The position numbers and the translations under genes were made by a program. The notes under the pieces were generated by a model. The model did not search any database and was not told where the DNA came from. It saw nothing but the letters and a program-made list of their open reading frames with translations. Shown in pieces: positions 1 through 64,000 of a DNA stretch of 64,000 bases. Source of the stretch: Acidobacteriota bacterium (GTDB lineage Bacteria; Acidobacteriota; Terriglobia; Acidiferrales; UBA7541); the NCBI GenBank assembly GCA_003223215.1, contig QHYH01000096.1, forward strand, positions 1-64,000, in the 5' to 3' direction. Position 1 is the stretch's first letter. Each line of letters opens with the position of its first letter.

Positions 1-2012
1 GAAGCCAGCTTGGGATCCGAGCTCCCGGACTTGGCCGCGTGGATGCGAAGAAACAGGCGAACCCGCCGAACCACTTCTGAGGGCACCTTGTAGCGTAAAG
101 CCAGGAGTAGCAGCACCAGCGCGACCGGCAGCAGGTAGCCCAGCGCGCCATGCCGGATCTGCCACGATTTCAGCCAGCGCTTTCCTTCCTCTTGCTTTTG
201 CCCGAACCACGTTCGCGCAGATTCTCCCCAATTTCTCGAACTGCGCTGCAGATTTTGCGCCAGCGCCACTTGGTGCGCGAAGTCGTAACCAATCACCCAA
301 TCACTCCAGGTGACCTGCAGCCAATCGATGTACAGTCCCAGCCGCGTCAAAAATCCTTTTCCACTTTCGAGGTTGGACGGCGTCGGATCGAAAACTTGCC
401 AGCCATCACCGGGGAAATACACCTCCACCCAGCTATGCGCATCGCTCGCCCGCACAATGTAGTCGCCGGCCAGGTCATTGTATTCGCCAGGAAGGAACCC
501 ATTCACTTCGCGCGAAGGAATGCCGAGTGTGCGCAGCATGATGGCCATGGCCGAAGCAAAATATTCGCAGTGTCCCGCGCGCGCCTCGAAAAGGAAGTGC
601 GCCAGGGGATCCCGGCCTGGTTTTCCGGTCAGGTTCAGCGTATACGAGTAGCTCGTCCGCAAGTAGCTCTCGATGCGCACAGCCTTGTCGAACGGGGTCG
701 CAGAATTTTTTGTGATCTCGCGGGCCAATTCCGGAATGCGCCGGTCAAGCCGCGCGGGAAGCTGCAAATAGGTTGAAGTAATGTCGTTCGGGTAGGCCAG
801 CGGAGCGGCGCGGAGTTTCGCCGCATGGCGCGGAGGCAAACGCGAAACACCGATGTATCGTATGGCCGCGAAGTTGCGAAATGGATTTTTCAGCGTATCC
901 GTGGTGTCCGTATCAAGATAGTTCCGCTGCGATGCGGCAAACGAATTCGCCGTTCCGCCGCTGAAGTTTCCCTGTAGCGACAAGAATCTTCCCGGAACGA
1001 AAATCGCATCCGTGGCTACCGGCTCGAGGAAAACGGTGTAGCGGACCGTCTGTCCGAGAGTGTTCTCGTTCTTTGCCGTTTGCGGCGAGCGAATCCAGCC
1101 ATCCCCGCCTGGCTCAAGCCTTTGCGGCCTGACCGCGCCGGAACTCCAGCGTTTTCCGTCAAACTTCGCCAGTGCGATGCCTCGCCACCGCAACCATTCG
1201 TATCCAATCGGCTCGCCGGTCTCTACGCGCATGACCAATGCCTTGCTTTTCTTGATTTCTCCAATCTGACCCAGCTCAACATCCTCGGTGAAACCGGTCA
1301 TGAGCGACGGACTGAGGCTGGCGCGTCCGAGGTAGCCGGCGTTGAATCGCGGAAAGAAGAAGAAAAACGCGCCTCCCAAAAGAATGGCGCCCACGGCCAC
1401 GCTGAGAGACGCAAGGCTTAGAGCGCGATTGAGGTGCCGCTCCGTTTCCCGCCGCACCGGGGCTGGCGAAACGGCTCCCACGGCTCCGCGCCGCAATTCC
1501 ATGCCGATAAGCGTGGAAACTCCGGACAGAAGGAAAAAGAAAAATAGAGTCAGGAACAGCGTGTCGACGGTCAGAATCGCAGCCGCCAGAATCGCGGCAA
1601 AGGCCAGCATGCTGAGAAAAAGCGCGTCGCGATCCGACGCCGCGCTGTAAAACCGGATCAACATGGCGACGATTAGGAAATGCACCACCGCCAGCAGCAA
1701 GACGAAAAGAGGCGGACTCGAAGCGCCGGCAAGAAAAAAGCGTGATAGAAACATGGCGTCCACGGGGAAGAAGCCGAGATACGCCACCAGGCACCAGGTG
1801 GCGGCGCGGTGGGACAGCTCGGCAGGCCGCCCGTGCCACCAGCGGTAGCCCTTATACAGCGCAGCGAGCGGGGCAACCAGCGAAGTGAACCCATCGAGTT
1901 TGTCGGTGCTCGCCAGTGTAAGGATGGAACTCAGAACGAGCAAGGACAGCGAGGCGCGGAAGAAACGCTCCGCGGGCCAGGCTGGTGCGGCCGGATTTGC
2001 GGCGGTAGCCAT
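1..2012 (-). CDS. TgpA-type transglutaminase membrane protein (DUF3488 + transglutaminase core), 3' end off window
   Basis: The reading frame is open from an ATG at 2012 to the left edge, about 670 codons, so the C-terminus is missing. The first ~200 residues hold several hydrophobic helices. They are followed by the conserved DUF3488 stretch LGRASLSPSLMTGFTEDVELG and then a papain-like transglutaminase core. The catalytic triad is visible as Cys482 in GHCEYFA, His526 in DAHSWVEVY and Asp542 in FDPTP. A further hydrophobic helix lies near the visible end. Family members face the periplasm and usually sit beside moxR and DUF58 genes, as here, although mutY intervenes. The substrate is unknown; a role in envelope maintenance is inferred from the family. 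The identification is firm. Confidence 0.9.
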   Translation of the reverse strand, partial: MATAANPAAPAWPAERFFRASLSLLVLSSILTLASTDKLDGFTSLVAPLAALYKGYRWWHGRPAELSHRAATWCLVAYLGFFPVDAMFLSRFFLAGASSPPLFVLLLAVVHFLIVAMLIRFYSAASDRDALFLSMLAFAAILAAAILTVDTLFLTLFFFFLLSGVSTLIGMELRRGAVGAVSPAPVRRETERHLNRALSLASLSVAVGAILLGGAFFFFFPRFNAGYLGRASLSPSLMTGFTEDVELGQIGEIKKSKALVMRVETGEPIGYEWLRWRGIALAKFDGKRWSSGAVRPQRLEPGGDGWIRSPQTAKNENTLGQTVRYTVFLEPVATDAIFVPGRFLSLQGNFSGGTANSFAASQRNYLDTDTTDTLKNPFRNFAAIRYIGVSRLPPRHAAKLRAAPLAYPNDITSTYLQLPARLDRRIPELAREITKNSATPFDKAVRIESYLRTSYSYTLNLTGKPGRDPLAHFLFEARAGHCEYFASAMAIMLRTLGIPSREVNGFLPGEYNDLAGDYIVRASDAHSWVEVYFPGDGWQVFDPTPSNLESGKGFLTRLGLYIDWLQVTWSDWVIGYDFAHQVALAQNLQRSSRNWGESARTWFGQKQEEGKRWLKSWQIRHGALGYLLPVALVLLLLALRYKVPSEVVRRVRLFLRIHAAKSGSSDPKLA

Positions 2013-2161
2013 TGCCGATTTCTTATGGTAACACCGGCAAAGGCGGCTGCGGTTTCGCTCGGCGGAGAAAACACCCAAACGGATAATGCAGGAGCAGAAT
2101 GCGCGGACAGTCCGTGGTGTCACGCCGAACCGAGAATCTGGCTTCGGGGTCTGTCACACAT

Positions 2162-3331
2162 CTAGCGGCTCCTCTGCTCTGAAGCGGCGGCGAGCGCTGC
2201 CCGCGCCACCTTTCGCGTCAGGTTGGAAACGGGGAGCACCGTGATCTCGTCGAGGGGAACGCTCTCCGCGCCCTTGATGCGAGGGAGTTTCTTCACCGCG
2301 ATGCGAAACGGTTCCACGGTGATCGAACGGTAGGTCACGGTATGACGCACCTTGTCCACTCGGACGAACGGCAAATGCCCGTTCTGATTTTGAATTTGCA
2401 GCTTACGCAGATGACCGCGCAGTTTCACGACGGGATCGCCGTTGACCGAGACGGTCGGGAAATGCCACAGGTTGGAAGCGAGCGTCGGAACATAATCCAC
2501 CAGCTGTTCGGTGTTTCGCTGTTCCGGCGGAGGTAGCAGAAGCGTCTGCCCGCGTTCGTCGGCAAAAACTGCCGCTGCCAGACGAATGTCCACGGTTGCC
2601 CGTTTCTTCCGCTTTTCCGGGAGAAGATCCGCGATGCCCTGCTTGCGCCCTTCGCAGAATTGCGCAACGGGGCAGAGAAGACACTGCGGCGATCTTGGCG
2701 CACAGAGCGTGGCGCCCAGCTCCATCATGGCCTGGTTCCAATCGCCGGGTGATTTCGTGTCCAGATAGGCGTCCGCCGAGTTCTGTAACTTCTGCCAGCG
2801 CCGCCGAGCGCGCAAATCTCCGCGAACGGCCCCAAGACGCGCCATCACGCGTGCGACGTTGCCGTCGAGCACCGCATGCTTCTGCTCGAACGCGATGCTC
2901 AAAATCGCCGCAGCTGTGTAATTGCCAACTCCCCGCAGTCCCAGCACCTCTTCCCGCCGCGACGGAAATTCGCCTCCGTGTTCTGCGACGATTTGCTGCG
3001 CGGCCTTCTGCAGGTTGCGCGCGCGGCGGTAATAACCAAGGCCGGACCACAGCCGCAGCACTTCTTGTTCCGGCGCAGCGGCGAGCGCGTGGAGATTGGG
3101 GAAGCGTTCGAGAAACCGTTCGTAATAGGGAACCACCGCGGTGACACGCGTTTGCTGCAGCATGACTTCCGACAGCCACACGCGATACGGGTCGCGCGTG
3201 CGGCGCCAGGGCAGGTCGCGCTGGAAATGGCGGAACCAGGCAAGCAGGTTTCCGCGGAATGCGGCGAGGTCTTGTCCCGTGAGCATGGCGCGTCGCGAGA
3301 TTCTCGCACAAGTAGCGAAGGATTCGCGCAA
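2162..3331 (-). CDS. mutY: A/G-specific adenine glycosylase MutY
   Basis: This base-excision repair enzyme removes adenine mispaired with 8-oxoguanine. In order it shows the catalytic Glu55 in EVMLQQT, a helix-hairpin-helix LRGVGNYTAAAI (about 132-143), the catalytic Asp156 in LDGNVARV and a C-x6-C-x2-C-x5-C motif for the 4Fe-4S cluster. A C-terminal MutT-like domain reads 8-oxoG. At 389 aa it is slightly long for the family, and Met16 (position 3286) is an equally good start because the first 15 residues are not conserved-looking. It begins 13 bases after the DUF58 gene and splits the moxR/DUF58/transglutaminase set. The function is certain; only the start is uncertain. Confidence 0.95.
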   Translation of the reverse strand: MRESFATCARISRRAMLTGQDLAAFRGNLLAWFRHFQRDLPWRRTRDPYRVWLSEVMLQQTRVTAVVPYYERFLERFPNLHALAAAPEQEVLRLWSGLGYYRRARNLQKAAQQIVAEHGGEFPSRREEVLGLRGVGNYTAAAILSIAFEQKHAVLDGNVARVMARLGAVRGDLRARRRWQKLQNSADAYLDTKSPGDWNQAMMELGATLCAPRSPQCLLCPVAQFCEGRKQGIADLLPEKRKKRATVDIRLAAAVFADERGQTLLLPPPEQRNTEQLVDYVPTLASNLWHFPTVSVNGDPVVKLRGHLRKLQIQNQNGHLPFVRVDKVRHTVTYRSITVEPFRIAVKKLPRIKGAESVPLDEITVLPVSNLTRKVARAALAAASEQRSR

Positions 3332-3344
3332 CTATATTTTCGAT

Positions 3345-4793
3345 CTATCGCTCTTCCTCTTCGAGGAAGACGATAAAGGAAGAACTCCAGACGGCGTGGG
3401 GGAAGAAGCCGCGCGGCTGGCTGGTGACGATGATCTTGAAAAGTTCCGGCGATGCAGCGAGCTCGGCGATGAGCTTTTGCTCGGGATCGCGCGGGAGCGG
3501 CTGTACGACGGCGAGGTGCCGAAGAATATCGAAAATGTGTTTGTCCGCCGGCGCCAGTGGCGTATCGAAGTCCAGACTGCGGAATTGCAGCATGGTATTG
3601 GCCTGATAGAAATGCCAGGCGATGTTCGCGCACAGAGCCACGGCGCGCTCGAAGCGATCGTTGAGGATTGTTGATAGCGGGTCGGCCGAGGATTTTTCGG
3701 TTGCGGCCGCCGAATGAGGATCGAGCACCAGCAGGACGCGAGCGTCTTCTTCGCGGGTGAATTCCCGGACCATCAACGACCCGGAGCGCGCCGTCGCCTT
3801 CCAGTGCACCAGCCGAGCACTGTCCGTGTGAACATAATCGCGCACGCCATACAGATCCTGGCCCCGCCCCTTGGTGACGGTCTCGACCGCGCCTTGCAGC
3901 ACGGGCAAGACGTTTCTGTATTCCGTTGTCGGGTCCACCGAAGGATAGACCAGCGCTTCGGTTTTCAAGTTCAAACGTCGCGCCTTCTGCAGAAACCCAA
4001 AGGGAAAGCGCGTAACGATGCGAAAAGCATCCTGGTGGTAAACGCCGCGCCGCGGAAATTTCATCGGAACGACTTGCTGGAGGCGATCCTGCCTGCGGAG
4101 ATACGGAAAGTAGACCGGCTTGTCCAGAATTGCCGAGACGGGCGAACCTTTTTCCGAGACAGCTTCAACGCGCAGGGAAAAGGAGGGCAGCGTGAGCTTT
4201 TGATTCGCGAGTTCTACCAGCCCGCGGACGGGTTGCTTGGCAAAAATGTGTTCCGGAAGGACCAGCCTCATTTCGATGCCGGAGAGGCTGATGGAAGACA
4301 GAATCCCGGACATAAGAATCAGGGCGATGAGGCTGGCGAGGATCAGGAAGAGCAGATTATTGCCGGTATTCAGGGCGGCCAGCGCCACGAGCGAAAGTAC
4401 TCCGAAATAGACCCAGCCTTCGCGTGAAATCTTGTATTCGATTTTGTGGCCGATCCAGCGCAGCGGGGTGCGGCGCGCCAGCGTGGGCACCAGCGTAACC
4501 GCCACCCAGCCGGCGATGGCCAGCGCCACCAGGGCCGAAGTGCTGGCAAGAACGAGCTGGCCAAGTTCCGCGGCGGCGCTCGAATAGAGCGCCAGAAGAA
4601 GCGCCCCGGAAAGCGCGGCCATGGAGAGAAAAAACGCCCGAACGCCGGGGCGGTCGGCCTTGGCTACCAGGCGAGCGAAAGTCGAGCGGGCGGAATGCAT
4701 TTCGACAGGCCGCGCCGGGATTTCATGAAGCTTTGCTCGGAACGACACGGTGGTCAAAAGACCGGAGCCTTGTTTGTCCAGACCAAACTTCAC
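3345..4793 (-). CDS. DUF58 domain-containing membrane protein
   Basis: Two or more hydrophobic segments (about residues 55-100 and 130-160) precede a long soluble part with the DUF58 signature, here GVRDYVHTDSARLVHWKAT and REFTREEDARVLLVLDP; the latter begins a von Willebrand-like fold. Such proteins partner MoxR ATPases. The GTG start overlaps the moxR stop in a GTGA, which suggests translational coupling. An ATG at 4700 (residue 32) is an alternative start just before the first membrane segment. At 482 aa it is at the long end of the family. Its biochemical role is not known; MoxR-dependent assembly or activation of envelope proteins is inferred from context. Confidence 0.9.
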   Translation of the reverse strand: MKFGLDKQGSGLLTTVSFRAKLHEIPARPVEMHSARSTFARLVAKADRPGVRAFFLSMAALSGALLLALYSSAAAELGQLVLASTSALVALAIAGWVAVTLVPTLARRTPLRWIGHKIEYKISREGWVYFGVLSLVALAALNTGNNLLFLILASLIALILMSGILSSISLSGIEMRLVLPEHIFAKQPVRGLVELANQKLTLPSFSLRVEAVSEKGSPVSAILDKPVYFPYLRRQDRLQQVVPMKFPRRGVYHQDAFRIVTRFPFGFLQKARRLNLKTEALVYPSVDPTTEYRNVLPVLQGAVETVTKGRGQDLYGVRDYVHTDSARLVHWKATARSGSLMVREFTREEDARVLLVLDPHSAAATEKSSADPLSTILNDRFERAVALCANIAWHFYQANTMLQFRSLDFDTPLAPADKHIFDILRHLAVVQPLPRDPEQKLIAELAASPELFKIIVTSQPRGFFPHAVWSSSFIVFLEEEER

Positions 4794-5737
4794 AGCGGCA
4801 CGGAAACGGATTCGACAATTTCGCGCAAAACCGACTCTGTAGTTTCAGACTTTTTCTGCAACGAGGCGTGGCGCGAGCTGGCCACCACGCGATGCGCGAA
4901 GACCGGGACCGCGAGCTGCTTGAAATCATCCGGCAGGCAGTAGTCGCGCCCATCGAGGAACGCACGCGCCTGCGCGGCGCGCTGCAGCATAAGCGTACCG
5001 CGCGGGCTCACGCCGAGAGCGAGCTGCTCTGTCTTGCGCGTGCGACTGACAATTTCAAGAGCGTAATCGTGCAGGCTGGAGTCGACCTTGATATGGCTGA
5101 CCGCTTCCTGCATGGCCAGTACTTCGCTCAAGTCCGCAACGGGATCGAGCGATTCGAGCGGATCGTCGCCGATGCGGTTGCGCAGGATTTCGCGTTCCGT
5201 TTCGTGCGACGGGTAACCCATCTTGATGCGCATCAGGAAGCGGTCAAGCTGGGATTCCGGCAACGGGTAAGTGCCGTGGTGCTCCACGGGATTTTGCGTG
5301 GCGACGACGAAGAACGGCTGCGGGAGCGGTTGCGTTTTGCCGTCCATACTGACCTGCGCTTCGTTCATGGCCTCGAGGAGCGCGGACTGCGTGCGCGGCG
5401 TGGTGCGGTTGATTTCATCGGCCAGCACGACGTTGGCAAAAATCGGCCCGTGGCGGAATTCAAACTCGCGGTTCTCGGGATTGTAGACGCTGACGCCAAG
5501 CACGTCGCTCGGAAGCAAATCCGAAGTGAATTGAATCCGCTGGAAGCTGCAATGAAAAGATTTGGCAAGCGCCTGTGCCAGCGTGGTCTTGCCGACGCCC
5601 GGAACGTCTTCGATAAGCAAGTGGCCCCGCGCGAGCAGCGTGACGAGCGCAAGCTGGATGGCCTCTTGCTTGCCGAAGATGGCGCGCCCAATGGAGCGCT
5701 GCAGTTGCGAAACGATTTGTGCGGTAGCTGTCGGCAT
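4790..5737 (-). CDS. MoxR-family AAA+ ATPase
   Basis: This 315-aa protein has a Walker A GVGKTTLA around Lys50, a Walker B VVLADEINR, the sensor-1 Asn in VVATQNPVE and the AAA lid domain with the late motif SPRGTLMLQRAAQARA. MoxR ATPases act as chaperone-like partners of adjacent DUF58/vWA proteins. It is the first gene of the minus-strand set and its stop overlaps the GTG of the DUF58 gene. About 90 bases upstream lies tRNA-Val on the other strand. The family assignment is secure; the client protein is inferred to be the DUF58 neighbour. Confidence 0.93.
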   Translation of the reverse strand: MPTATAQIVSQLQRSIGRAIFGKQEAIQLALVTLLARGHLLIEDVPGVGKTTLAQALAKSFHCSFQRIQFTSDLLPSDVLGVSVYNPENREFEFRHGPIFANVVLADEINRTTPRTQSALLEAMNEAQVSMDGKTQPLPQPFFVVATQNPVEHHGTYPLPESQLDRFLMRIKMGYPSHETEREILRNRIGDDPLESLDPVADLSEVLAMQEAVSHIKVDSSLHDYALEIVSRTRKTEQLALGVSPRGTLMLQRAAQARAFLDGRDYCLPDDFKQLAVPVFAHRVVASSRHASLQKKSETTESVLREIVESVSVPL

Positions 5738-5767
5738 CTCTCAACCGCTTTGCGGTTATCCTTTCAA

Positions 5768-5796
5768 TTGAAAACCCGCGCCCTTCCTGCTACAAA
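5768..5796 (+). promoter_or_regulatory. Probable sigma-70 promoter of the tRNA-Val gene
   Basis: A TTGAAA box (5768-5773) and a TACAAA box (5791-5796) are separated by 17 bases and lie 35 bases before the tRNA. The boxes match the consensus at 5 of 6 and 4 of 6 positions. No other plausible promoter was seen in this gap. Confidence 0.45.
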
Positions 5797-5830
5797 TAGA
5801 TGACAGTTGGCGGCGTTGCGTTTCCTCCGC

Positions 5831-5907
5831 GGGCGACTAGCTCAGTTGGTTAGAGCGCTCCCCTCACACGGGAGAGGTCAAAGGTTCAAGTCCTTTGTCG
5901 CCCACCA
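5831..5907 (+). tRNA. tRNA-Val (anticodon CAC)
   Basis: A full cloverleaf can be folded by eye. The acceptor stem pairs GGGCGAC with GTCGCCC, the D-arm carries AGCTCAGTTGGTTAGAGC, the anticodon stem pairs CTCCC with GGGAG around the loop CTCACAC (anticodon CAC), and the T-arm contains GGTTCAAGTCC. The terminal CCA is encoded at 5905-5907. The total is 77 nt with no intron. Confidence 0.96.
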
Positions 5908-5948
5908 TCTGTCCTTGCATCACAAGCCATTCTAGCTAAAATCACCGC

Positions 5949-6431
5949 ATGGCAACCTTCCTTCGTGCGATCGAGTTTCTAGGTTTGAGCCTGTGGCTCG
6001 GGAGCGATGTCTTCCTTAGTTTTGTCGTGGCGCCGGGGGCGTTCCGGATTTTGAGCAGCCGGGACCAGGCGGGGGCGATGGTGGGATACGCGCTCGGTGC
6101 CATGCATATGGGCGGGATCGTCTGCGGATTGGTGCTGCTGCTCGCGCGGCTCGCGCGGACCAAAACGTTTGCCAGTCTGGCCGCTCCCGCCGCGCTGTGT
6201 GTGGTCCTGATGATCGCGCTGACCGCGATTTCGCAGTTCGCGGTTAGCGCGAAGATGGCAGCGCTCCGAGTCGAGATGGGATCGATTCAGGCGACGGCGG
6301 CCGACAGTCCCATGCTCTTGGAGTTTGGACGGTTGCATCGCATCTCCGTTTCGCTCGAAAGCGGCGTCTTGCTGGCGGGGATTGCAGCTATGTATTTGAT
6401 GGTGAGGGAGTTGGCGTTTCGATCTTCTTAA
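5949..6431 (+). CDS. DUF4149 (TMEM205-like) membrane protein
   Basis: The 160-aa product has four hydrophobic segments (about 5-30, 45-65, 75-97 and 135-155). Its opening, FLRAIEFLGLSLWLGSDVFL, with FVVAPGAFRIL shortly after, is typical of the DUF4149/TMEM205 family of integral membrane proteins. The function of the family in bacteria is unknown. It lies alone between tRNA-Val and a convergent DNA repair gene, 41 bases after the tRNA, and may be read from the same promoter. Confidence 0.8.
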   Translation: MATFLRAIEFLGLSLWLGSDVFLSFVVAPGAFRILSSRDQAGAMVGYALGAMHMGGIVCGLVLLLARLARTKTFASLAAPAALCVVLMIALTAISQFAVSAKMAALRVEMGSIQATAADSPMLLEFGRLHRISVSLESGVLLAGIAAMYLMVRELAFRSS

Positions 6432-6476
6432 AAAGGGGTAGATACCCTTTGGCCACCCGCACCTCCTCCCTTTTTT
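6431..6476 (+). terminator. Possible terminator after the DUF4149 gene
   Basis: AAAGGGGT can pair with ACCCTTT around the loop AGAT (6433-6450, one G-U pair). A T-run at 6471-6476 follows only after 20 bases, so this is a weak candidate between two convergent genes. Confidence 0.3.
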
Positions 6477-6555
6477 GTAAATGGTTGGCCGCGCGAAAGA
6501 AAAACGAACCCCTAGAAAACAAAAGGCGGCTGGCGAACGGCGGCAGACCGCGTGT

Positions 6556-7350
6556 TTACTCAGGGTAGTTAGGCTGGCGAGCGGAGTGTTTGGCGGCGAG
6601 AGGCTTCCGAATATGAGAAAGGCGCGGAGGTTTTTTCTGAGTGCGGCGAGCGGGAATTGACCGGCGGTGGGCCTTGGTTTTGTGGGGGCGGATTTTGCGC
6701 AAGGCGGCGTGGCCTGCGCGTTGGCAGGCGCGCCACATGTACCAGGAGGCGACCGTGCGGTACGGCCGCCAGCGTTCACCGAATTTCAGAAGTTCTTTGG
6801 GCGTAGGCATGTGCTTTTTGCCGTAGGTGATGGCCCAGCCCTTCCGCACGCCGAGGTCGTGGACGGGAAGCACGTCGGGGCGGCCGAGGCGGAAGATGAG
6901 GAACATTTCCACCGTCCAGGCACCGATGCCGCGGACCGAGACGAGGCGATTGACGAGTTCCTCGTCGGAGAGCCGGTGGGCTTCTTCGAGCGTGGGAACC
7001 ACGCCGTCGATGGTCTTTCGGGCGAGATCTTTCATGGCCAGGATTTTCGCGGCGGAGAGCCCAGCCTTGCGGAGCGCTGGTTTGCCGAGCTTGAGCATTT
7101 CGTGCGGTGTGGGAATGCGCCCGCCAGAACCCAGGGCTTTAACTCGGCCGAAAATGGTGGCAGCGGCTCTACCCGAGATGGATTGGTGGGTGATGGCTTC
7201 CACCAGAACCCCGTAGGGATTCTCCGCCCCCTTTGCGACGCGGAATTCCTGCGTTTCCTCAATTAAAGGAGCGAGACGCGGGTCCTTCGCCGCCAGCGTG
7301 ATCATGGCGAGGCGCAAGTCGAATGGAGGAAGTTCGTTTTCCGTAACCAC
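6556..7350 (-). CDS. DNA-3-methyladenine glycosylase (AlkA-type HhH-GPD protein)
   Basis: This enzyme removes alkylated purines from DNA. The helix-hairpin-helix reads SVRGIGAWTVEMFLIF and the catalytic aspartate lies in LPVHDLGVRKG; the fold spans residues ~10-215. The last ~45 residues are rich in Lys and Arg (HKTKAHRRSIPARRTQKKPP), a basic tail that may help DNA binding. There is no Ada-type N-terminal extension, so it is the short AlkA form. It is convergent with the DUF4149 gene. Family assignment is secure; exact lesion preference cannot be read. Confidence 0.9.
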   Translation of the reverse strand: MVTENELPPFDLRLAMITLAAKDPRLAPLIEETQEFRVAKGAENPYGVLVEAITHQSISGRAAATIFGRVKALGSGGRIPTPHEMLKLGKPALRKAGLSAAKILAMKDLARKTIDGVVPTLEEAHRLSDEELVNRLVSVRGIGAWTVEMFLIFRLGRPDVLPVHDLGVRKGWAITYGKKHMPTPKELLKFGERWRPYRTVASWYMWRACQRAGHAALRKIRPHKTKAHRRSIPARRTQKKPPRLSHIRKPLAAKHSARQPNYPE

Positions 7351-7451
7351 CGTGGAGCTCCAATCTAGAAACGGGATAAATAGATTAGCAAGTCGGGGTG
7401 AAGAGGCAAGTCAAGGACGCGACTTCACACTCGGCTGAAAACTCCATCGCG

Positions 7452-7486
7452 TGTCACCCCGAGCGAAGCCGGCGACCTGCTTTTTC
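7452..7486. repeat. REP-like dispersed element (single copy in the window)
   Basis: The segment containing TGTCACCCCGAGCGAAGC followed by GGCGACCTGC resembles short intergenic palindromic repeats of the form TGTCA-CCCCGAGCGAAGC that recur in environmental bacterial genomes. Only one copy was seen here, in the 150-base gap between two minus-strand genes. The assignment is from memory of the pattern and has not been searched. Confidence 0.35.
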
Positions 7487-7500
7487 CGGTTGAAGGCTTT

Positions 7501-8085
7501 CTAGAGAGCGGCGGCTCGGCGGAGGCCGGCGGCTTTTCTGCGGGAGTGGCGCCAGCGGAGGAGGCTCGTGGATGCGATCAGGAGGAAGCAGGATTCGACG
7601 AACAGTTTGCCGCCGTCGAGCCAGTCGATGGGATCATTCTTCAGGGCCGGGGCAGTCCATAGGCTGTGGAAGAACAGAGCGGCGGCGGCGAAATAGATGC
7701 TGAAATGGAAGGATTTCCAAAGGTGGCGGCCGAGGCGAAGACGGAGATACGAGGTAACGACAACGAAGGCCAAGAGGTAGAGTGCGACGGCGCCAATCGT
7801 GTTTTCCAGAGGCTGGCTGGGAGAGTGGACGGGGTAGACGAGGTCCAGAAGGCGAAAGTGAGGGTCTTTGTTGATGAGCAGGATGGCGGGATGCAGGAGA
7901 GAAACCGAGAGAGCGATGTAGCCGGACCAATTGTGGAGGCGGAAGTAGTTGAATCGGCGATGGGGCCAGGAGCGGTGCGGGCTATACCGAAAGGCCATGA
8001 GCATTCCGAGAAACAGGTTCAGCGTGACCGCGCCGACGGCCAAGAGCCCGACGTAGGCAGAGAGGTCGAGGACGGTTAGGCCCAT
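7501..8085 (-). CDS. Ferric-reductase-like transmembrane protein
   Basis: The 194-aa protein has about five membrane segments with regularly placed histidines that could bind haem b: HNWSGY near residue 51, LHPAI near 64, FHFSIYF near 129 and FFHSLW near 141. This fits the ferric reductase-like transmembrane domain (PF01794 type), related to MsrQ/NOX membrane subunits. There is no FAD/NAD domain and no molybdopterin partner next door, so the electron donor is not evident. The start ATG opens directly into the first helix. Confidence 0.72.
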   Translation of the reverse strand: MGLTVLDLSAYVGLLAVGAVTLNLFLGMLMAFRYSPHRSWPHRRFNYFRLHNWSGYIALSVSLLHPAILLINKDPHFRLLDLVYPVHSPSQPLENTIGAVALYLLAFVVVTSYLRLRLGRHLWKSFHFSIYFAAAALFFHSLWTAPALKNDPIDWLDGGKLFVESCFLLIASTSLLRWRHSRRKAAGLRRAAAL

Positions 8086-8274
8086 GGGCGGAAGTGAGCG
8101 AACATAGGTGTTGAGACGGCGCGCTAGGCGCGAACGTTTCAGGAGGGGAGATTAGAATCGCGTTCGCAACAAAGGAGTCCGGAGCCGGGAGTTGTCCCTG
8201 CCGGATAGCAGGAGTGCGTGTGGTAGGATGAGGGATTTGTGCGGGTGGAAAATTAGCGGAGAGAAAGGACGCGA

Positions 8275-9345
8275 GTGCAGGCGGGGATTATTGGATTGCC
8301 ACAAGTTGGGAAGACCACGCTGTTCCGGATTTTGACCAGGGCGCACGTCGAAGGGAAGGGCGCGGCGTCGACGACGCACGTGGGCGTGGCCAAAGTGCCG
8401 GAACCGCGGCTGCTGGAGCTGGCCAAGCTCTACCATCCTAAAAAGATCACTTACGCGACCGTGAATTACGTGGACCTGGGCGGCATGCAGACAGAGCGCA
8501 TGCGCGAGGCGCTGGCGCAACTGCGCGAAGTGGACGTGATTGCGCACGTGATTCGGGTGTTCGAAGATCCGAGCGTGCCGCATTCGGAAGGGAGCATCGA
8601 TCCACTGCGGGATGCCACGAATCTGGATTTGGAGCTGATGCTTTCCGACCACGACCAGATTACGCGGCGGCTCGAGCGCGTGGAAAAAGATTTGAAGAAA
8701 AAGCGCGATCCGGCGCTGGAGACCGAGAAGGCTACGCTGGAAAAATGCAAGGCCCAATTGGAAGCGGAAAAGCCGCTGCGCGAATTGGAGTTGACGCTGG
8801 AAGAGAAAAAGTCGATCGGCGGCTTTTTGTTTCTGTCGGCGCGGCCGGTGCTGTATGTGCTGAACCTGGGGGACGAGGAAGCGGATAAGCTGGACATGGC
8901 GGTGGTGCGGCACAAGCTAGGCCAGCTCGAGGGACGACCGAAGTCCGCGGTGGTGGGGATCTGCGGACGCTTGGAAGCGGAGCTGGCGGAGATGGAGGAA
9001 AAAGAAGCGGCGGAGCTGCTCGCTTCGTACGGATTGCAGGAGCCGGGGCTAAACCGGTTGATTCGCGCGACATACGATTTGCTGGGGCTGATCCAGTTTT
9101 TCACCGCAGGGGAGCCGGAAGTGCGAGCATGGACGATTCGCAAGGGAGACCCTGCGGTGAAGGCCGCGGGTGTGATTCATAGCGACATCGAGAAGGGATT
9201 TATTCGGGCGGAAGTGGTGCGATGGAACGATTTGGTCGCGGCGGGAAGTATTGCGGCGGCGAAGGAAAAGGCTCAGGTTCGGCTGGAAGGGAAAGAGTAC
9301 GTTGTACAGGAAGGCGATGTGATTTTGTTCAGGCATTCGGGGTGA
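8275..9345 (+). CDS. ychF: Redox-regulated ATPase YchF (OLA1 family)
   Basis: This is a universal TRAFAC-class P-loop protein that binds ATP in preference to GTP and associates with ribosomes. The P-loop is GLPQVGKTTLF (residues ~7-17), a G3-like region is VDLGG, a coiled-coil insertion spans ~120-165 and the C-terminal TGS domain includes FFTAGEPEVRAWT and VQEGDVILFR. The start is GTG, preceded by GAAAGGA at a good distance. At 356 aa the length is normal. It stands alone, with a 190-base gap upstream. Confidence 0.95.
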   Translation: MQAGIIGLPQVGKTTLFRILTRAHVEGKGAASTTHVGVAKVPEPRLLELAKLYHPKKITYATVNYVDLGGMQTERMREALAQLREVDVIAHVIRVFEDPSVPHSEGSIDPLRDATNLDLELMLSDHDQITRRLERVEKDLKKKRDPALETEKATLEKCKAQLEAEKPLRELELTLEEKKSIGGFLFLSARPVLYVLNLGDEEADKLDMAVVRHKLGQLEGRPKSAVVGICGRLEAELAEMEEKEAAELLASYGLQEPGLNRLIRATYDLLGLIQFFTAGEPEVRAWTIRKGDPAVKAAGVIHSDIEKGFIRAEVVRWNDLVAAGSIAAAKEKAQVRLEGKEYVVQEGDVILFRHSG

Positions 9346-9507
9346 AGAAAAGTGGCGAGTGGAGGCCGCCGGGAAGGGTGCAAAAAGAATCAACTCGGAA
9401 ATCACAAAGGGGAGAGCGCCGAGCTCCGAGGGACAGCCTGAGAAGGGACTCCGCGATTGGCGGGACGATGGCCTAAGCGGAAAGAATGTGGGGAAGAGAG
9501 AATTGCG

Positions 9508-9891
9508 GTGTGGCTGCTGGTGTTGGCGGTGGAGCTTGTGCATGGAACTTTACGATGGATTTTCTTGCGGCCGCGTGTGGGTGATTTTCGATCGGGCCAA
9601 ATCGGCGTTTTCACGGGCAGCGTGTTGTTCCTGGTGATTGTGTATTTCTGCGAGAGGTGGATGACGTTTGCGAAGCTTCGCGGATGGCTTGCGCGTTGGA
9701 CTGCTCTGGGTAGTGTGACGCTGGCCTGCGAATGGAATTTTGGGCACTACCTGATGGGGCGCTCGTGGGCAGGCACCGCGGCGGAGTACAACCTATTGCA
9801 AGGGTGGCTGTCAGGTTTTGTTGGTTGGCAGGGAGGGGCCGCAAAAGCGGCGTCAAGCCGGCGCACTCCAAATAGTCATGGGACATGGTGA
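9508..9891 (+). CDS. Small hydrophobic membrane protein, unknown function
   Basis: The frame encodes three hydrophobic segments. The opening reads WLLVLAVELVHGTLRWIFL, soon followed by VGDFRSGQIGVF and later by ACEWNFGHYLMGRSWAG. I chose the GTG at 9508, preceded by GGGGAAGAGAGA, giving 127 aa; a TTG at 9457 would add 17 residues. The 3' end overlaps the start of the ZIP transporter by 14 bases, so the pair is probably co-transcribed. I do not recognise a named family with confidence. Confidence 0.55.
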   Translation: MWLLVLAVELVHGTLRWIFLRPRVGDFRSGQIGVFTGSVLFLVIVYFCERWMTFAKLRGWLARWTALGSVTLACEWNFGHYLMGRSWAGTAAEYNLLQGWLSGFVGWQGGAAKAASSRRTPNSHGTW

Positions 9892-10621
9892 GGCATTTCG
9901 GACGGGGTTGGCGGCGCTGCTGGGGTTGCTTGCGGCGCTCGGCAATTTGGTTGGCGGGTACTTCGTTGTTCGCAAGCACTGGCCGCGGCAATACTTGCAG
10001 TATTTTTTGGCGCTGGGCGCAGGATACATGCTGGCGGTTGGGTTTGTCGAAGTCATTCCCGAGTCGGTTCGGCTTTCCGGCGAAAGCGCCCTGCTGTTCG
10101 TGCTGATTGGGTTTTTTCTGGTGCATTTGTTCGAGCATACGATTGCGCCCCATTTTCATTTTGGCGAAGAGACGCATCACGAAGAGTTCAGCGGGGTTCA
10201 TGCCGGGAAGACCGTGCTGCTGGGCATGACGATTCACACATTTTTTGACGGCGTGGCGATCGCCGCGGGATTTCTGGTTTCGACCGGGCTTGGTTTGGTT
10301 CTTTTCGTTGCAGTGTTCCTGCACAAGCTGCCGGAGGGGTTCACCATCGCTTCGGTGGCGCTGGCGAGCGGGCGCGGGAAGCGCAACGCCATTCTAGGAG
10401 CAGGGTTATTGGGAGCGGCAACGCTGTTTGGCGTGCTGCTGACGAGCGCGCTCGAGGGGCAGTTGAAGTACGCGCTGCCGCTGTCGGGAGGGGTGACGCT
10501 CTATGTAGCAGCGACCGACCTGCTTCCCGAGGTCAACCGGGAACCGAATTGGAGGATGGCCCTGCTAGTGTTTGTAGGCGTCGCTAGCTTATTGATAATG
10601 CAGCGCTTATTCCATGTCTGA
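9878..10621 (+). CDS. ZIP-family divalent metal transporter
   Basis: This 247-aa inner-membrane transporter moves Zn2+, Fe2+ or similar ions. Seven to eight hydrophobic segments are visible. The metal-site motifs of ZIP helices IV and V are present as HTFFDGVAIAAG and HKLPEGFTIAS, and a His-rich loop (HTIAPHFHFGEETHH) lies before them. The ATG at 9878 is chosen because the 20 codons upstream in frame are polar and unlike the family. It overlaps the end of the preceding membrane-protein gene. The substrate cannot be decided from sequence. Confidence 0.88.
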   Translation: MGHGEAFRTGLAALLGLLAALGNLVGGYFVVRKHWPRQYLQYFLALGAGYMLAVGFVEVIPESVRLSGESALLFVLIGFFLVHLFEHTIAPHFHFGEETHHEEFSGVHAGKTVLLGMTIHTFFDGVAIAAGFLVSTGLGLVLFVAVFLHKLPEGFTIASVALASGRGKRNAILGAGLLGAATLFGVLLTSALEGQLKYALPLSGGVTLYVAATDLLPEVNREPNWRMALLVFVGVASLLIMQRLFHV

Positions 10622-10758
10622 GGGTAGTGAAAACCAGGTTGAGAGCCGCGCCAAAGGCGACCGTAAAGTCTCTCCCACCAGCGCCTTAGGCTTGTTTCTG
10701 AAAGCTTTTTCATGCGCAACTTTCTGAGGCCGCAGGGGTTTGATACAGTGTGGCGGCT

Positions 10759-11358
10759 ATGGCCAGGTCGGACGTCCAACTGATGCTGGACGTGAAGGCG
10801 GGCGACGAGCAGTCGTTCACGCTACTCCTGCATCGCTATCGGAGTCCTTTAGTAAATTTCCTGTACCGGATGGTGCGCAACCGAGAGCAGGCGGAAGATT
10901 TGGCGCAGGAAGTCTTCTTACGGGTGTACCGGGCGCGCGAAAATTACGTGCCGAGCGCAAAGTTCACCACCTGGCTTTTCCGGATCGCCACGAATTTGGC
11001 GTTGAACTCGGTGCGGGACACGCGTTACCAGCGAATGGAGATTTCACTGGACGCGCCGGTGACCGTGGATGCGGAAGAAGGCGAAGAAAAGACCCTGGAC
11101 ATTGCCGAGAAGCACCAGAACATCGAGCAGCACCTGGTGGAGGAAACCCGAAAGAAGATGATTCGCCACGCGATTGAAAAGCTTCCTGAGAAACAGCGCG
11201 CTGCGGTGCTGCTGCACAAGTATCAGGAGCTCGATTACGGAGAGATCGCGAAGATTCTGCAATGCTCGGAGAGCGCGTTGAAGTCCCTGCTGTTCCGGGC
11301 CTATGAGACGCTGCGAGTGGAACTCGCCCCCCTCGTGGCGCAGCAAGGGAAGTCGTAG
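10759..11358 (+). CDS. ECF-type RNA polymerase sigma factor
   Basis: Region 2 contains FLYRMVRNREQAEDLAQEVF and then YVPSAKFTTWLFRIATNLAL. Region 4 has EKLPEKQRAAVLLHKYQELD and the helix-turn-helix IAKILQCSESALKSLLFRA. At 199 aa (ATG at 10759; a GTG at 10750 would add three residues) it has a normal group-4 length. The gene for a zinc-finger anti-sigma protein follows 24 bases later, then a DUF3106 gene, so the three form an envelope-signalling unit. The regulon is unknown. Confidence 0.93.
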   Translation: MARSDVQLMLDVKAGDEQSFTLLLHRYRSPLVNFLYRMVRNREQAEDLAQEVFLRVYRARENYVPSAKFTTWLFRIATNLALNSVRDTRYQRMEISLDAPVTVDAEEGEEKTLDIAEKHQNIEQHLVEETRKKMIRHAIEKLPEKQRAAVLLHKYQELDYGEIAKILQCSESALKSLLFRAYETLRVELAPLVAQQGKS

Positions 11359-11382
11359 CAATTGGGCAGGGAAGGGGAAGTC

Positions 11383-11844
11383 ATGAGTTGCAGCCGGATG
11401 GAAAACAAAATCCTGGGATACGTGGATGGACGCTTGCGGGAAAACGAACGGCTGGAAGTGGAGAAGCACCTTGCCGGGTGCGCTGCGTGCTGTCTGCGCG
11501 TGAACGAGTTTCGCGCGGTGAGCGGATTGTTGGAGGAGCTGCCGATGATCGAGCCCACCGCGGCATTTGATTTGCGTGTGCGTGCGCGAGTGGCGGCGGA
11601 ACCGGTGAAGCAGAGCTGGTGGGCGTGGTTGATTCCGGCGCCGCGAGTGACGATTGCCGCGTTAGTGCTGATGCTGGCGACGATTTGGGTGGGCACGGCC
11701 TCCAAGAACCAGCCGCAAATTGCGCAGGAAGACATTCCGGTGCTGGAGAATTACGACGTGCTTTCGAACTTTGAGCCGCTGACGGAATTGCCGCAGCCGG
11801 TGCAGGCGGATGATGGCGGACAGCAGCAGAGCCCGCAGATGTAA
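11383..11844 (+). CDS. Membrane-anchored zinc-finger anti-sigma factor
   Basis: The 153-aa protein opens with a putative zinc-finger of the zf-HC2 kind: His in EVEKHLAGCAACC with the two following cysteines. A single membrane segment lies near residues 85-105 (VTIAALVLMLATIWVG), followed by a short acidic extracytoplasmic tail rich in Gln and Asp. This layout fits an anti-sigma factor that holds the upstream ECF sigma factor at the membrane. The ATG at 11383, with GGGAAGGGGAAG before it, is preferred over the in-frame TTG at 11362. Confidence 0.85.
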   Translation: MSCSRMENKILGYVDGRLRENERLEVEKHLAGCAACCLRVNEFRAVSGLLEELPMIEPTAAFDLRVRARVAAEPVKQSWWAWLIPAPRVTIAALVLMLATIWVGTASKNQPQIAQEDIPVLENYDVLSNFEPLTELPQPVQADDGGQQQSPQM

Positions 11845-11850
11845 GGTGCA

Positions 11851-12561
11851 ATGAAACTGCGACTCCAATTCGGCGGAGGGCTGCTAGCCCTGGGGCTCAG
11901 CGCGGCGATGGCGTTGCCTTCGGCGGCGCAGAGCCACAACAACAGGCCACCCCAGCAGCAGCGACAACCGCACGCGCCGAGGCAGACGAACCGACCGCCA
12001 CAGCAACCAGGCGGGAGACCGCAGAACAAGCCGCCCAAAAACGATGGGCCGCACCACAATGCGACACCGAACCGGCCGTCACCATACCAGCAAACCGAAT
12101 CGATGGGCATGATCGGAGGGGATCGCCCGCAAAATCTGGCAGGCGAGTCCCGCAGACAGCCGAATTTCAATCCGAACCGGCCGCCGAAGGCGGACAATCG
12201 CATGCGCAATTTTTCTCCCGAAGAGCGGCAAAAACTTCAACAAGCTGAGCGGCGGTTCGGGCAACTTCCGCCGCAGCAACAGCAGGAAATGCGCGAACGC
12301 GCTCGCGTCTGGGCAAAGCTGACGGCGGAGCAGCAGAATCACATCCGAAACGACGTGCTTCCGGCGTGGAAACAACTGCCGCCGGCGCGGCGGAACGCGA
12401 TCAAGAGCCGCTTGAACGTCCTGCAAAACATGCCGGAGTCGGCGCGGAATCAGCATTTGAGTGACGCGAACTTCACGCGGGGCATGAGCGAAGAAGACAA
12501 AGCCCTGCTTCGCGACCTGAGCCACATGCATGTCGGAGCGCCCGACTCGGCGGGGGAGTAA
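11851..12561 (+). CDS. Secreted DUF3106 protein
   Basis: A clear signal peptide (basic start, hydrophobic core, cleavage near PSAAQS) is followed by ~80 residues of Gln, Pro, Asn and Arg low-complexity sequence. Two or more units resembling FSPEERQKLQQAERRFGQLP and WKQLPPARRNAIKSRL come next, the hallmark of DUF3106. It starts 6 bases after the anti-sigma gene, so it is very probably part of the same operon. A periplasmic sensing or chaperone role is an inference from position only. Confidence 0.82.
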   Translation: MKLRLQFGGGLLALGLSAAMALPSAAQSHNNRPPQQQRQPHAPRQTNRPPQQPGGRPQNKPPKNDGPHHNATPNRPSPYQQTESMGMIGGDRPQNLAGESRRQPNFNPNRPPKADNRMRNFSPEERQKLQQAERRFGQLPPQQQQEMRERARVWAKLTAEQQNHIRNDVLPAWKQLPPARRNAIKSRLNVLQNMPESARNQHLSDANFTRGMSEEDKALLRDLSHMHVGAPDSAGE

Positions 12562-12802
12562 AGCTGCTTTTTTGGGCTTTGAGTTCTAAATTGTAAGCTC
12601 CCAACAAAAACCATCCTGCCAATTCGGCACCTTTTGCTTCGGCGAGGGTGCGTTGACAAGTTCCGCTGGTTCACGGCATGGTGACTAGTTCAAATTTGCC
12701 GCATCGAACCAATGGAGGGATATTATCGTATCGCTACCCACGCGATTTCGCGCCAACCCTTGGACGCGCTTTCGCAACGGTCTTTCCACGCGCTTCCGCG
12801 CG

Positions 12803-14038
12803 ATGCAGCACCGCAACTTCCAGCTCTTCATCGCCGGACAACTTACGTCGTTAGTCGGAACGTGGATGCAGACGACCGCGCAGTTGTGGCTGGTCTACAG
12901 ACTGACCGGTTCGGCGGCGTTGCTGGGAATCTTTGGATTTGCGAGCCAGCTGCCCTTGTTGTTTCTCTCTTGGCTCGGCGGATATATTGGCGACCACTAC
13001 AACCGGCACCGCGGCGTGATCACCACACAAAGCGTTTCGATGGTGCTCGCGTTTGTGCTGGCGGCATTAACGCTGACGGGAGAGATACGCGGCTGGCGAG
13101 GAGCGTGGGTGGTCATTGGCATTGCGTTCCTTCTGGGCGTGGTGAATGCCTTTGACGTGCCCATCCGGCAGGCTTTTTTGGTGCAAATGGTCGGGAAAGA
13201 AGATTTGCCAAACGCGATTGCGCTGAATTCTTCGATTTTTAACGGAGCCCGCGTGGTGGGTCCCGCGATAGCCGGATTCGCCATCGCCTGGTTTGGCGAG
13301 GGATGGTGTTTTTTTCTGAACGCCCTGAGCTTTGTTGCGGTGATCGTGGCGCTGTTGATGATGAGGATTCCGAAGACAGAAATGAAACCGGCCGACGAAT
13401 CGCCGCTGAAGAGTCTGGTGCAGGGCTTCCACTTTGCTATGGGCGATTTACCGATACGGTCGACCCTGCTGTTACTGAGCGTTCTCGGTCTCTTTGGACT
13501 GCAGTACTCGGTGTTTATGCCGATTTACGCCCAGGACATCCTAAAAGGAAATGCCCGTACGCTGGGATTGCTGATGAGTTCGGCGGGAGTGGGGGCGGTG
13601 CTGGGCGCGCTGCACTTTGCGGCGCGTACAAACTACAAGGGACTGGCGCGGTGGATTGGGGCGACTTCGACCACGTGCGCCATCGGCTTGCTGATTTTTT
13701 CCGGTGCGAAAGTCTTCTGGCTGTGCGCCGTAGTGCTGTTCGTTGTGGGGTTCGCGACTACTTCGCAGATGGCTGCGACCAACACGCTGATGCAAAACCG
13801 CGTACCGGACGAGCTGCGCAGCCGGGTAATGGCGGTATACGCCACGATGTTCATGGGCGTGCAGCCGATTGGCGCGCTGCTCGCAGGCGGCGTAGCGAAA
13901 CGTATCGGCGCGCCGCACGCTTTGTCGGTATTTGGATCCTTGGTGCTATTGGGAAGCCTGGTTTTTGTTTCGAAGGTTGTTGCCAGGACGAGACAGGTTC
14001 AGACCGCTTCACAAGCCCAAGGCAGCGGCACTCGCTAG
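12803..14038 (+). CDS. MFS exporter (EntS-like, MFS_3)
   Basis: This 411-aa protein has about twelve membrane segments. It begins QHRNFQLFIAGQLTSLVGTWMQ, the typical start of EntS-like major facilitator exporters; VNAFDVPIRQAFLVQMV and PDELRSRVMAVY are further family motifs. The frame stays open and coding-like for ~25 codons upstream (TRFRANPWTRFRNGLSTRFRA) but has no ATG, GTG or TTG there. A strong GGAGGG at 12715 sits just before an ATT and ATC, so the true start may be upstream and non-canonical. The cargo is unknown. It is 15 bases before a TonB receptor gene, which hints at siderophore traffic but does not prove it. Confidence 0.87.
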   Translation: MQHRNFQLFIAGQLTSLVGTWMQTTAQLWLVYRLTGSAALLGIFGFASQLPLLFLSWLGGYIGDHYNRHRGVITTQSVSMVLAFVLAALTLTGEIRGWRGAWVVIGIAFLLGVVNAFDVPIRQAFLVQMVGKEDLPNAIALNSSIFNGARVVGPAIAGFAIAWFGEGWCFFLNALSFVAVIVALLMMRIPKTEMKPADESPLKSLVQGFHFAMGDLPIRSTLLLLSVLGLFGLQYSVFMPIYAQDILKGNARTLGLLMSSAGVGAVLGALHFAARTNYKGLARWIGATSTTCAIGLLIFSGAKVFWLCAVVLFVVGFATTSQMAATNTLMQNRVPDELRSRVMAVYATMFMGVQPIGALLAGGVAKRIGAPHALSVFGSLVLLGSLVFVSKVVARTRQVQTASQAQGSGTR

Positions 14039-14053
14039 ACCTTCGGCGGAAAT

Positions 14054-16597
14054 GTGTTTATCATCCGGCTGTTTCCTCGACACTCTCTTTTCAGAGTCAT
14101 TCAATGGATGCTTGGCTATTTTCGTGGCGGGGACCGGGAAGGCTTGGCCGGAATGGCTAGATGGCGACGAAGGAGATTCGCATTGCGAGGCCATAGGACT
14201 CTGCGAGGAGTCTCCTCAATTGTTTTTCTGGCCGCAGCGGGCGTCGGTGCGTGGGGGAGGGTCGAAGCGCGCGGGAACCTTGGAATGGCCGTGCCGGCGT
14301 TTGCGGTGGAATCCGCCGCGAAGCAGGACACGCAAAGGGAGGCGAAGCAGGCCAAGACAGGTCGGATTGATGGAGTAGTGCGGACCGTAGGCGGGCAAGG
14401 CATTGCCGGTGTGTCGCTGACAGTGCGGGCAGCTGATGCAGGGGAACCGGGGCAGGCGTTCGAGCGCCACACCGCGGGAACGCAGGAAGGAAGGTTTTCG
14501 TTCAGCGATTTGCCAGCGGGCAAGTACACGCTGAGGGCGGAAGCGCCTTGGTTTCAACCTGCCACGCGGGAAGTCATCCTGTGTGTAGGGCAAGCCGCAG
14601 AATCGCTAGAGATCATGCTGAGAATTCTTCCGGTGAACGAAAGCGTAGTGGTTTCTGCAACCCGAACAGCGCAGCAGCTTGACGATCTGCCCGCACAAGC
14701 CACGGTGTTGTCCGCCAAGGACGTTTCGCACGCGGCGACGTTGACGCTGGATGATTTCTTGCGGCAAGCGCCGGCCTTTAGCTTGTTCCGGCGGAGCAGC
14801 AGCCTCGTCTCACATCCGACAACGCAGGGGGTTTCGCTAAGAGGGATTGGGGCGAGCGGGGTCAGTCGAACGCTGGTGCTGCTCGACGGCGTGCCGTTCA
14901 ATGATCCGGTAGGGAGCTGGGTGTACTGGTCGAAAATCCCGTTGCTGCAGGTTGACGAAATCGAAGTGGATGAGGGCGGGATTTCGGCGCTCTACGGAAG
15001 CTCGGCAATGGCGGGAGCGATCGATCTAACCACGAGGAGACCTTCGTCGGCTCTTGTTGATGTGGAAGGCCTCTGGGGAACAAGGGGAACAGGTCAATTG
15101 GATCTGTTTGCCGGCGACCGGCGCGGTCGGTTCACCTACAGCCTCGGGAACGATTTGTTTCGAACCGGCGGATTCATTCTCACCTCGGAACCCTTTCGTG
15201 GCCCGGTTGACGTAAACGCGGCTTCGCAACACGAAACGGCGAACGGGCGTGTGGATCGACTAGTGTCCAAGAACACGCTTATTTTCTTGAGCGGCCGGTA
15301 TTTTAATGAGGTTCGCGACAATGGCACGCCATTGCAAACCAACGGCACGCGGGAAGGATTTCTGCAGGCAGGCTTGCGATCGCACACGAGAGGCGGCAGC
15401 GATTGGCAAGGGAATTTCTATTCCTTCGACCAAAGATTCCGAAGCAGCTTCAGCTCGATTGCGCCGAACCGGCAAACGGAGACGTTGACGTTGCTGCAAA
15501 GCGAGCCTTCCTACGGTTACGGAGGGAATGGGCAATGGTCTCACCCGCTTCCGGGTGCGCAGGTTCTGATGGTCGGAGGCGACGGGCGCTGGATCTACGC
15601 GCGAGACCACGAAAACGCCTTTGCGGGAACGACCACGAGGGAGCGACGCATTCCGGGAGAGCAAGCATTTGGGGGAGGATTTTTTCAAGACGTTTGGAGC
15701 CCCTGGTGGCGGTTCAATGTCGTCGCCGGAGCGCGCGTGGATTACTGGCGAAACTACGGGGCTTCGCGGACCGAGACGGTCCTGCCCGCGAACACCACCA
15801 CCGTGATGCCGTTCCCAGACGTCTCGAAGACGACCGTGACTTCGCGGGCCGGGGTGGTTTTTCGGCCGGCGCGGGGTTTCTCGCTGCGGGGGGCTTTTTA
15901 TCAAGGCTTCCGGGCTCCCACGCTCGATGAGCTGTACCGCTCCTTCCGCGTCGGCAACGTGGTGACGAACGCCAATCCCGACCTGGGGCCCGAGCACCTG
16001 AACGGGTACGAGTTCGGCGTGAATCAACAGCTGACAACCCGGATTTTTTGGCGGATCACGTTATTTGCGGACCGCCTGGACAATCCGGTCTCCAATGTCA
16101 CCATCAGCACGACGCCGACTCTGATTACGCAACAACGGGAGAATCTAGGATACGCCAACGTTAAAGGAGCCGAAGGCGAAATCAGCTACCGGCTGGAGCA
16201 GCGCTGGAGCCTGGATGCGAAGTATCTCTTTAACCAGTCGGTGGTGGGGAGTTTTGCTGCTGATCCAACTATTGTCGGAAAGCTTCCGCCCCAGGTGCCC
16301 AAGCATCGCACAAGCGCGAGAGTTCTTTATTCCCATCCCAAATGGGCCGACGCGAGCGTGGAAGGCCGCTACGAGAGTTATCGCTTCGACGACAGCCAGA
16401 ATCAGCGGAAACTGGGAAGCTACTTTGTGCTGAATCTCCAAGTCTCACGCTCCTTCGGCGAGCGCTGGCGTGGCTTTTTGAATTTGGAGAACGCCCTGAA
16501 CCGCGAGTACTTCGTGCAGACCACTCCCGTACCGCAGATCGGCACGCCCATTTTGTTTTCAGGCGGTGTGCGCTTTCGCTGGTCGAAAGATCGCTGA
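14054..16597 (+). CDS. TonB-dependent outer-membrane receptor with carboxypeptidase-like N-domain
   Basis: The order is an N-terminal basic stretch and hydrophobic signal-like segment (about 50-70), a carboxypeptidase-regulatory-like domain (GRIDGVVRTVGGQGIAGVSL to ~190), a TonB-box-like ESVVVSATR, a plug domain (LRGIGASGVSRTLVLLDGVP, YGSSAMAGAIDLTTRR) and a long beta-barrel ending in FSGGVRFRW. At 847 aa the size fits the family. GTG at 14054 is the longest start; ATGs at 14104 and 14155 are alternatives that shorten the odd N-terminus. Such receptors import ferric siderophores, cobalamin or other scarce ligands; the ligand is not readable. Confidence 0.88.
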   Translation: MFIIRLFPRHSLFRVIQWMLGYFRGGDREGLAGMARWRRRRFALRGHRTLRGVSSIVFLAAAGVGAWGRVEARGNLGMAVPAFAVESAAKQDTQREAKQAKTGRIDGVVRTVGGQGIAGVSLTVRAADAGEPGQAFERHTAGTQEGRFSFSDLPAGKYTLRAEAPWFQPATREVILCVGQAAESLEIMLRILPVNESVVVSATRTAQQLDDLPAQATVLSAKDVSHAATLTLDDFLRQAPAFSLFRRSSSLVSHPTTQGVSLRGIGASGVSRTLVLLDGVPFNDPVGSWVYWSKIPLLQVDEIEVDEGGISALYGSSAMAGAIDLTTRRPSSALVDVEGLWGTRGTGQLDLFAGDRRGRFTYSLGNDLFRTGGFILTSEPFRGPVDVNAASQHETANGRVDRLVSKNTLIFLSGRYFNEVRDNGTPLQTNGTREGFLQAGLRSHTRGGSDWQGNFYSFDQRFRSSFSSIAPNRQTETLTLLQSEPSYGYGGNGQWSHPLPGAQVLMVGGDGRWIYARDHENAFAGTTTRERRIPGEQAFGGGFFQDVWSPWWRFNVVAGARVDYWRNYGASRTETVLPANTTTVMPFPDVSKTTVTSRAGVVFRPARGFSLRGAFYQGFRAPTLDELYRSFRVGNVVTNANPDLGPEHLNGYEFGVNQQLTTRIFWRITLFADRLDNPVSNVTISTTPTLITQQRENLGYANVKGAEGEISYRLEQRWSLDAKYLFNQSVVGSFAADPTIVGKLPPQVPKHRTSARVLYSHPKWADASVEGRYESYRFDDSQNQRKLGSYFVLNLQVSRSFGERWRGFLNLENALNREYFVQTTPVPQIGTPILFSGGVRFRWSKDR

Positions 16598-16856
16598 GTT
16601 CAAGTCAAGCGAGGGCAAACGCAACAGCGGTCCGGACGATCGAGCCAGGCGGATTCCGTGATGGGCAGAGAGAAACGGTTTCGCTAGCGGCTTTTGCTCG
16701 CCCGCCGCCTCCTCGAAGATATTCCCGGAAAAACTGCCCGCGCGGCGCATCGGCAAATACCTCTCCAGGCACACGCTAGCGGAACGTGACTTGACCGGCC
16801 TCTGGGGGTCTCGCAAGCTGGAATTCGAAGACGGAATCAGCCGCTCGGGGTGAAGT

Positions 16857-17956
16857 GTGAAGAGCATCAGAAGAAGACTGCTGACTTGCGGCCTCCCTCG
16901 AACTCTTAAGAGGCTGGCGGTTGTCGCGCTCGTCTTTGCCGTGGGCGCATCGACTCCGAGCGCATGCGCGCAAGAGCGGTCCGATGAAGACGTCAAGCCC
17001 GTGCCGCGCTCACAGGAAGCGTGGGCTTCATCAGCAATTTCAGTGGCGGCCAACCCGATCTGCACCCCATCGCCACACCGCTAGTGCTCGTCCCAATCGG
17101 ACAGCGGTGGGTGTTCGAAACGCGCGCGACCTTCGAAAACGACTTGGTTCAACTGCCGGGTAGAAGCGGGTTTCACGGAGGCCCGGTACAAAAGGAGGTC
17201 GAATACGCCCAACTGGATTTCATTGCGAATTCCTGCGTGACGATAACCGTGGGGCGCTTCCTGACACCTTTCGGGATATTCAACGAGCGGCTTTATCCGG
17301 TGTGGATCCGAAACCTGCAATCCGACCCACTGATCTTGCCGATTGGAATCGGACCCAGCAACGCAAGCACCGGCGGGATGATACGCGGCGGATTCAAAGC
17401 GCGCCCGCAGTTCAACATTAACTACGCCGTTTATTTTTCCGCGCTATCGACGACGAGCCCGGTCGATTCCGATCGCTTTGCCGGCGTCCGCACGGGGATT
17501 TTCATACCCAAGGCACGATTGGAAATGGGAGGCTCGTTCCAACATTTGCTTGAACAGGAGCGATCGAATCTGTTTGGCTTTCATGCCATCTGGCAGCCAA
17601 CGCTGCTTCCGCTGGATATCCGCGGCGAGTACGCAAATTCAAAAAGAGGAAGCGGCTACTGGATTGAGCCCGCTTACAAGTTGAGCCAGCTTCCGTTTCT
17701 GCAAAACGAGATGCGCCGGACGCAACTCGTGGCGAGGTACCAGCAGTTTTTCACTGGGGACCTGGTCAGTGATGCGTTGCCGCCGATAAATACAAAGCAA
17801 TTCGAATTCGGGCTGAACTACTACTTTATCGATGGATTGAAAGCCGCAAGCAATTATGGCCGGCAATTCAGCAGCGCGGGCAACCTGAACGTGTGGACGC
17901 TGGGCCTCACCTATCGGTTCGTTGTTCCAATGGGGTCGGCAGGAGGCCCGCGATGA
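16857..17956 (+). pseudogene. Outer-membrane beta-barrel (porin-like) gene with an apparent one-base frameshift
   Basis: The first ~55 codons, from GTG 16857, encode a signal peptide ending near PSACAQE and a short linker. The rest of the protein (from about 17020, 311 codons) continues in another frame: alternating hydrophobic strands, VGRFLTPFGIFNERLYP, and a C-terminal WTLGLTYRFVVP typical of an outer-membrane barrel. Restoring one G at GCG-TGG near 17017-17020 would join Q-E-A to V-G-F-I-S and give ~365 aa. Either the gene is recently broken or the assembly lost a base; the uninterrupted barrel favours the latter. Its stop overlaps the ATG of the next gene (ATGA). Confidence 0.7.
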
Positions 17957-18321
17957 GGCGAAACTGGATGCTGGTTTGTTGCTTGGGGGTGATGGCCTGC
18001 CTGGTCCGCTCGGCGCTCGCGCAGGAACAGGAAAGGTCCGACAAGGGTTCCGCGGTTGTTGCCTCAGCCGGACCTTCGACTGCTAATTCCAACGCAAGCC
18101 ATGACCGCCGATCACCACCGGCTTTAAGAAGCACGGCAAGCGCCGAGAGGGCTCAGCGCATAGAAGGTGAAAAGCGCTTCCGCACGAATTGCGGACGCTG
18201 CCATCAGCCACCGCATAAGTTTCCCTCGCGCGTCATGGCAACGGCGATTCGGCATATGAGGGTTCGCGCCATGCTCACCGATGAAGACATGAGGTTGATT
18301 CTGAGTTACATGACGCAGTGA
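17953..18321 (+). CDS. Small exported monohaem cytochrome c
   Basis: The 122-aa protein has a signal peptide (cleavage near SALAQE), a ~45-residue polar linker and a compact C-terminal haem domain. The haem-binding motif is Cys80-Gly-Arg-Cys83-His84. Several methionines follow (VMATAIRHMRVRAML), one of which may be the distal ligand. Only ~40 residues follow the haem site, so the domain is among the shortest cytochrome c folds. Start and stop overlap the neighbouring genes (ATGA and GTGA), indicating co-translation with the barrel and the cupredoxin. The partner is inferred to be the CuA protein. Confidence 0.85.
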   Translation: MRRNWMLVCCLGVMACLVRSALAQEQERSDKGSAVVASAGPSTANSNASHDRRSPPALRSTASAERAQRIEGEKRFRTNCGRCHQPPHKFPSRVMATAIRHMRVRAMLTDEDMRLILSYMTQ

Positions 18322-18800
18322 GGGCGAACCGCAAATTTGCGAAGACATTGCGCGATCGCGGGTGTGCCGCGATGCTGGCCGCGCTTTTCGGCATTTGCGC
18401 CCGGGGGCAGAGTCTCGAACCGGCGGGGCGCGTCATTGACATCCTGGCGGACCACGACAGCCGATACAAAATGCCCGGACAGAAACAGCCGATCATCACG
18501 GTCAGGGCCGGGGAGCCGATTACCTTGCGAGTCACAGCTAAGAAGGCGAAAAACGTGAATCGCGATGGCGCCATTCACGGCTTTACCTTGCTTCGTGCGA
18601 AAGATAGGAGCCCCGTTGACGGGTGGGACTTCATGCTGAAACCAGGCGTCCAGGAATTTTCCTTGGTGGCGCCAGGCGAGCCGGGCGAGTACGTAGTGGT
18701 CTGCACGGTCATCTGCAGCCAGGATCACGAAGGGATGAACATGAAATTTGTAGTGCTGCCCTCGCCAGGGATCGCGACAGATAAGGGGAAGGAGTACTAA
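18318..18800 (+). CDS. Stand-alone exported CuA-type cupredoxin (COX2-like domain)
   Basis: A signal peptide (to about residue 31) precedes a single cupredoxin domain. All side-chain ligands of a binuclear CuA centre are present: His87 in AIHGFTLL, then Cys129, Cys133, His137 and Met140 in CTVICSQDHEGM, the same spacing as in cytochrome oxidase subunit II. The usual Glu of the CxExC loop is Val, but that residue binds through its backbone. There is no membrane hairpin and no oxidase subunit I nearby, so this is a soluble or lipid-free electron carrier or copper-site protein. GTG start overlaps the cytochrome stop. Confidence 0.8.
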   Translation: MRANRKFAKTLRDRGCAAMLAALFGICARGQSLEPAGRVIDILADHDSRYKMPGQKQPIITVRAGEPITLRVTAKKAKNVNRDGAIHGFTLLRAKDRSPVDGWDFMLKPGVQEFSLVAPGEPGEYVVVCTVICSQDHEGMNMKFVVLPSPGIATDKGKEY

Positions 18801-18802
18801 CG

Positions 18803-19215
18803 ATGAAAAGAAATCGGGAGCGGTCTCGCTTGTGGCCGCGCTGGCGGGGATCGCTTTAACGGCCACCGCCGGACCGGGGACAAGCGAAAAAATCTTCACC
18901 GGCGAAATTGCCGATTCGCAGTGTGCACTGAATGTGCATTCGCTGAGCCAATCCCACAAGGAAATGATGGGAATCAAGCCGGAAATCAAAACGGACACGG
19001 AATGCGTCCGCTTTTGCGTGAAAGAGCGCGGCGGAAGATACGTGCTCGAGACAAAAACCAAGGTTTACAAGCTCGATGCCCAGGTTCTGGCGGAACCATG
19101 GGCGGGACAAAAAGTGAGGGTGGTGGGGACGCTCGATCCCAAGACGAACGTCATAACCGTAGAGAAGATCGAGACGGAAGCCGCGAGCCCGCGGAGTTCA
19201 CCGAAGCCAGACTAG
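18803..19215 (+). pseudogene. Exported DUF5818-like protein with an apparent one-base frameshift near its start
   Basis: An ATG at 18803, with AAGGGGAAGGAG before it, reads M-K-R-N and soon stops, while the body is in the frame below it. Adding one A in the GAAATCGG run (18811-18813) gives a normal signal peptide, MKRKSGAVSLVAALAGIALT. The mature part has TGEIADSQCALN, a CVRFCVKERGGRYVL segment and LDPKTNVITVEKIE; this resembles DUF5818. Without repair a GTG at 18832 could start a 127-aa product with a poor signal. It is the last gene of the redox set and may bind a metal or disulfide partner through its three cysteines; that is inference. Confidence 0.6.
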
Positions 19216-19366
19216 TACCATCCCAGGAGTCGAGGTCCCACCTCCCCTGCGTCTAGGCGTTCGGAGTCTCAACACCACAGCTTGAAGACGGAAAGCTAGG
19301 CCCTCCAGTACGGGTTGAGGCCAGCCGCAACCTTCTCCTGGCCGCTGCATTGTCTACACTTTTCTC
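19216..19366. other. Non-coding spacer before the dcw promoter
   Basis: This is the first part of the 334-base gap between the redox set and mraZ. I see no convincing gene, tRNA or strong hairpin in it; the promoter and repeats described next occupy the remainder. Confidence 0.5.
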
Positions 19367-19394
19367 TTGACAAACCATGAAAATCGGGTAGGAT
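19367..19394 (+). promoter_or_regulatory. Probable sigma-70 promoter of the dcw cluster
   Basis: A perfect TTGACA (19367-19372) is followed after 16 bases by TAGGAT (19389-19394). It lies 156 bases before mraZ and directly before the TGG repeats, the usual arrangement for an mraZ promoter. Confidence 0.6.
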
Positions 19395-19395
19395 G

Positions 19396-19497
19396 TGGCG
19401 AAAACTGGTAGAAAGTGGGATATTGGGGCAAAAGGTAGCAGGCTGTAGGGCAGAGTAGAAGTCAGCGTAAGTTGTGGTGAAAGTGGGCATTTTGGCC
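19396..19497 (+). promoter_or_regulatory. MraZ operator-like TGG repeats
   Basis: TGG or TGGG triplets start at 19396, 19406, 19416 (10-base steps) and 19424, and again at 19475, 19484 and 19493 (9-base steps). Two copies sit in AAAGTGGG (19412-19419 and 19480-19487). MraZ proteins are known to bind such short tandem G-rich boxes before their own gene, so autoregulation is likely. Confidence 0.6.
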
Positions 19498-19549
19498 ATC
19501 CTAGACCACATTTTCGCGTTCGATTCCGGCAAACGGGCGGAACTGAGCG

Positions 19550-19996
19550 GTGGACATGAAGCTGCGGGGCAACTGTCCGGCCAAGGTGGACGAGAAGGGT
19601 CGTCTGAAGATACCCGCGGTGTTTCTCGAGCAATTGAAGGAGTTCGGGAACCAGTTTTACATCACCAGCACCAGCGGTGAGACGGCACGGATTTATCCGA
19701 TGAAAGTTTGGTCGGAGATCGAAGACAAGCTCGCCAAGATGCCGAGCACCAACCGGGCGAAAAGGAAGTTTCTGATGCGCACCAGCTATTACGGGCAGAC
19801 CGTGGAATTGGATGGGCAGGGGAGGCTGCTTTTGCCGACCGTGCTGAGGGAATCGGCGCAGACCAAGGCCGACGTGGATGTGCTCGGCAACCTGGACTAC
19901 CTGGAAGTGATGAACCACACGCGCATGCTGGACCAGTTGAAGAACGAGCCGTACACCGACGAGGACGACAAGGCCTTGGAAGACTTGGGGATTTAA
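19550..19996 (+). CDS. mraZ: Transcriptional regulator MraZ
   Basis: This 148-aa AbrB-like DNA-binding protein has two SpoVT/AbrB repeats: LRGNCPAKVDEKGRLKIPAVF at the start and ELDGQGRLLLPTVLRE near residue 90. MraZ binds repeats before its operon and controls division genes. ATG 19556 (two codons after the GTG 19550) matches the usual N-terminus better. It is the first gene of the dcw cluster, and the repeats upstream fit its binding site. Confidence 0.95.
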   Translation: MDMKLRGNCPAKVDEKGRLKIPAVFLEQLKEFGNQFYITSTSGETARIYPMKVWSEIEDKLAKMPSTNRAKRKFLMRTSYYGQTVELDGQGRLLLPTVLRESAQTKADVDVLGNLDYLEVMNHTRMLDQLKNEPYTDEDDKALEDLGI

Positions 19997-20004
19997 GGGG
20001 GGAA

Positions 20005-20033
20005 GTGGCGAGTGACGAGTGGCGAGTGGCGAG
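20005..20033 (+). repeat. Short tandem repeat GTGGCGAGT(G) across the rsmH start
   Basis: Imperfect copies of GTGGCGAGT/GTGACGAGT follow one another directly. The rsmH GTG start at 20012 lies inside them, and the same words occur at 9355-9363 between other genes, suggesting a small dispersed repeat. Confidence 0.5.
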
Positions 20034-20914
20034 AAAGCGGGAATCCGCCACACACGCCGGTGATGTTGAGAGAGGTGCTCGAATGGCTACGCGTAAAGCC
20101 GGACGGAACATACATCGACGCAACGCTGGGAGCGGGCGGTCACGCGGAGGCGATCGCCGGGAAATTAACCTCTGGGAGGCTGATCGGTCTGGACCGGGAC
20201 GCACGGGCGCTTGCCATGGCGCAGGAGCGGCTGAAGATCTTTGGGACGAAGGTGACGGTGGTCGAAGCGCCGTTCTCGAGGATTGCGGAGGTCGCACGCG
20301 AGTTGGGGATTCCGCCGGCGGACGGGGTCTTGGCCGACTTGGGGGTTTCGAGCATGCAGCTTGACCAGGCCGCGCGAGGATTTTCCTTTCGCGAAGCCGG
20401 TCCGCTCGACATGCGCATGAACGCCGAAGACGAATTGACGGCGGACGAGATTGTGAATCGATGGCCGGAAAGAGAGCTGGCCGATTTGCTCTACCGCGAA
20501 GCGGATGAGCACGATTCTAGAAGGATCGCCAGGGCGATCGTGAGAGCGCGACCGATACGCGACACCGCACACCTGGCAACGACTGTGGCAGGGGTCCGAA
20601 GACAATGGGGAAGGCAGAGACTGCATCCCGCAACAAAAACGTTTCTGGCGCTGCGGATAGCGGTGAATCGAGAGTTGGAGGAACTCGGGCAGTTTCTTTC
20701 TCGGACCCCCGCTGCAATGAATGCGGGCGGCCGCTCGGTGGTCGTGAGCTACCACTCGCGGGAAGACCGCCTCGTCAAGCGCGCGTTTCATGAAGGAGAG
20801 AGGGCCGGAACGTTCCAGGTGCTGACCAAACACGTGATCCAGCCCACCAGGGAAGAGATGGCTCGAAATCCGCGTTCGCGAAGCGCGAAACTGCGGTGCG
20901 CGGAAAGAGTTTAG
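20012..20914 (+). CDS. rsmH: 16S rRNA m4C1402 methyltransferase RsmH (MraW)
   Basis: This SAM-dependent enzyme methylates the N4 of C1402 in 16S rRNA. Motifs are HTPVMLREVLEWL at the start, DATLGAGGHAEAI (SAM loop), GLDRDARAL, LADLGVSSMQLD, GFSFREAGPLDMRM and the late VVVSYHSREDRLVK. Length 300 aa is normal. The GTG start follows AAGGGGGGAAG, and its first codons are made of the GTGGCGAGT repeat, giving a divergent MTSGEWRESGN head. It is 15 bases after mraZ. Confidence 0.95.
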   Translation: MTSGEWRESGNPPHTPVMLREVLEWLRVKPDGTYIDATLGAGGHAEAIAGKLTSGRLIGLDRDARALAMAQERLKIFGTKVTVVEAPFSRIAEVARELGIPPADGVLADLGVSSMQLDQAARGFSFREAGPLDMRMNAEDELTADEIVNRWPERELADLLYREADEHDSRRIARAIVRARPIRDTAHLATTVAGVRRQWGRQRLHPATKTFLALRIAVNRELEELGQFLSRTPAAMNAGGRSVVVSYHSREDRLVKRAFHEGERAGTFQVLTKHVIQPTREEMARNPRSRSAKLRCAERV

Positions 20915-20916
20915 TT

Positions 20917-21333
20917 ATGGCGAGCAAGAAAAGAGCAAGGCCGGTGCGGGAGTTCCAGACCGTCAAGCGGATTGACAATTCGCGCCTGGTGCGCCACGTC
21001 GAACCGGTGAAGCTTCGCTACTACTACCGCACGCTGGCGTTGGGTTCCGTGGTGGCCGCTTTTTTCATGTTGTACATCTATCAGCACTTTCGCTGCATCG
21101 ATCTGAGCTTCCAACTCGAGGAAATCAAAGCGCAACAGGCAGCCGCAGCGACCTTGAACTCTTCCTTGAAACTGGAAATAGCCAGCCTGCGAAACCCGAT
21201 GCGCATTGACATCATCGCGCGCCGTCAATTGGGCCTGACCGAGCCGCTGCCGACGCAAATTCGCGAGTACGACTCTCCGCCGGGAGCCCAGGTGGCCGCC
21301 GTGAGATTGGTACGGCAGAACCGTTCGCAATAA
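20917..21333 (+). CDS. ftsL: Cell division protein FtsL
   Basis: The 138-aa bitopic protein has a basic cytoplasmic head, one membrane segment (about residues 43-65, TLALGSVVAAFFMLYIYQ) and a coiled-coil-like periplasmic part (LSFQLEEIKAQQAAAATLNSSL) ending in ARRQLGLTEP. This is the normal FtsL plan: part of the FtsQLB complex that activates FtsWI. It starts two bases after rsmH. Assignment is supported by order more than by residue identity. Confidence 0.87.
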   Translation: MASKKRARPVREFQTVKRIDNSRLVRHVEPVKLRYYYRTLALGSVVAAFFMLYIYQHFRCIDLSFQLEEIKAQQAAAATLNSSLKLEIASLRNPMRIDIIARRQLGLTEPLPTQIREYDSPPGAQVAAVRLVRQNRSQ

Positions 21334-21417
21334 GCCCTGGTTGCGGACGGGGCGCCGCAAAATTGCATCCTGCTGAAATGAAGCTTGTGGCGGAGCACCG
21401 GCCGAGCTGAACCCATC

Positions 21418-23559
21418 ATGTCCGAAAACCGCGCGCACGTCGTGAAAGCTGACCGCCGGGCGGGGAAAGACAGGCGTGAGTTCACCGCAAGTGAACGGCT
21501 GCTCCTGGTTTCGAGCCTAATCCTGATTTGTCTCGTCGCCGTAGTCGGCAGACTAGGCTACCTGCAACTCGTCTGTCACACCGAGTACCTCGCACGCGCG
21601 GCCCGGCAGCAGCAACGCATCATGGACATCACGCCAAAGCGCGGCTCCATCTACGACCGCAACCTGGATCCCCTGGCAATGAGCATCCCGGTGGATTCCG
21701 TGTTCGCGGTACCCATTGAAGTCGCAGATGTTCAGCTGGCCGCGCAACTGCTCTCGCGCGTGCTGGGGATCCCGAGCGAGGTGTTGGAAGCAAAATTGGC
21801 GTCGGCACAAAGCTTCGCTTGGATTGCCCGCAAGGTGCCTCCCGACAAGAAAGAGGCGGTCGAGGCCCTCAATCTGAAGGGGATTTATTTTCAAAAGGAG
21901 AACCAGAGAATCTACCCGAAGCGCGACCTTGCTGCCCACGTACTGGGCTTCGTGGACCTCGACGAAAAAGGGCTCGCCGGAATCGAATACGGGCTGGACA
22001 CCCAGATTCGCGGCAAGAGTGAAAAAATCGTGGTGATGGCGGACGCGCGGCAGCGCTGGTTCGATCGTGTGGAGGCACAACGCGAACGCGGCGCGGATGT
22101 AGTCTTGACGCTGGACGAGCAGATTCAATATATCGCAGAGAGAGAACTCGTGGCGGCCATTTCAAAGACGCACGCCCTGGCCGGAATGGTCGTCGTGATG
22201 AATCCCAATAACGGGGAAATTCTGGCGCTGGCAAATTGGCCGAAGTTTAATCCGAATGCGGCAACAGAAGCGTCCGCCGAAGCGCGGATGAACCGCGCCG
22301 TCACTGCGCTTTACGAACCCGGCTCGACTTTCAAGTTGATTACGCTTGCGGCGGCCTTTGACCAAGGGATCGTGAGGCCAGAGGGGGTCTTCGATTGCGA
22401 GAACGGCGCGGTGTACCTGGCGGGGCACCGTATTCGCGACCACGAGCCATTCGGCTTGCTGACGGTTTCCGACATTCTGGCGCGGTCGAGCGACGTGGGA
22501 GCGATCAAGATCGCCCTGAAGCTGGGAGCGCCGAAATTTTACGATTACATTCGCGCCTTCGGATTCGGCCAGTTGACCGGCGTGGATTTGCCCGGCGAGA
22601 GCAAGGGATTGCTGCGGCGGCTCGAGAACTGGTCGGCAATCTCCATCGGGTCGATTTCGATGGGCCAGGAGGTGGGCGTCACGCCCATTCAGCTGCTTGC
22701 CGCGGTTTCTGCCATTGCGAACGGGGGCCTGCTGTACCGGCCACATGTTGTCGCCGGACTGCGCCGTGACAATAAAGCTTTACCTCGAGAGGGCGTGTTA
22801 TCTCCCGTGGAGCCCCGGCGCGTGATCCAGCCGGAAACAGCGGCGACTCTTCGTCGCTTGATGGAAGGGGTGATATTGCATGGCACGGGGAAGCTGGCGC
22901 ATCTGGACGGCTGGACCGCCGCAGGAAAGACCGGATCCGCCCAAAAAATTGATCCCTCGACCGGCCGCTATTCCCACACGCAACTGATCGCTTCCTTCGC
23001 CGGGTTGGCTCCCATCAATAATCCGGCAGTGACGATTCTTGTGTCGCTGGATTCGCCGGTGGGGCAACGCGAAGGCGGACAGGTGGCGGCGCCGGTTTTC
23101 AAACGCATCGCCGAGCAGGTGCTGGCCTATCTGGATGTGCCGCGCGACGTGCCAGTCGAGCCGCAGTTGATTCGAGTTGCGTACCAGGATAGAAATGCAT
23201 CAAACTTAGCAGCGCTCACGGACTTCACTCCAACCGATTTTGTTGCTCTACCGGACCTACCCCCAGCCGAGTCCTCCGGGACAAATGCGCGGAGAGCGAT
23301 CGATAAGGCTCGAGCAGTGACCGTAGCAGTGGATGAAGGCCGCGACATCCTTGTGCCGGACTTTTTGGGAAAGACCATGCGGGAAGTGACGGAGACGTGT
23401 TTGAAGCTGGGGGTGGACCCCTTCTTGGTTGGCAGCGGTCTTGCACGAAGTCAAACGCCAGCGGCGGGGATGAAGGTGCGGCCAGGCGCGAAGCTGACGG
23501 TGCAATTCGGGGCACCGGGCGAAAAGATCGCCAAGCCGAAGCGCAAGAGCAGGCGTTAG
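21418..23559 (+). CDS. ftsI: Penicillin-binding protein FtsI (class B transpeptidase) with PASTA domain
   Basis: A short cytoplasmic part and one membrane segment (about 28-48) precede the dimerisation domain (ITPKRGSIYDRNLDPLAMSI) and the transpeptidase domain. Active-site motifs are SxxK in YEPGSTFKLIT, SxN-like SSD in LARSSDVGA and KTG in AAGKTGSAQK. The last ~70 residues (DILVPDFLGKTMREVTETCL...) form a PASTA repeat, as in SpoVD or PBP2x. Length 713 aa. It cross-links septal peptidoglycan with FtsW. ATG 21418 is chosen; 84 bases separate it from ftsL. Confidence 0.94.
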   Translation: MSENRAHVVKADRRAGKDRREFTASERLLLVSSLILICLVAVVGRLGYLQLVCHTEYLARAARQQQRIMDITPKRGSIYDRNLDPLAMSIPVDSVFAVPIEVADVQLAAQLLSRVLGIPSEVLEAKLASAQSFAWIARKVPPDKKEAVEALNLKGIYFQKENQRIYPKRDLAAHVLGFVDLDEKGLAGIEYGLDTQIRGKSEKIVVMADARQRWFDRVEAQRERGADVVLTLDEQIQYIAERELVAAISKTHALAGMVVVMNPNNGEILALANWPKFNPNAATEASAEARMNRAVTALYEPGSTFKLITLAAAFDQGIVRPEGVFDCENGAVYLAGHRIRDHEPFGLLTVSDILARSSDVGAIKIALKLGAPKFYDYIRAFGFGQLTGVDLPGESKGLLRRLENWSAISIGSISMGQEVGVTPIQLLAAVSAIANGGLLYRPHVVAGLRRDNKALPREGVLSPVEPRRVIQPETAATLRRLMEGVILHGTGKLAHLDGWTAAGKTGSAQKIDPSTGRYSHTQLIASFAGLAPINNPAVTILVSLDSPVGQREGGQVAAPVFKRIAEQVLAYLDVPRDVPVEPQLIRVAYQDRNASNLAALTDFTPTDFVALPDLPPAESSGTNARRAIDKARAVTVAVDEGRDILVPDFLGKTMREVTETCLKLGVDPFLVGSGLARSQTPAAGMKVRPGAKLTVQFGAPGEKIAKPKRKSRR

Positions 23560-23560
23560 G

Positions 23561-25165
23561 ATGAAGATGTCGCTAGGCCACGAAAAACAGGTGAAACACA
23601 CCACCACGACCGCGCAGGACACGCCCCTGAAACAGTCTGTCCAAGTCGCCGGATCAAGAACGGGGAAAGAACTGAGCGAACTGCTTCGCGGGGTAGAAAC
23701 CGTTCTGCCGAGCTCTCGGGACCGCCTCGAGATTCAGCAGGTGAGTTGTGATTCGCGCAAAGTAGAGAAGGGCGCGCTATTTTTTGCGCTGCATGGCGCG
23801 CAAGCCGACGGAAACGCCTTTATTCAGGACGCGGTGAAACGAGGCGCTGTGGCCGTTGCGAGCGAAGAACCCGCCCCCAAGGAATTTCCACGGGGAGTTG
23901 TCTGGATTCAAGTCCGAGAAACGCGGAAAGCGCTGGCGAGTACGGCCGCGAATTTTTTTGACCATCCGGCCGACGCCCTGCAATTGCTGGCGGTGACCGG
24001 AACGAACGGAAAGACCACCACCACTTCGCTGGTGGATGCGATCATAAAGGCCTCCGGGGCCAGGACCGGTTTGTTTGGCACCATCGCCTATCACACCCCG
24101 CGGGGCGACTATCCCGCGCCGAATACCACTCCCGAATCCGTGGATCTGCAGGGATTTTTTGCCGAAATTCGCGACGCCGGCGGGGAATACGCGGTGCTGG
24201 AGGCGAGTTCGCACTCGCTTGCGATGGACCGGTTGTGGGGGTGCCATTTCCAAGCCGCGGTGTTCACGAATCTCACGCGCGAGCACCTGGACTATCACAA
24301 AACCTTTGAGGATTATTTCGCGGCGAAAAGACGCCTATTTGCAGGTACCGGCGCGGGCGCGCCGGAAGTCGCGGTGCTGAATACCGACGACAGCTACGGC
24401 AAGCAGTTGGCCGGTTTGGCGAAGAGCACGGTGAAGTATGGCCTGGAATCGCAAACGGACATCACCGCAAGCAAATTTCAGCTTAGTTTCGAGGGGTTGC
24501 GTTTCACCGCCCATACGCCCAAGGGAAAATTGCGGGTGAAGTCGCGGCTCGTCGGACGGATCAACGTCTACAACTTGCTCGCCGCAATTGGCGCCGCCCA
24601 GGCTCTTGGCTTTTCGAATGAAATCATCCAGAAGGGCCTCGAGAATCTGGAAAGCGTCTCCGGGCGCTTCCAGCGCATTGATATGGGTCAGCCGTTTCTG
24701 GTGATCGTGGACTACGCGCATACCGATGATGCGCTCGAAAATCTCATTCGAACTGCGCGGGAACTGAATACCGAAGGCCGCATCATCACGCTTTTCGGAT
24801 GTGGCGGATTAAAGGATCGCACGAAACGGCCGGTGATGGGAGAAGTGAGCGGACGGCTGAGCGACCTGACGATTCTTTCAAGCGACAACCCGCGCACGGA
24901 AGAGCCGCTGAAAATCATCAGCGACGTCGTGGTCGGCTTGCAGAAGACGGCTGGAAAATATTTGATCGAGACCGATCGCGAAAAGGCCATCGGCATGGCC
25001 ATCGATGAAGCGCGAGCGGGCGACATCGTGCTGCTGGCGGGAAAGGGCCACGAGGATTACCAGATTCTCGCGGACCGCACGCTCAAGTTTGACGATCGCG
25101 AAGTGGCGCGGCGCGCGCTTCGCGAACGGGGTTTTGCGGGGCCGAAAAACGGGTTTGGCACCTAG
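23561..25165 (+). CDS. murE: UDP-MurNAc-tripeptide synthetase MurE
   Basis: This ATP-dependent ligase adds the third residue to UDP-MurNAc-L-Ala-D-Glu. The ATP loop is VTGTNGKTTTTSLVDA, the central domain has EASSHSLAMDRLWG and FTNLTREHLDYH, and the C-terminal specificity motif is DNPRTEEP, which marks meso-diaminopimelate as substrate. At 534 aa it has ~35 extra polar N-terminal residues (KQVKHTTTTAQDTPLKQSVQ) before the usual start of the fold. It follows ftsI with a one-base gap. Confidence 0.95.
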   Translation: MKMSLGHEKQVKHTTTTAQDTPLKQSVQVAGSRTGKELSELLRGVETVLPSSRDRLEIQQVSCDSRKVEKGALFFALHGAQADGNAFIQDAVKRGAVAVASEEPAPKEFPRGVVWIQVRETRKALASTAANFFDHPADALQLLAVTGTNGKTTTTSLVDAIIKASGARTGLFGTIAYHTPRGDYPAPNTTPESVDLQGFFAEIRDAGGEYAVLEASSHSLAMDRLWGCHFQAAVFTNLTREHLDYHKTFEDYFAAKRRLFAGTGAGAPEVAVLNTDDSYGKQLAGLAKSTVKYGLESQTDITASKFQLSFEGLRFTAHTPKGKLRVKSRLVGRINVYNLLAAIGAAQALGFSNEIIQKGLENLESVSGRFQRIDMGQPFLVIVDYAHTDDALENLIRTARELNTEGRIITLFGCGGLKDRTKRPVMGEVSGRLSDLTILSSDNPRTEEPLKIISDVVVGLQKTAGKYLIETDREKAIGMAIDEARAGDIVLLAGKGHEDYQILADRTLKFDDREVARRALRERGFAGPKNGFGT

Positions 25166-25250
25166 CGCGCTTGTTCCGTGGCAATAACGAGGGCGCTCGG
25201 GCCCCGGGCAGGACGGGGCGGCCAAAAGCAGGCCTGACGAGAGGAGGAGC

Positions 25251-25311
25251 CCTCAAAACGTTGAAAACCGAACGTGCCGTGCGGTACTGGACTAAAACCA
25301 ACCCTTTGAGG
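25251..25311 (+). promoter_or_regulatory. Possible RNA hairpin covering the murF ribosome binding site
   Basis: CCTCAAA (25251-25257) is the exact complement of TTTGAGG (25305-25311), which holds most of the murF Shine-Dalgarno sequence GAGGAG before ATG 25317. The 151-base murE-murF gap is the longest inside the cluster, so a translational control element is conceivable. Only 7 pairs support it. Confidence 0.35.
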
Positions 25312-25316
25312 AGTTT

Positions 25317-26756
25317 ATGCGGTGGACGATTGCACAGGTGGCTGGCGCTTTGGGTACTCGGCCAGGAGCGGGACTCGACCCCCTGGCCCGGCTGGCCGGC
25401 GTGTCGATTGATTCTCGCGCGATTCGCGCCGGAGAACTGTTTGTGGCCATCCACGGACCGCGTCACGACGGACACGATCATGTGGCCAGTGCGCTCAATC
25501 TGGGAGCGCTGGCGGCGGTCGTGGCGGAAGCGCATCTCGCAAGGTTTGCGGGCTCGGTGGGCGACCGCTGCCTGGCCGTGCCCGACACCTTCCGGGCGCT
25601 CCAGCAGTTGGCGCGGGCGGTGCGCGAAGCCTGGGGTGGCAAAATTGCGGGCGTCACCGGCTCTGTCGGCAAGACTACCACGAAGGAAATGCTGGCGGCC
25701 CTGCTGGGCACGAAGCTGCGGGTCCTGAGATCCGAAGGAAATTTGAATAACGAGTACGGGCTGCCGCTGACGCTGTTTCGGCTGGAGGAAACCCATCAAG
25801 CGGCGGTTCTGGAAATGGGGATGTCGCGCCGCGGAGAGCTAGCGCGGCTGGCGGCGACCGCGCGTCCGGACGTTGGCGTGGTGACGCGCGTCTCCCCGGC
25901 GCATTTGGAATTTTTCTCTTCCGTCGATGAGATTGCTCTGGCAAAGCGCGAGTTGATAGAGGGGCTGAACGGCAGCGGTTCCACGGCGGTGTTGAACGCT
26001 GACGATCCGCGCGTTGCGGCGTTTGGGCCTTACGCGCCGGGCCGCGTGCTGACGTACGGGATCGAAAAGCAGGCGTTTTTCATGGCGGCGGAGATCGAAG
26101 ACCGCGGCGCCCTGGGATCGGCGTTCGATTATGTAAGTCCGGAAGGCCGGGTGCGCTTGGAGTTGACCGTTCCGGGGCGGCATGCGGTCGCCAACGCGCT
26201 TGCGGCGTTGGCTGCGGCGAGCGTTTGGGGAATCGGCGCTCTAGAGGCGCAGAGCGTGTTCAACACGCTGCGCGCTCCGGCGATGCGCGGCGAGCTTCTG
26301 CAGTTTTCGAATGGTGCGGCGCTGATTAATGACAGCTACAACTCGAGCCCGGCTGCGCTCGAGGCCATGACGGAATTGCTTGCGGCAACGCCCAACTTCC
26401 AGCGGCGAATCCTTGTCGCCGGCGAGATGCGCGAATTGGGAAACGCGTCGCCGGAGTTGCATCGCGAAGCCGGCCGGTTTGCCGCGAAAACCGGAAAAGT
26501 GGACTGGGTCATCGGTGTGGCCGGTGACGCTTCGCAAATCGTGGAGGGAGCGGTGACGGCGGGCCTGCCGCGGGCGCGCACAAAGTTCTTCGCGACGCCG
26601 CCGGAAGCTGCGCAATTTCTGGAAACTCTGGTTGCTCCCGGAGACCTACTGCTTGTAAAGGGTTCCCGAGGAGTGAAGATGGAGCAGATCGTCGATGCGC
26701 TGATCGCCCGACATGCGGCGCCGGGGGAGTTGTCGCGTCAGGAGGTGCGGCACTAA
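25317..26756 (+). CDS. murF: UDP-MurNAc-tripeptide:D-Ala-D-Ala ligase MurF
   Basis: Adds D-Ala-D-Ala to the tripeptide precursor. The N-terminal domain has GVSIDSRAIRAGELFVAIHG, the ATP loop is VTGSVGKTTTKEMLAAL, followed by EGNLNNEYGLPLTL and EMGMSRRGELARLA; the C-terminal domain has LINDSYNSSPAALEAM. Length 479 aa is normal. The ATG is preceded by GAGGAG at 6 bases. The stop is one base before the mraY ATG. No ddl gene for the D-Ala-D-Ala substrate lies in the window. Confidence 0.95.
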   Translation: MRWTIAQVAGALGTRPGAGLDPLARLAGVSIDSRAIRAGELFVAIHGPRHDGHDHVASALNLGALAAVVAEAHLARFAGSVGDRCLAVPDTFRALQQLARAVREAWGGKIAGVTGSVGKTTTKEMLAALLGTKLRVLRSEGNLNNEYGLPLTLFRLEETHQAAVLEMGMSRRGELARLAATARPDVGVVTRVSPAHLEFFSSVDEIALAKRELIEGLNGSGSTAVLNADDPRVAAFGPYAPGRVLTYGIEKQAFFMAAEIEDRGALGSAFDYVSPEGRVRLELTVPGRHAVANALAALAAASVWGIGALEAQSVFNTLRAPAMRGELLQFSNGAALINDSYNSSPAALEAMTELLAATPNFQRRILVAGEMRELGNASPELHREAGRFAAKTGKVDWVIGVAGDASQIVEGAVTAGLPRARTKFFATPPEAAQFLETLVAPGDLLLVKGSRGVKMEQIVDALIARHAAPGELSRQEVRH

Positions 26757-26757
26757 G

Positions 26758-27891
26758 ATGCTTTACTACCTCCTCGTCGAGGTTCTGCGGCGCTACTTTA
26801 GCCCGCTCAACGTGTTTCGTTACATCACGGTTCGAACGGTCTATGCGAGCTTGACCGCAATGTTTCTCGCGCTCGTTTTCGGGCCGTGGCTGATTCGCCG
26901 CTTGCGCGAGCTCCAGATCGGGCAGTACATCCGCGAAGAGGGCCCACAGCAGCATCAGAAGAAAGCCGGCACGCCGACGATGGGCGGCGTGCTGATCGTG
27001 TTGTCCACCGCCATTCCGGCGTTGCTCTGGGCGGACCTGAAGAACCCCTTCATCTTGATGGCGCTGTTTGCGCTGGTTGGATTCGCGACCATCGGCTTTA
27101 TTGATGACTACGCCAAGGTCTCGAAACGGCAGAACCTGGGCCTCACGGCGAAGAAAAAAATCTATTTCCAGATCTTGGTCAGTCTGGTGGTCGGCGGCTC
27201 GCTGCTTGTTTTGGTGAGCCGCGGCTTCTATTCGACGCAACTGGTGATTCCCTTTGCGAAGCGGATTCACCCGGACCTCGTGATTCATTCCTTGCTAAGC
27301 ACTCTGCATTGGTGGCCGCTGGCCTTTGTTCCATTCCTCATTTTTGTCTGCGTGGTAATTGTCGGATCGTCAAATGCGGTGAATCTGACCGATGGTCTGG
27401 ATGGGCTCGCGATTGGCTGCACGGTCATTGCCGCGGGGGCGCTCACGCTCCTTACCTATGTCAGCAGCAATTTTCGCTGGGCCACGTATCTCGATATTCA
27501 ATACATCCCCAGAGTCGGCGAGCTCACGGTGTTTTGTGGGGCGCTGGTAGGCGCGTCGCTGGGTTTCCTCTGGTACAACGCGCATCCGGCGGAGGTTTTC
27601 ATGGGAGACGTCGGCTCGTTGTCTCTGGGGGGAACGCTCGGGACCATCGCCGTCATCATCAAGCAAGAGATATTGCTTTTTTTCGTGGGCGGAATATTTG
27701 TCGTGGAAGCGCTCTCGGTCATTTTGCAAGTGGGTTCTTTCAAGCTGCGCGGCAAGCGCATTTTTCGCATGGCGCCGATTCATCACCATTTCGAATTGCT
27801 GGGCTGGAGCGAATCGAAGGTGATCGTCCGCTTCTGGATTGCCGCCTTGGTGTTTGCGCTGTTTGCGCTGACGACCTTGAAATTGAGGTAG
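26758..27891 (+). CDS. mraY: Phospho-N-acetylmuramoyl-pentapeptide transferase MraY
   Basis: This polytopic enzyme makes lipid I from undecaprenyl phosphate. About ten membrane segments are present. Conserved cytoplasmic motifs are KKAGTPTMGG, FIDDYAKVSKRQNLGL with the catalytic Asp pair, NAVNLTDGLDGLAIG, FMGDVGSLSLGG and MAPIHHHFELLGW. The 377-aa length is normal with ATG 26758; an earlier in-frame start would lie inside murF. Confidence 0.96.
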   Translation: MLYYLLVEVLRRYFSPLNVFRYITVRTVYASLTAMFLALVFGPWLIRRLRELQIGQYIREEGPQQHQKKAGTPTMGGVLIVLSTAIPALLWADLKNPFILMALFALVGFATIGFIDDYAKVSKRQNLGLTAKKKIYFQILVSLVVGGSLLVLVSRGFYSTQLVIPFAKRIHPDLVIHSLLSTLHWWPLAFVPFLIFVCVVIVGSSNAVNLTDGLDGLAIGCTVIAAGALTLLTYVSSNFRWATYLDIQYIPRVGELTVFCGALVGASLGFLWYNAHPAEVFMGDVGSLSLGGTLGTIAVIIKQEILLFFVGGIFVVEALSVILQVGSFKLRGKRIFRMAPIHHHFELLGWSESKVIVRFWIAALVFALFALTTLKLR

Positions 27892-27908
27892 GAACTTCGG
27901 GATTCAAA

Positions 27909-29300
27909 ATGTCTGCGTCGATCGAACTTCGGAACAAGCGCGTGCTCGTGGTGGGCCTGGCCAGGACGGGAGTGGCCACGGCGCTGTTTTGCGCCGCGCG
28001 AGGCGCGCGGGTGACGGCGACCGACACGCGTGGTGAGAGCGAGCTCGGCGCCGCAGTCGCAGAACTGCGAAGAGCCGGAGTTGGCCTGGAGCTTGCTGGC
28101 CATCGCCAGGAATTGATTCGGGAGGCGGAGCTGATCATTCCCAGCCCAGGCGTGCCCGCCGATGCGCCGCTTTTGCAATCGGCGCGCTCGAAAGGCCTCA
28201 CCATTTGGAGCGAGATCGAGCTTGCCAGCCGTTTTCTAAAAGGGCGACTCATCGGGATTACCGGGTCGAACGGGAAAACGACGACAACGTCGTTGATTGA
28301 GCACATTCTGAAGAATGCGGGTTTCTCCACGATTCTGGCGGGCAACATTGGCACGCCCTTGATTTCCTACGTGGAAAAGACCAGTGACAAGACCATCACC
28401 GTTGCGGAGCTCAGCAGTTTTCAACTGGAGCTGATCGAAAAGCTTCGTCCCAATATCAGCGTGTTCCTGAACCTCACGCCCGATCATCTCGACCGCCATC
28501 ATACGCTCGAGAGTTATGGCGCCGCCAAGGCCCGGATCTTCGAGAACCAGACGGAAGCGGACAGCGCCGTGCTGAATGCCGATGATCCCGGCGCGACGCC
28601 GTATGCTCCCGCAAAACCACAAGTGTTTTGGTTTAGCCGGAAGCAGCGCGTCGCCGAAGGCGCGTTCGTGAAGGAAAACGAAGTCCTGTTTCGCCGTGAG
28701 GGGATAGAAGAAAAGGTTCTCAAGCTTGCGGATATTCCGCTGGCCGGGGCGCACAACGTGGAAAACGTCCTAGCTGCGGTGGCGGCGACGCGGCTTGCGG
28801 GCGCAGAGCCGGCCTCCGTCGCAAAAGGCGTGCGCTCTTTCGCGGGAGTCGAGCATCGTCTGGAATTCGTTGCAGAAATTGGCGGCGTGCGTTTTTACAA
28901 CGATTCGAAGGCTACCAACGCGGACGCCACACGGAAAGCGCTGGATGCCTTTCCCGGGCGCATCCTGATTATCTTGGGCGGGAAGGACAAAGGCAGCGAC
29001 TACACGGCGCTGCAAGCACCGTTGCGGGAAAAAGCCATCCTGGCGCTTTTGATTGGCGCCGCGGCCAGCAAAATCGAAAAGCAAATTGCGGGGAGCGTGG
29101 CCATCGAGCAAGCCGGGACCATCGAACGCGCGGTCGAAACAGCGGCGCACGCCGCTCGTCCCGGAGACGTTATCTTGCTCGCGCCCGCCTGTGCCAGTTT
29201 CGACCAATTTCAAAATTATGAGCACCGCGGCCGCGTGTTCAAGGAGCTTGTGCAGCAGCTCGAGCGGCAGGCCGCAAGCACAACTTCAGGAAGGCGGTGA
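27909..29300 (+). CDS. murD: UDP-MurNAc-L-alanine:D-glutamate ligase MurD
   Basis: Adds D-Glu to UDP-MurNAc-L-Ala. The N-terminal Rossmann part starts RVLVVGLARTGVATALF; the ATP loop is ITGSNGKTTTTSLIEHIL; central motifs are ELSSFQLE and FLNLTPDHLDRHH; the C-terminal domain has YNDSKATNADATRKAL and LLAPACASFDQFQNYEHRG. Length 463 aa. The frame is open further upstream through mraY, but ATG 27909 is the only start that gives the family N-terminus. Confidence 0.96.
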   Translation: MSASIELRNKRVLVVGLARTGVATALFCAARGARVTATDTRGESELGAAVAELRRAGVGLELAGHRQELIREAELIIPSPGVPADAPLLQSARSKGLTIWSEIELASRFLKGRLIGITGSNGKTTTTSLIEHILKNAGFSTILAGNIGTPLISYVEKTSDKTITVAELSSFQLELIEKLRPNISVFLNLTPDHLDRHHTLESYGAAKARIFENQTEADSAVLNADDPGATPYAPAKPQVFWFSRKQRVAEGAFVKENEVLFRREGIEEKVLKLADIPLAGAHNVENVLAAVAATRLAGAEPASVAKGVRSFAGVEHRLEFVAEIGGVRFYNDSKATNADATRKALDAFPGRILIILGGKDKGSDYTALQAPLREKAILALLIGAAASKIEKQIAGSVAIEQAGTIERAVETAAHAARPGDVILLAPACASFDQFQNYEHRGRVFKELVQQLERQAASTTSGRR

Positions 29301-29306
29301 ACCGAT

Positions 29307-30425
29307 ATGCCGACGCGTCCGGACAGCGACCGGTGGCTTTTTGGTGTGACGCTTGCCCTCTGTCTATTTGGTGCGGTGATGATCCTGAGCGCATCGGCCG
29401 TAACCGCCGAGCAGTTGTACGGGCACTCCTACATTTTTCTGGTGCGGCAGGCAGCCTGGCTTCTCCTTGGCCTTTTAGGAATGTTCGTTTTGATGCGCAC
29501 GGACTATCACAAACTGCGTCAGCCGGCCGTGATCTACGCGGTGCTCTCGACCGTTTTAGTTATGCTGGTCAGCGCCTTTTTTCTCGATCGCTCTCATGCC
29601 ACGCATCGCTGGATCCGGTTCGGTCCCGTTGGAATCCAGCCGTCGGAGCTCGCAAAGCTCGCCGTGATTCTTTACTTGGCATGGTTTTTAGATCTGAAGA
29701 GGCGCGACCAAGATGCCATGGAGTTTTGCAAAGAGGGTTTTCTCGACACGGTTCTGCCGGCCTTCGCGCCGATATTGGTTTGTGCTGGACTGATTCTCGC
29801 GCAGCCGGACCTTGGAACCTCCTTGGACATTCTGCTGTTTGCAACCACCATTCTTTTTGTTGCGGGGCTTTCCTGGAAGTGGATTGCTACGGGTGTCGCG
29901 GTCGCGCTGCCCGCGCTTTATCTCCTGATCACGCTCGCCCCTTATCGCATGACGCGCTTTCTGTCATTTTGGGACCCCGGCTCCGATCCGCAAGGCGCCG
30001 GTTTTCAATTGAGGCAATCGCTGATTGCCGTGGGATCCGGCGGCCTCACCGGCGTCGGCTTGATGGAAAGCAAGCAGAAGCTTTTTTATCTGCCCGAGGC
30101 GCACACGGACTTCATCTACGCGGTGATTTGCGAGGAACTCGGCTTTATCGGCGCGGTACTGGTGATCGCGCTGTTTGTCGTTTACGGACGGCGCGGCATT
30201 CGCGCCGCTTTCGCCGCGCCGGACGTGTTTGGCCGTTTGCTCGCCCTGGGCGTCACGACCATGGTGTTGTGGCAGGCGCTCATCAACTTCGCGGTGGTTC
30301 TGGGAATGGTTCCGACCAAAGGCATTCCCCTGCCATTCATCAGTTATGGCGGGTCAAGTTTGCTGGTGATGCTGCTGGGCACCGGCGTGCTGCTCAATAT
30401 TTCGCAGCAAGCCAGGGAAGCCTGA
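29307..30425 (+). CDS. ftsW: Septal peptidoglycan glycosyltransferase FtsW
   Basis: A SEDS-family membrane enzyme of 372 aa that polymerises lipid II at the septum with FtsI. About ten membrane segments are seen. Family motifs include GPVGIQPSELAKLAVILYLA, LAQPDLGTSLDILLF, AGFQLRQSLIAVGSGGLTG, LPEAHTDFIYAVICEELG and PLPFISYGGSSLL. It begins 6 bases after murD with ATG. Confidence 0.95.
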   Translation: MPTRPDSDRWLFGVTLALCLFGAVMILSASAVTAEQLYGHSYIFLVRQAAWLLLGLLGMFVLMRTDYHKLRQPAVIYAVLSTVLVMLVSAFFLDRSHATHRWIRFGPVGIQPSELAKLAVILYLAWFLDLKRRDQDAMEFCKEGFLDTVLPAFAPILVCAGLILAQPDLGTSLDILLFATTILFVAGLSWKWIATGVAVALPALYLLITLAPYRMTRFLSFWDPGSDPQGAGFQLRQSLIAVGSGGLTGVGLMESKQKLFYLPEAHTDFIYAVICEELGFIGAVLVIALFVVYGRRGIRAAFAAPDVFGRLLALGVTTMVLWQALINFAVVLGMVPTKGIPLPFISYGGSSLLVMLLGTGVLLNISQQAREA

Positions 30426-30441
30426 GGAGCGGGCGCGTCAC

Positions 30442-31524
30442 GTGAAACTGCTGATCGCGGGCGGCGGCACAGGCGGACATGTTTTCCCGGCGTTGGCCAT
30501 TGCGCGGGAATGGCTCGCGCGGGGAAAAGAGAGAGAAGTGGTGCTGGTAGGAACCGAGCGTGGGATTGAGATGAAGCTGGTGCCGCAGGCGGGCTTGCCT
30601 CTGGAAACGCTGCGCGTTGCCGGGCTAAAAGGCAAGAGCGGAGCAACCCTGTTCAGAAACTTGACGATGCTGGTTCCGGCCATGTTTGACGCCAGGCGCG
30701 TCTTACGCAAACACAAACCCGTCGCGGCTTTTGGAGTCGGCGGTTACGCCGCGGGCCCGATGTTGCTGGCCACCTGGCTCGGCGCCGTGCCGAACATTAT
30801 TTTTGAGCCCAACGCGGAGCCGGGCCTGACCAACAAGCTTCTCGCGCGACTGTCGAAGCGCATTGCCACCGGCTATGCAATTTCTGCACGGGCTTGGGGA
30901 AAAAAAGCCGTGGTTACCGGTTGTCCCGTGCGTCCGGAGTTCTTTTCGATTGCGCCGCGAAAGCCGGGGAATCCCCTGCGCTTGCTGATCACCGGCGGCA
31001 GCCAGGGCGCGCTGCCGATCAATCGTGCGTTGGTGGATTCCATGGACCGCCTTGCCACGCGAAAAAATCAGCTGAGCATCGTGCACCAAACCGGCGAACG
31101 CGACTATGACGCGGTCCGCACCGCCTACGCACGCCGCGAAATCCTCGCCGAAGTCGTGCCCTTTATAATGAACATGCCTGAGCGCTTCGGCTGGGCGGAC
31201 ATTATTGTTTGCCGCGCCGGGGCCATTACGGCTGCGGAAGTTGCCGCCGCTGGCCGCGCCGGGATCTTCATTCCGTTCGGCAGGGCCACCGACAGCCATC
31301 AACTGCGCAACGCGCAGGAAATGGCGCGCACCGGCGCAGGACGCCTCATTACCGAGCCCGAGCTGACCGCCGAAAAACTGACCGCCGAGATTTTCTCGCT
31401 TCTAGACCAACCCCAGGACATCGAAAAGCTTTCTTCCAACGCGCGCGCGCTAGCCCGCCCTCATGCCACGGAGGAAATCGTCAATCTGATTGAAGAGGCC
31501 GCAAACGTGCAGGGTAAAGGATGA
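30442..31524 (+). CDS. murG: Lipid II synthase MurG
   Basis: Membrane-associated GT28 glycosyltransferase that adds GlcNAc to lipid I. The N-terminal glycine loop is [17 protein letters not shown], later [12 protein letters not shown] and [14 protein letters not shown]; the nucleotide-sugar site has [38 protein letters not shown]. Length 360 aa is normal. It starts 16 bases after ftsW with GTG at 30442. Confidence 0.95.
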
Positions 31525-31534
31525 GGGCGAATCC

Positions 31535-32941
31535 ATGATGGTCTCCTTTCGCAATTTCCAACGCATTCATCTGGTCGGCATCGGCGGCATCGGCATGAGC
31601 GGCATCGCCGAAGTCCTTCTGACCCTGGGCTATTCCGTTTCCGGGTCCGACGTAAAGCTTTCGAACATCACGGAACGGCTGGAAAACTTGGGCGCCACGA
31701 TTTATGGGGGTCACCAGGCGTCGAACGCCGATGGCGCCCACGTGGTGGTGACTTCCTCCGCCGTGAAGCCCGACAATCCGGAAGTCATCGAAGCGCACAA
31801 CAGGAAGATTCCGGTGATCCCGCGCGCAGAGATGCTCGCGGAATTGATGCGCTTGAAATACGGCATCGCCGTTGCCGGAGCCCACGGCAAGACCACCACG
31901 ACTTCGATGGTCGCTTCGCTTCTGGCAGCAGCGCATCTCGATCCAACATTCGTGATCGGCGGGCGCGTCAATCAAGCGGGAACCACCGCCCGTTTGGGCA
32001 AGGGCGAGTATTTTGTCGTGGAAGCGGACGAAAGCGACCGCAGTTTCCTCATGCTCGCGCCAGTCGTCGCCGTGGTGACGACCATCGATCGCGAGCATCT
32101 CGACCAGTACACTTCGCTTGAGGATATTCAGGGGGCTTTCACTCAGTTTGTGAATCGCGTGCCGTTTTATGGCGCGGCGATTCTGTCGATCGACGAGCCC
32201 AATGTCCAGGCCATCATTCCCAGCGTGAAGCGTCCCATCATCACCTACGGGACTTCCAGCCAGGCCGATCTGGTCATAAGCGATATAAAACTCGACGGCC
32301 TAAAGAGCGAGTTCAGACTTACTTATAAAGGCGATGATTTGGGCATCTTCCGCCTGCCCCATCCCCCCGGGATGCACAACGTACGCAATGCCGCTGCCGC
32401 CGCTGGTGTAGCCCTCTATCTCAACGTTGCCTCCGACCTGATTCGCGAGGGCCTTGCAAAATTCGCCGGCGTTGGCCGCCGTTTCGACATCAAGGGCGTC
32501 GTGAACGACATCACGGTTATCGACGATTACGGGCATCACCCTGCGGAAATCCGCGCGACACTCGACGCCGCCCGCGGCTGCGAGTTCAGTCGGCTGCTGG
32601 TGCTTTTCCAGCCGCATCGCTTCACGCGTACTCAGCATCTTTGGGACGAATTCTGTCGCGCGTTCAATCAAGCCGACGTGCTTGTCTTGACCGACATCTA
32701 CCCGGCCGGCGAGGCGCCCATCCCCGGCGTGACCAGCGAGCGTCTCGCCCATGCCATTCGCGGCGCTGGTCACAAAAGTGTTTACTACTCCCGCTCACTT
32801 CAGCAGGCCACCGAGTATCTGCTAAAGCAGGCCCGCCCCGGCGACGCCATTTTGACCATCGGCGCCGGCAGCGTCAGCCGCGCCAGCAACGATCTCGTCA
32901 CTTTGCTGGGGGCAGAGCACCCGGCGCAACATGCGCATTAG
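31535..32941 (+). CDS. murC: UDP-MurNAc:L-alanine ligase MurC
   Basis: First of the Mur ligases; adds L-Ala to UDP-MurNAc. Motifs are [18 protein letters not shown] at the start, the ATP loop [37 protein letters not shown] and [15 protein letters not shown] in the C-terminal domain. The ATG at 31535 is used because the in-frame codons before it overlap murG and are not family-like. Length 468 aa. Its end overlaps murB by 11 bases. Confidence 0.95.
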
Positions 32942-33839
32942 CGATCCTCAATTACGCGGACATTTGGCGGAACGCGGCGTCGACCTGCGTCCCGGGGCGA
33001 AACTGTCCGAATGGACTTCCCTCGGCATCGGCGGAACCACCGACATGCTCCGCATCACCAAACACGCAAGCATTCCCGATTTGCTCGGCCTTCTCGAGGC
33101 GAGCCGCGTTCCCCACAGGTTTCTTGGCGGCGGGTCAAACCTGTTGGTCGATGACGGGGAGCTGCCTTGGGTGGTTTTGCAACTCGTTCCACCCGAGCCC
33201 GACGTCGTCTTGGAAGGCAATCTGGCGCACATCGACGCCGCGGCTGACCTGGGCCGCACCGTCACCTTTTGCGCTAAGCACGACCTCGGCGGCATGGAAG
33301 GCTTGATTGGAGTTCCCGGCACGGTCGGTGGAGCGCTGCGCATGAATGCCGGCGCCTACGGGATGCAAATCGGCACCTACGTCCGCGAAGTGCAGCTGTA
33401 TCGCGCCGCCGCGCGGAAAATCGAAACTCTCCGGGGGCATCAAATTTCTTTCGAATATCGCCACACTTCTTTTGCGGCTGATGATATGATGCTCGCAGTG
33501 ATATTGGAACTACCCTCCAAACCGTACAACGAAATTCTAAACGGTATTCGTATCTGCAACGAAAAAAGGCGTTCCAGCCAGCCCCTTGGGCAAAAAAGTG
33601 CGGGCTGCATCTTCAAAAACCCTCCGGGCGCCTCAGCGGGCCGCATGATGGATGAGCTCGGGCTCAAAGGGCTTTCCATAGGCGATGCGCGAGTCAGCGA
33701 ACGCCATGCCAATTTTTTTGTGAATGCAGGGCACGCCTCCGCCAAAGACATGCTGGCGCTGATCGGCGATGTGCGCGAGCGCGTACGGAAAGCTTACGGC
33801 GTGGCTTTGGAAAACGAGGTGGTCGTTTGGAACGCCTGA
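32931..33839 (+). CDS. murB: UDP-N-acetylenolpyruvoylglucosamine reductase MurB
   Basis: FAD enzyme that completes UDP-MurNAc synthesis. The FAD part has [27 protein letters not shown] and [20 protein letters not shown]; the second domain has [20 protein letters not shown], where the catalytic Ser/Cys-type proton donor loop lies, and [13 protein letters not shown]. At 302 aa it resembles the short type II MurB. It overlaps both murC (11 bases) and ftsQ (13 bases). Confidence 0.94.
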
Positions 33840-34765
33840 AGCCCATGCAAAGGAACGCGACCGCGGCGGCGGAGGCCGGCGAGCGTTACCGGCCCGAGCT
33901 GATTGGCGACGATGAGCCGCGTTATCTGCGCCGTCAAAAGCCCGTTGAAATTCGTCGCAGGAAGTTGAGCGGCCACGGCTGGACGTTCTATCGCCGCGTC
34001 CTGCTTTCGACCGCTACCGGTGCGGCCATAACCGTCGGTGCGTATCATGGGACAAGATTTCTTCTTTATGCTCCGTCCATGCTGTTGCTGAGGCCGGAGC
34101 AGATTGAGCTGACCGGCAATCACGTCGTTACCCGCGAAGCCGTGTTGAAGCAATTCGTGGAAGATCGGAATCGCAGCGTTTTGCGCATGTCGCTGGATCT
34201 TCGGCGGAGCCAGCTCGAGCAAATCCCCTGGATCGAGTCTGCGACCGTCGAGCGTATTCTCCCGAATCGCATTCGCATCGAGCTCACCGAGCGCACGCCC
34301 ATCGCTTTTGTGCGCAATGGCGACGAGGTGGCGCTGATTGACCCTCACGGCGTGATTCTCGATCGCCCTCGCGACGCAGATTTCCAATTCCCGATCGTAA
34401 GCGGCGTTTCGGAAGACTTGCCGCGCGATCAGCGCGAAAAGCGCATCGAGCTGTATCAGGAGTTCATGAAGGATATCGAACTGGTGCGCGGCGGCTCGTC
34501 GGAAAACGTCAGCGAAGTGGATCTCTCCGTTCCGAGGGACGTGCGCGTGGTCATGACCGGGTTGGCTAGCCCGACCGATCCGCAGGCGGTCACCGTTCAC
34601 TTCGGCTCCGGCGATTTTTCCGGCAAGTACAAGATGCTCGTGGACAATTTTGCCCAGTGGCAGGCCCACACCGGGCATGTCCAATCCATCGATTTGCAGT
34701 ATGCGCGGCAAGTGGTCGTGAATCCGGACTCCAGCGCGGGCACGGTGGCCGCAAGAACAAAATAG
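33827..34765 (+). CDS. ftsQ: Cell division protein FtsQ
   Basis: A bitopic divisome protein. A basic cytoplasmic head of ~60 residues precedes one membrane segment (about 61-83), then a POTRA domain (IELTGNHVVTREAVLKQF... QLEQIPWIESATVERILPNRIRIELTERTP) and the beta-rich FtsQ domain (VALIDPHGVILDR, VTVHFGSGDFSGKYKML). Start is TTG 33827 inside murB, or ATG 33845. No ddl lies between murB and ftsQ, unlike in many proteobacteria. Confidence 0.92.
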   Translation: MERLKPMQRNATAAAEAGERYRPELIGDDEPRYLRRQKPVEIRRRKLSGHGWTFYRRVLLSTATGAAITVGAYHGTRFLLYAPSMLLLRPEQIELTGNHVVTREAVLKQFVEDRNRSVLRMSLDLRRSQLEQIPWIESATVERILPNRIRIELTERTPIAFVRNGDEVALIDPHGVILDRPRDADFQFPIVSGVSEDLPRDQREKRIELYQEFMKDIELVRGGSSENVSEVDLSVPRDVRVVMTGLASPTDPQAVTVHFGSGDFSGKYKMLVDNFAQWQAHTGHVQSIDLQYARQVVVNPDSSAGTVAARTK

Positions 34766-34787
34766 CTTTTATCCGAGGAGTGGCGGA

Positions 34788-36002
34788 TTGGCGAAGAAAG
34801 ACAAATACCTCGTCGGGTTGGACATTGGCAGCACAAAAACCTCCATCCTCATCGCCGAAATCGAGGGCGAGTTCGTAAAGTTTCTGGCGCTCGGCGCAGC
34901 CGAATCCAAAGGTTTGCGCAAAGGCCTCATCGTCAATCTCGACGCGACGGTAAGTTCGATCCGCCGCGCCGTGGAAGAAGCCGAAGGCGTGGCCAATGTG
35001 CCGGTGGAAGAAGCCCTTATCGGCGTGGCCGGCAACCACGTGCGCGGCGCAAACAGCCGCGGCGGCATTGCCCTTGGCCCTCGCCCGCGCGACATCGAAA
35101 GGGAAGACGTGCGCCGCGCGGTCGATGCCGCCCGCAACATTTCTCTCCCCGAGGACCGCGAAGTTTTGCATGTCCTTCCGCACGAATTCATTGTCGACGC
35201 CCAGGACAGCATTCGCGACCCCGTCGGGATGGTCGGCCAGCGCCTCGTCGCCAACGTTTACGTGGTCACTTCCTCGATTGCCGCGTCGCAGAATCTCGTT
35301 ACCGCCGCGAATAAAGCGGGCATTCTCATCAGCGATACGGTGCTCGAGCCGCTCGCTTCCGCCGAAGCCTGTCTGACCCAGGACGAGCGCGACCTCGCTT
35401 GCTGTTTGCTTGATATCGGCGGTGGCACGACGGAAATCATCGCCTATGGCGGCGGAGTTGTTCGTCACATCGGCGTGGTTCCCATCGGCGGCGACCATTT
35501 CACCAACGATCTTGCCGTCGGCTTGCGCACGCCCACTCCCGAGGCCGAGCGCATCAAGCGCCGCCACGGCTGGGCCGCTTCTTCTTTCATCACGGATAAC
35601 GGCGCGATTGAAATCGCCAGCGTTGGCGACCGCCCGCCTCGCGCGATCTTCCCGCACATGCTGACCGACATCATCGAGCCTCGCGCCATGGAATTGCTCT
35701 CGCTCATTCGCGACGATCTCCAGCGCGCCGGCCTGGACGGCCAGATTCCCGCTGGATTTATTCTCGCCGGCGGCGGCGCGCGTTTGCGCGGCCTCGATGA
35801 CATCATCGAGCAATCGTTCCGCCTGCCCGTGCGCATCGCGGAGCCCAAAGGTTTGGCGGACCTCCCGGGACAGGTAGCTCAACCGGAGTACGCCACGGTT
35901 GTGGGACTGGTGCTGGCCGGCGCGAAGGCGCGGCGGTCCGGTCCGCATCGCTCGGGGACCCTGGTATCCAAACTGAAAGCCATGTTCGCGGGTGCCTCGT
36001 GA
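34788..36002 (+). CDS. ftsA: Cell division protein FtsA
   Basis: Actin-like ATPase that ties FtsZ filaments to the membrane. Motifs are [20 protein letters not shown] (phosphate 1), the SHS2/1C region [37 protein letters not shown] (phosphate 2) and [17 protein letters not shown] (adenosine). The C-terminal [16 protein letters not shown] is an amphipathic membrane-targeting helix. The start is TTG with GAGGAG seven bases before. The stop shares bases with the open frame of ftsZ, 45 bases before its ATG. Confidence 0.94.
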
Positions 36003-36046
36003 CCCTGCCCGCGGGGCGCAGCGAATCTGGAGGAGGCCGACAAAAT

Positions 36047-37222
36047 ATGATGGGAAGAGACGCGGGAATTCGCATGAGTTTCAGCGAAGAATTGCAGCCG
36101 GCGAAGATCAAAGTCATCGGCGTGGGGGGTGGCGGATGCAACGCGGTGAACCGCATGATTCGCGCCAAGCTGGAAGGCGTCGAGTTCATTGCCGCGAACA
36201 CCGACTTGCAGGCGCTGAAGCTTTCGCAGGCGCCCATAAAGCTGCAGCTCGGCGCCAAGCTCACTAAGGGACTCGGCGCGGGCGCCAATCCTGAGGTTGG
36301 CCGCAAGGCTGCGCTCGAAGACACGGAAAAAATCATCGAGGCACTCGAAGGCTCGGACATGATTTTCATCACTTCCGGCCTCGGCGGCGGCACCGGCAGC
36401 GGGGCCGCGCCAGTGGTCGCTTCGCTTGCGAGCGAATTGGGCGCGCTGAGCGTAGCCGTGGTCACAAAGCCTTTTCTGTTCGAAGGCAAGCGCCGCATGA
36501 TGCAGTCCGAGCAGGCGCTCCAGGAATTGATCGGCGCGGTAGACACCGTCATCGTGATTCCCAACGAGCGCCTGATGGACACCGTCGAGCGCGGCACCAG
36601 CTTCTTTGACGCGTTCCGCATCGCCGACGACATTCTCCGCCAGGCCGTGCAGGGCATCTCCGACATCATCACCGTGCCTGGCATCATCAATCGCGACTTT
36701 GCCGACGTGAAAGCCATCATGCATGGCCAGGGTTACGCGGTGATGGGCACGGCCGTGGGCACCGGTTCGAATCGCGCCATTGACGCGGCCAACCGCGCCA
36801 TCGCCAGTCCACTCCTCGAAGACAATTCCATCCAGGGCGCGCAGGGCATTCTCATCAACATCTCCGGCAGCTCCAGCCTGACGCTCCACGAGGTTCACGA
36901 GGCCTCGACCGTCATTCAAAAAGCCGCGCACGAAAACGCCAACATCATTTTTGGCGCGGTACAGGACGACACCATGAAGGACTCCGTAAAAATCACGGTG
37001 ATCGCCGCGGGCTTCAAGGAGGCCAACAAGAAAAACGTCCTGCCAAAGCAGTCTTTCCTGCCCAAGACCTGGAAGGCCGGGCGCGAAATGATGGAGCCGC
37101 CGCTCGAGCCCAGAAATGTCGTGCCACAGGTTCAAGAGAACGTGCGCGAAGTCAGCCAGGAAGTTCCGGCGGACGACCTGGACGTGCCCACGTTCTTGCG
37201 CCGGCAGGCGCAGAAAGCTTGA
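36047..37222 (+). CDS. ftsZ: Cell division GTPase FtsZ
   Basis: Tubulin-like ring protein of 391 aa. The GTPase core has [18 protein letters not shown], the tubulin signature [17 protein letters not shown] and the T7 loop region [15 protein letters not shown] shorter-than-usual linker ends in the conserved C-terminal peptide [12 protein letters not shown], which binds FtsA and other partners. ATG 36047 is chosen because GGAGGAGG lies 10 bases before; ATG 36074 (MSFSEE) is also possible. It closes the dcw cluster. Confidence 0.96.
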
Positions 37223-37256
37223 CGCTGCGCCGCCAGGCACAGAAAGGCTTGACCGC
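37197..37256 (+). repeat. Tandem duplication of the ftsZ 3' end
   Basis: The 29 bases ending just after the ftsZ stop (37197-37225, TGCGCCGGCAGGCGCAGAAA...) are followed directly by a 31-base near copy (37226-37256) with two substitutions and two extra bases. The copy encodes RRQAQKG-like sequence but lies after the stop. Confidence 0.75.
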
Positions 37257-37477
37257 TTTTGCAGCATCCTTCGCGGGTTCTTGTCTTGACGGGTCATCGA
37301 GAGCCAGTCCGCCTCTATGGCCTTGTCAGAGAAGCGGACAGACTGCCCCCCGACCGCCGCGATAGGACGATGTCCCCGGTCTTCTCGTCCCTGCCCCTCC
37401 GCTTCTCAAGGTGCCTAGAAGATGGCGTCGGATCTTGTCCTCTTTCGATGAATACCTAGCCATAGCTGCGCACCGTT

Positions 37478-38182
37478 TCACGGTAACGCAGATAGCTGTT
37501 CGCTGAGCTGTCGGACTTCGGCCTCCAGTCTGTTGTAGTCGCGGCTCGAGTAGGGAAGGACAGTGCCGAGCCCCGCGTGAAATTCGATCGCGCCGGTCTT
37601 CTCCGCGATCTTGGCAATGTTGGAATGTGTGATGCCTGCCCCGGGAAGAATCAGGATGCGGTCGCTCGCCATCGCGATGAGTTCCGCCAATTTCGCAGCT
37701 CCTTCGAGCGCCGTTTTCGCGCCGCCGGAAGTGAGAACCCTCGAAGCGCCGTTCTGAATCACCTCTTCCAGAGCTTTTCGCTCGTCGGCGCATTCGTCGA
37801 ACGCGCGATGAAACGTCACCGGCAAAGGCCGCGCGAGATCGACGAGTCTTCGCGTTCGGCCGACATCCATTTTGAAACCCTTTTGCAAGACGCCGAGCAC
37901 CACGCCATCCATCCCGCATTCGGCGGCGACGGCAATGGAGCGCTCCATTTCGGCGAACTCGGAGTCCGAGTAAACAAAATTGCCCGCGCGCGGCCGGATC
38001 ATCGAGTAGATGGGGAGGTGAACTGTTCCGCGGACGCTGCGCAGCAGTTCGCGTCTCGGCGTCAGCCCGCCAACGGACAGATCGGCGCACAACTCGATGC
38101 GATCCGCGCCGCCGCGTTCGGCCGCAATGGCTTTCTCGACTCCGTCTACGCTGATTTCGAGCAAGTATTTCCGGGTCATCAT
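37478..38182 (-). CDS. cutC: CutC-family protein
   Basis: A TIM-barrel protein of 234 aa historically linked to copper tolerance; its true reaction is unsettled. Motifs are LLEISVDGVEKAIAAERGGA, RIELCADLSVGGLTP, MIRPRAGNFVYSD, VTFHRAFDECAD, RVLTSGGAKTAL and ILPGAGITHSNI, all conserved in CutC. The start is ATG 38182 (or 38179); an in-frame upstream start at 38242 gives an unrelated basic head. It converges on ftsZ, with a 255-base gap that contains the ftsZ tail duplication and nothing else recognisable. Confidence 0.92.
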   Translation of the reverse strand: MMTRKYLLEISVDGVEKAIAAERGGADRIELCADLSVGGLTPRRELLRSVRGTVHLPIYSMIRPRAGNFVYSDSEFAEMERSIAVAAECGMDGVVLGVLQKGFKMDVGRTRRLVDLARPLPVTFHRAFDECADERKALEEVIQNGASRVLTSGGAKTALEGAAKLAELIAMASDRILILPGAGITHSNIAKIAEKTGAIEFHAGLGTVLPYSSRDYNRLEAEVRQLSEQLSALP

Positions 38183-38432
38183 AGTCTGACGCCTTGGCCG
38201 CGACACTTGAACGAGGATCTCGCGTCCGCTCGCAACCCACACTGCGCCGTCAAAGTGCTGGCCCCCACACTCGAGTCGCTCATCTCCGGCGGATCCCCCC
38301 CTGCGCAGGTTCAGAAGATGCGCTTCTGTGCTTCAGCTGTGATAGGCTTGGCCGGCGGAGAACCCAGATTGTACCCGGATCGAGTCCCTGGCTTGGTCCG
38401 CATTGGAAAAAACTTCTGCAAGGAGGCCTGCG

Positions 38433-39431
38433 ATGCAAGTTCGCCTCGCTCCCGGACTTCTTCCGGCGATTCTTCTAACCGGATTCCTGTCGTCCTGTCA
38501 GGCACCTTACCACCAGAAGGAGGAAAGCTACGTTTTTGTTGCCTTCAACACGAGTTTGCCGTATTGGCAGGAAGCGGCGGCAGGCTTGGAAGACTCCTCC
38601 AAGCAATTGGGTGTCAAAGCCGAGCTCGCGGGCCCGGCGAACTTCTCCGTTAGCGATGAGGTGACCGCCTTTCAGCAAGCGGTCGCGCAACACGCTTCGG
38701 GAATCCTGGTCTCCGCCGCAAATCCAGAAGCTTTCCGGGATCCCATCAATGCCGCCATCCAGCAAGGGATACCCGTAATTTGCGTGGATGCCGATTCGCC
38801 GGAATCCAACCGCATCCTTTTCGTCGGGACGGACAATTTCCGCGCCGGCCAGGAAAGCGGCAAGCGCATCGGGGAGTTGCTCCGCGGCAAAGGAAATGTC
38901 GTGGTGATTACCATCCCCGGACAATTCAATCTTGGCGAACGGGTTCGCGGCGTCGAGGAAGCCTTCAAGAAATATCCGGGAATCAAAATTACCAAGACCA
39001 TCGATGACAAAGGGGACTCCCGCAACGCTTACGACGCCATTTCCGCTCTTCTTCAGGGCAAGGAGAAGCCCGACGGCATTATCGGGCTCGAGGCTTCAGG
39101 AGGCGAGGGCGCTGCCGATGCGTTGCATCGCCTGGACCTCACCGGCAAAATTCCGATTGTGGCGTTTGACAAAGATCCCGAGACATTGGACTGGATTCAG
39201 CGTGGCGCGATTACCGCCACGGTCATACAGAAACCCTACGTGATGGGTTTCTACGGCCTGAAATTCCTGGACGATCTCCATCACAACGCGGTTCACGACT
39301 ACAAGGATTGGAGAACCGCGCCGACCTCTCCCATGCCAGCTTGGGTGGATACGGGAACCGCCATCGTCGATAAGAATAATCTTGCCGCGTTCCGCGAATC
39401 GCTCGCTCCTCATACCAAGTCACCGATCTGA
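38433..39431 (+). CDS. Sugar-type ABC substrate-binding lipoprotein (periplasmic binding protein family 1/4)
   Basis: The 332-aa protein has a lipoprotein signal with lipobox LSSC (Cys near residue 22) and a type I periplasmic-binding fold related to ribose and other sugar-binding proteins: FVAFNTSLPYWQEAAAGLED, GILVSAANPEAF, GIPVICVDADSP, VGTDNFRAGQESGKRIGELL, GIIGLEASGGEGAADAL and IVAFDKDPETLDWI. ATG 38433 follows AAGGAGG by seven bases. No ABC permease or ATPase is adjacent, so it is an orphan; it may serve a distant transporter or a chemoreceptor. The ligand is unknown. Confidence 0.88.
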   Translation: MQVRLAPGLLPAILLTGFLSSCQAPYHQKEESYVFVAFNTSLPYWQEAAAGLEDSSKQLGVKAELAGPANFSVSDEVTAFQQAVAQHASGILVSAANPEAFRDPINAAIQQGIPVICVDADSPESNRILFVGTDNFRAGQESGKRIGELLRGKGNVVVITIPGQFNLGERVRGVEEAFKKYPGIKITKTIDDKGDSRNAYDAISALLQGKEKPDGIIGLEASGGEGAADALHRLDLTGKIPIVAFDKDPETLDWIQRGAITATVIQKPYVMGFYGLKFLDDLHHNAVHDYKDWRTAPTSPMPAWVDTGTAIVDKNNLAAFRESLAPHTKSPI

Positions 39432-39640
39432 GACCAGACCGGGAACGGCACAAACCAAGTGCCAACCGATTTCGCGCGGCGGCGACGCGAACTAACGCAT
39501 TGGCGCCGGGGGACGCTCGGTATCCGCTTGTGGGTGCGAAGGCAAGCATGGGCCTGTGAAGCAGGAAACATTCGTTGGAGACGAGCAGCAATGCTGCTTG
39601 GTAACTCCAAAGAATCCCCCGCCTTAAGGCCTGGGGAGTC

Positions 39641-40192
39641 TCAAACGAGTCCTATCGATGCAAAAGCGGTAATCGAAGCGCATCCCAGCGCAACGCCCAG
39701 CACCATTCCTGCTAGCACGTCGCTGAGAAAATGCATTCCCAGCACGATGCGGGACACGGCGATGTTCAACGCCAGGAACAAAAGCACGCCTTCTAGCGAG
39801 GGATAAAAGTAGCTAATGACCAGTGCGATGGAAAACGCGGTCATGGCGTGGCCCGACGGAAAGGAAAACTGATCCGGGGGCAGGATTTTCGACCAGCAAT
39901 GAGGCTCAATCTGACAGGGTCGCGGCCGCTGACTCAGATGTTTGAGAGCCTTGAACAGGAAAATTCCCAGCACGGCCGCCGCCGCGGCCGCGCCTACGGC
40001 GGCAAACCGCCGCGGGCCGCCGAAGCCAAGCAGGAGGAGCCCCAGCCCGTACCAAACCCAGCCGTCGCCCAAGCGTGTCACGGTGATCGTCCAGATGCGA
40101 ATCCACCTGGGAGGGCGCCACCGGTTCATGCGGCGCATTAACCGGTGATCGCGGCGCTCGATGTGTCCCCAGAGGCTGCGCGCCACTGCCAT
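39641..40192 (-). CDS. PAP2-family membrane phosphatase
   Basis: The 183-aa protein has the three phosphatase motifs of the PAP2 superfamily: KHLSQRPRP, PSGHAM and SRIVLGMHFLSDV, with His and Asp of the active site. About five membrane segments surround them. Relatives dephosphorylate undecaprenyl pyrophosphate or phosphatidate; which one applies here cannot be read. It lies 42 bases downstream of the PHP gene on the same strand. Confidence 0.88.
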   Translation of the reverse strand: MAVARSLWGHIERRDHRLMRRMNRWRPPRWIRIWTITVTRLGDGWVWYGLGLLLLGFGGPRRFAAVGAAAAAAVLGIFLFKALKHLSQRPRPCQIEPHCWSKILPPDQFSFPSGHAMTAFSIALVISYFYPSLEGVLLFLALNIAVSRIVLGMHFLSDVLAGMVLGVALGCASITAFASIGLV

Positions 40193-40234
40193 TGCCTCAC
40201 CTCATACGAACCGATGAAGATCAATCCGCTGACC

Positions 40235-41119
40235 TCAACTTGCCCAATTCGCCTCGAAACTGGGATCGATGTCCCATAGCTTGCGTTGCCTTTTCCCGCG
40301 GTCTTCCATCACTGCACGCCATTTTCTGCAGAAGCGCACTTCGTTCATCCAGTGTCCCGCGGAGAAGACAGGCACCAGCAGGGCAAGCGGGGAAAGCACC
40401 GCCGTCCAGGGCATGTCCGAGAAAAATGAGCCAATGATGCTGAGGACGTCTGCTGTAAGTCTGCCGTAACTTCCATGCTCTCCTGCCACGCGGCCCGAGC
40501 CTGCTCGCAAACCGGCGAAAAACTCGTTGACGGTTCGTGCCCCCGGCACCTCTGTGTAAGTGAGGCCGACTCCGGAAAGGGCGTGTGCATCGCTGCCGGC
40601 TACCGCGATTTTGTCGAGACGCGCTGCGAGTTGCGCTGCGCATTCATTGCTCTTCCGCCACATCTGGCCGTTGCGCGCTTCATAGGCCGGGACGTAGGAC
40701 TCGAACCAGGCAAAATCGTCTGCCTCGCGGCGCCCCGTCAATCCGGAGAAGACGTGGTTGACGCTGAAAAACAGCTTCCGCTCCGTCAGGTACATCAGCA
40801 GAGAGACGAAGTCATTGGCGCGGCGCTTAATCTCCAAGTGGTCGCGCTCGGTGAGGTTGTAGACGCCAAGATGTGCTTCGGTGCCGCTGGGCATTCGCAC
40901 GCTGACTTCCTCGCTCAGGAAGAAGTCCGAGAAAGACCGCAATGCCTCGGAACCTTCAATCGAATCGTGGTCCGTGACGGTGATGGCCGACATGCCTCTC
41001 CGTTTCAGAAGGTCGTAAACTTCAAGAGGCTCGTTGTAGCACTCCTGACACAAGTGCTTCAGGCCGGGAAGGTTGAACATTCCTGATGCTTTGGTGTGAA
41101 CGTGGAGGTCCGAACGCAT
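40235..41119 (-). CDS. PHP-domain metal-dependent phosphoesterase
   Basis: The first ~200 residues form a PHP domain: DLHVHTKASG at the start, TVTDHDSIEG, FSVNHVFSGLTG and VAGSDAHALSG supply the metal-binding His and Asp. The last ~90 residues hold a hydrophobic stretch (MPWTAVLSPLALLVPVF) that could be a membrane segment, and a basic tail. Substrate unknown: family members cleave phosphates of nucleotides, histidinol phosphate or sugars. It is divergent from the glycosyltransferase gene and upstream of the PAP2 gene. Confidence 0.82.
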   Translation of the reverse strand: MRSDLHVHTKASGMFNLPGLKHLCQECYNEPLEVYDLLKRRGMSAITVTDHDSIEGSEALRSFSDFFLSEEVSVRMPSGTEAHLGVYNLTERDHLEIKRRANDFVSLLMYLTERKLFFSVNHVFSGLTGRREADDFAWFESYVPAYEARNGQMWRKSNECAAQLAARLDKIAVAGSDAHALSGVGLTYTEVPGARTVNEFFAGLRAGSGRVAGEHGSYGRLTADVLSIIGSFFSDMPWTAVLSPLALLVPVFSAGHWMNEVRFCRKWRAVMEDRGKRQRKLWDIDPSFEANWAS

Positions 41120-41284
41120 GGAAAGAATTGTCGGCTTGTAATATGAACAACCTATGAAGAGGCGGAAAAATCTTCGTAAATGTGCCCATGGAACTTACTG
41201 AACACAAGTGAGTTATACAGTTCTCCACATGGCATCGAGTGTGCTCTTCAACAACCCTACTTCCGGTGTGGCAGAATCTCTAAA

Positions 41285-42469
41285 ATGAAGAAAATCCTTA
41301 TCGTCTACCACGACGCGGGAGGAGGGCATCGCAACGCGGCGGTTGCGCTCGAGACCGTCATTGCCCAGCAGCCCCGGGATTGGCGGGTCGGTCTGGTACA
41401 GTTCCAGGATGTCACCGACCGCCTCGACGTGCTCCGGAAGCTGACCGGCATCCGCATCCAGCAGCAATACAACATTCTTTTGCAAAACGGGTGGACCCTC
41501 GGCAGCACGTATCTTCTTCGGCTTCTCGAAGGCACCATTCGGCTCTTCCACAAACAGCTGGTGAAACTACTGGAAAACTACTGGCGTGAGAATCCGGCGG
41601 ACCTTCTTGTTTCCGTGATCCCTCATTTTAATCGTCAGATTTGCGAGAGTTGGACGCATGTTTATCCGGGCCGGCCTTTCGTTACCATTATCACCGACCT
41701 GGCGGATTTGCCGCCGCGTTTTTGGATTGAGCCGATCAAAGAACAATACGTCGTTGCCGGCACGGAAAAAGCCGCAGAGCAGGCCCGCGCGATGGGTCAT
41801 GACACTACCCATATTTTTCGAACCTCAGGAATGATTGTGCGACCGGACTTTTATGCGTTGGACAGTTCCGATCCGTTGGAATTGCGGAAACAGATGGGTT
41901 TGCGGGCGGATCGGACGACGGCCATGGTCCTGTTCGGTGGACATGGCTCGAAGGTCATGCTGGATATCACCAAGCGTCTCGACGCGGAATTGCTGCCTTT
42001 GCAATTGATCTTGATTTGCGGCCGCAACGAAGCACTTGCCTCCGAGCTGCGTTCGCGGCAGTGGAAGATGCCGGTGTGCGTTGTCGGATTTACCAAAGAG
42101 GTGCACAGGCTGATGCGCGCCGCCGACTTCCTGATTGGCAAGCCCGGCCCTGGAAGCATTGCGGAAGCGATGATCCGCAAGCTTCCCGTGCTGATCGAGT
42201 GCAACGCTTGGACGCTTCCCCAGGAGCGCTACAACGCGGAATGGGTGAAGGAGAAAAATGTTGGGATCGTCCTGAAAAGCTTTAAGGATGTGGCGAAGGG
42301 CGTGAAGCGGATGCTTGAGCCCGCAACCCTCGCGGAGTTTCGCAGAAATGTTTCCTCCCAAGACAACCGCGCCATCTTCGAAATTCCCGAAATCTTTGCC
42401 TCCCTTCTTGGCGAAGACCACGGAACTTACCACCCTTCTGTGTCCATTTCAGCGGCTAACACGGTCTAA
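41285..42469 (+). CDS. Diacylglycerol glycosyltransferase-like protein (MGDG synthase / GT28 family)
   Basis: The 394-aa protein begins KKILIVYHDAGGGHRNAA, the N-terminal motif of MGDG synthase-like glycosyltransferases, and has VSVIPHFNRQICESW and FVTIITDLADLPPRFW in that domain. The C-terminal GT28 part has VLFGGHGSKVM, LILICGRNEALA and IGKPGPGSIAEAMIRKLPVLI. Such enzymes move a hexose from a UDP-sugar to diacylglycerol at the membrane. ATG 41285 is chosen; the frame is open 35 codons upstream without family-like residues. The PAP2 and PHP neighbours fit a lipid theme, by inference. Confidence 0.85.
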   Translation: MKKILIVYHDAGGGHRNAAVALETVIAQQPRDWRVGLVQFQDVTDRLDVLRKLTGIRIQQQYNILLQNGWTLGSTYLLRLLEGTIRLFHKQLVKLLENYWRENPADLLVSVIPHFNRQICESWTHVYPGRPFVTIITDLADLPPRFWIEPIKEQYVVAGTEKAAEQARAMGHDTTHIFRTSGMIVRPDFYALDSSDPLELRKQMGLRADRTTAMVLFGGHGSKVMLDITKRLDAELLPLQLILICGRNEALASELRSRQWKMPVCVVGFTKEVHRLMRAADFLIGKPGPGSIAEAMIRKLPVLIECNAWTLPQERYNAEWVKEKNVGIVLKSFKDVAKGVKRMLEPATLAEFRRNVSSQDNRAIFEIPEIFASLLGEDHGTYHPSVSISAANTV

Positions 42470-42603
42470 TTCCGTCGCCAGTGCGACAAATCACAGCGCT
42501 ACGATCTGGGGACAGGGAGACCGGAAAGACGCGGAACTCCGGAAATTAGAGTGGAGAAACCGGAACCGACGATGGCCCGAAGCCAGGCACGGAGAACTGA
42601 ATT

Positions 42604-42930
42604 CTAGAGTTCCGCGTGCTCGGACCGCCTGGGATGTGGGAACCGCGGTCCGGCGTGCGAGTCGCGCTTGGGTGTGCTCATGTGTGGCTTCGCGCAACTC
42701 TTGGCCCACCAGCGGGACGCATATTTCTTGGATTCGCACATCTTTATGCAGCCGCCGTGCTGCTTCGATTCCGCACAATGGCAGTAGCAGCCAGCCGTCG
42801 GCGTACCGCGCAACAGAGCCGGGGTGTCGGCAAGAAGCGAGGGGGTGAAGGCCAGCAGGGAGAATCCCGCGAGGAGAAGGCGGAAGGAAAGTCGGCGGCC
42901 GAAATGAGTTTCAGAGAGAAGGCTCCGCAT
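42604..42930 (-). CDS. Small secreted six-cysteine protein, unknown function
   Basis: The 108-aa product (ATG at 42930) has a basic head, a hydrophobic core RLLLAGFSLLAFTPSLL and a probable cleavage after LLADTPA. The mature part holds six cysteines: Cys48, Cys50 and Cys52 in GCYCHCAES, Cys61 and Cys65 in GGCIKMC, and Cys79. His51, His58 and His83 add to a metal-site look. The tail HAGPRFPHPRRSEHAEL is Pro/His rich. I do not recognise a named family; I recall similar small proteins in other acidobacterial genomes but cannot verify it. It is alone on its strand, 442 bases after the next upstream gene. Confidence 0.62.
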   Translation of the reverse strand: MRSLLSETHFGRRLSFRLLLAGFSLLAFTPSLLADTPALLRGTPTAGCYCHCAESKQHGGCIKMCESKKYASRWWAKSCAKPHMSTPKRDSHAGPRFPHPRRSEHAEL

Positions 42931-43147
42931 GCCCCATGCTGTGCCAGCTTCCCAAGAAAACCGATAGCGCAAAGTGTTCGTGAGTTCCGTTACTCGGGTT
43001 CTGGAACCACGGGGCGCTTGGGCGTTAGTAACCTTGCAAGATAGCCCAGTCAACCGTGCAGCCCGTAAAAAAGTTGCGACTCGAGTTTGCCCTCCGGTTT
43101 TTTGGAAGGGCCCCTAACAGGGTTCGACCGAAGCTAACTTCAACACA

Positions 43148-43169
43148 AGAAGACAGTTAACCGTCTTCT
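43148..43169. repeat. Near-perfect 22-bp palindrome
   Basis: AGAAGAC (43148-43154) pairs with GTCTTCT (43163-43169), and the centre holds the palindrome GTTAAC; 20 of 22 bases are symmetric. It could be an operator or an RNA hairpin. No T-run follows on either strand. Confidence 0.5.
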
Positions 43170-43217
43170 ATGCATTGCCCAGAGGTAACGCGAGCCGTCC
43201 AAGATTCAGAGCCGCTT

Positions 43218-43231
43218 CGTCTAAAAAGACG
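43218..43231. repeat. Short inverted repeat CGTCT-AAAA-AGACG
   Basis: Five perfect pairs around an AAAA loop. It lies 142 bases past the end of the CocE-like gene and shares the GTCT/AGAC arms with the palindrome at 43148. A terminator role is possible but no T-run follows. Confidence 0.3.
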
Positions 43232-43372
43232 GTAGTGGGAACAGGCGTGCCGGAAGGGGCTTGCTTGTGGCATTTCGCCCTGCCTACCAGCCTCTCTCCA
43301 GAAGGAAGCTAGGACGGATGAGCGCACGCGCCGGGCGATTTTTGCTGAACCTCCGCGAGCCCGTTTAACCTC

Positions 43373-45349
43373 TTACTGCGCTGCAACCAGCGGCAACTCA
43401 ACAAAACTCGCCTGTCCCGCACCATGGTAAATCCGCTGTGTCGCCTTTCGGTAGTCGCCCGGCTTGGCCCAGAAAATACTCGGCACAAAGGTCTGCGGAT
43501 TGCGGTCGTAGAGCGGGAACCAGCTCGACTGGATCTGCACCATGATGCGGTGTCCCGGGAGAAAAACATGGTTCGCGGTCGGTAGCTGGAAGCGGTAAAG
43601 CAACGGCTTGTCCGGAATGATGGCCTTTGGTGTTTCCAGGCTCTCGCGATACCGCCCGCGAAAGATGTCTGTGGAAACCATCAACTGGTAGCCGCCCATT
43701 TCTTTCTGTCCCGCTACTTCGTCCGGATAAACGTCAATCAATTTCACCACCCAGTCGGAGTCGGTGCCGCTGGTGGATGCGATCACGTTGGCAACGGGCT
43801 GCCCGCTGATTTTCACCGGCTCGCGCAATTCGTCGGATATAAAAGCAAGAACGTCCGGCCGGCCGGAAGCTTCGCGCTGATCATCCACGAGCCATTCGGA
43901 CCAAGTAAAGCCGTCGCCGTAGCCAACGGGCTGAACCGGGCGCGCTCGGTAAGGTACAGGCTTCGCCGGATCGGAGACGTACTCATCAAATGACGGATCA
44001 TTCGTCTTCGGCGCCGCAAAGCTCAAGCGCAACCCGGCGGACAGATAAAGTGGCGTCGCGTGAATGGTGCATCCGGTCGTGCAGCCAGCGGGCCAGGCAG
44101 TCAAACGCCGCCATTGATTCGTGCCTGTTTCAAATGCGGTCACCGGCGCGACATCGGCCTTTCTCGCTCCATCCTTTAGATATTGCGCGAGAAAAGGAGC
44201 GAGGATCTCTTTGCGGAAGTAGAGTCCCGTGTCGCTGCTGAATTTCAGAGCGCCAAGAGAGCTCGCGTCTTCAATTTCCTGACCGTGATGCCATGGCCCC
44301 ATCACCAAAAACACTTTGTCGTTGTTGGTGTCTTTGGGTTTGATGGCTTTGTACACGGCGACGGCGCCGTAGATGTCCTCCTGATCCCACAAGCTGTGCA
44401 CCAGCATCGTCGGGACCTTGAGCGGCCGTGCAGCAAGAATCTTGTCCATAGCTTGTTCTTGCCAGAAAGCGTCATAGCTTGGATGTTCGAGAATTTTGCG
44501 CCAGAAGCCGACCTGCTCAAGCCCGTGCTCGTGGCCGAGTTCGCCTGCCGAACCAGCGCGCATGTATTCGTCGTAGTCATCAAAGTGGCTGACCCACCAT
44601 TTGGCTTTGTTGTCGCGCGTGGCTTCCTGTTCGTAGATGTACGGCAAGTTCTGCTCGCGAAAAGCCCCGTTGTGGAACCAGTCATCGCCCATCCAGCCGT
44701 CCACCATCGGATTCATGGGCACGGAGACCTTGAGCGCGGGATGCGGATCGACGAGCGCCATCAGAGGCAAGAAGCCGTCGTAGGAAATGCCGAGGATGCC
44801 GACCTTGCCGTTGCTCTCCGGAAGATTCTTCACCAGCCAGTCGATGGTGTCGTACGTGTCGGTCGAATGGTCCACGGGAGTGGGGTTCAACGCGCCATGC
44901 AACGGGCGGTTCATCACGTAGTCGCCCTCCGAGTCGTACTTTCCGCGAACGTCCTCGACCACGCGGATGTAACCGCCTGCGACGATGACCTCGGTAGCGT
45001 TGTCGTATCCCCAAAGGATCGGGCCGAGATGAGAACTCGCGGCGTGCGATGTGAGCTCGGACGCGCTATACGGCGTGCGCGTGAGTAGAATCGGCGCGTT
45101 CTTTGCGCCTTTGGGGACAAGAATCACGGTGTGCAGCCTTACGCCATCGCGCATCGGAATCATCACCTCGCGCCGCTCGTAGTCCCACGTGGCAGTGGCC
45201 ACTTTCAAGTGCGCCGGTGTTTCGCTCGGCAGCGTTGTCGGTGCGGACTGCTGCGAAGCCGTTTGCGCCCGTGCGTTTGCCGGAAGGAGCAAGGCAACGA
45301 CGGCAGTATTGAGCAGAAGGCGGGTGCGGCGCAGAAGGGCTGGCGTCAT
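43373..45349 (-). CDS. Secreted CocE/NonD-family alpha/beta hydrolase (X-Pro dipeptidyl-peptidase-like)
   Basis: A signal peptide (cleavage near ANARAQ) leads into a 658-aa hydrolase. The N-terminal alpha/beta domain has MIPMRDGVRLHTVILVPKG, TRTPYSASE, VVEDVRGKYDSEGDY and the nucleophile elbow GILGISYDGFL with its Ser; later VMGPWHHGQEI carries the probable catalytic His. The C-terminal jelly-roll has LPGHRIMVQIQSSWFPLYDRN and a probable end. Family members cleave acyl esters, glutaryl amides or X-Pro peptides; the substrate is not readable. It stands alone with a palindrome just upstream. Confidence 0.9.
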   Translation of the reverse strand: MTPALLRRTRLLLNTAVVALLLPANARAQTASQQSAPTTLPSETPAHLKVATATWDYERREVMIPMRDGVRLHTVILVPKGAKNAPILLTRTPYSASELTSHAASSHLGPILWGYDNATEVIVAGGYIRVVEDVRGKYDSEGDYVMNRPLHGALNPTPVDHSTDTYDTIDWLVKNLPESNGKVGILGISYDGFLPLMALVDPHPALKVSVPMNPMVDGWMGDDWFHNGAFREQNLPYIYEQEATRDNKAKWWVSHFDDYDEYMRAGSAGELGHEHGLEQVGFWRKILEHPSYDAFWQEQAMDKILAARPLKVPTMLVHSLWDQEDIYGAVAVYKAIKPKDTNNDKVFLVMGPWHHGQEIEDASSLGALKFSSDTGLYFRKEILAPFLAQYLKDGARKADVAPVTAFETGTNQWRRLTAWPAGCTTGCTIHATPLYLSAGLRLSFAAPKTNDPSFDEYVSDPAKPVPYRARPVQPVGYGDGFTWSEWLVDDQREASGRPDVLAFISDELREPVKISGQPVANVIASTSGTDSDWVVKLIDVYPDEVAGQKEMGGYQLMVSTDIFRGRYRESLETPKAIIPDKPLLYRFQLPTANHVFLPGHRIMVQIQSSWFPLYDRNPQTFVPSIFWAKPGDYRKATQRIYHGAGQASFVELPLVAAQ

Positions 45350-45372
45350 TCGGTACTCCTCCGAGTATAAGG

Positions 45373-45387
45373 AGATTAGGCTAATCT
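45373..45387. promoter_or_regulatory. Perfect odd palindrome AGATTAG-G-CTAATCT
   Basis: Two 7-base arms flank one base, 24-38 bases before the start of the CocE-like gene, in its likely promoter region. An operator is plausible; no regulator gene lies beside it. Confidence 0.35.
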
Positions 45388-45544
45388 GCCCCAGGGAAAT
45401 GGCGCTAGGAGCGCGTGGATTTTAACACATAGGTTGCCGAGCACACGAGGAGAGGAAAAAGGCTCGAAAAAGGCGCGCCGCATCGTCCGATCATGCGTAT
45501 GGCGGGTTTACGCCCCGATCTCGGCGACGGCATCAGCCGCGCGG

Positions 45545-45766
45545 CTAGTTGAGGCGGCGGTCGACGGCAATTTTGGCCCGGCTGAGGGCGTGCGCAACTT
45601 GCGTTTCGCGCAGGCGCGAAGCGTCGTATTCGAAAGACAATTGCTTTCTCGAATCGTCCACCCGGAAGCGCCGCAACCCGTAGGTGTTCGAGAATTCCGC
45701 GAGCTGGTACAACTGCTCGTCGCTTAGCGGAGACTGCAGTTGATAAGTCACTTCGACCAGTGTCAT
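45545..45766 (-). CDS. Small (73 aa) protein, possible ferredoxin-like fold, unknown function
   Basis: The sequence alternates short strands and helices: VEVTYQLQSPLSDEQLYQLAEF, then GLRRFRVDDSRKQLSFEYDASR and VAHALSRAKIAVD. This beta-alpha-beta-beta-alpha-beta order and size resemble HMA/ACT-type small domains, but there is no CxxC metal motif. ATG start; codon use looks like the neighbours. It follows the ABC-2 permease gene by 64 bases on the same strand and may belong to that unit. No family name can be given. Confidence 0.5.
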   Translation of the reverse strand: MTLVEVTYQLQSPLSDEQLYQLAEFSNTYGLRRFRVDDSRKQLSFEYDASRLRETQVAHALSRAKIAVDRRLN

Positions 45767-45830
45767 ACCGGGAATTATACCAGCCCCGCAAACTTCTTCG
45801 GAGAAAGGCGGAGTGGGTCCGACCGCGGGC

Positions 45831-47114
45831 CTAGGCGTACTCCCAGCGACGCGCCGCTCTGCGGGCGATCCCGAACAGAAGGACCGCAGTCGCTAGGAGA
45901 ACCGCGACCTGCAACCAGAGGTGCGAGACTGGCTCGTCGCGCCAGAAAACTTTCGTGAATCCGTCGATAGCCCACGCGTTAATGGTCAGCAAGCCGGCCT
46001 TTTGCATGGCTTCCGGCATCAGGAAGCGTGGGAACATGCTGCCGCCAACCGAGGACATCACCAGAATGACGAGCGTCGAAAGGGCGCCTAACTGCGCGCG
46101 GCTGCGGCAAATGCTGGCCAGCAAAATGCCAAAGGCCGCCACGGCCACGGCGCTCGAGACGCCCATCACGATAAACCCCGGGATGTGTGACCAAAGATCG
46201 AGCCGGAACACCGCCCATCCCCAAAGAAACATCAGCACGAGCTGTGCGAAAGCCAGCAACGAGTTGAAGGTGAGCTTGCCCAGCATAAGCGTAGTCATGG
46301 TCACGCGGGAACTGAGCACGCGGTCGAGCGTGCCGCTTTCCGTTTCATCGAGCAAGGCGCCGGCCGCGCCGCTGGCGGTGAAGAGCAGGAACATCACGCC
46401 GATCGCGGCGGCATAAAACGAGACCATAGGATTGTTCTTGTTTTGGCCGATGACGCCGCGGGTCGAGACTGCGACGATTCCACCGGCGGCGTTGCCAGAA
46501 CCGGATGCGGCCGCGGTGCTGTCATGGCAATTACGCAGGTGGGCAAGGCTTTGCTCCATGCGGTCCCGCTGCTCGCGCGTGAGGCCTCCAGCAAACTGGT
46601 CGATATATTTTGATCCCTGCTCCACCATCACGTCGGGCAAGGAAGTCATGGCTATTTTCTGGAGCAGGCCCGACACCACTTGGGACGCAACCACATCGCT
46701 GCTGTCCTCGAGCAACTGGATCGTCGGGCGACGGGCATCCGGGGGACCGAAGGAGATCGGATTCTCGCCGAAACCGCGGGGAATGATGACCGCAACGGGC
46801 GCCGTTCCCCTCTTGAGGGCCGCTTCCGCGGTGGCCGCGCTGTATTCGGGTTGCGCCGCTCCCTTTACAGGGGCGGGCCGAGTCTCGACGACCAGGGACC
46901 CTTCTTCCTCGAAACCCCGAACCAGGCCCTGCGCGGCGCTGCTGTGATCCTCGTCCACGACGAGAACCTTGACCTTCGGCGTCGTGTTGCGGCGCCCTCC
47001 GAAAATGACCGCGAAAATGCTGAAGAAAACAACCGGAAGGATAAAGCTCAGCGCGAGCGCACCGCGGTCCCGGCGCAGAGAAACCATAGCCGTGCGAACG
47101 ATAGCGGCAATCAA
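45831..47114 (-). CDS. ABC-2 type transporter permease
   Basis: The 427-aa membrane subunit has one N-terminal segment (about 20-40), a large extracytoplasmic loop (~45-230) and five C-terminal segments from ~235, including FLLFTASGAAGALLDETESGTLDRVLSSRV, a typical ABC-2 coupling region, and MSSVGGSMFPRFLMP. This is the YhiH/NatB-like plan for exporters. Its start overlaps the stop of the ATPase gene by four bases (ATGA). The exported substrate is unknown. Confidence 0.9.
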   Translation of the reverse strand: MIAAIVRTAMVSLRRDRGALALSFILPVVFFSIFAVIFGGRRNTTPKVKVLVVDEDHSSAAQGLVRGFEEEGSLVVETRPAPVKGAAQPEYSAATAEAALKRGTAPVAVIIPRGFGENPISFGPPDARRPTIQLLEDSSDVVASQVVSGLLQKIAMTSLPDVMVEQGSKYIDQFAGGLTREQRDRMEQSLAHLRNCHDSTAAASGSGNAAGGIVAVSTRGVIGQNKNNPMVSFYAAAIGVMFLLFTASGAAGALLDETESGTLDRVLSSRVTMTTLMLGKLTFNSLLAFAQLVLMFLWGWAVFRLDLWSHIPGFIVMGVSSAVAVAAFGILLASICRSRAQLGALSTLVILVMSSVGGSMFPRFLMPEAMQKAGLLTINAWAIDGFTKVFWRDEPVSHLWLQVAVLLATAVLLFGIARRAARRWEYA

Positions 47115-48058
47115 TCGCGCAACTCCCTTCCGGTTAAGTGCAGAAAAACTGATTCGAGATTTGGCTTGCGGATGGAAACGTCGATCAGTTCAAGCCCAGC
47201 CTTTGCTGAAGCTTCGAGCAGAGCGCCAACCTCGGCGGGGTGCTCGATGGAGAATTGCGCCGTGCCATCCACAACCTGCCCGCCGCGCTCGAACACCCAG
47301 GCGGCGATGCGCTCGTCTGCTCCTGCATAGCGCGCCAGTACCTGGCTCCGCGAGCCAAAGGTGGTGCGCACGAGGTCAGCGTGCATGCCGAGGGCGATGA
47401 TTTTGCCATGATCGATGATCGCGATCCGGTCGCAGAGGCGCTCCGCTTCTTCCATATAATGCGTTGTGTAGATCAGTGACATGCCCTCGGCGCGCAATTT
47501 CTCGATCATTTCGAAAATGTGGTTGCGCGATTGCGGATCCACGCCCACGGTTGGTTCATCCATCAGAACCAGCTTAGGCTGGTGAATGAGCCCGGCGGCC
47601 ATGTTCAGGCGGCGCTTCATACCTCCCGACAGGTTCCTGACGAGCTCGCCGGCGCGATCGTTCAGGGTTGCCCAGCCCAGACAACGAGCGACAGCTTCCT
47701 CGAGCGCAGCGCCGCGGAGTCCGTGATAGCGGCCGAAAGACCGCAGATTCTCACGGCAAGTCAGCCGGGGATAGAGCGCCAGTTCCTGCGGGATCCAGCC
47801 GAGAGCGCTGCGCGCCGCGGGAGAACCGGCCCGCGCACCGAAAATGGAGATGGCGCCTGCGTCAGGAATGACGCGGCCCACAATGCTACGAATCAGCGTG
47901 CTCTTGCCGGCTCCGTTGGGACCCAGCAATCCCAGGCATTCTGCCTGGCGCAGTTCGAGGGTAATGCCATCGACCGCCGTTGTCTGGCCAAACCGCTTCA
48001 CTAGCGCGGCAATGCGTAAGGGAGGCGCCGCGACGCTCGCAGTCGCTGGGAAAGGCAA
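47111..48058 (-). CDS. ABC transporter ATP-binding protein (ABC-2 partner)
   Basis: The 315-aa ATPase has Walker A GPNGAGKSTLIRSI, Q-loop PQELALYPRLT, signature NLSGGMKRRLNMAAGL, Walker B KLVLMDEPTVGVD and H-loop YTTHYMEEAERLC. The C-terminal ~80 residues form a small extra domain usual in ABC-2 drug or polymer exporters. It precedes the permease with an ATGA overlap and is divergent from the copper ATPase gene, 102 bases away. Confidence 0.93.
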   Translation of the reverse strand: MPFPATASVAAPPLRIAALVKRFGQTTAVDGITLELRQAECLGLLGPNGAGKSTLIRSIVGRVIPDAGAISIFGARAGSPAARSALGWIPQELALYPRLTCRENLRSFGRYHGLRGAALEEAVARCLGWATLNDRAGELVRNLSGGMKRRLNMAAGLIHQPKLVLMDEPTVGVDPQSRNHIFEMIEKLRAEGMSLIYTTHYMEEAERLCDRIAIIDHGKIIALGMHADLVRTTFGSRSQVLARYAGADERIAAWVFERGGQVVDGTAQFSIEHPAEVGALLEASAKAGLELIDVSIRKPNLESVFLHLTGRELRD

Positions 48059-48160
48059 GGTGCAACTCTCCTTGGGGTTTATGACCGCAGGAGAGTATAC
48101 CAGCCATGGGCGAAGCCCTGATGAATTCGGATGTAACCAGAAATCATCTAATATAGCGAC

Positions 48161-50638
48161 ATGTCCGATCTACCCATGAACGCGAAGCCACCCGGCGCAA
48201 ACCTGCCCATTCTGACCGGGCCGCCCAAAGCGAGAGACCCGGTTTGCGGGATGTCGGTGGATCCAACCAAGGCTGCCGGGAAAGTCGAGCACAAAGGCGA
48301 GGTTTACCATTTTTGTTCCAAGCGTTGTGCGGAACGCTTTCGGCAGGATCCGGAGAAATTTCTTGCCGCTCCGGGCTCGGCGGGCATTGAACACGCCCAC
48401 GCGCATAGCCGGGTACACCCGCACACGGCGGAGGCGGACGCTCCCACTCACGCCGAACAACGAACGACCCATCCAGCGGCAGCCGCAATCGCCGCAGCTG
48501 TCCCATCGAGCGCCCAAGGCGTGCGCTACACCTGCCCGATGGATCCGGAAATTGTGCAAATTGGCCCGGGCGTGTGCCCGAAGTGCGGAATGGCGCTCGA
48601 GCCGATCGATGTTTTCGCGGAAGTCGAGGCAGATCCCGAGTACGACTCAATGCGGCGGCGATTCTGGGTCAGCGCGGCGTTGTCATTGCCGGTGCTGGTC
48701 CTCTCGATGTTTGGCGATGCGCTCGGGTTGCGGTTTGCGCCCGGTGCTCGCAACGCGATCGAATTTGTCTTGGCCACCCCGGTAGTGCTCTGGGGCGGCT
48801 GGCCGTTTTTCGAGCGCTTCTGGGCCTCGCTCGTCCGTCGCAGCCCGAACATGTTTACGCTAATTGGCATGGGAACGGGCGTTGCCTATCTCGACAGCGT
48901 GGTAGCGACGTTTTTCCCGCAAGTTTTTCCTGCTTCGTTCCGCAACCTGGGCGGCCGAGCGCCGGCTTATTTTGAAGCGGCCGCAGTGATCACAACACTT
49001 GTTTTGCTCGGCCAGGTTCTGGAATTGCGCGCCCGGCAACGCACCAGCGGGGCGATCCGTGCGCTTCTGCATCTTGCGCCGCGGCAAGCCCACATTGTTT
49101 CCGCGGACGGAACGGAAAAAGACATGCCGCTTGACCAAGTCAAGCGCGGCGATCGACTGCGCGTGCGTCCCGGCGAGCGCGTGCCGGTGGACGGATTGAT
49201 TCACGAAGGCGCGAGTGCGGTGGATGAATCCATGGTGACGGGCGAACCGATGCCCGTCGAGAAGCGCGCGGGCGACAGCGTCACCGGCGGCACGCTCAAT
49301 ACGAGCGGAAGCTTCGTCATGGAAGCGCAACGAGTGGGTAGCGAAACGACGCTCGCGCAAATCGTAAGACTCGTCAGCGAAGCGCAACGTAGCCGCGCAC
49401 CGATCGCGCGCCTCGCCGACCGCGTCGCTTCGTATTTCGTCCCGGCCGTAGTTGCGGCGGCGGTCCTGGCGTTCGCTGGCTGGATGTTCTTTGGCCCTGA
49501 GCCGCGCTTTGCCCATGCGCTGGTCGCGGCCGTATCTGTTTTGATCATTGCTTGTCCCTGTGCGCTCGGGCTTGCAACGCCGATGTCGATTATGGTGGCG
49601 GTGGGCCGCGGCGCGCATGCTGGCGTGCTCGTGCGAAACGCGGAGGCACTGGAGACTCTCGCTAGAGTCGACACGCTGGTCGTTGACAAGACCGGGACGC
49701 TCACCGAAGGCAAGCCGCTTGTGAACGCGGTAAGCGTTTTTGAGGGCGGCGGATTTGGGAAAGAAAGATTGCTTGGACTGGCGGCCAGCGTGGAAAACTC
49801 GAGCGAGCATCCGCTGGCGCGCGCAATCGTTAGAGCCGCGGAGGCGAAGGGCATCAGCCTGGCCGAAGCGGCGGAATTTTGCGCCACTTCGGGCGGCGGC
49901 GTGGAAGGGCGGGTGGGGGAAGACCGAGTCGTTGTTGGAACGGAGAAGTTTCTGGAGGAGAAGGGAATCCCTCGGTCGAGTGCTGAACAACTCTACCAAG
50001 CCTTCGGTTTTGACGGGGCTTTTGCGGCCACGATTGTTCTTGTGGCGGTGAACGAAAAGCTCGCGGGCGCGATCGCACTGGCGGACTTGATGAAGGCGTC
50101 GACACCGCAAGCCATCAGCGCTTTGCAAAAAGAAGGATTGCGGATCGTGGTGGTCACCGGCGACCGCAAGGAATCCGCGAGGATGGTTGCCGATAAACTT
50201 GGGATTGCAGAAGTGCGGGCGGAGGTTTTGCCTGAGGAAAAAAGCGAAGTCGTAAAGCAGCTGAAGAGCGAAAGCCGCATCGTGGCCATGGCGGGCGACG
50301 GCATAAACGACGCTCCCGCTCTTGCCGCCGCGGATGTCGGCATCGCCATGGGTACAGGCACGGACGTCGCCATTGAAAACGCAGGCGTTACCCTGCTGCG
50401 AGGCGATCTCCGCGGAATCGTGCGCGCGCGCAAACTGAGCCGCGCCACAATCCGCAACATCAAGCAGAATCTCGCCTGGGCTTTTCTCTACAATGTGATC
50501 GGCATTCCCGTCGCCGCAGGTGTCCTCTACCCTTTCCTTGGCTGGCTGCTCAGTCCCATGCTTGCCAGTGCGGCGATGACCTTCAGTTCCGTTTCGGTGA
50601 TCGTCAATGCCCTCCGGCTCCGCAAAGTCCCGCTTTGA
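48161..50638 (+). CDS. copA: Copper-type P1B ATPase with YHS and heavy-metal-binding N-domains
   Basis: An 825-aa P-type ATPase. Residues ~24-66 are a YHS/TRASH domain ([29 protein letters not shown]). A His-rich linker ([11 protein letters not shown]) follows, then a heavy-metal-binding domain [26 protein letters not shown]. The pump has eight membrane segments, the ion motif CPC in [13 protein letters not shown], phosphorylation site [13 protein letters not shown] in [11 protein letters not shown] in SSEHPLARA and GDGINDAP. No classical HMA CxxC domain is present. It exports Cu+ (or Ag+) from the cytosol. The ATG start lies 102 bases from the divergent ABC gene. Confidence 0.9.
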
Positions 50639-50814
50639 GGCGGGCTAAGCTTCCCTTGCCTTGAGCCCTCGCCCGCCCGGGCAGCCAAATCTCGTCCGCT
50701 ATCTCCCTTTGAGTCGTGGAAGGTCCGTTCCGCGTCCGACAGGTGCTGATCGTTCGTGATGACCTGACCGAACGCTCTCTCCATCGTCTATACCGTGAGG
50801 GAACTTTTCCCGAC

Positions 50815-50840
50815 GTCTTTCGTATTTCATTACGAAAGAC
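50815..50840. promoter_or_regulatory. Perfect 10-bp inverted repeat before the MacA-like gene (operator candidate)
   Basis: GTCTTTCGTA (50815-50824) and TACGAAAGAC (50831-50840) are exact complements with a six-base centre. They lie 56 bases before the adaptor gene, in a 257-base gap with no other feature. Such long dyads fit a dimeric repressor site; an RNA hairpin is the alternative. Confidence 0.6.
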
Positions 50841-50895
50841 CGAAGCCCTGTGAAAGCGTGCAAACCATAGCGAGCAACCTGCCGAGGGGGACCTT

Positions 50896-52128
50896 ATGTC
50901 GAGCAATGGCAATGGGTTAGCAAGCGGGAAGATTGGCAAGAAACGCCGCCGGAGGGTCTTCTGGGCAGCCCTGGTGGTCCTCCTCTTAGGCGGTGGCGCC
51001 TACGGTGTGAAGGCCGCCCTCAGCCCGAATCGTACCATTGATCCCTCTAAACTTGCGTCGGTCGAACGCGGTGACCTGGCCCGTGTGGTGGTGGCTACCG
51101 GAAAAATTGAGCCGTTGTCCAAGGTGGAAGTGAAATCCAAGGCCAGCGGCATTGTGAAAAAGCTCTTTGTGGATTACGGGGATCGCGTGAAGCGGGGCCA
51201 AGTTCTGGCCGATCTCGACAAGGTGCAACTCGAAGCCGCGGTGCGCGCGGCAACCGCAAACCTGCAAGCGGCCGAAGCCGCGTTGCAGTCCGCAAAAGCC
51301 ACACTCGAGCGCAACAAGGTGGATGCGGAAGGCCCCGACGTTCCTTTTCTCAAGCTCAATATGGAACGCGCCGAGCAAATGTACAAAGATGGCGTGATGT
51401 CGAAGAGCCTGGTGGAGGACGCGGAGAAAAATTATCAGCTCGCCTTGAACAAGCAAGTCAGCGCGCAGCGGAACCTCCTGGTTTCGCAGGCGGAAATCGC
51501 CAAGTGCGATGCGCAAGTCGCGCAGGCGAAAGCGTCGCTCGAAAACGCGCAAGAAGACCTTCGCAACTCCACGATCATCAGCCCGATTGACGGGCTGGTT
51601 CTCTCTCGCGACGTGAACGTGGGAGACGCGGTCAGCTCCATTCTTGTGCTGGGCTCCCAAGCGACGTTGATCATGACGCTCGGCGATGTCAGCGAGGTTT
51701 ACGTGCAGGGCAAAGTGGATGAAGCGGACATCGGCAAAGTGTATTTGGACCAGCCCGCGCGCATCGTGGTCGAATCGTTCAAGGACAAGAAATTCACGGG
51801 CAAAGTGACGAAAATCTCTCCGCTCGGCAAAGAAAAGGACAACGTGACGACGTTTGAGGTGCGCGTTTCAATCTCGAATCCTGGCGGCGAACTTAAATCC
51901 AACATGAGCGCCAATGCCGAAATCCTTCTCGAAGAAAAGAAGAACGTGCTTATGATTCCCGAAGCGGCGCTCATCTATGACAAGGACCGTAAGGCTTCCG
52001 TGGAAATCCCCAATCCCAAGGAAGAAAACGGCAAGAAAAAACTGAGCGTGAAGCTCGGCATCTCGAACGGCGTGAAGACCGAAATCCTCGCAGGCCTCAA
52101 CGAGAAGCAGCAAGTCATTCTGCAATAG
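50896..52128 (+). CDS. MacA-like periplasmic adaptor (HlyD/RND membrane-fusion protein)
   Basis: The 410-aa protein has a basic head and one membrane segment (about 18-37), a lipoyl-like half (GKIEPLSKVEVKSKASGIVKKLFV), a long coiled-coil hairpin (~95-215, AAVRAATANLQAAEAALQSAKATLERN) and the second half (STIISPIDGLVLSRDVNVGDAV) with beta-barrel and membrane-proximal domains. This is the plan of MacA, which bridges inner-membrane MacB and an outer-membrane channel. Two MacB-like permease genes follow. The start has GAGGGGGA before the ATG. Confidence 0.9.
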   Translation: MSSNGNGLASGKIGKKRRRRVFWAALVVLLLGGGAYGVKAALSPNRTIDPSKLASVERGDLARVVVATGKIEPLSKVEVKSKASGIVKKLFVDYGDRVKRGQVLADLDKVQLEAAVRAATANLQAAEAALQSAKATLERNKVDAEGPDVPFLKLNMERAEQMYKDGVMSKSLVEDAEKNYQLALNKQVSAQRNLLVSQAEIAKCDAQVAQAKASLENAQEDLRNSTIISPIDGLVLSRDVNVGDAVSSILVLGSQATLIMTLGDVSEVYVQGKVDEADIGKVYLDQPARIVVESFKDKKFTGKVTKISPLGKEKDNVTTFEVRVSISNPGGELKSNMSANAEILLEEKKNVLMIPEAALIYDKDRKASVEIPNPKEENGKKKLSVKLGISNGVKTEILAGLNEKQQVILQ

Positions 52129-52146
52129 TTCGCGCGGCGGAGTGCC

Positions 52147-53403
52147 ATGAGTTTCACGGACCTGTTGCGGGACACCCTGGCGACACTGTGGGCGCACAAG
52201 CGCCGCACGTTGCTGACGATGTTCGGCATCGCCTGGGGCATTATCTCCATCACCATCATGGTGGCGGCGGGCGAGGGCCTTGGCGACGGAATCAAGAAAA
52301 ATCAGGAAACCTTTGGCAAGGATGTGATGATTGTTTTCGCCGGCCGCACCAGCATGCAGGCCGGCGGCATGAGGTCGGGGCGGCTTATTCGCTGGCTGGA
52401 AGACGATTATATCCAGGTTGCCAAAGAAGCTCCGGCGTGCAAATACGTGATGCCGGAGCTCGGCAACGACGTTCAGGTTCGCAGCTTATTCAACAGCGGC
52501 ACGATTCCAGTCGTCGGGGCGCTACCGCCCTTCTCAGACATTCGCAGCGTGGCTCCTGCGCAAGGACGATTCTACAACGATGAAGACAATGCCGAGGCGC
52601 GCAACGTGGCGTTTCTCGGCAGCGACACGAAGAAGCAACTCTTCGCCGAGCGGGAGGCCATGGGCCAAACGGTCTGGATGAACGGCATTCCTTACGTGGT
52701 CATTGGCGTCATGAAGTCCAAGGAGCAGAACTCTAGTTACGACGGTTTCGACACCCGAAAAATTTTCATTCCCTTCAATTCCATGCGCCGCGACTTCCCA
52801 AACAAGCCGCCGGCGGTAGAGCACAGCGTGGACCGCTTGCTCGTTGCCCCCTGGTCGCTCGAAACACACTTGGATTGCGTCCACCAGATTCGCCGCACGC
52901 TTGGCCGCCTGCACCATTTCGATCCGCGTGACGAAGAAGCCGCAGGCATCTGGGACACGGTGAAGAATGCGCAGGCCAACCGCATGATTATCGTGGGCAT
53001 GGAAGTATTCATGGGCGCGGTCGGCGTGGCGACTCTCTTTCTCGGCGGGCTTAGTGTTATGAACGTGATGCTTGTCAGCGTTCGCGAGCGCACGCGCGAA
53101 ATCGGCGTGCGTATGGCGCTCGGTGCAACGCGGCGTTCCATCTTGCGCCAATTTTTCCTCGAAACGATTTTCGTCGTGGCCATCAGCGGCGGCGTCGGCC
53201 TGATCATCTCTTATGGCTTCTGCGGTCTGGTCAACCTGGCCCCCATGCCCCCGTTTTTCAGCGGCATGCTGACCAGCTGGAAGATTGCGGCAATGTCCAT
53301 CGCTCTGCTGGGAGTGATTTCCATTCTTTCTGCGCTGTATCCAGCGAATCGCGCGGCCTCGGTGGATCCGATCGAAGCCCTGCGCTTCGAGGCAGGCGGC
53401 TAA
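52147..53403 (+). CDS. MacB-like ABC permease (FtsX fold), first of two
   Basis: The 418-aa protein has one N-terminal membrane segment (RRTLLTMFGIAWGIISITIMV, about 18-40), a MacB periplasmic core domain (~45-265) and three C-terminal segments around the motif MNVMLVSVRERTREIGVRMALGATRRSILRQF, the FtsX coupling region. It lacks an ATP-binding domain, and none is encoded nearby. It lies 18 bases after the adaptor gene. It probably exports a drug, peptide or lipid with its partner. Confidence 0.9.
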   Translation: MSFTDLLRDTLATLWAHKRRTLLTMFGIAWGIISITIMVAAGEGLGDGIKKNQETFGKDVMIVFAGRTSMQAGGMRSGRLIRWLEDDYIQVAKEAPACKYVMPELGNDVQVRSLFNSGTIPVVGALPPFSDIRSVAPAQGRFYNDEDNAEARNVAFLGSDTKKQLFAEREAMGQTVWMNGIPYVVIGVMKSKEQNSSYDGFDTRKIFIPFNSMRRDFPNKPPAVEHSVDRLLVAPWSLETHLDCVHQIRRTLGRLHHFDPRDEEAAGIWDTVKNAQANRMIIVGMEVFMGAVGVATLFLGGLSVMNVMLVSVRERTREIGVRMALGATRRSILRQFFLETIFVVAISGGVGLIISYGFCGLVNLAPMPPFFSGMLTSWKIAAMSIALLGVISILSALYPANRAASVDPIEALRFEAGG

Positions 53404-53613
53404 AAAGCTTTGCGCCTTAACTTGGAAGTTGTAAGCGGCGAAGCAGACCAAGAGAGAAGAAGAGAACTGGAGGATGATGCCATTGGAGCGAATCATGTTG
53501 ACGGGGCGTCAAGAATCGAAGATCTCGCGCAGGCAGAAGGAAGTGCTCGCCTGCCGGGCCAAGCGGGACACCTTCATGCCCGTCACTCATAACTATCGGC
53601 CGGGAGCTGTCCA

Positions 53614-54867
53614 ATGCTGATCGAGATCTTCAAGCAGGCGTGGACGGCGCTCGGGCGCAATCCGGTTCGCAGCTTCTTGACGATGTCGGGCATTTCGTGG
53701 GGGATTGTTGCCGTCACGCTATTGCTGAGTTACGGCTCCGGTTTTCGCAGCGTCTTGATGTACACCTTCGAAGTTTTTGGGAAAGGTGCGGTGATTGCCT
53801 GGCCCGGCCGAACGAGCGAGCAAGCCGGTGGTGAGCGAGCTGGCAAGCCCATCCATTTCGAAGAGGAAGACGCTGAGTGGGTGAAAGCTCAATCGCCATT
53901 GATTAAGCGCGTCACGCGGGAAACGGTTCGTTTCCAGGGAGTGTCTTACGGCGAACGGCTTTCCGACGCCGCCGTCCGCGGGGTGTTCCCGGAATACGGC
54001 CAAATGCGCAACGAAGTGCCGTCGGACGGCCGGTGGATTACGCCGGAAGATATTGCCGAACGCCGCCGCGTCATTTTTCTTGGCGCTCGTCTTCGCAAGA
54101 AGCTTTTCAGCGGCGAACCCGCCGTCGGCGAGGTCGTTCGCATCAAGGGCGTTCCGTTCACCGTCATCGGCTCCATGGACATGAAGTTTTCCGATAGTTG
54201 CTATTTCAATTGCGACGACGAGTCGGCTTTCATCCCTTACACCGCCGCCAACGATCTTTGGGACACCAAGTATTCGAGCGTGCTGGTCTTCGAGCCCGTG
54301 GCTCCGGTGTTTGAAGCGCAGGCCATGCAGCAGTTCCGCACCGCCATCGCGAATCGGCAGCACTTTTCGCCGAATGACAAGCGCGCCATCACCATGTTTG
54401 GACGAGAAGAGTTCAAGCCCGTCATGGAAGGCATCACCATTGGTGTCGAAGCGCTTCTCTTTTTCATCGGGGCAATGACGCTCGGTATCGGCGGCGTGGG
54501 CGTGATGAACATCATGCTGGTTTCGGTCGAAGAGCGCGTCCGGGAGATTGGTCTTCGCCGCGCGCTGGGCGCGAGGAAGGCGCACATTCGCTCACAGTTT
54601 TTGCTCGAAGCGCTGGTGATGACACTCGCCGCCGGTGCTATCGGAATGCTGCTTTCTTGGGCGCTGACTTCCGCGATCGGCACGTTGCCCTTTCTCGGAC
54701 CCGCTTACGAAGACGATTCCGGCAAGGTGGACATTCACCTGGCGCTGTCGCTTTTCACCCTGATACTTTCCACGGTCGTGCTGGTTCTGGTTGGCGTGAT
54801 CAGCGGCTGGCTGCCGGCGATGCAAGCGGCCAAACTCGACCCCGTTGAGGCCCTTCGCTACGAGTAA
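53614..54867 (+). CDS. MacB-like ABC permease (FtsX fold), second of two
   Basis: A 417-aa relative of the preceding permease with the same plan: first segment SFLTMSGISWGIVAVTLLLSY, periplasmic core, and three C-terminal segments with MNIMLVSVEERVREIGLRRALGARKAHIRSQF. The pair share motifs but differ throughout, so this is an old duplication and they probably form a heterodimer. The 210-base gap before it holds no gene I can support. ATPase missing here as well. Confidence 0.9.
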   Translation: MLIEIFKQAWTALGRNPVRSFLTMSGISWGIVAVTLLLSYGSGFRSVLMYTFEVFGKGAVIAWPGRTSEQAGGERAGKPIHFEEEDAEWVKAQSPLIKRVTRETVRFQGVSYGERLSDAAVRGVFPEYGQMRNEVPSDGRWITPEDIAERRRVIFLGARLRKKLFSGEPAVGEVVRIKGVPFTVIGSMDMKFSDSCYFNCDDESAFIPYTAANDLWDTKYSSVLVFEPVAPVFEAQAMQQFRTAIANRQHFSPNDKRAITMFGREEFKPVMEGITIGVEALLFFIGAMTLGIGGVGVMNIMLVSVEERVREIGLRRALGARKAHIRSQFLLEALVMTLAAGAIGMLLSWALTSAIGTLPFLGPAYEDDSGKVDIHLALSLFTLILSTVVLVLVGVISGWLPAMQAAKLDPVEALRYE

Positions 54868-54871
54868 GTCA

Positions 54872-54890
54872 TGGCTCTTTGGGAGAGCCA
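54872..54890 (+). terminator. Hairpin after the permease genes (possible terminator)
   Basis: TGGCTCT pairs perfectly with AGAGCCA around TTGGG, four bases after the permease stop. No T-run follows, so it may act as an RNA 3'-end stabiliser instead. Confidence 0.4.
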
Positions 54891-54994
54891 CAACGAAGGA
54901 GGAAGATGCCAAAGACTAAGTTCCGTGTTGTCAACGAGATGACTAGCCTATTTCCGTAGGAGTAAAACGACAAAGGAAGGTTCGTCGAAGAATC

Positions 54995-55558
54995 CTAATT
55001 GCGAACCGAAGACTGGGCGCTGCTCGCTCCGCTCTTGCCGAGGATGGAGTCGAAATAAGCGAGCATTTCCGGAGAATCCCACTGTTGGGCCCCGTAGAAC
55101 TTTCGCAAAAATCTTCCCTGCCGGTCGATGATATAGGTGTCCGGAATGACGGGCGTGCCGTACTCGAGTGCGACCTTGCGCGAGGGCTCGCGAAAAGTCG
55201 GAAAATTGATGCCCTGGTCTTTCAGGAATTTCTCGTACATATCAGGATCTTCATCCTGACTCACACCGAGAACCAGCGCATCCCGCGATGCGATGTATTC
55301 CTGTAAATGGTTCAGGGCCGGTGTCTCTTGAATGCAAGGCGGACACCAACTCGCCCAGAAATTCAGCACCACCACCTTGCCTCGGAGATCTCGTAGGTGA
55401 CCCGGCTTGCCCGCAATCTTCGTCGGGAAGTCCTCCGCCGTTTTGCCCGCCACGGTGGGTTCGCCCTGACGGTACATAGGCCGGGCAAAGATCACGAATA
55501 CCAGCGCGATGAAGGCCACCACGCCCCATGCCGCCATTCTCCTTAGCAGTGCCATCAC
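54995..55558 (-). CDS. TlpA/ResA-type membrane-anchored thioredoxin
   Basis: One N-terminal membrane anchor (about residues 9-27) places the domain in the periplasm. The redoxin fold has GKVVVLNFWASWCPPCIQETP with the active-site Cys72-Pro-Pro-Cys75, then VLGVSQDEDPDMYEKFL, and the cis-Pro loop GTPVIPDTYIIDRQG. At 187 aa it matches ResA/TlpA proteins that reduce cytochrome c apoproteins or CuA sites. Several exported cytochromes and a CuA protein are encoded elsewhere in the window, though not adjacent. Confidence 0.9.
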   Translation of the reverse strand: MMALLRRMAAWGVVAFIALVFVIFARPMYRQGEPTVAGKTAEDFPTKIAGKPGHLRDLRGKVVVLNFWASWCPPCIQETPALNHLQEYIASRDALVLGVSQDEDPDMYEKFLKDQGINFPTFREPSRKVALEYGTPVIPDTYIIDRQGRFLRKFYGAQQWDSPEMLAYFDSILGKSGASSAQSSVRN

Positions 55559-55617
55559 GTAGTATGGTAGCGCATTCTGTCAGGTGAAGGAACCAACTTT
55601 GCGGCATCTGATCAAGT

Positions 55618-56691
55618 ATGGCGTGCGATAATCCCAACCCACTCGCGGCGATCCAACCCGTCGACGCCCCCGGGGCGCTCCTCGTCAGTGCCGTCGTTCC
55701 GGCGCGAAACGAAGAACTGGTCATTGCCGCGTGCGTCGAGTCGCTGGCTCGTCAGCCGCCGATCGCTCAAATTCTTGTCGTCAACGACCAATCGTCGGAT
55801 AGGACCGCGGATATTGTGCGCGAATCCATGAAAGAAATCCCCAACCTGCGCCTTATTGATGCGGGAAGGTTGCCCGAGGGCTGGGTGGGCAAAAACCACG
55901 CTCTTTGGGTTGGCGTCGAGCAGGCCACAAAACCCTGGCTGTTGTTCACCGACGCGGATGCTATCCACGGCGCTAACTCCGTGGCGCGCGCATTGCAAAT
56001 TGCTCAGGAACAGCAGGCTGCGCTGGTATCGTTTTCACCCGAGCAGATTAGCCGCAACTGGTACGAAAAAGCGCTGATCCCGTTTATTTATCTCCGGCTC
56101 GCAAGGAAATTCTCCTATAACCGCGTGAACGATCCGGTCTCACCGATTGCGGCGGCAAACGGGCAGTTTCTCTTGATCCGTCGTGATGTCTACGATGCGA
56201 TGGGTGGCCATCAAGGCGTTGCCGGGGAAGTGCTGGAAGACGTGGCCATCGCCCTCAGGGTGAAGCGGGCGGGCCATCGCATTTGGTTCGGCTCAGGCAA
56301 AGGCCTGGTTCGCACTCGAATGTACAGGTCGTTCGAAGCGATGTGGGAGGGCTGGAAAAAGAACCTCTATCGCTTGATGGGGGGAACACCGTGGGCGGCC
56401 TTCCGTGAGATGGAATCCACGCTTCCTTGGATTCCTATCCTGTTGATTCTGTTCGGCATGAAGTTTCCCCTCTTATTGTTCCTTGGCATTCTGCTGTTGA
56501 TAGCCCGGCAGACCATCTATGGTCTCGATCTGGCGCGTAACCGATACCCTTTTTCCCTCATCTTTTATTACGTTCCCGCGGCTTTTCTGTACCCCGCTGT
56601 GCTCTGGGCCTCCTACCGGAGTCATGTGAAGGGAAGAATCTCCTGGAAGGGCAGAGAATACTCCATCGAGGCCCCGGAATCGGTAAAATAG
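55618..56691 (+). CDS. Family 2 glycosyltransferase with C-terminal membrane segments
   Basis: The GT2 domain (about 20-255) has VSAVVPARNEELVIAACVES, ILVVNDQSSDRTADIV, the metal-binding LLFTDADAIHG and GEVLEDVAIALRVKRAG. Three or so membrane segments follow from ~270 (IPILLILFGMKFPLLLFLGILLLI, FYYVPAAFLYPAVLW). The order and size (357 aa) resemble HpnB- or CrtQ-like glycosyltransferases that act on hopanoids, carotenoids or other lipids. No hopanoid gene lies in the window, so the acceptor is unknown. Confidence 0.85.
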   Translation: MACDNPNPLAAIQPVDAPGALLVSAVVPARNEELVIAACVESLARQPPIAQILVVNDQSSDRTADIVRESMKEIPNLRLIDAGRLPEGWVGKNHALWVGVEQATKPWLLFTDADAIHGANSVARALQIAQEQQAALVSFSPEQISRNWYEKALIPFIYLRLARKFSYNRVNDPVSPIAAANGQFLLIRRDVYDAMGGHQGVAGEVLEDVAIALRVKRAGHRIWFGSGKGLVRTRMYRSFEAMWEGWKKNLYRLMGGTPWAAFREMESTLPWIPILLILFGMKFPLLLFLGILLLIARQTIYGLDLARNRYPFSLIFYYVPAAFLYPAVLWASYRSHVKGRISWKGREYSIEAPESVK

Positions 56692-56707
56692 CTTGTGTTG
56701 GCTAGCT

Positions 56708-57136
56708 ATGGTGCTTCTGACGCGAAAAATCGAGTTTTCGGCCTCGCATTTCTATCACAACCCGAATCTTTCGGCCGAGGAGAACCGTCGAATCTTTGGG
56801 AAGTGCAACAACCCCCACGGCCACGGACACAACTACACGCTGGAAGTCACCGTGGCCGGGGAACCGGACCCGGTGACCGGCATGGTCCTGGACCTAAAGG
56901 AATTGAAGGAAATCCTGGAGAGCGAAGTCATGAAGCGCATGGATCATCGGCACCTGAATTACGAAGTTCCGGAGTTGGCGGGCCAGATCCCCACGTGCGA
57001 AAACATCGCGCGGGTTATCTGGCAACTGCTGGAGCCGCGGATTACGCAAGGCAAGTTGCACCGCGTCCGGCTCTACGAATCGCCGGATCTTTTCGCCGAT
57101 TGCTATCGAAACGGTGCGAGCGGGGCGGGGAATTGA
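56708..57136 (+). CDS. 6-pyruvoyl-tetrahydropterin synthase/QueD-family protein, first copy
   Basis: The 142-aa protein carries the zinc histidines in FSASHFYHN and HGHGHNYTLEV, the catalytic Cys in FGKCNNPHGHGHNY, the Asp-His pair in MDHRHLNYEVP and Glu in TCENIARVIW. The long AEENRRIFGKCNNP loop and the GEPDPVTGMVLDL segment look more like animal-type PTPS than short bacterial QueD. The enzyme acts on dihydroneopterin triphosphate, the product of FolE encoded two genes on. ATG 56708 is preferred over the start at 56693. The reaction (PTPS or 6-carboxy-THP synthase) is undecided. Confidence 0.85.
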   Translation: MVLLTRKIEFSASHFYHNPNLSAEENRRIFGKCNNPHGHGHNYTLEVTVAGEPDPVTGMVLDLKELKEILESEVMKRMDHRHLNYEVPELAGQIPTCENIARVIWQLLEPRITQGKLHRVRLYESPDLFADCYRNGASGAGN

Positions 57137-57159
57137 GCGGCCGGACGCAGGATGCTAAA

Positions 57160-57600
57160 GTGAATGGAGACGCGCTCCGTGTCGAACTCGGCCGCCGGTA
57201 CCGCTTTGTTGCCTCGCATCGGCTCCACAGCCAGCGTTTGACCGAGGAAGAGAATTACCGCGTTTTCGGGAAGTGCAACAATCCATACGGGCACGGCCAC
57301 AACTATGTCCTGGAAGTGAGCCTTTCCGGGAGAATTGATCCTGCTACGGGGATGATCGCCAATCTCGCGGATTTGGACGCCTTTGTCGAACGCCATGTCC
57401 TCGAAGAATTCGATCATCGCTCGCTCAACGAGGATGTGGCGGCGTTTCGCCACAAAGTCCCCACGACGGAAAATCTGTGTATCGAAATCTTTCATCGCTT
57501 GAAGCATTTTCCGCATGCCCAACTCGAGCTCGTGCGCATCCAAGAAACAGGCAATAACAGCTTCGAATACGCAGGAAACACGGAGGGAGACCGCTTGTGA
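57160..57600 (+). CDS. 6-pyruvoyl-tetrahydropterin synthase/QueD-family protein, second copy
   Basis: A paralogue of the preceding gene with a full active site: ASHRLHSQ and [10 protein letters not shown] for zinc, Cys in [14 protein letters not shown], Asp-His in [10 protein letters not shown] and Glu in [10 protein letters not shown]. The [20 protein letters not shown] segment is again animal-PTPS-like. I used GTG 57160 (GGA before it); TTG 57133, which overlaps the first copy's stop, is an alternative. Its stop overlaps the folE start in a GTGA. Two complete neighbours suggest two reactions or a heteromer. Confidence 0.84.
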
Positions 57601-58217
57601 GTAAGCCGACCGAAGAAATCCTGCTGAATGATAGCAACGACCGCAAATCGCTCGACGCGAACACCGTCGCTTGTCACGTCCGCGAGATGATCAAAATCAT
57701 TGGCGAAGACCCCAATCGCGAAGGGCTGCGCAAAACGCCGGAACGTTTCGAGAAGGCGTTTAAGTTCCTCACGAGCGGGTATCACCAAAACATCGATCAC
57801 GTGCTCAACGGCGCGACGTTTAGCGTGGCCTACGACGAGATGGTCATCGTCAAGGACATCGAGTTTTTCAGCCTCTGCGAGCATCATCTTCTGCCGTTTT
57901 TCGGCAAAGCGCACGTTGCTTACCTACCGGACAAGCAAGTGCTCGGTCTCAGCAAGATCGCGCGCCTGGTGAACATGTTCGCCCGGCGCCTGCAGATTCA
58001 GGAGCGCTTGACCAACCAGGTTGCACAGGCAATTCAGGAAAAAATTGCTCCGCAGGGCGTCGGCGTCATCATCGAGGCGCGCCACCTGTGCATGCAGATG
58101 CGCGGCGTAGAAAAACAGTGCGGCCAGGCGGTGACCAGCTCGATGCTCGGCGCCTTCCGGCATAATAAGCAGACACGCGATGAGTTCCTGGCGCTGGTCC
58201 GCGAGAGAAAGGCCTAG
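57597..58217 (+). CDS. folE: GTP cyclohydrolase I FolE
   Basis: The 206-aa enzyme opens the GTP ring to dihydroneopterin triphosphate, precursor of folate, queuosine and tetrahydrobiopterin. Motifs are [40 protein letters not shown] (zinc Cys and His), [34 protein letters not shown] (second zinc Cys) and [11 protein letters not shown]. The GTG start overlaps the stop of the second pterin gene, so the three genes form one pathway operon. Confidence 0.95.
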
Positions 58218-58269
58218 TTGACGCCATTTTGGCGCTGGAACCGCAGCCCCACTCTTCTACAGTTCACCA

Positions 58270-59238
58270 ATGGCGACGGACCAGGCTCCCCTCATTGTTG
58301 AAAAGGCTTGCTCCGGTGTTTTTCCGCGAACTCTTGCGCAACCGCACCGCTTCACCGTGGTCCTTGGCTTTCTCGCCATTTACTTGATTTGGGGCTCTAC
58401 GTATCTGGCTATTCGCTATGCGGTTGAAACCATCCCACCGCTCTACACGGCCGGAATGCGCCACCTCGCCGCGGGGTCTATTCTTCTCCTCTGGTGCCGG
58501 GCGGAACGCCTCCGCCCCACCTGGGCGCAAATCCGCGCGAGTATCGTCATTGGCGTTTTCTTCTTTCTCATCGGCCACGGTTCGTTGCACTGGGCCGAGC
58601 AGAAGGTTCCCTCCGGCCTGGCCTCTCTGCTGATTGCCAGCGAGCCGATTTGGGTCTTCTTGCTCTCAGCCGCTGCGGCAAAGCAATGGCATTGGAACTC
58701 CCGTTTACTGGCGGGAATCCTGTTGGGACTTGGCGGCGTGGCCCTCCTGATAGGAAAAAGCGCGCTGACATCGGTGCCCGGCCTGTTTGTCAGCTCGCTT
58801 GCGGTGGTCATGAGCGCGCTTTCCTGGTCAGCAGGCGTGGTCTATTCGCGGCGGTCGCATTTATCGGGGCACCCGCTGCTCTTGTCCGCGCTTTCTCTCC
58901 TGGCTGGCTCTGTACAATTGCTCCTCGTGGGCACAATCGCCGGCGAATACCGTGGATTTTCTTTTGCCTCGGTCTCGCTGCGCTCCTGGCTTGCCCTGGG
59001 TTATCTCGTCGTTTTCGGCTCGGTCGTGGCCTTCACCGCCTACAACTGGCTCATGGAACATTACCCTCCGACTCTGGTTGCGACCCACACCTACATCAAT
59101 CCCATAGTGGCGGTGCTGCTGGGCTGGTTGCTGGCCGGTGAGGCGGTCACGCTCAACGTGCTCCTCTCGGCTGCCATGGTCGTCAGCGCCGTGATGCTTG
59201 TGGACCGCGGCATGGCTCGCTTGCCGAAGCGAATCTAG
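58270..59238 (+). CDS. EamA-type DMT transporter (RhaT/YedA-like)
   Basis: The 322-aa protein has about ten membrane segments in two EamA halves. Motifs are YLIWGSTYLAIRYAVETIPP in the first and LGYLVVFGSVVAFTAYNWLMEHYPP, ATHTYINPIVAVLLGWLLAGE in the second, as in YedA-like permeases. It probably exports a metabolite; the cargo is unknown. It follows folE by 52 bases on the same strand, so co-transcription is possible but unproven. Confidence 0.87.
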   Translation: MATDQAPLIVEKACSGVFPRTLAQPHRFTVVLGFLAIYLIWGSTYLAIRYAVETIPPLYTAGMRHLAAGSILLLWCRAERLRPTWAQIRASIVIGVFFFLIGHGSLHWAEQKVPSGLASLLIASEPIWVFLLSAAAAKQWHWNSRLLAGILLGLGGVALLIGKSALTSVPGLFVSSLAVVMSALSWSAGVVYSRRSHLSGHPLLLSALSLLAGSVQLLLVGTIAGEYRGFSFASVSLRSWLALGYLVVFGSVVAFTAYNWLMEHYPPTLVATHTYINPIVAVLLGWLLAGEAVTLNVLLSAAMVVSAVMLVDRGMARLPKRI

Positions 59239-59329
59239 ATTTTTTGCTTCCTTTGGTTTGCGACAACAGCAAACGGGCGCGGCACGCAAATCGCAAGCCG
59301 CACTTTCAGGATGCAAAGCCAGCAGAGAT

Positions 59330-59872
59330 TTACATCTTCGAGATGTCGACCGTCGCCCGGGTGGTGTCCCACTCCTCGCGCAGCGTGCAGCCCGTCGCGG
59401 TTTTGTCATAAGCAATCGTGAAATTTTCAACAGGTGACGGCAGGGTAGAGAGCTTCATATCCACGCGGGCCAGTTCGTCGCTCTCATATTCGTAGGGGAT
59501 GCCCCATTCGCCGGTCTTCTTGTTGATGATGAGCGTCCACTTGTCTGGGTTTGGAACGACAAACAGGGTGTAACTGCCTGCTGGCACGTGCGTCCCGCCG
59601 ACCATTACGTCCGTCGTTGTGACAAACGTGGTGGCTTCGTTTGCGCCGTTGCGCCATACCTTGCCATACGGTTCGACACCGCCAATCATCTTGCGCCCTT
59701 TCAGGCGCGGGCTGGAGTAGTCGGTCGTGATGGTTTTGCCGCCGCCCAGGTCGCAGGTGGCCTTCGCCGGCGGACTAGGTCTCTTGCTTTTGTCCATCTG
59801 CGCCGAACCCAGCAGGGCCATCATCCCCACGGTCAAACATCCCACGGCCAGAAATGCAACGGTTCTCTTCAT
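59330..59872 (-). CDS. Secreted DUF2911 protein
   Basis: A signal peptide (hydrophobic core FLAVGCLTVGMMALLGSAQ) leads into a DUF2911 domain: TTDYSSPRLKGRKMIGGVEPYGKVWRNGANEATTF, then GGTHVPAGSYTLFVVPNPDKWTLIINKKTGEWG, all conserved in that family. The function is unknown; many Bacteroidota and Acidobacteriota have it. Length 180 aa. It is convergent with the EamA gene. Confidence 0.9.
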   Translation of the reverse strand: MKRTVAFLAVGCLTVGMMALLGSAQMDKSKRPSPPAKATCDLGGGKTITTDYSSPRLKGRKMIGGVEPYGKVWRNGANEATTFVTTTDVMVGGTHVPAGSYTLFVVPNPDKWTLIINKKTGEWGIPYEYESDELARVDMKLSTLPSPVENFTIAYDKTATGCTLREEWDTTRATVDISKM

Positions 59873-60128
59873 GGTGTTCCCTCCTCAGAAGCTTGCCCCA
59901 AACATTGAAGCGAATTTGCCCCGCAAGCGCAACTGCAATTGCCGGCGCTCTTTAAAAGACGCAGCCCGGGGAATTTTGTTTCGCCCCTTCCGTCTCTGCG
60001 AAAAAGGCCGGAAAAGGTCGGGTCCGTCATCGTCGACGCCGGCCCGGGCGTTGGTTAGGGGTTATTCGCGTCACCTGGCCGCGTACTTTTCGCTCTCACC
60101 AGCGTATCCCTCGACAGGGGAGAAAGGG
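59873..60128. other. Gene-poor stretch before rpsO (left part)
   Basis: This opens the 588-base interval between the DUF2911 gene and rpsO. No RNA gene or named repeat was seen. It should hold the DUF2911 promoter on its left; the gene remnant listed next lies to its right. Confidence 0.5.
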
Positions 60129-60288
60129 CTTCGCGAGGATGTTTCGAGGCTGTACGGAACGGTCTACGAACTCAAGGAGCAGGTGGAGAACACGGACGCG
60201 AATTCGATGCTCTGCGTCTCGCTTGCGAAAAAGGCCCCGCAGATCGAGAAACTGGCCAGAACAGAGCAAGGATCTGGCCCAAGGCTGA
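60129..60288 (+). pseudogene. Probable remnant of a small acidobacterial coiled-coil protein
   Basis: Codons in one frame read LREDVSRLYGTVYELKEQVE, then NTDANSMLCVSLAKKAPQIEKLAR, which looks like the C-terminal half of a small secreted helical protein I recall from Acidobacteria (D-V-x2-L...ELK-x-EV-x-KTD...KKAxxIEKLAK). After IEKLAR the usual ending KDLA-x-G appears one base out of frame: S-K-D-L-A-Q-G and a TGA at 60286-60288. No signal peptide could be found upstream in any frame. It is therefore judged a decayed gene, with modest confidence. Confidence 0.4.
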
Positions 60289-60460
60289 CCGAGCATCTCC
60301 TTTGTTTTCATGGGCAACCACGGGAGCGCCAGCTCGGCGGCAGGGAAAAGTTCTTCTGCTTGTTTGTAACGGACTTCCCTTTACAGGCGGAAGAAAATTG
60401 TGTTAGCCTGAAGAGGTCGAAGAAGAAGAGGAACATTTCAGGGGATAACGGAGAGGGCAC

Positions 60461-60721
60461 TTGAGCGCGACAAAATCAGTGTTGATCGAGCAATTCCGGA
60501 CCCATGTGAAAGATACTGGCTCGCCCGAAGTGCAGATCGCCCTTTTGAGCGAGAGGATCAACTACCTGACCACGCATCTCAAGTCCCACGTGAAAGACCA
60601 TGCATCCCGCCGCGGATTGATCATGATGGTCAATAAGCGCCGCCGGCTGCTGGACTATCTCAACCGCCGTGATCCGGATCGGTACCGCGAGATTGTTGAC
60701 CGTCTTAGCCTGCGCAAGTAA
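60461..60721 (+). CDS. rpsO: 30S ribosomal protein S15
   Basis: The 86-aa protein binds 16S rRNA and nucleates the platform of the small subunit. It matches S15 throughout: [42 protein letters not shown], and [20 protein letters not shown]. The start is TTG, preceded by GAGAGGG at eight bases. As in many bacteria it is followed by pnp; the 270-base spacer may carry processing or control sites. Confidence 0.96.
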
Positions 60722-60991
60722 TCGCGCTGCTTTGGGTTTGAAGTCAGGGCGATATCCATTGCGTTCTCACGAAGTGACAAATTCCACGCGGAGTCTGTCC
60801 TCAGGCGTCCGGCAGAAGTAGTGCCGCAATATCTCGTGGTGTAGCTCGTCCCGGTTTTTTCTCGAACAACTCTTCCTTCTTTTCTTCCTCGAAGTTGTCC
60901 GCAAAATGGGCAGCCTGTTGTAAACGGCCCTTCGCCATGCGAGTGGCCTCCAATCACCCCGGCCGGGCCGGGGCCAAAGGAAAAATGTTTC

Positions 60992-63202
60992 ATGTCTGAA
61001 AATTCACACGCACCTCATCAGGTTACCGTGGAGGTTGGCGGGCGTCCGCTGATCCTCGAAACTGGAAAAATGGCAAAACAGGCCAATGGCGCCATTGTGG
61101 CGCGCTATGGCGATACCGTGGTGCTCACCACCGCCTGTATGGCTTCCGAAGCCAACGAGCGAGACTTCCTTCCGCTCACCGTCGACTACCGCGAAAATAC
61201 CTATTCCGCCGGGAAAATCCCTGGCGGCTTCTTTAAGCGCGAAGGACGCCCCTCGGAAAAAGAGATTTTGACTTCCCGGTTGATTGACCGGCCGCTCCGC
61301 CCGTTGTTTCCGGAAGCCTGGCGCAACGAAACCCAGATTGTCAGCCTGGTGCTATCCGCCGATAGCGACAATGACCCCGATGTTATCGCCGTCACCGGTG
61401 CTTCAGCCGCCTGCTATGCTTCCGACTTGCCGTTCGGGAAACCCATTGCCTGTGTCCGTGTCGGCTTGCTCGACGGGCAGCTCGTTGCCAACCCCACCGT
61501 CGCCCAGCAAAAGAAGAGCCTGCTGAACATCATCATCGCCGGCACGGAAGAAGCCATCGTCATGGTGGAATCCGGCGCGCTGGAGGTTTCCGAGGAAACG
61601 GTTGCCGATGCTCTCGAATTCGGCCACGCGCAAATCAAAAAAATCGTCGCGGCTATTCAGGAGCTTCACGGCCAGCTCAAGCCCAAGAAAGTGGCCGTCG
61701 AGCCGCTGCCCTTCGACGAAGGCATCTACAAGGATCTGCAAAAGAAATACGGCGAACGGCTGCACGATGCGCTCAATACCCAAAAGCATCCAAAGAAGGA
61801 AAGCTATCACCTGGTCGATGCCCTGAAGGAGGAAATCCTCGCCACCATTCCCGAGGAGCCTCAGAAGGAGATGGACGAGAAGCGCACGCTTACCAAGCGC
61901 GCCTTTGAACGCTTGCGCGAAAATATTTTCCGCGACGACGTCCTGAATGCCCGCCGGCGTCCCGATGGCCGCGCCTTCGACCAGATTCGCCAGATCACTT
62001 GCGAGGTCGGCTTGCTCCCGCGCGTTCATGGCTCCGCGCTCTTTACACGAGGCGAGACGCAGGCGCTCGCCACGCTCACGCTGGGCACCAAGGAGGACAT
62101 GCAGCGCCTCGACCTGCTCTTCGAGGAAGACCAGTTCAAACGCTTTATGCTGCACTACAACTTCCCGCCATTCAGCGTGGGCGAGGTCAAGTTCCTGCGC
62201 GGTCCCGGTCGCCGCGAAATCGGCCACGGCGCTCTGGCCGAGCGCGCGCTTTTGAACTTGCTTCCGCCCGAGGCGGACTTTCCCTACGCCATGCGCCTGG
62301 TTTCCGACATTCTGGAATCTAACGGTTCTTCTTCGATGGCCACGGTCTGCGGCGGTTCGCTCGCCCTGATGGACGCTGGCGTGCCCATCAAGTCTTCTTG
62401 TGCGGGCATCGCCATGGGTCTGGTCGTCGGCGACAAGGGAAAATACTCCATCCTTACGGACATCGCGGGCGCCGAGGATCATTACGGCGACATGGACTTC
62501 AAAGTGGCCGGCACGCGCAACGGCATCACGGCGCTGCAAATGGACATCAAAGTCCTGGGCATCAGCATCAATATGATGCGCGAAGCTCTGGCCCAGGCGA
62601 AAAAAGCGCGCCTTCAGATTCTCGATACGATGGAGCAAACGCTCAATACGGCACGCACGCAGATTTCTGCTTATGCGCCGCGCCTCTACAAACTCAGTAT
62701 TCCTACAGACAAGATCCGCGACCTCATCGGTCCAGGCGGAAAGAAAATCAAGTCCATCACCGAACAGACTGGTGTCAAGATCGACGTCCTCGAAGACGGC
62801 ACCGTGCACATCTTCTCGACCAGCGGAGCTTCAGGCGACGCCGCGCTCGCCATGGTCCGGGAAGTGACGGCCAGCGCGGAAGTCGCCAAGACCTATCTCG
62901 GCAAAGTCGTCCGCCTCGCCGAGTTTGGCGCTTTCGTCGAACTGTTCCCCGGCACCGACGGCTTATTGCACATCAGCGAAATCTCCGAGCATCGCATCCG
63001 CGATGTTCGCGACGAACTGAAACTGGGAGACCAGGTCCTGGTAAAGGTGCTTTCCATCGAGGGCAACAAGATTCGCCTCTCGCGAAAGGCGCTGCTCAAG
63101 GAAGCGCGCGAGAAGCAACAGAAGGCGGCAGCTGGTGGTCACAACCCGGGCCCGTCCGGCGGCGAAGGCGGCTCCGGCGGCAATTCCGGCAGCCGCGAGT
63201 AG
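60992..63202 (+). CDS. pnp: Polynucleotide phosphorylase
   Basis: A 736-aa phosphorolytic 3'-5' exoribonuclease of the degradosome type. Two RNase PH domains are seen (GDTVVLTTACMASE, RLIDRPLRPLFPEAW; then RPDGRAFDQIRQITCEVGLLP, FTRGETQALATLTLG, SDILESNGSSSMATVCGGSL), with an alpha-helical linker between them. A KH domain (KIRDLIGPGGKKIKSITEQTG) and an S1 domain (VVRLAEFGAFVELFPGTDGLLH) follow. The last ~20 residues are Gly-rich. It follows rpsO after 270 bases in which no gene was found; a weak stem (ACAACT 60866-60871 with AGTTGT 60893-60898) lies there. Confidence 0.97.
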   Translation: MSENSHAPHQVTVEVGGRPLILETGKMAKQANGAIVARYGDTVVLTTACMASEANERDFLPLTVDYRENTYSAGKIPGGFFKREGRPSEKEILTSRLIDRPLRPLFPEAWRNETQIVSLVLSADSDNDPDVIAVTGASAACYASDLPFGKPIACVRVGLLDGQLVANPTVAQQKKSLLNIIIAGTEEAIVMVESGALEVSEETVADALEFGHAQIKKIVAAIQELHGQLKPKKVAVEPLPFDEGIYKDLQKKYGERLHDALNTQKHPKKESYHLVDALKEEILATIPEEPQKEMDEKRTLTKRAFERLRENIFRDDVLNARRRPDGRAFDQIRQITCEVGLLPRVHGSALFTRGETQALATLTLGTKEDMQRLDLLFEEDQFKRFMLHYNFPPFSVGEVKFLRGPGRREIGHGALAERALLNLLPPEADFPYAMRLVSDILESNGSSSMATVCGGSLALMDAGVPIKSSCAGIAMGLVVGDKGKYSILTDIAGAEDHYGDMDFKVAGTRNGITALQMDIKVLGISINMMREALAQAKKARLQILDTMEQTLNTARTQISAYAPRLYKLSIPTDKIRDLIGPGGKKIKSITEQTGVKIDVLEDGTVHIFSTSGASGDAALAMVREVTASAEVAKTYLGKVVRLAEFGAFVELFPGTDGLLHISEISEHRIRDVRDELKLGDQVLVKVLSIEGNKIRLSRKALLKEAREKQQKAAAGGHNPGPSGGEGGSGGNSGSRE

Positions 63203-63242
63203 CCACAATCAATAGAAACCAAACGGCAAGCAGAGAGCAATG

Positions 63243-63262
63243 GGGCGCAGCGTGCTGCGCCC
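63243..63262. terminator. GC-rich hairpin between pnp and the convergent cytochrome gene
   Basis: GGGCGCAG pairs perfectly with CTGCGCCC around CGTG, 40 bases after the pnp stop and touching the stop of the convergent gene. A T-rich stretch (TAGTGTTTCCGGTTTT) follows on the plus strand, so it can end pnp transcripts. Confidence 0.5.
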
Positions 63263-63675
63263 TAGTGTTTCCGGTTTTCCGGCGTGTAATGATCCTGAAG
63301 ATAGGAAATGATTTTTTTTGCGGCGGCATCCGGGATCGGCGCGCCAAAAGTCTTGATCATCTTGTTGACTTCCGCGTCCCAGGTCGGCGCCGGCAATGGT
63401 GGCTGCATGGTGATGTACCGCGTGCTGTGGCACATCGCGCAAAAGCTTTGCGTTTCCGCTCGCCCTTCTCCTTCCGCCAATTCGGTGGCAAAGGAAGGGA
63501 AAGAAGCCACGGAAAAATTGCCGTCTTGCGAGAGTTGTGGGGAAATGGTCTGCGCTAGGCTGTTTGTTTTGGTCGAGCCATAAGAGCCGCTCTGGAATTG
63601 GGCGAATACGGCCGTCCCCGCCGCGATCAATAGCAGGCCCGCCCCCGGAACCAACACGCTCAACCTTTTTCTCAT
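63262..63675 (-). CDS. Exported monohaem cytochrome c (SorB-like sulfite dehydrogenase subunit)
   Basis: A signal peptide (cleavage near VFAQF) precedes a 137-aa protein with one haem site, Cys79-Ala-Met-Cys82-His83, and a C-terminal helix IPDAAAKKIISYLQDHYTPEN typical of class I cytochromes. The distal Met may be in MIKTFG. Its ATG overlaps the stop of the upstream Mo-subunit gene, so it should be the electron acceptor of that enzyme, as SorB is for SorA. Confidence 0.82.
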   Translation of the reverse strand: MRKRLSVLVPGAGLLLIAAGTAVFAQFQSGSYGSTKTNSLAQTISPQLSQDGNFSVASFPSFATELAEGEGRAETQSFCAMCHSTRYITMQPPLPAPTWDAEVNKMIKTFGAPIPDAAAKKIISYLQDHYTPENRKH

Positions 63676-64000
63676 CGCGACTCTCCTCCACTCACCTTTC
63701 CCACCACAATTTCTTGCTTTTCAATCTTGTTCCACAAATATCCACCAGGGTTCCAGACGGGCTCATCGGGCTGCACTTTGCCTTTTTCATCCGTAGCGCG
63801 CACCGCCAGCGTGTAACTCCGCGGTATTTTCGGCGTCCATTGTGCCTCCCAGGTTCGAAACGAATAAGCTCCGTGATCCTCGCCAAGCCGGGCCTCTCTC
63901 CACGTTTTCGTCCCGTCCTCAGAGACTTCTACTTTCACGATCTTCCCGTAGCCGCTGAAGGCAATTCCCCGCAGCGTGACGTTCATCCCCGCTGGGATTT
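63672..64000 (-). CDS. Sulfite oxidase/SorA-like molybdopterin protein, 5' part off window
   Basis: Only the last ~109 codons are in the window; the frame is open to the right edge. The visible part is the Mo-cofactor oxidoreductase dimerisation domain: RGIAFSGYGKIVKVEVSEDG, TWREARLG, YSFRTWEAQWTP, YTLAVRATDEKGKVQP and NPGGYLWNKIE. The catalytic Cys and cofactor domain would lie beyond the edge. With the cytochrome gene it forms a probable sulfite dehydrogenase pair; other YedY/SorA relatives cannot be excluded. Confidence 0.8.
   Translation of the reverse strand, partial: IPAGMNVTLRGIAFSGYGKIVKVEVSEDGTKTWREARLGEDHGAYSFRTWEAQWTPKIPRSYTLAVRATDEKGKVQPDEPVWNPGGYLWNKIEKQEIVVGKVSGGESR

Follow-up and report, generated by a model that had tools for sequence, protein, structure and literature searches.

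A six-cysteine, predicted exported protein family encoded beside a copper-export locus in gp2 Acidobacteriota

The periplasmic copper-binding proteins CusF, CueP, CopI, CopM and Csp1 are obvious points of comparison for any small exported protein encoded near a copper pump, as are the metallothioneins and Cox17-type proteins, which hold Cu(I) in thiolate clusters and, in the case of the metallothioneins, have Lys/Arg near those thiolates. The six-cysteine (six-Cys) protein considered here is encoded in a window of 64,000 nucleotides, by which we mean the whole stretch of DNA that was analysed, and would act in the same compartment as the former group, beside a copper exporter. It differs from these proteins, however, in that its family has no Pfam match above chance and no PDB match, even at the level of PDB sequences, and in its cysteine-only pattern, CxCxC-x8-C-x3-C-x13-C. 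With the metallothioneins and Cox17 it shares CxC, six thiolates and Lys/Arg nearby, but we found no sequence relation to them, there being no match to a metallothionein-like family in Pfam, NCBIfam or the PDB sequences; moreover, the six-Cys protein is predicted to be exported and has its six cysteines in ~75 residues.

With respect to described families, PCYCGC (PF13798) resembles the six-Cys family in having C[YF]CxC followed by three further conserved cysteines. The likeness is a narrow one, however: the profile comparison aligns 13 columns around CYCxC (hhalign probability 33%), and in eight aligned PCYCGC sequences the invariant features are CGC, G-H and a C-x2-C end. One of the 34 six-Cys proteins that we aligned touches PF13798 (E 0.038) and the window protein does not; membership was ruled out because the curated score is not reached and there is no similarity beyond the C[YF]CxC motif. 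PCYCGC proteins, of unknown function, are common in the class (99 of 200 genomes), one of them being encoded in the window's own genome (G000:C110:62860-63081), and a passage of PMC13068155 gives a PCYCGC protein of Parageobacillus as a lipoprotein. The CutF-like proteins, CruR and CopL (PMC9973294) are exported copper-sensing peptides, small and with a signal peptide, a CxxxC motif and a copper-gene neighbourhood, all of which can be said of the six-Cys protein too.

The features of the locus, in window coordinates, are these:

42604..42930, minus strand (complement): gene for the six-cysteine, putatively exported protein; 108 aa, ATG start
42829..42930, minus strand: signal peptide, residues 1-34, judged by eye; A34 nearly invariant (90% or more)
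42694..42789, minus strand: cysteine core C48-Y-C50-x-C52-x8-C61-x3-C65-x13-C79; six Cys invariant in 34 of 34 proteins
42989..43007, minus strand: imperfect inverted-repeat-like upstream element GTTCCAGnACCCnGGTAAC, here GTTCCAGAACCCGAGTAAC; conserved
42957..42967, minus strand: near-invariant element CTATCGGTTTT, ~20 nt after GTTCCAGnACCCnGGTAAC
42936..42941, minus strand: -10-like hexamer CAGCAT, 5 nt before the ATG
43148..43169, no strand assigned: 22-bp palindrome of two 11-nt arms, 91% complementary, no spacer
45545..45766, minus strand: 73-aa protein of HMA (copper chaperone) fold without the CxxC metal site; conserved at the locus
48161..50638, plus strand: P1B-type copper ATPase (YHS + HMBD + E1-E2 ATPase; CPC, YN and MxxSS motifs); divergent partner of the locus

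The open reading frame that a sequence-only reading had placed at 42604-42930 lies on the minus strand and is a real gene rather than a chance frame, since it is encoded in 36 genomes, the window's own included. Its ATG matches the aligned start in the relatives, where the frame is open and under purifying selection: dN/dS is 0.14-0.33 in 11 pairs of the window gene with a relative (with dS >1, near saturation), and the third codon position differs most, at 0.60 vs 0.39 and 0.34 for the other two (27 rows of g1, the window's genus). The N-terminus, MRSLLSETHFGRRLSFRLLLAGFSLLAFTPSLLA, does resemble a Sec signal peptide when judged by eye, with a basic n-region (RRLSFR), a hydrophobic stretch (LLLAGFSLLAF) and an end in LLA before DT. 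The mature part, which would start at about DTPALL, contains CYCHCAESKQHGGCIKMCESKKYASRWWAKSC, in which the six cysteines indeed fall within 32 residues (C48-Y-C50-H-C52-x8-C61-x3-C65-x13-C79), and then runs into a His/Pro tail.

The sequence-only reading was to fall if homologues had lost the cysteines or if close relatives did not share the frame; neither proved to be so, and cysteine conservation across the relatives is strict. In the 34 aligned proteins, all of 97-122 aa, the invariant residues are Cys48, 50, 52, 61, 65 and 79 together with Arg73 and Glu104. The alignment leaves out two of the 36 genomes with the gene: L008 (G003) is a near copy of L004 with all six cysteines present, and L030 (G001) is truncated by the contig end after the fifth. 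The x8 spacing holds in 33 of the 34 (x7 in the other), as does the last spacing of x13 (x14 in one). Every protein has exactly six cysteines from the first motif Cys on; L014 carries a seventh, 7 residues before the motif; the other 33 have just these six downstream of the presumed cleavage site. Between the second and third cysteines stands His in 19 proteins, and R, Q, A, N, K, G, P or E in the rest. Three histidines had been claimed for the window protein, which has six from Cys48 onward, and, counted from the first motif Cys, individual members of the 34 have anything between 0 and 9; it is therefore the cysteines and not the histidines that define the family, and a histidine-based metal site is ruled out as a family feature. 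A lipobox-like LxAC/LxGC occurs in the signal region of 15 of the 34 (L014, L003, L006 and 12 others), in most carriers ~7 residues before LLAD, so some members might be lipid-anchored; the window protein, which has LLAF, lacks this site and would not be.

The family also went without a name in the sequence-only reading, and our searches gave it none: the window protein had no match in Pfam (E up to 1), NCBIfam or PHROGs, and two family profiles had none among the PDB sequences at E up to 10. Weak Pfam touches by single members (LETM2_N, SPATA25, DUF6372; E 0.039-0.81) were taken as chance. The AlphaFold model of the mature protein, built with 27 sequences, reached a pLDDT of 56 and a pTM of 0.29, and it was therefore left out of the fold searches and no conclusion was drawn from it. 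A literature search found nothing on the six-Cys family, which has no name to search by.

In its distribution the family is narrowly confined. A single-sequence search hit 40 of the 89 genomes of the family-level set (E <= 0.01), and the 34-row profile matched 37 of the 95 genomes of the order at E <= 0.001, with one match per genome; the same 37 were found among 399 genomes of the class (at most 11 candidates per genome being scored). Four weak single-sequence matches (G047, G048, G051 and G054; E 0.001-0.005, three of them with stops) were missed by the profile and taken as chance. The profile matches comprise 29 of 36 genomes of g1, five of six of g12 and both of g13, all in one family of gp2 Acidobacteriota (Candidatus Acidiferrum and kin), which makes 36 genomes and, in addition, one possible distant form. 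The latter is a weak match (E 1e-5) in G093, from another family of the order, to an exported-looking protein with CYCTC-x8-C-x3-C and eight cysteines in total; the HMA-fold gene was not found in that genome, and both points speak against a role of the protein at the copper locus. Phylum-wide, 396 genomes yielded only the window's own and one chance-like match (G717, with three internal stops). When one derived peptide pattern was run against a collection of 84,980 species, it recovered 26 relatives, all Acidobacteria-type and many of them gp2, with titles reading Acidobacteria, Acidobacteriaceae, Terriglobia or Candidatus Acidiferrum typicum.

The gene had been described as standing alone. 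As a transcription unit this is correct, with a convergent gene on one side and the S15 peptidase gene 442 bp upstream on the other, but the description overlooked a conserved copper neighbourhood. The ATPase of this neighbourhood passes the copper-translocating model TIGR01511 (609.6 bits, cut-off 397), and its CPC, YN and MxxSS motifs are what we take to be those of a copper-type (Cu(I)) P1B enzyme. Its 73-aa neighbour matches no NCBIfam or Pfam family above cut-off; the predicted structure (pLDDT 89) is beta-alpha-beta-beta-alpha-beta, and the best PDB matches to the model are copper chaperones and metal-binding domains. By Foldseek the best E is 9e-4, the sole one under 1e-3, with TM mostly 0.6-0.8, and the structural Z goes up to 9.6, a scale on which other ferredoxin-like proteins reach Z 8.1. 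Many Acidobacteriota, including genera that lack the six-Cys gene, have this HMA-fold gene next to a copper ATPase.

The order ATPase (opposite strand) – HMA-fold gene (same strand) – six-Cys gene was found in 29 of 29 testable genomes, that is, those in which the contig reaches far enough (24 of g1 and five of g12), and the ATPase lies 2 to 7 kb upstream of the six-Cys gene on the same contig in 29 of the 36 genomes, the linkage in G082 coming from a single neighbourhood comparison. A 30th genome, G006, has the HMA-fold gene and then its contig ends; the six others (G005, G007, G012, G013, G087 and G088) have contigs too short on the copper side. Half of the copper loci tested (14 of 28) include a CsoR-type repressor, which passes PF02583 (one protein tested) and has RicR as its best NCBIfam match, below cut-off (two tested). 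Beyond the copper genes, the neighbours in the window are a convergent GT28-type glycosyltransferase gene and a gene for a PHP-type protein, the latter being the next same-strand gene downstream and beginning 1,484 nt away, with same-strand S15 peptidase and ABC transporter genes upstream.

Of these two flanks the copper one is the steadier. GT28 and PHP flank the gene in 22 of 26 testable g1 genomes, and GT28 is convergent with it in 21 of the 22 g1 genomes that have GT28, the exception being L115, a contig of 3.5 kb on which GT28 and PHP are inverted relative to the other rows. No GT28 adjoins the gene in G006, G007, G011 and G014 of g1, nor anywhere in g12, where the other flank consists of BioB and BioF, with BioB on the same strand, and PilT is inserted upstream; in G011 there are same-strand ORFs ~0.5 kb downstream. 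Despite the missing GT28, either the ATPase or the HMA-fold gene is retained in G006, G011, G014 and g12, the contig of G007 being too short.

The pump locus, on the other hand, can do without the six-Cys gene. Four g1 genomes that lack the gene (G015, G027, G028 and G029) retain both HMA-fold gene and ATPase, as do several other genera; the pump is therefore independent of the six-Cys gene, which would be an accessory to it, and simple inheritance of gene order stays a full alternative. The corresponding gap in G027 and G029 holds no remains of the six-Cys gene: an ORF with CLCNC in G029 was considered as a remnant, but a stop interrupts it in G027 and we put it down to chance. Three more g1 genomes that lack the six-Cys gene (G010, G033 and G035) yielded no 73-aa gene either.

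Upstream of the start codon, GTTCCAGnACCCnGGTAAC is specific to the six-Cys gene: a search of the 36 genomes that allowed up to 2 mismatches placed 21 of its 40 hits here and 19 at other sites, as many as the 19 that the reversed control gave. A stricter first pattern of the element found nothing because the window copy reads AGTAAC. For CTATCGGTTTT, 20 of 21 matches lie at the six-Cys gene, against 0 for the reversed control (36 genomes; found in 21 of them). This genome-wide pattern search is the independent count for CTATCGGTTTT, since its conservation in the 22-row comparison is partly a matter of row choice, the rows having been picked for CTATCGGTTTT-like matches. The upstream regions of g12 and g13 retain only CTATCGG-like parts. 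In 15 of the 22 rows a -10-like CARAAT precedes the start codon by ~5-8 nt, and TATAAT precedes the HMA-fold gene at a similar distance from its ATG; such closeness suggests a leaderless or nearly leaderless six-Cys transcript, and makes leaderless transcripts plausible for both genes.

No regulon of the upstream element was found in the 36 genomes. A matrix scan with 20 sequences (the window and 19 loci) gave one weak extra site, 13.2 of 31 bits, in L040, although the matrix likewise fails to pick up the known site before the six-Cys gene itself in eight of the 20, including all six of g12 and g13. The element differs from the C-tract, CsoR-like sequence before csoR and, but for the weak L040 site, was not seen elsewhere in the loci scored, so that shared regulation with copA was not found.

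The near-perfect 22-bp palindrome to which the sequence-only reading had drawn attention is real. It stands ~218 bp before the ATG, and within 42930-43400 no other inverted repeat of 8 nt or longer was found. The window has one copy; since the search pattern was derived from the site itself, its shuffle count says nothing about palindromes at large. None of the 13 related loci inspected carries it (their best matches have 6-9 mismatches in 22 nt), which rules it out as a family operator and places it probably outside the conserved control region of the gene. A structured leader RNA is not supported either: there is no Rfam match in 42400-43400 at E <= 1, and RNAalifold on 22 sequences returned 9 pairs, 0 of them compensatory, at -1.81 kcal/mol.

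What, then, might this protein do? Since its gene has a copper-export pump close by in every genome in which the contig allows the check, the six-Cys protein may help handle copper outside the inner membrane. The reading that we tentatively prefer, while according it somewhat less than even chances, is that of an exported cysteine-thiolate handler of copper or another soft metal: a lineage-specific protein of gp2 Acidobacteriota that would serve as an accessory of the adjoining copper-export locus. The signal peptide would carry it over the inner membrane, the six cysteines (CxCxC, CxxxC and the last C) would capture Cu(I), or some other soft metal, as the P1B-ATPase delivers it, and the protein would then either buffer the bound metal or pass it on. 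By analogy with metallothioneins, Lys/Arg next to the cysteines (C-x-K-x-C, C-x-K) would be in keeping with a Cu(I)-thiolate site. We only infer that the protein is exported, keeps its thiols reduced, binds metal and is in functional contact with the ATPase. The earlier suggestion had been of either a metal binder or a disulfide-knotted factor; the neighbouring Cu(I)-type P1B-ATPase, the CsoR of half of the loci and the HMA-fold protein favour the metal side of it, shorn of its histidines. A more specific version, in which the six cysteines would form one polynuclear Cu(I) site (e.g. Cu4S6) and the protein would be an extracytoplasmic metallothionein taking copper from the P1B-ATPase, with a dedicated regulator on the conserved upstream element, strikes us as unlikely.

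Nearly as probable in our estimation as a copper or soft-metal handler is a small periplasmic or secreted protein with three disulfides and an envelope function unrelated to metal, which would sit at the copper locus by inherited order. Disulfides would account just as well for a cysteine count that is both even and invariant in an exported protein; past the assumed cleavage site all have exactly six but L014, which has seven. There is no conserved His, and the conserved Y, R, W and K, aromatic or basic, point to a folded surface. The linkage could be mere inherited order because GT28 also adjoins the gene in most of the g1 genomes, within which both flanks are mostly stable, and the upstream element of the six-Cys gene was not seen at the copper genes. 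However, the copper flank is kept in g12, G006, G011 and G014 even though the other flank is different there, and CxCxC is unusual for a three-disulfide scaffold, fitting neither knottin nor CSalphabeta spacing. Very unlikely, in our judgement, is a nascent-chain copper sensor of the CutF-like kind, that is, an exported Cys-motif peptide whose translation would control a downstream copper gene. The proteins would look the part, with fewer than 150 aa, a signal peptide judged by eye in the 34, CxxxC, no Pfam domain and a place at a copper locus (features given in PMC9973294, which in the same text also names members without the proline motif). Yet Pro-Pro occurs within the last 15 residues in three of the 34, leaving 31 without it, the window protein among them; the copper genes are upstream rather than downstream; and the next downstream gene is convergent in the window and in nearly all g1 genomes with GT28, although same-strand BioB in g12 and the same-strand ORFs in G011 depart from this. 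Six invariant cysteines and a conserved mature part argue for a stable product, and CutF-like membership is ruled out, given that the window fails on two of the listed filters (Pro-Pro and downstream gene). Least credible of all is that the peptide is secreted as a toxin or signal for other cells: the protein is small, exported-looking and Cys-rich and has the S15 peptidase and ABC transporter genes upstream in the window, but S15 was found in six of the 30 genomes compared, and also in G006, the ABC permease has no match and the ABC ATPase one match in 20 other loci, there is one copy per genome (E <= 0.001) under purifying selection, and no immunity-like partner was recognised.

Whichever function proves right, a tightly conserved and predicted exported cysteine family has been defined in uncultured soil Acidobacteria that is unnamed in the libraries searched, and its tie to a copper-export locus gives an orphan gene a testable function. 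If Cu(I) is bound, a cysteine-only extracytoplasmic copper protein would be added to systems known mostly from other phyla; if it is not, the protein would be an ordinary disulfide-braced envelope protein.

Two minor observations concern the copper locus itself. Where no CsoR gene was found next to the ATPase, T[AG]TTAGATGA occurs in 10 of the 13 intergenic stretches that separate ATPase and HMA-fold gene, followed in several by GGTTACAT (loci L101, L104, L105, L108, L111, L112, L113, L117, L120 and L045); where CsoR is present, there is mostly a C-tract sequence of the type ATACCC...CCCCTAT instead, the window's own stretch having been left out of this comparison. Finally, in G087 one contig end (L180, G087:C60) carries the HMA-fold, CsoR and ATPase genes and another (L121, G087:C231) PilT plus the six-Cys gene, an order of genes that would fit the g12 arrangement if the two ends adjoin.
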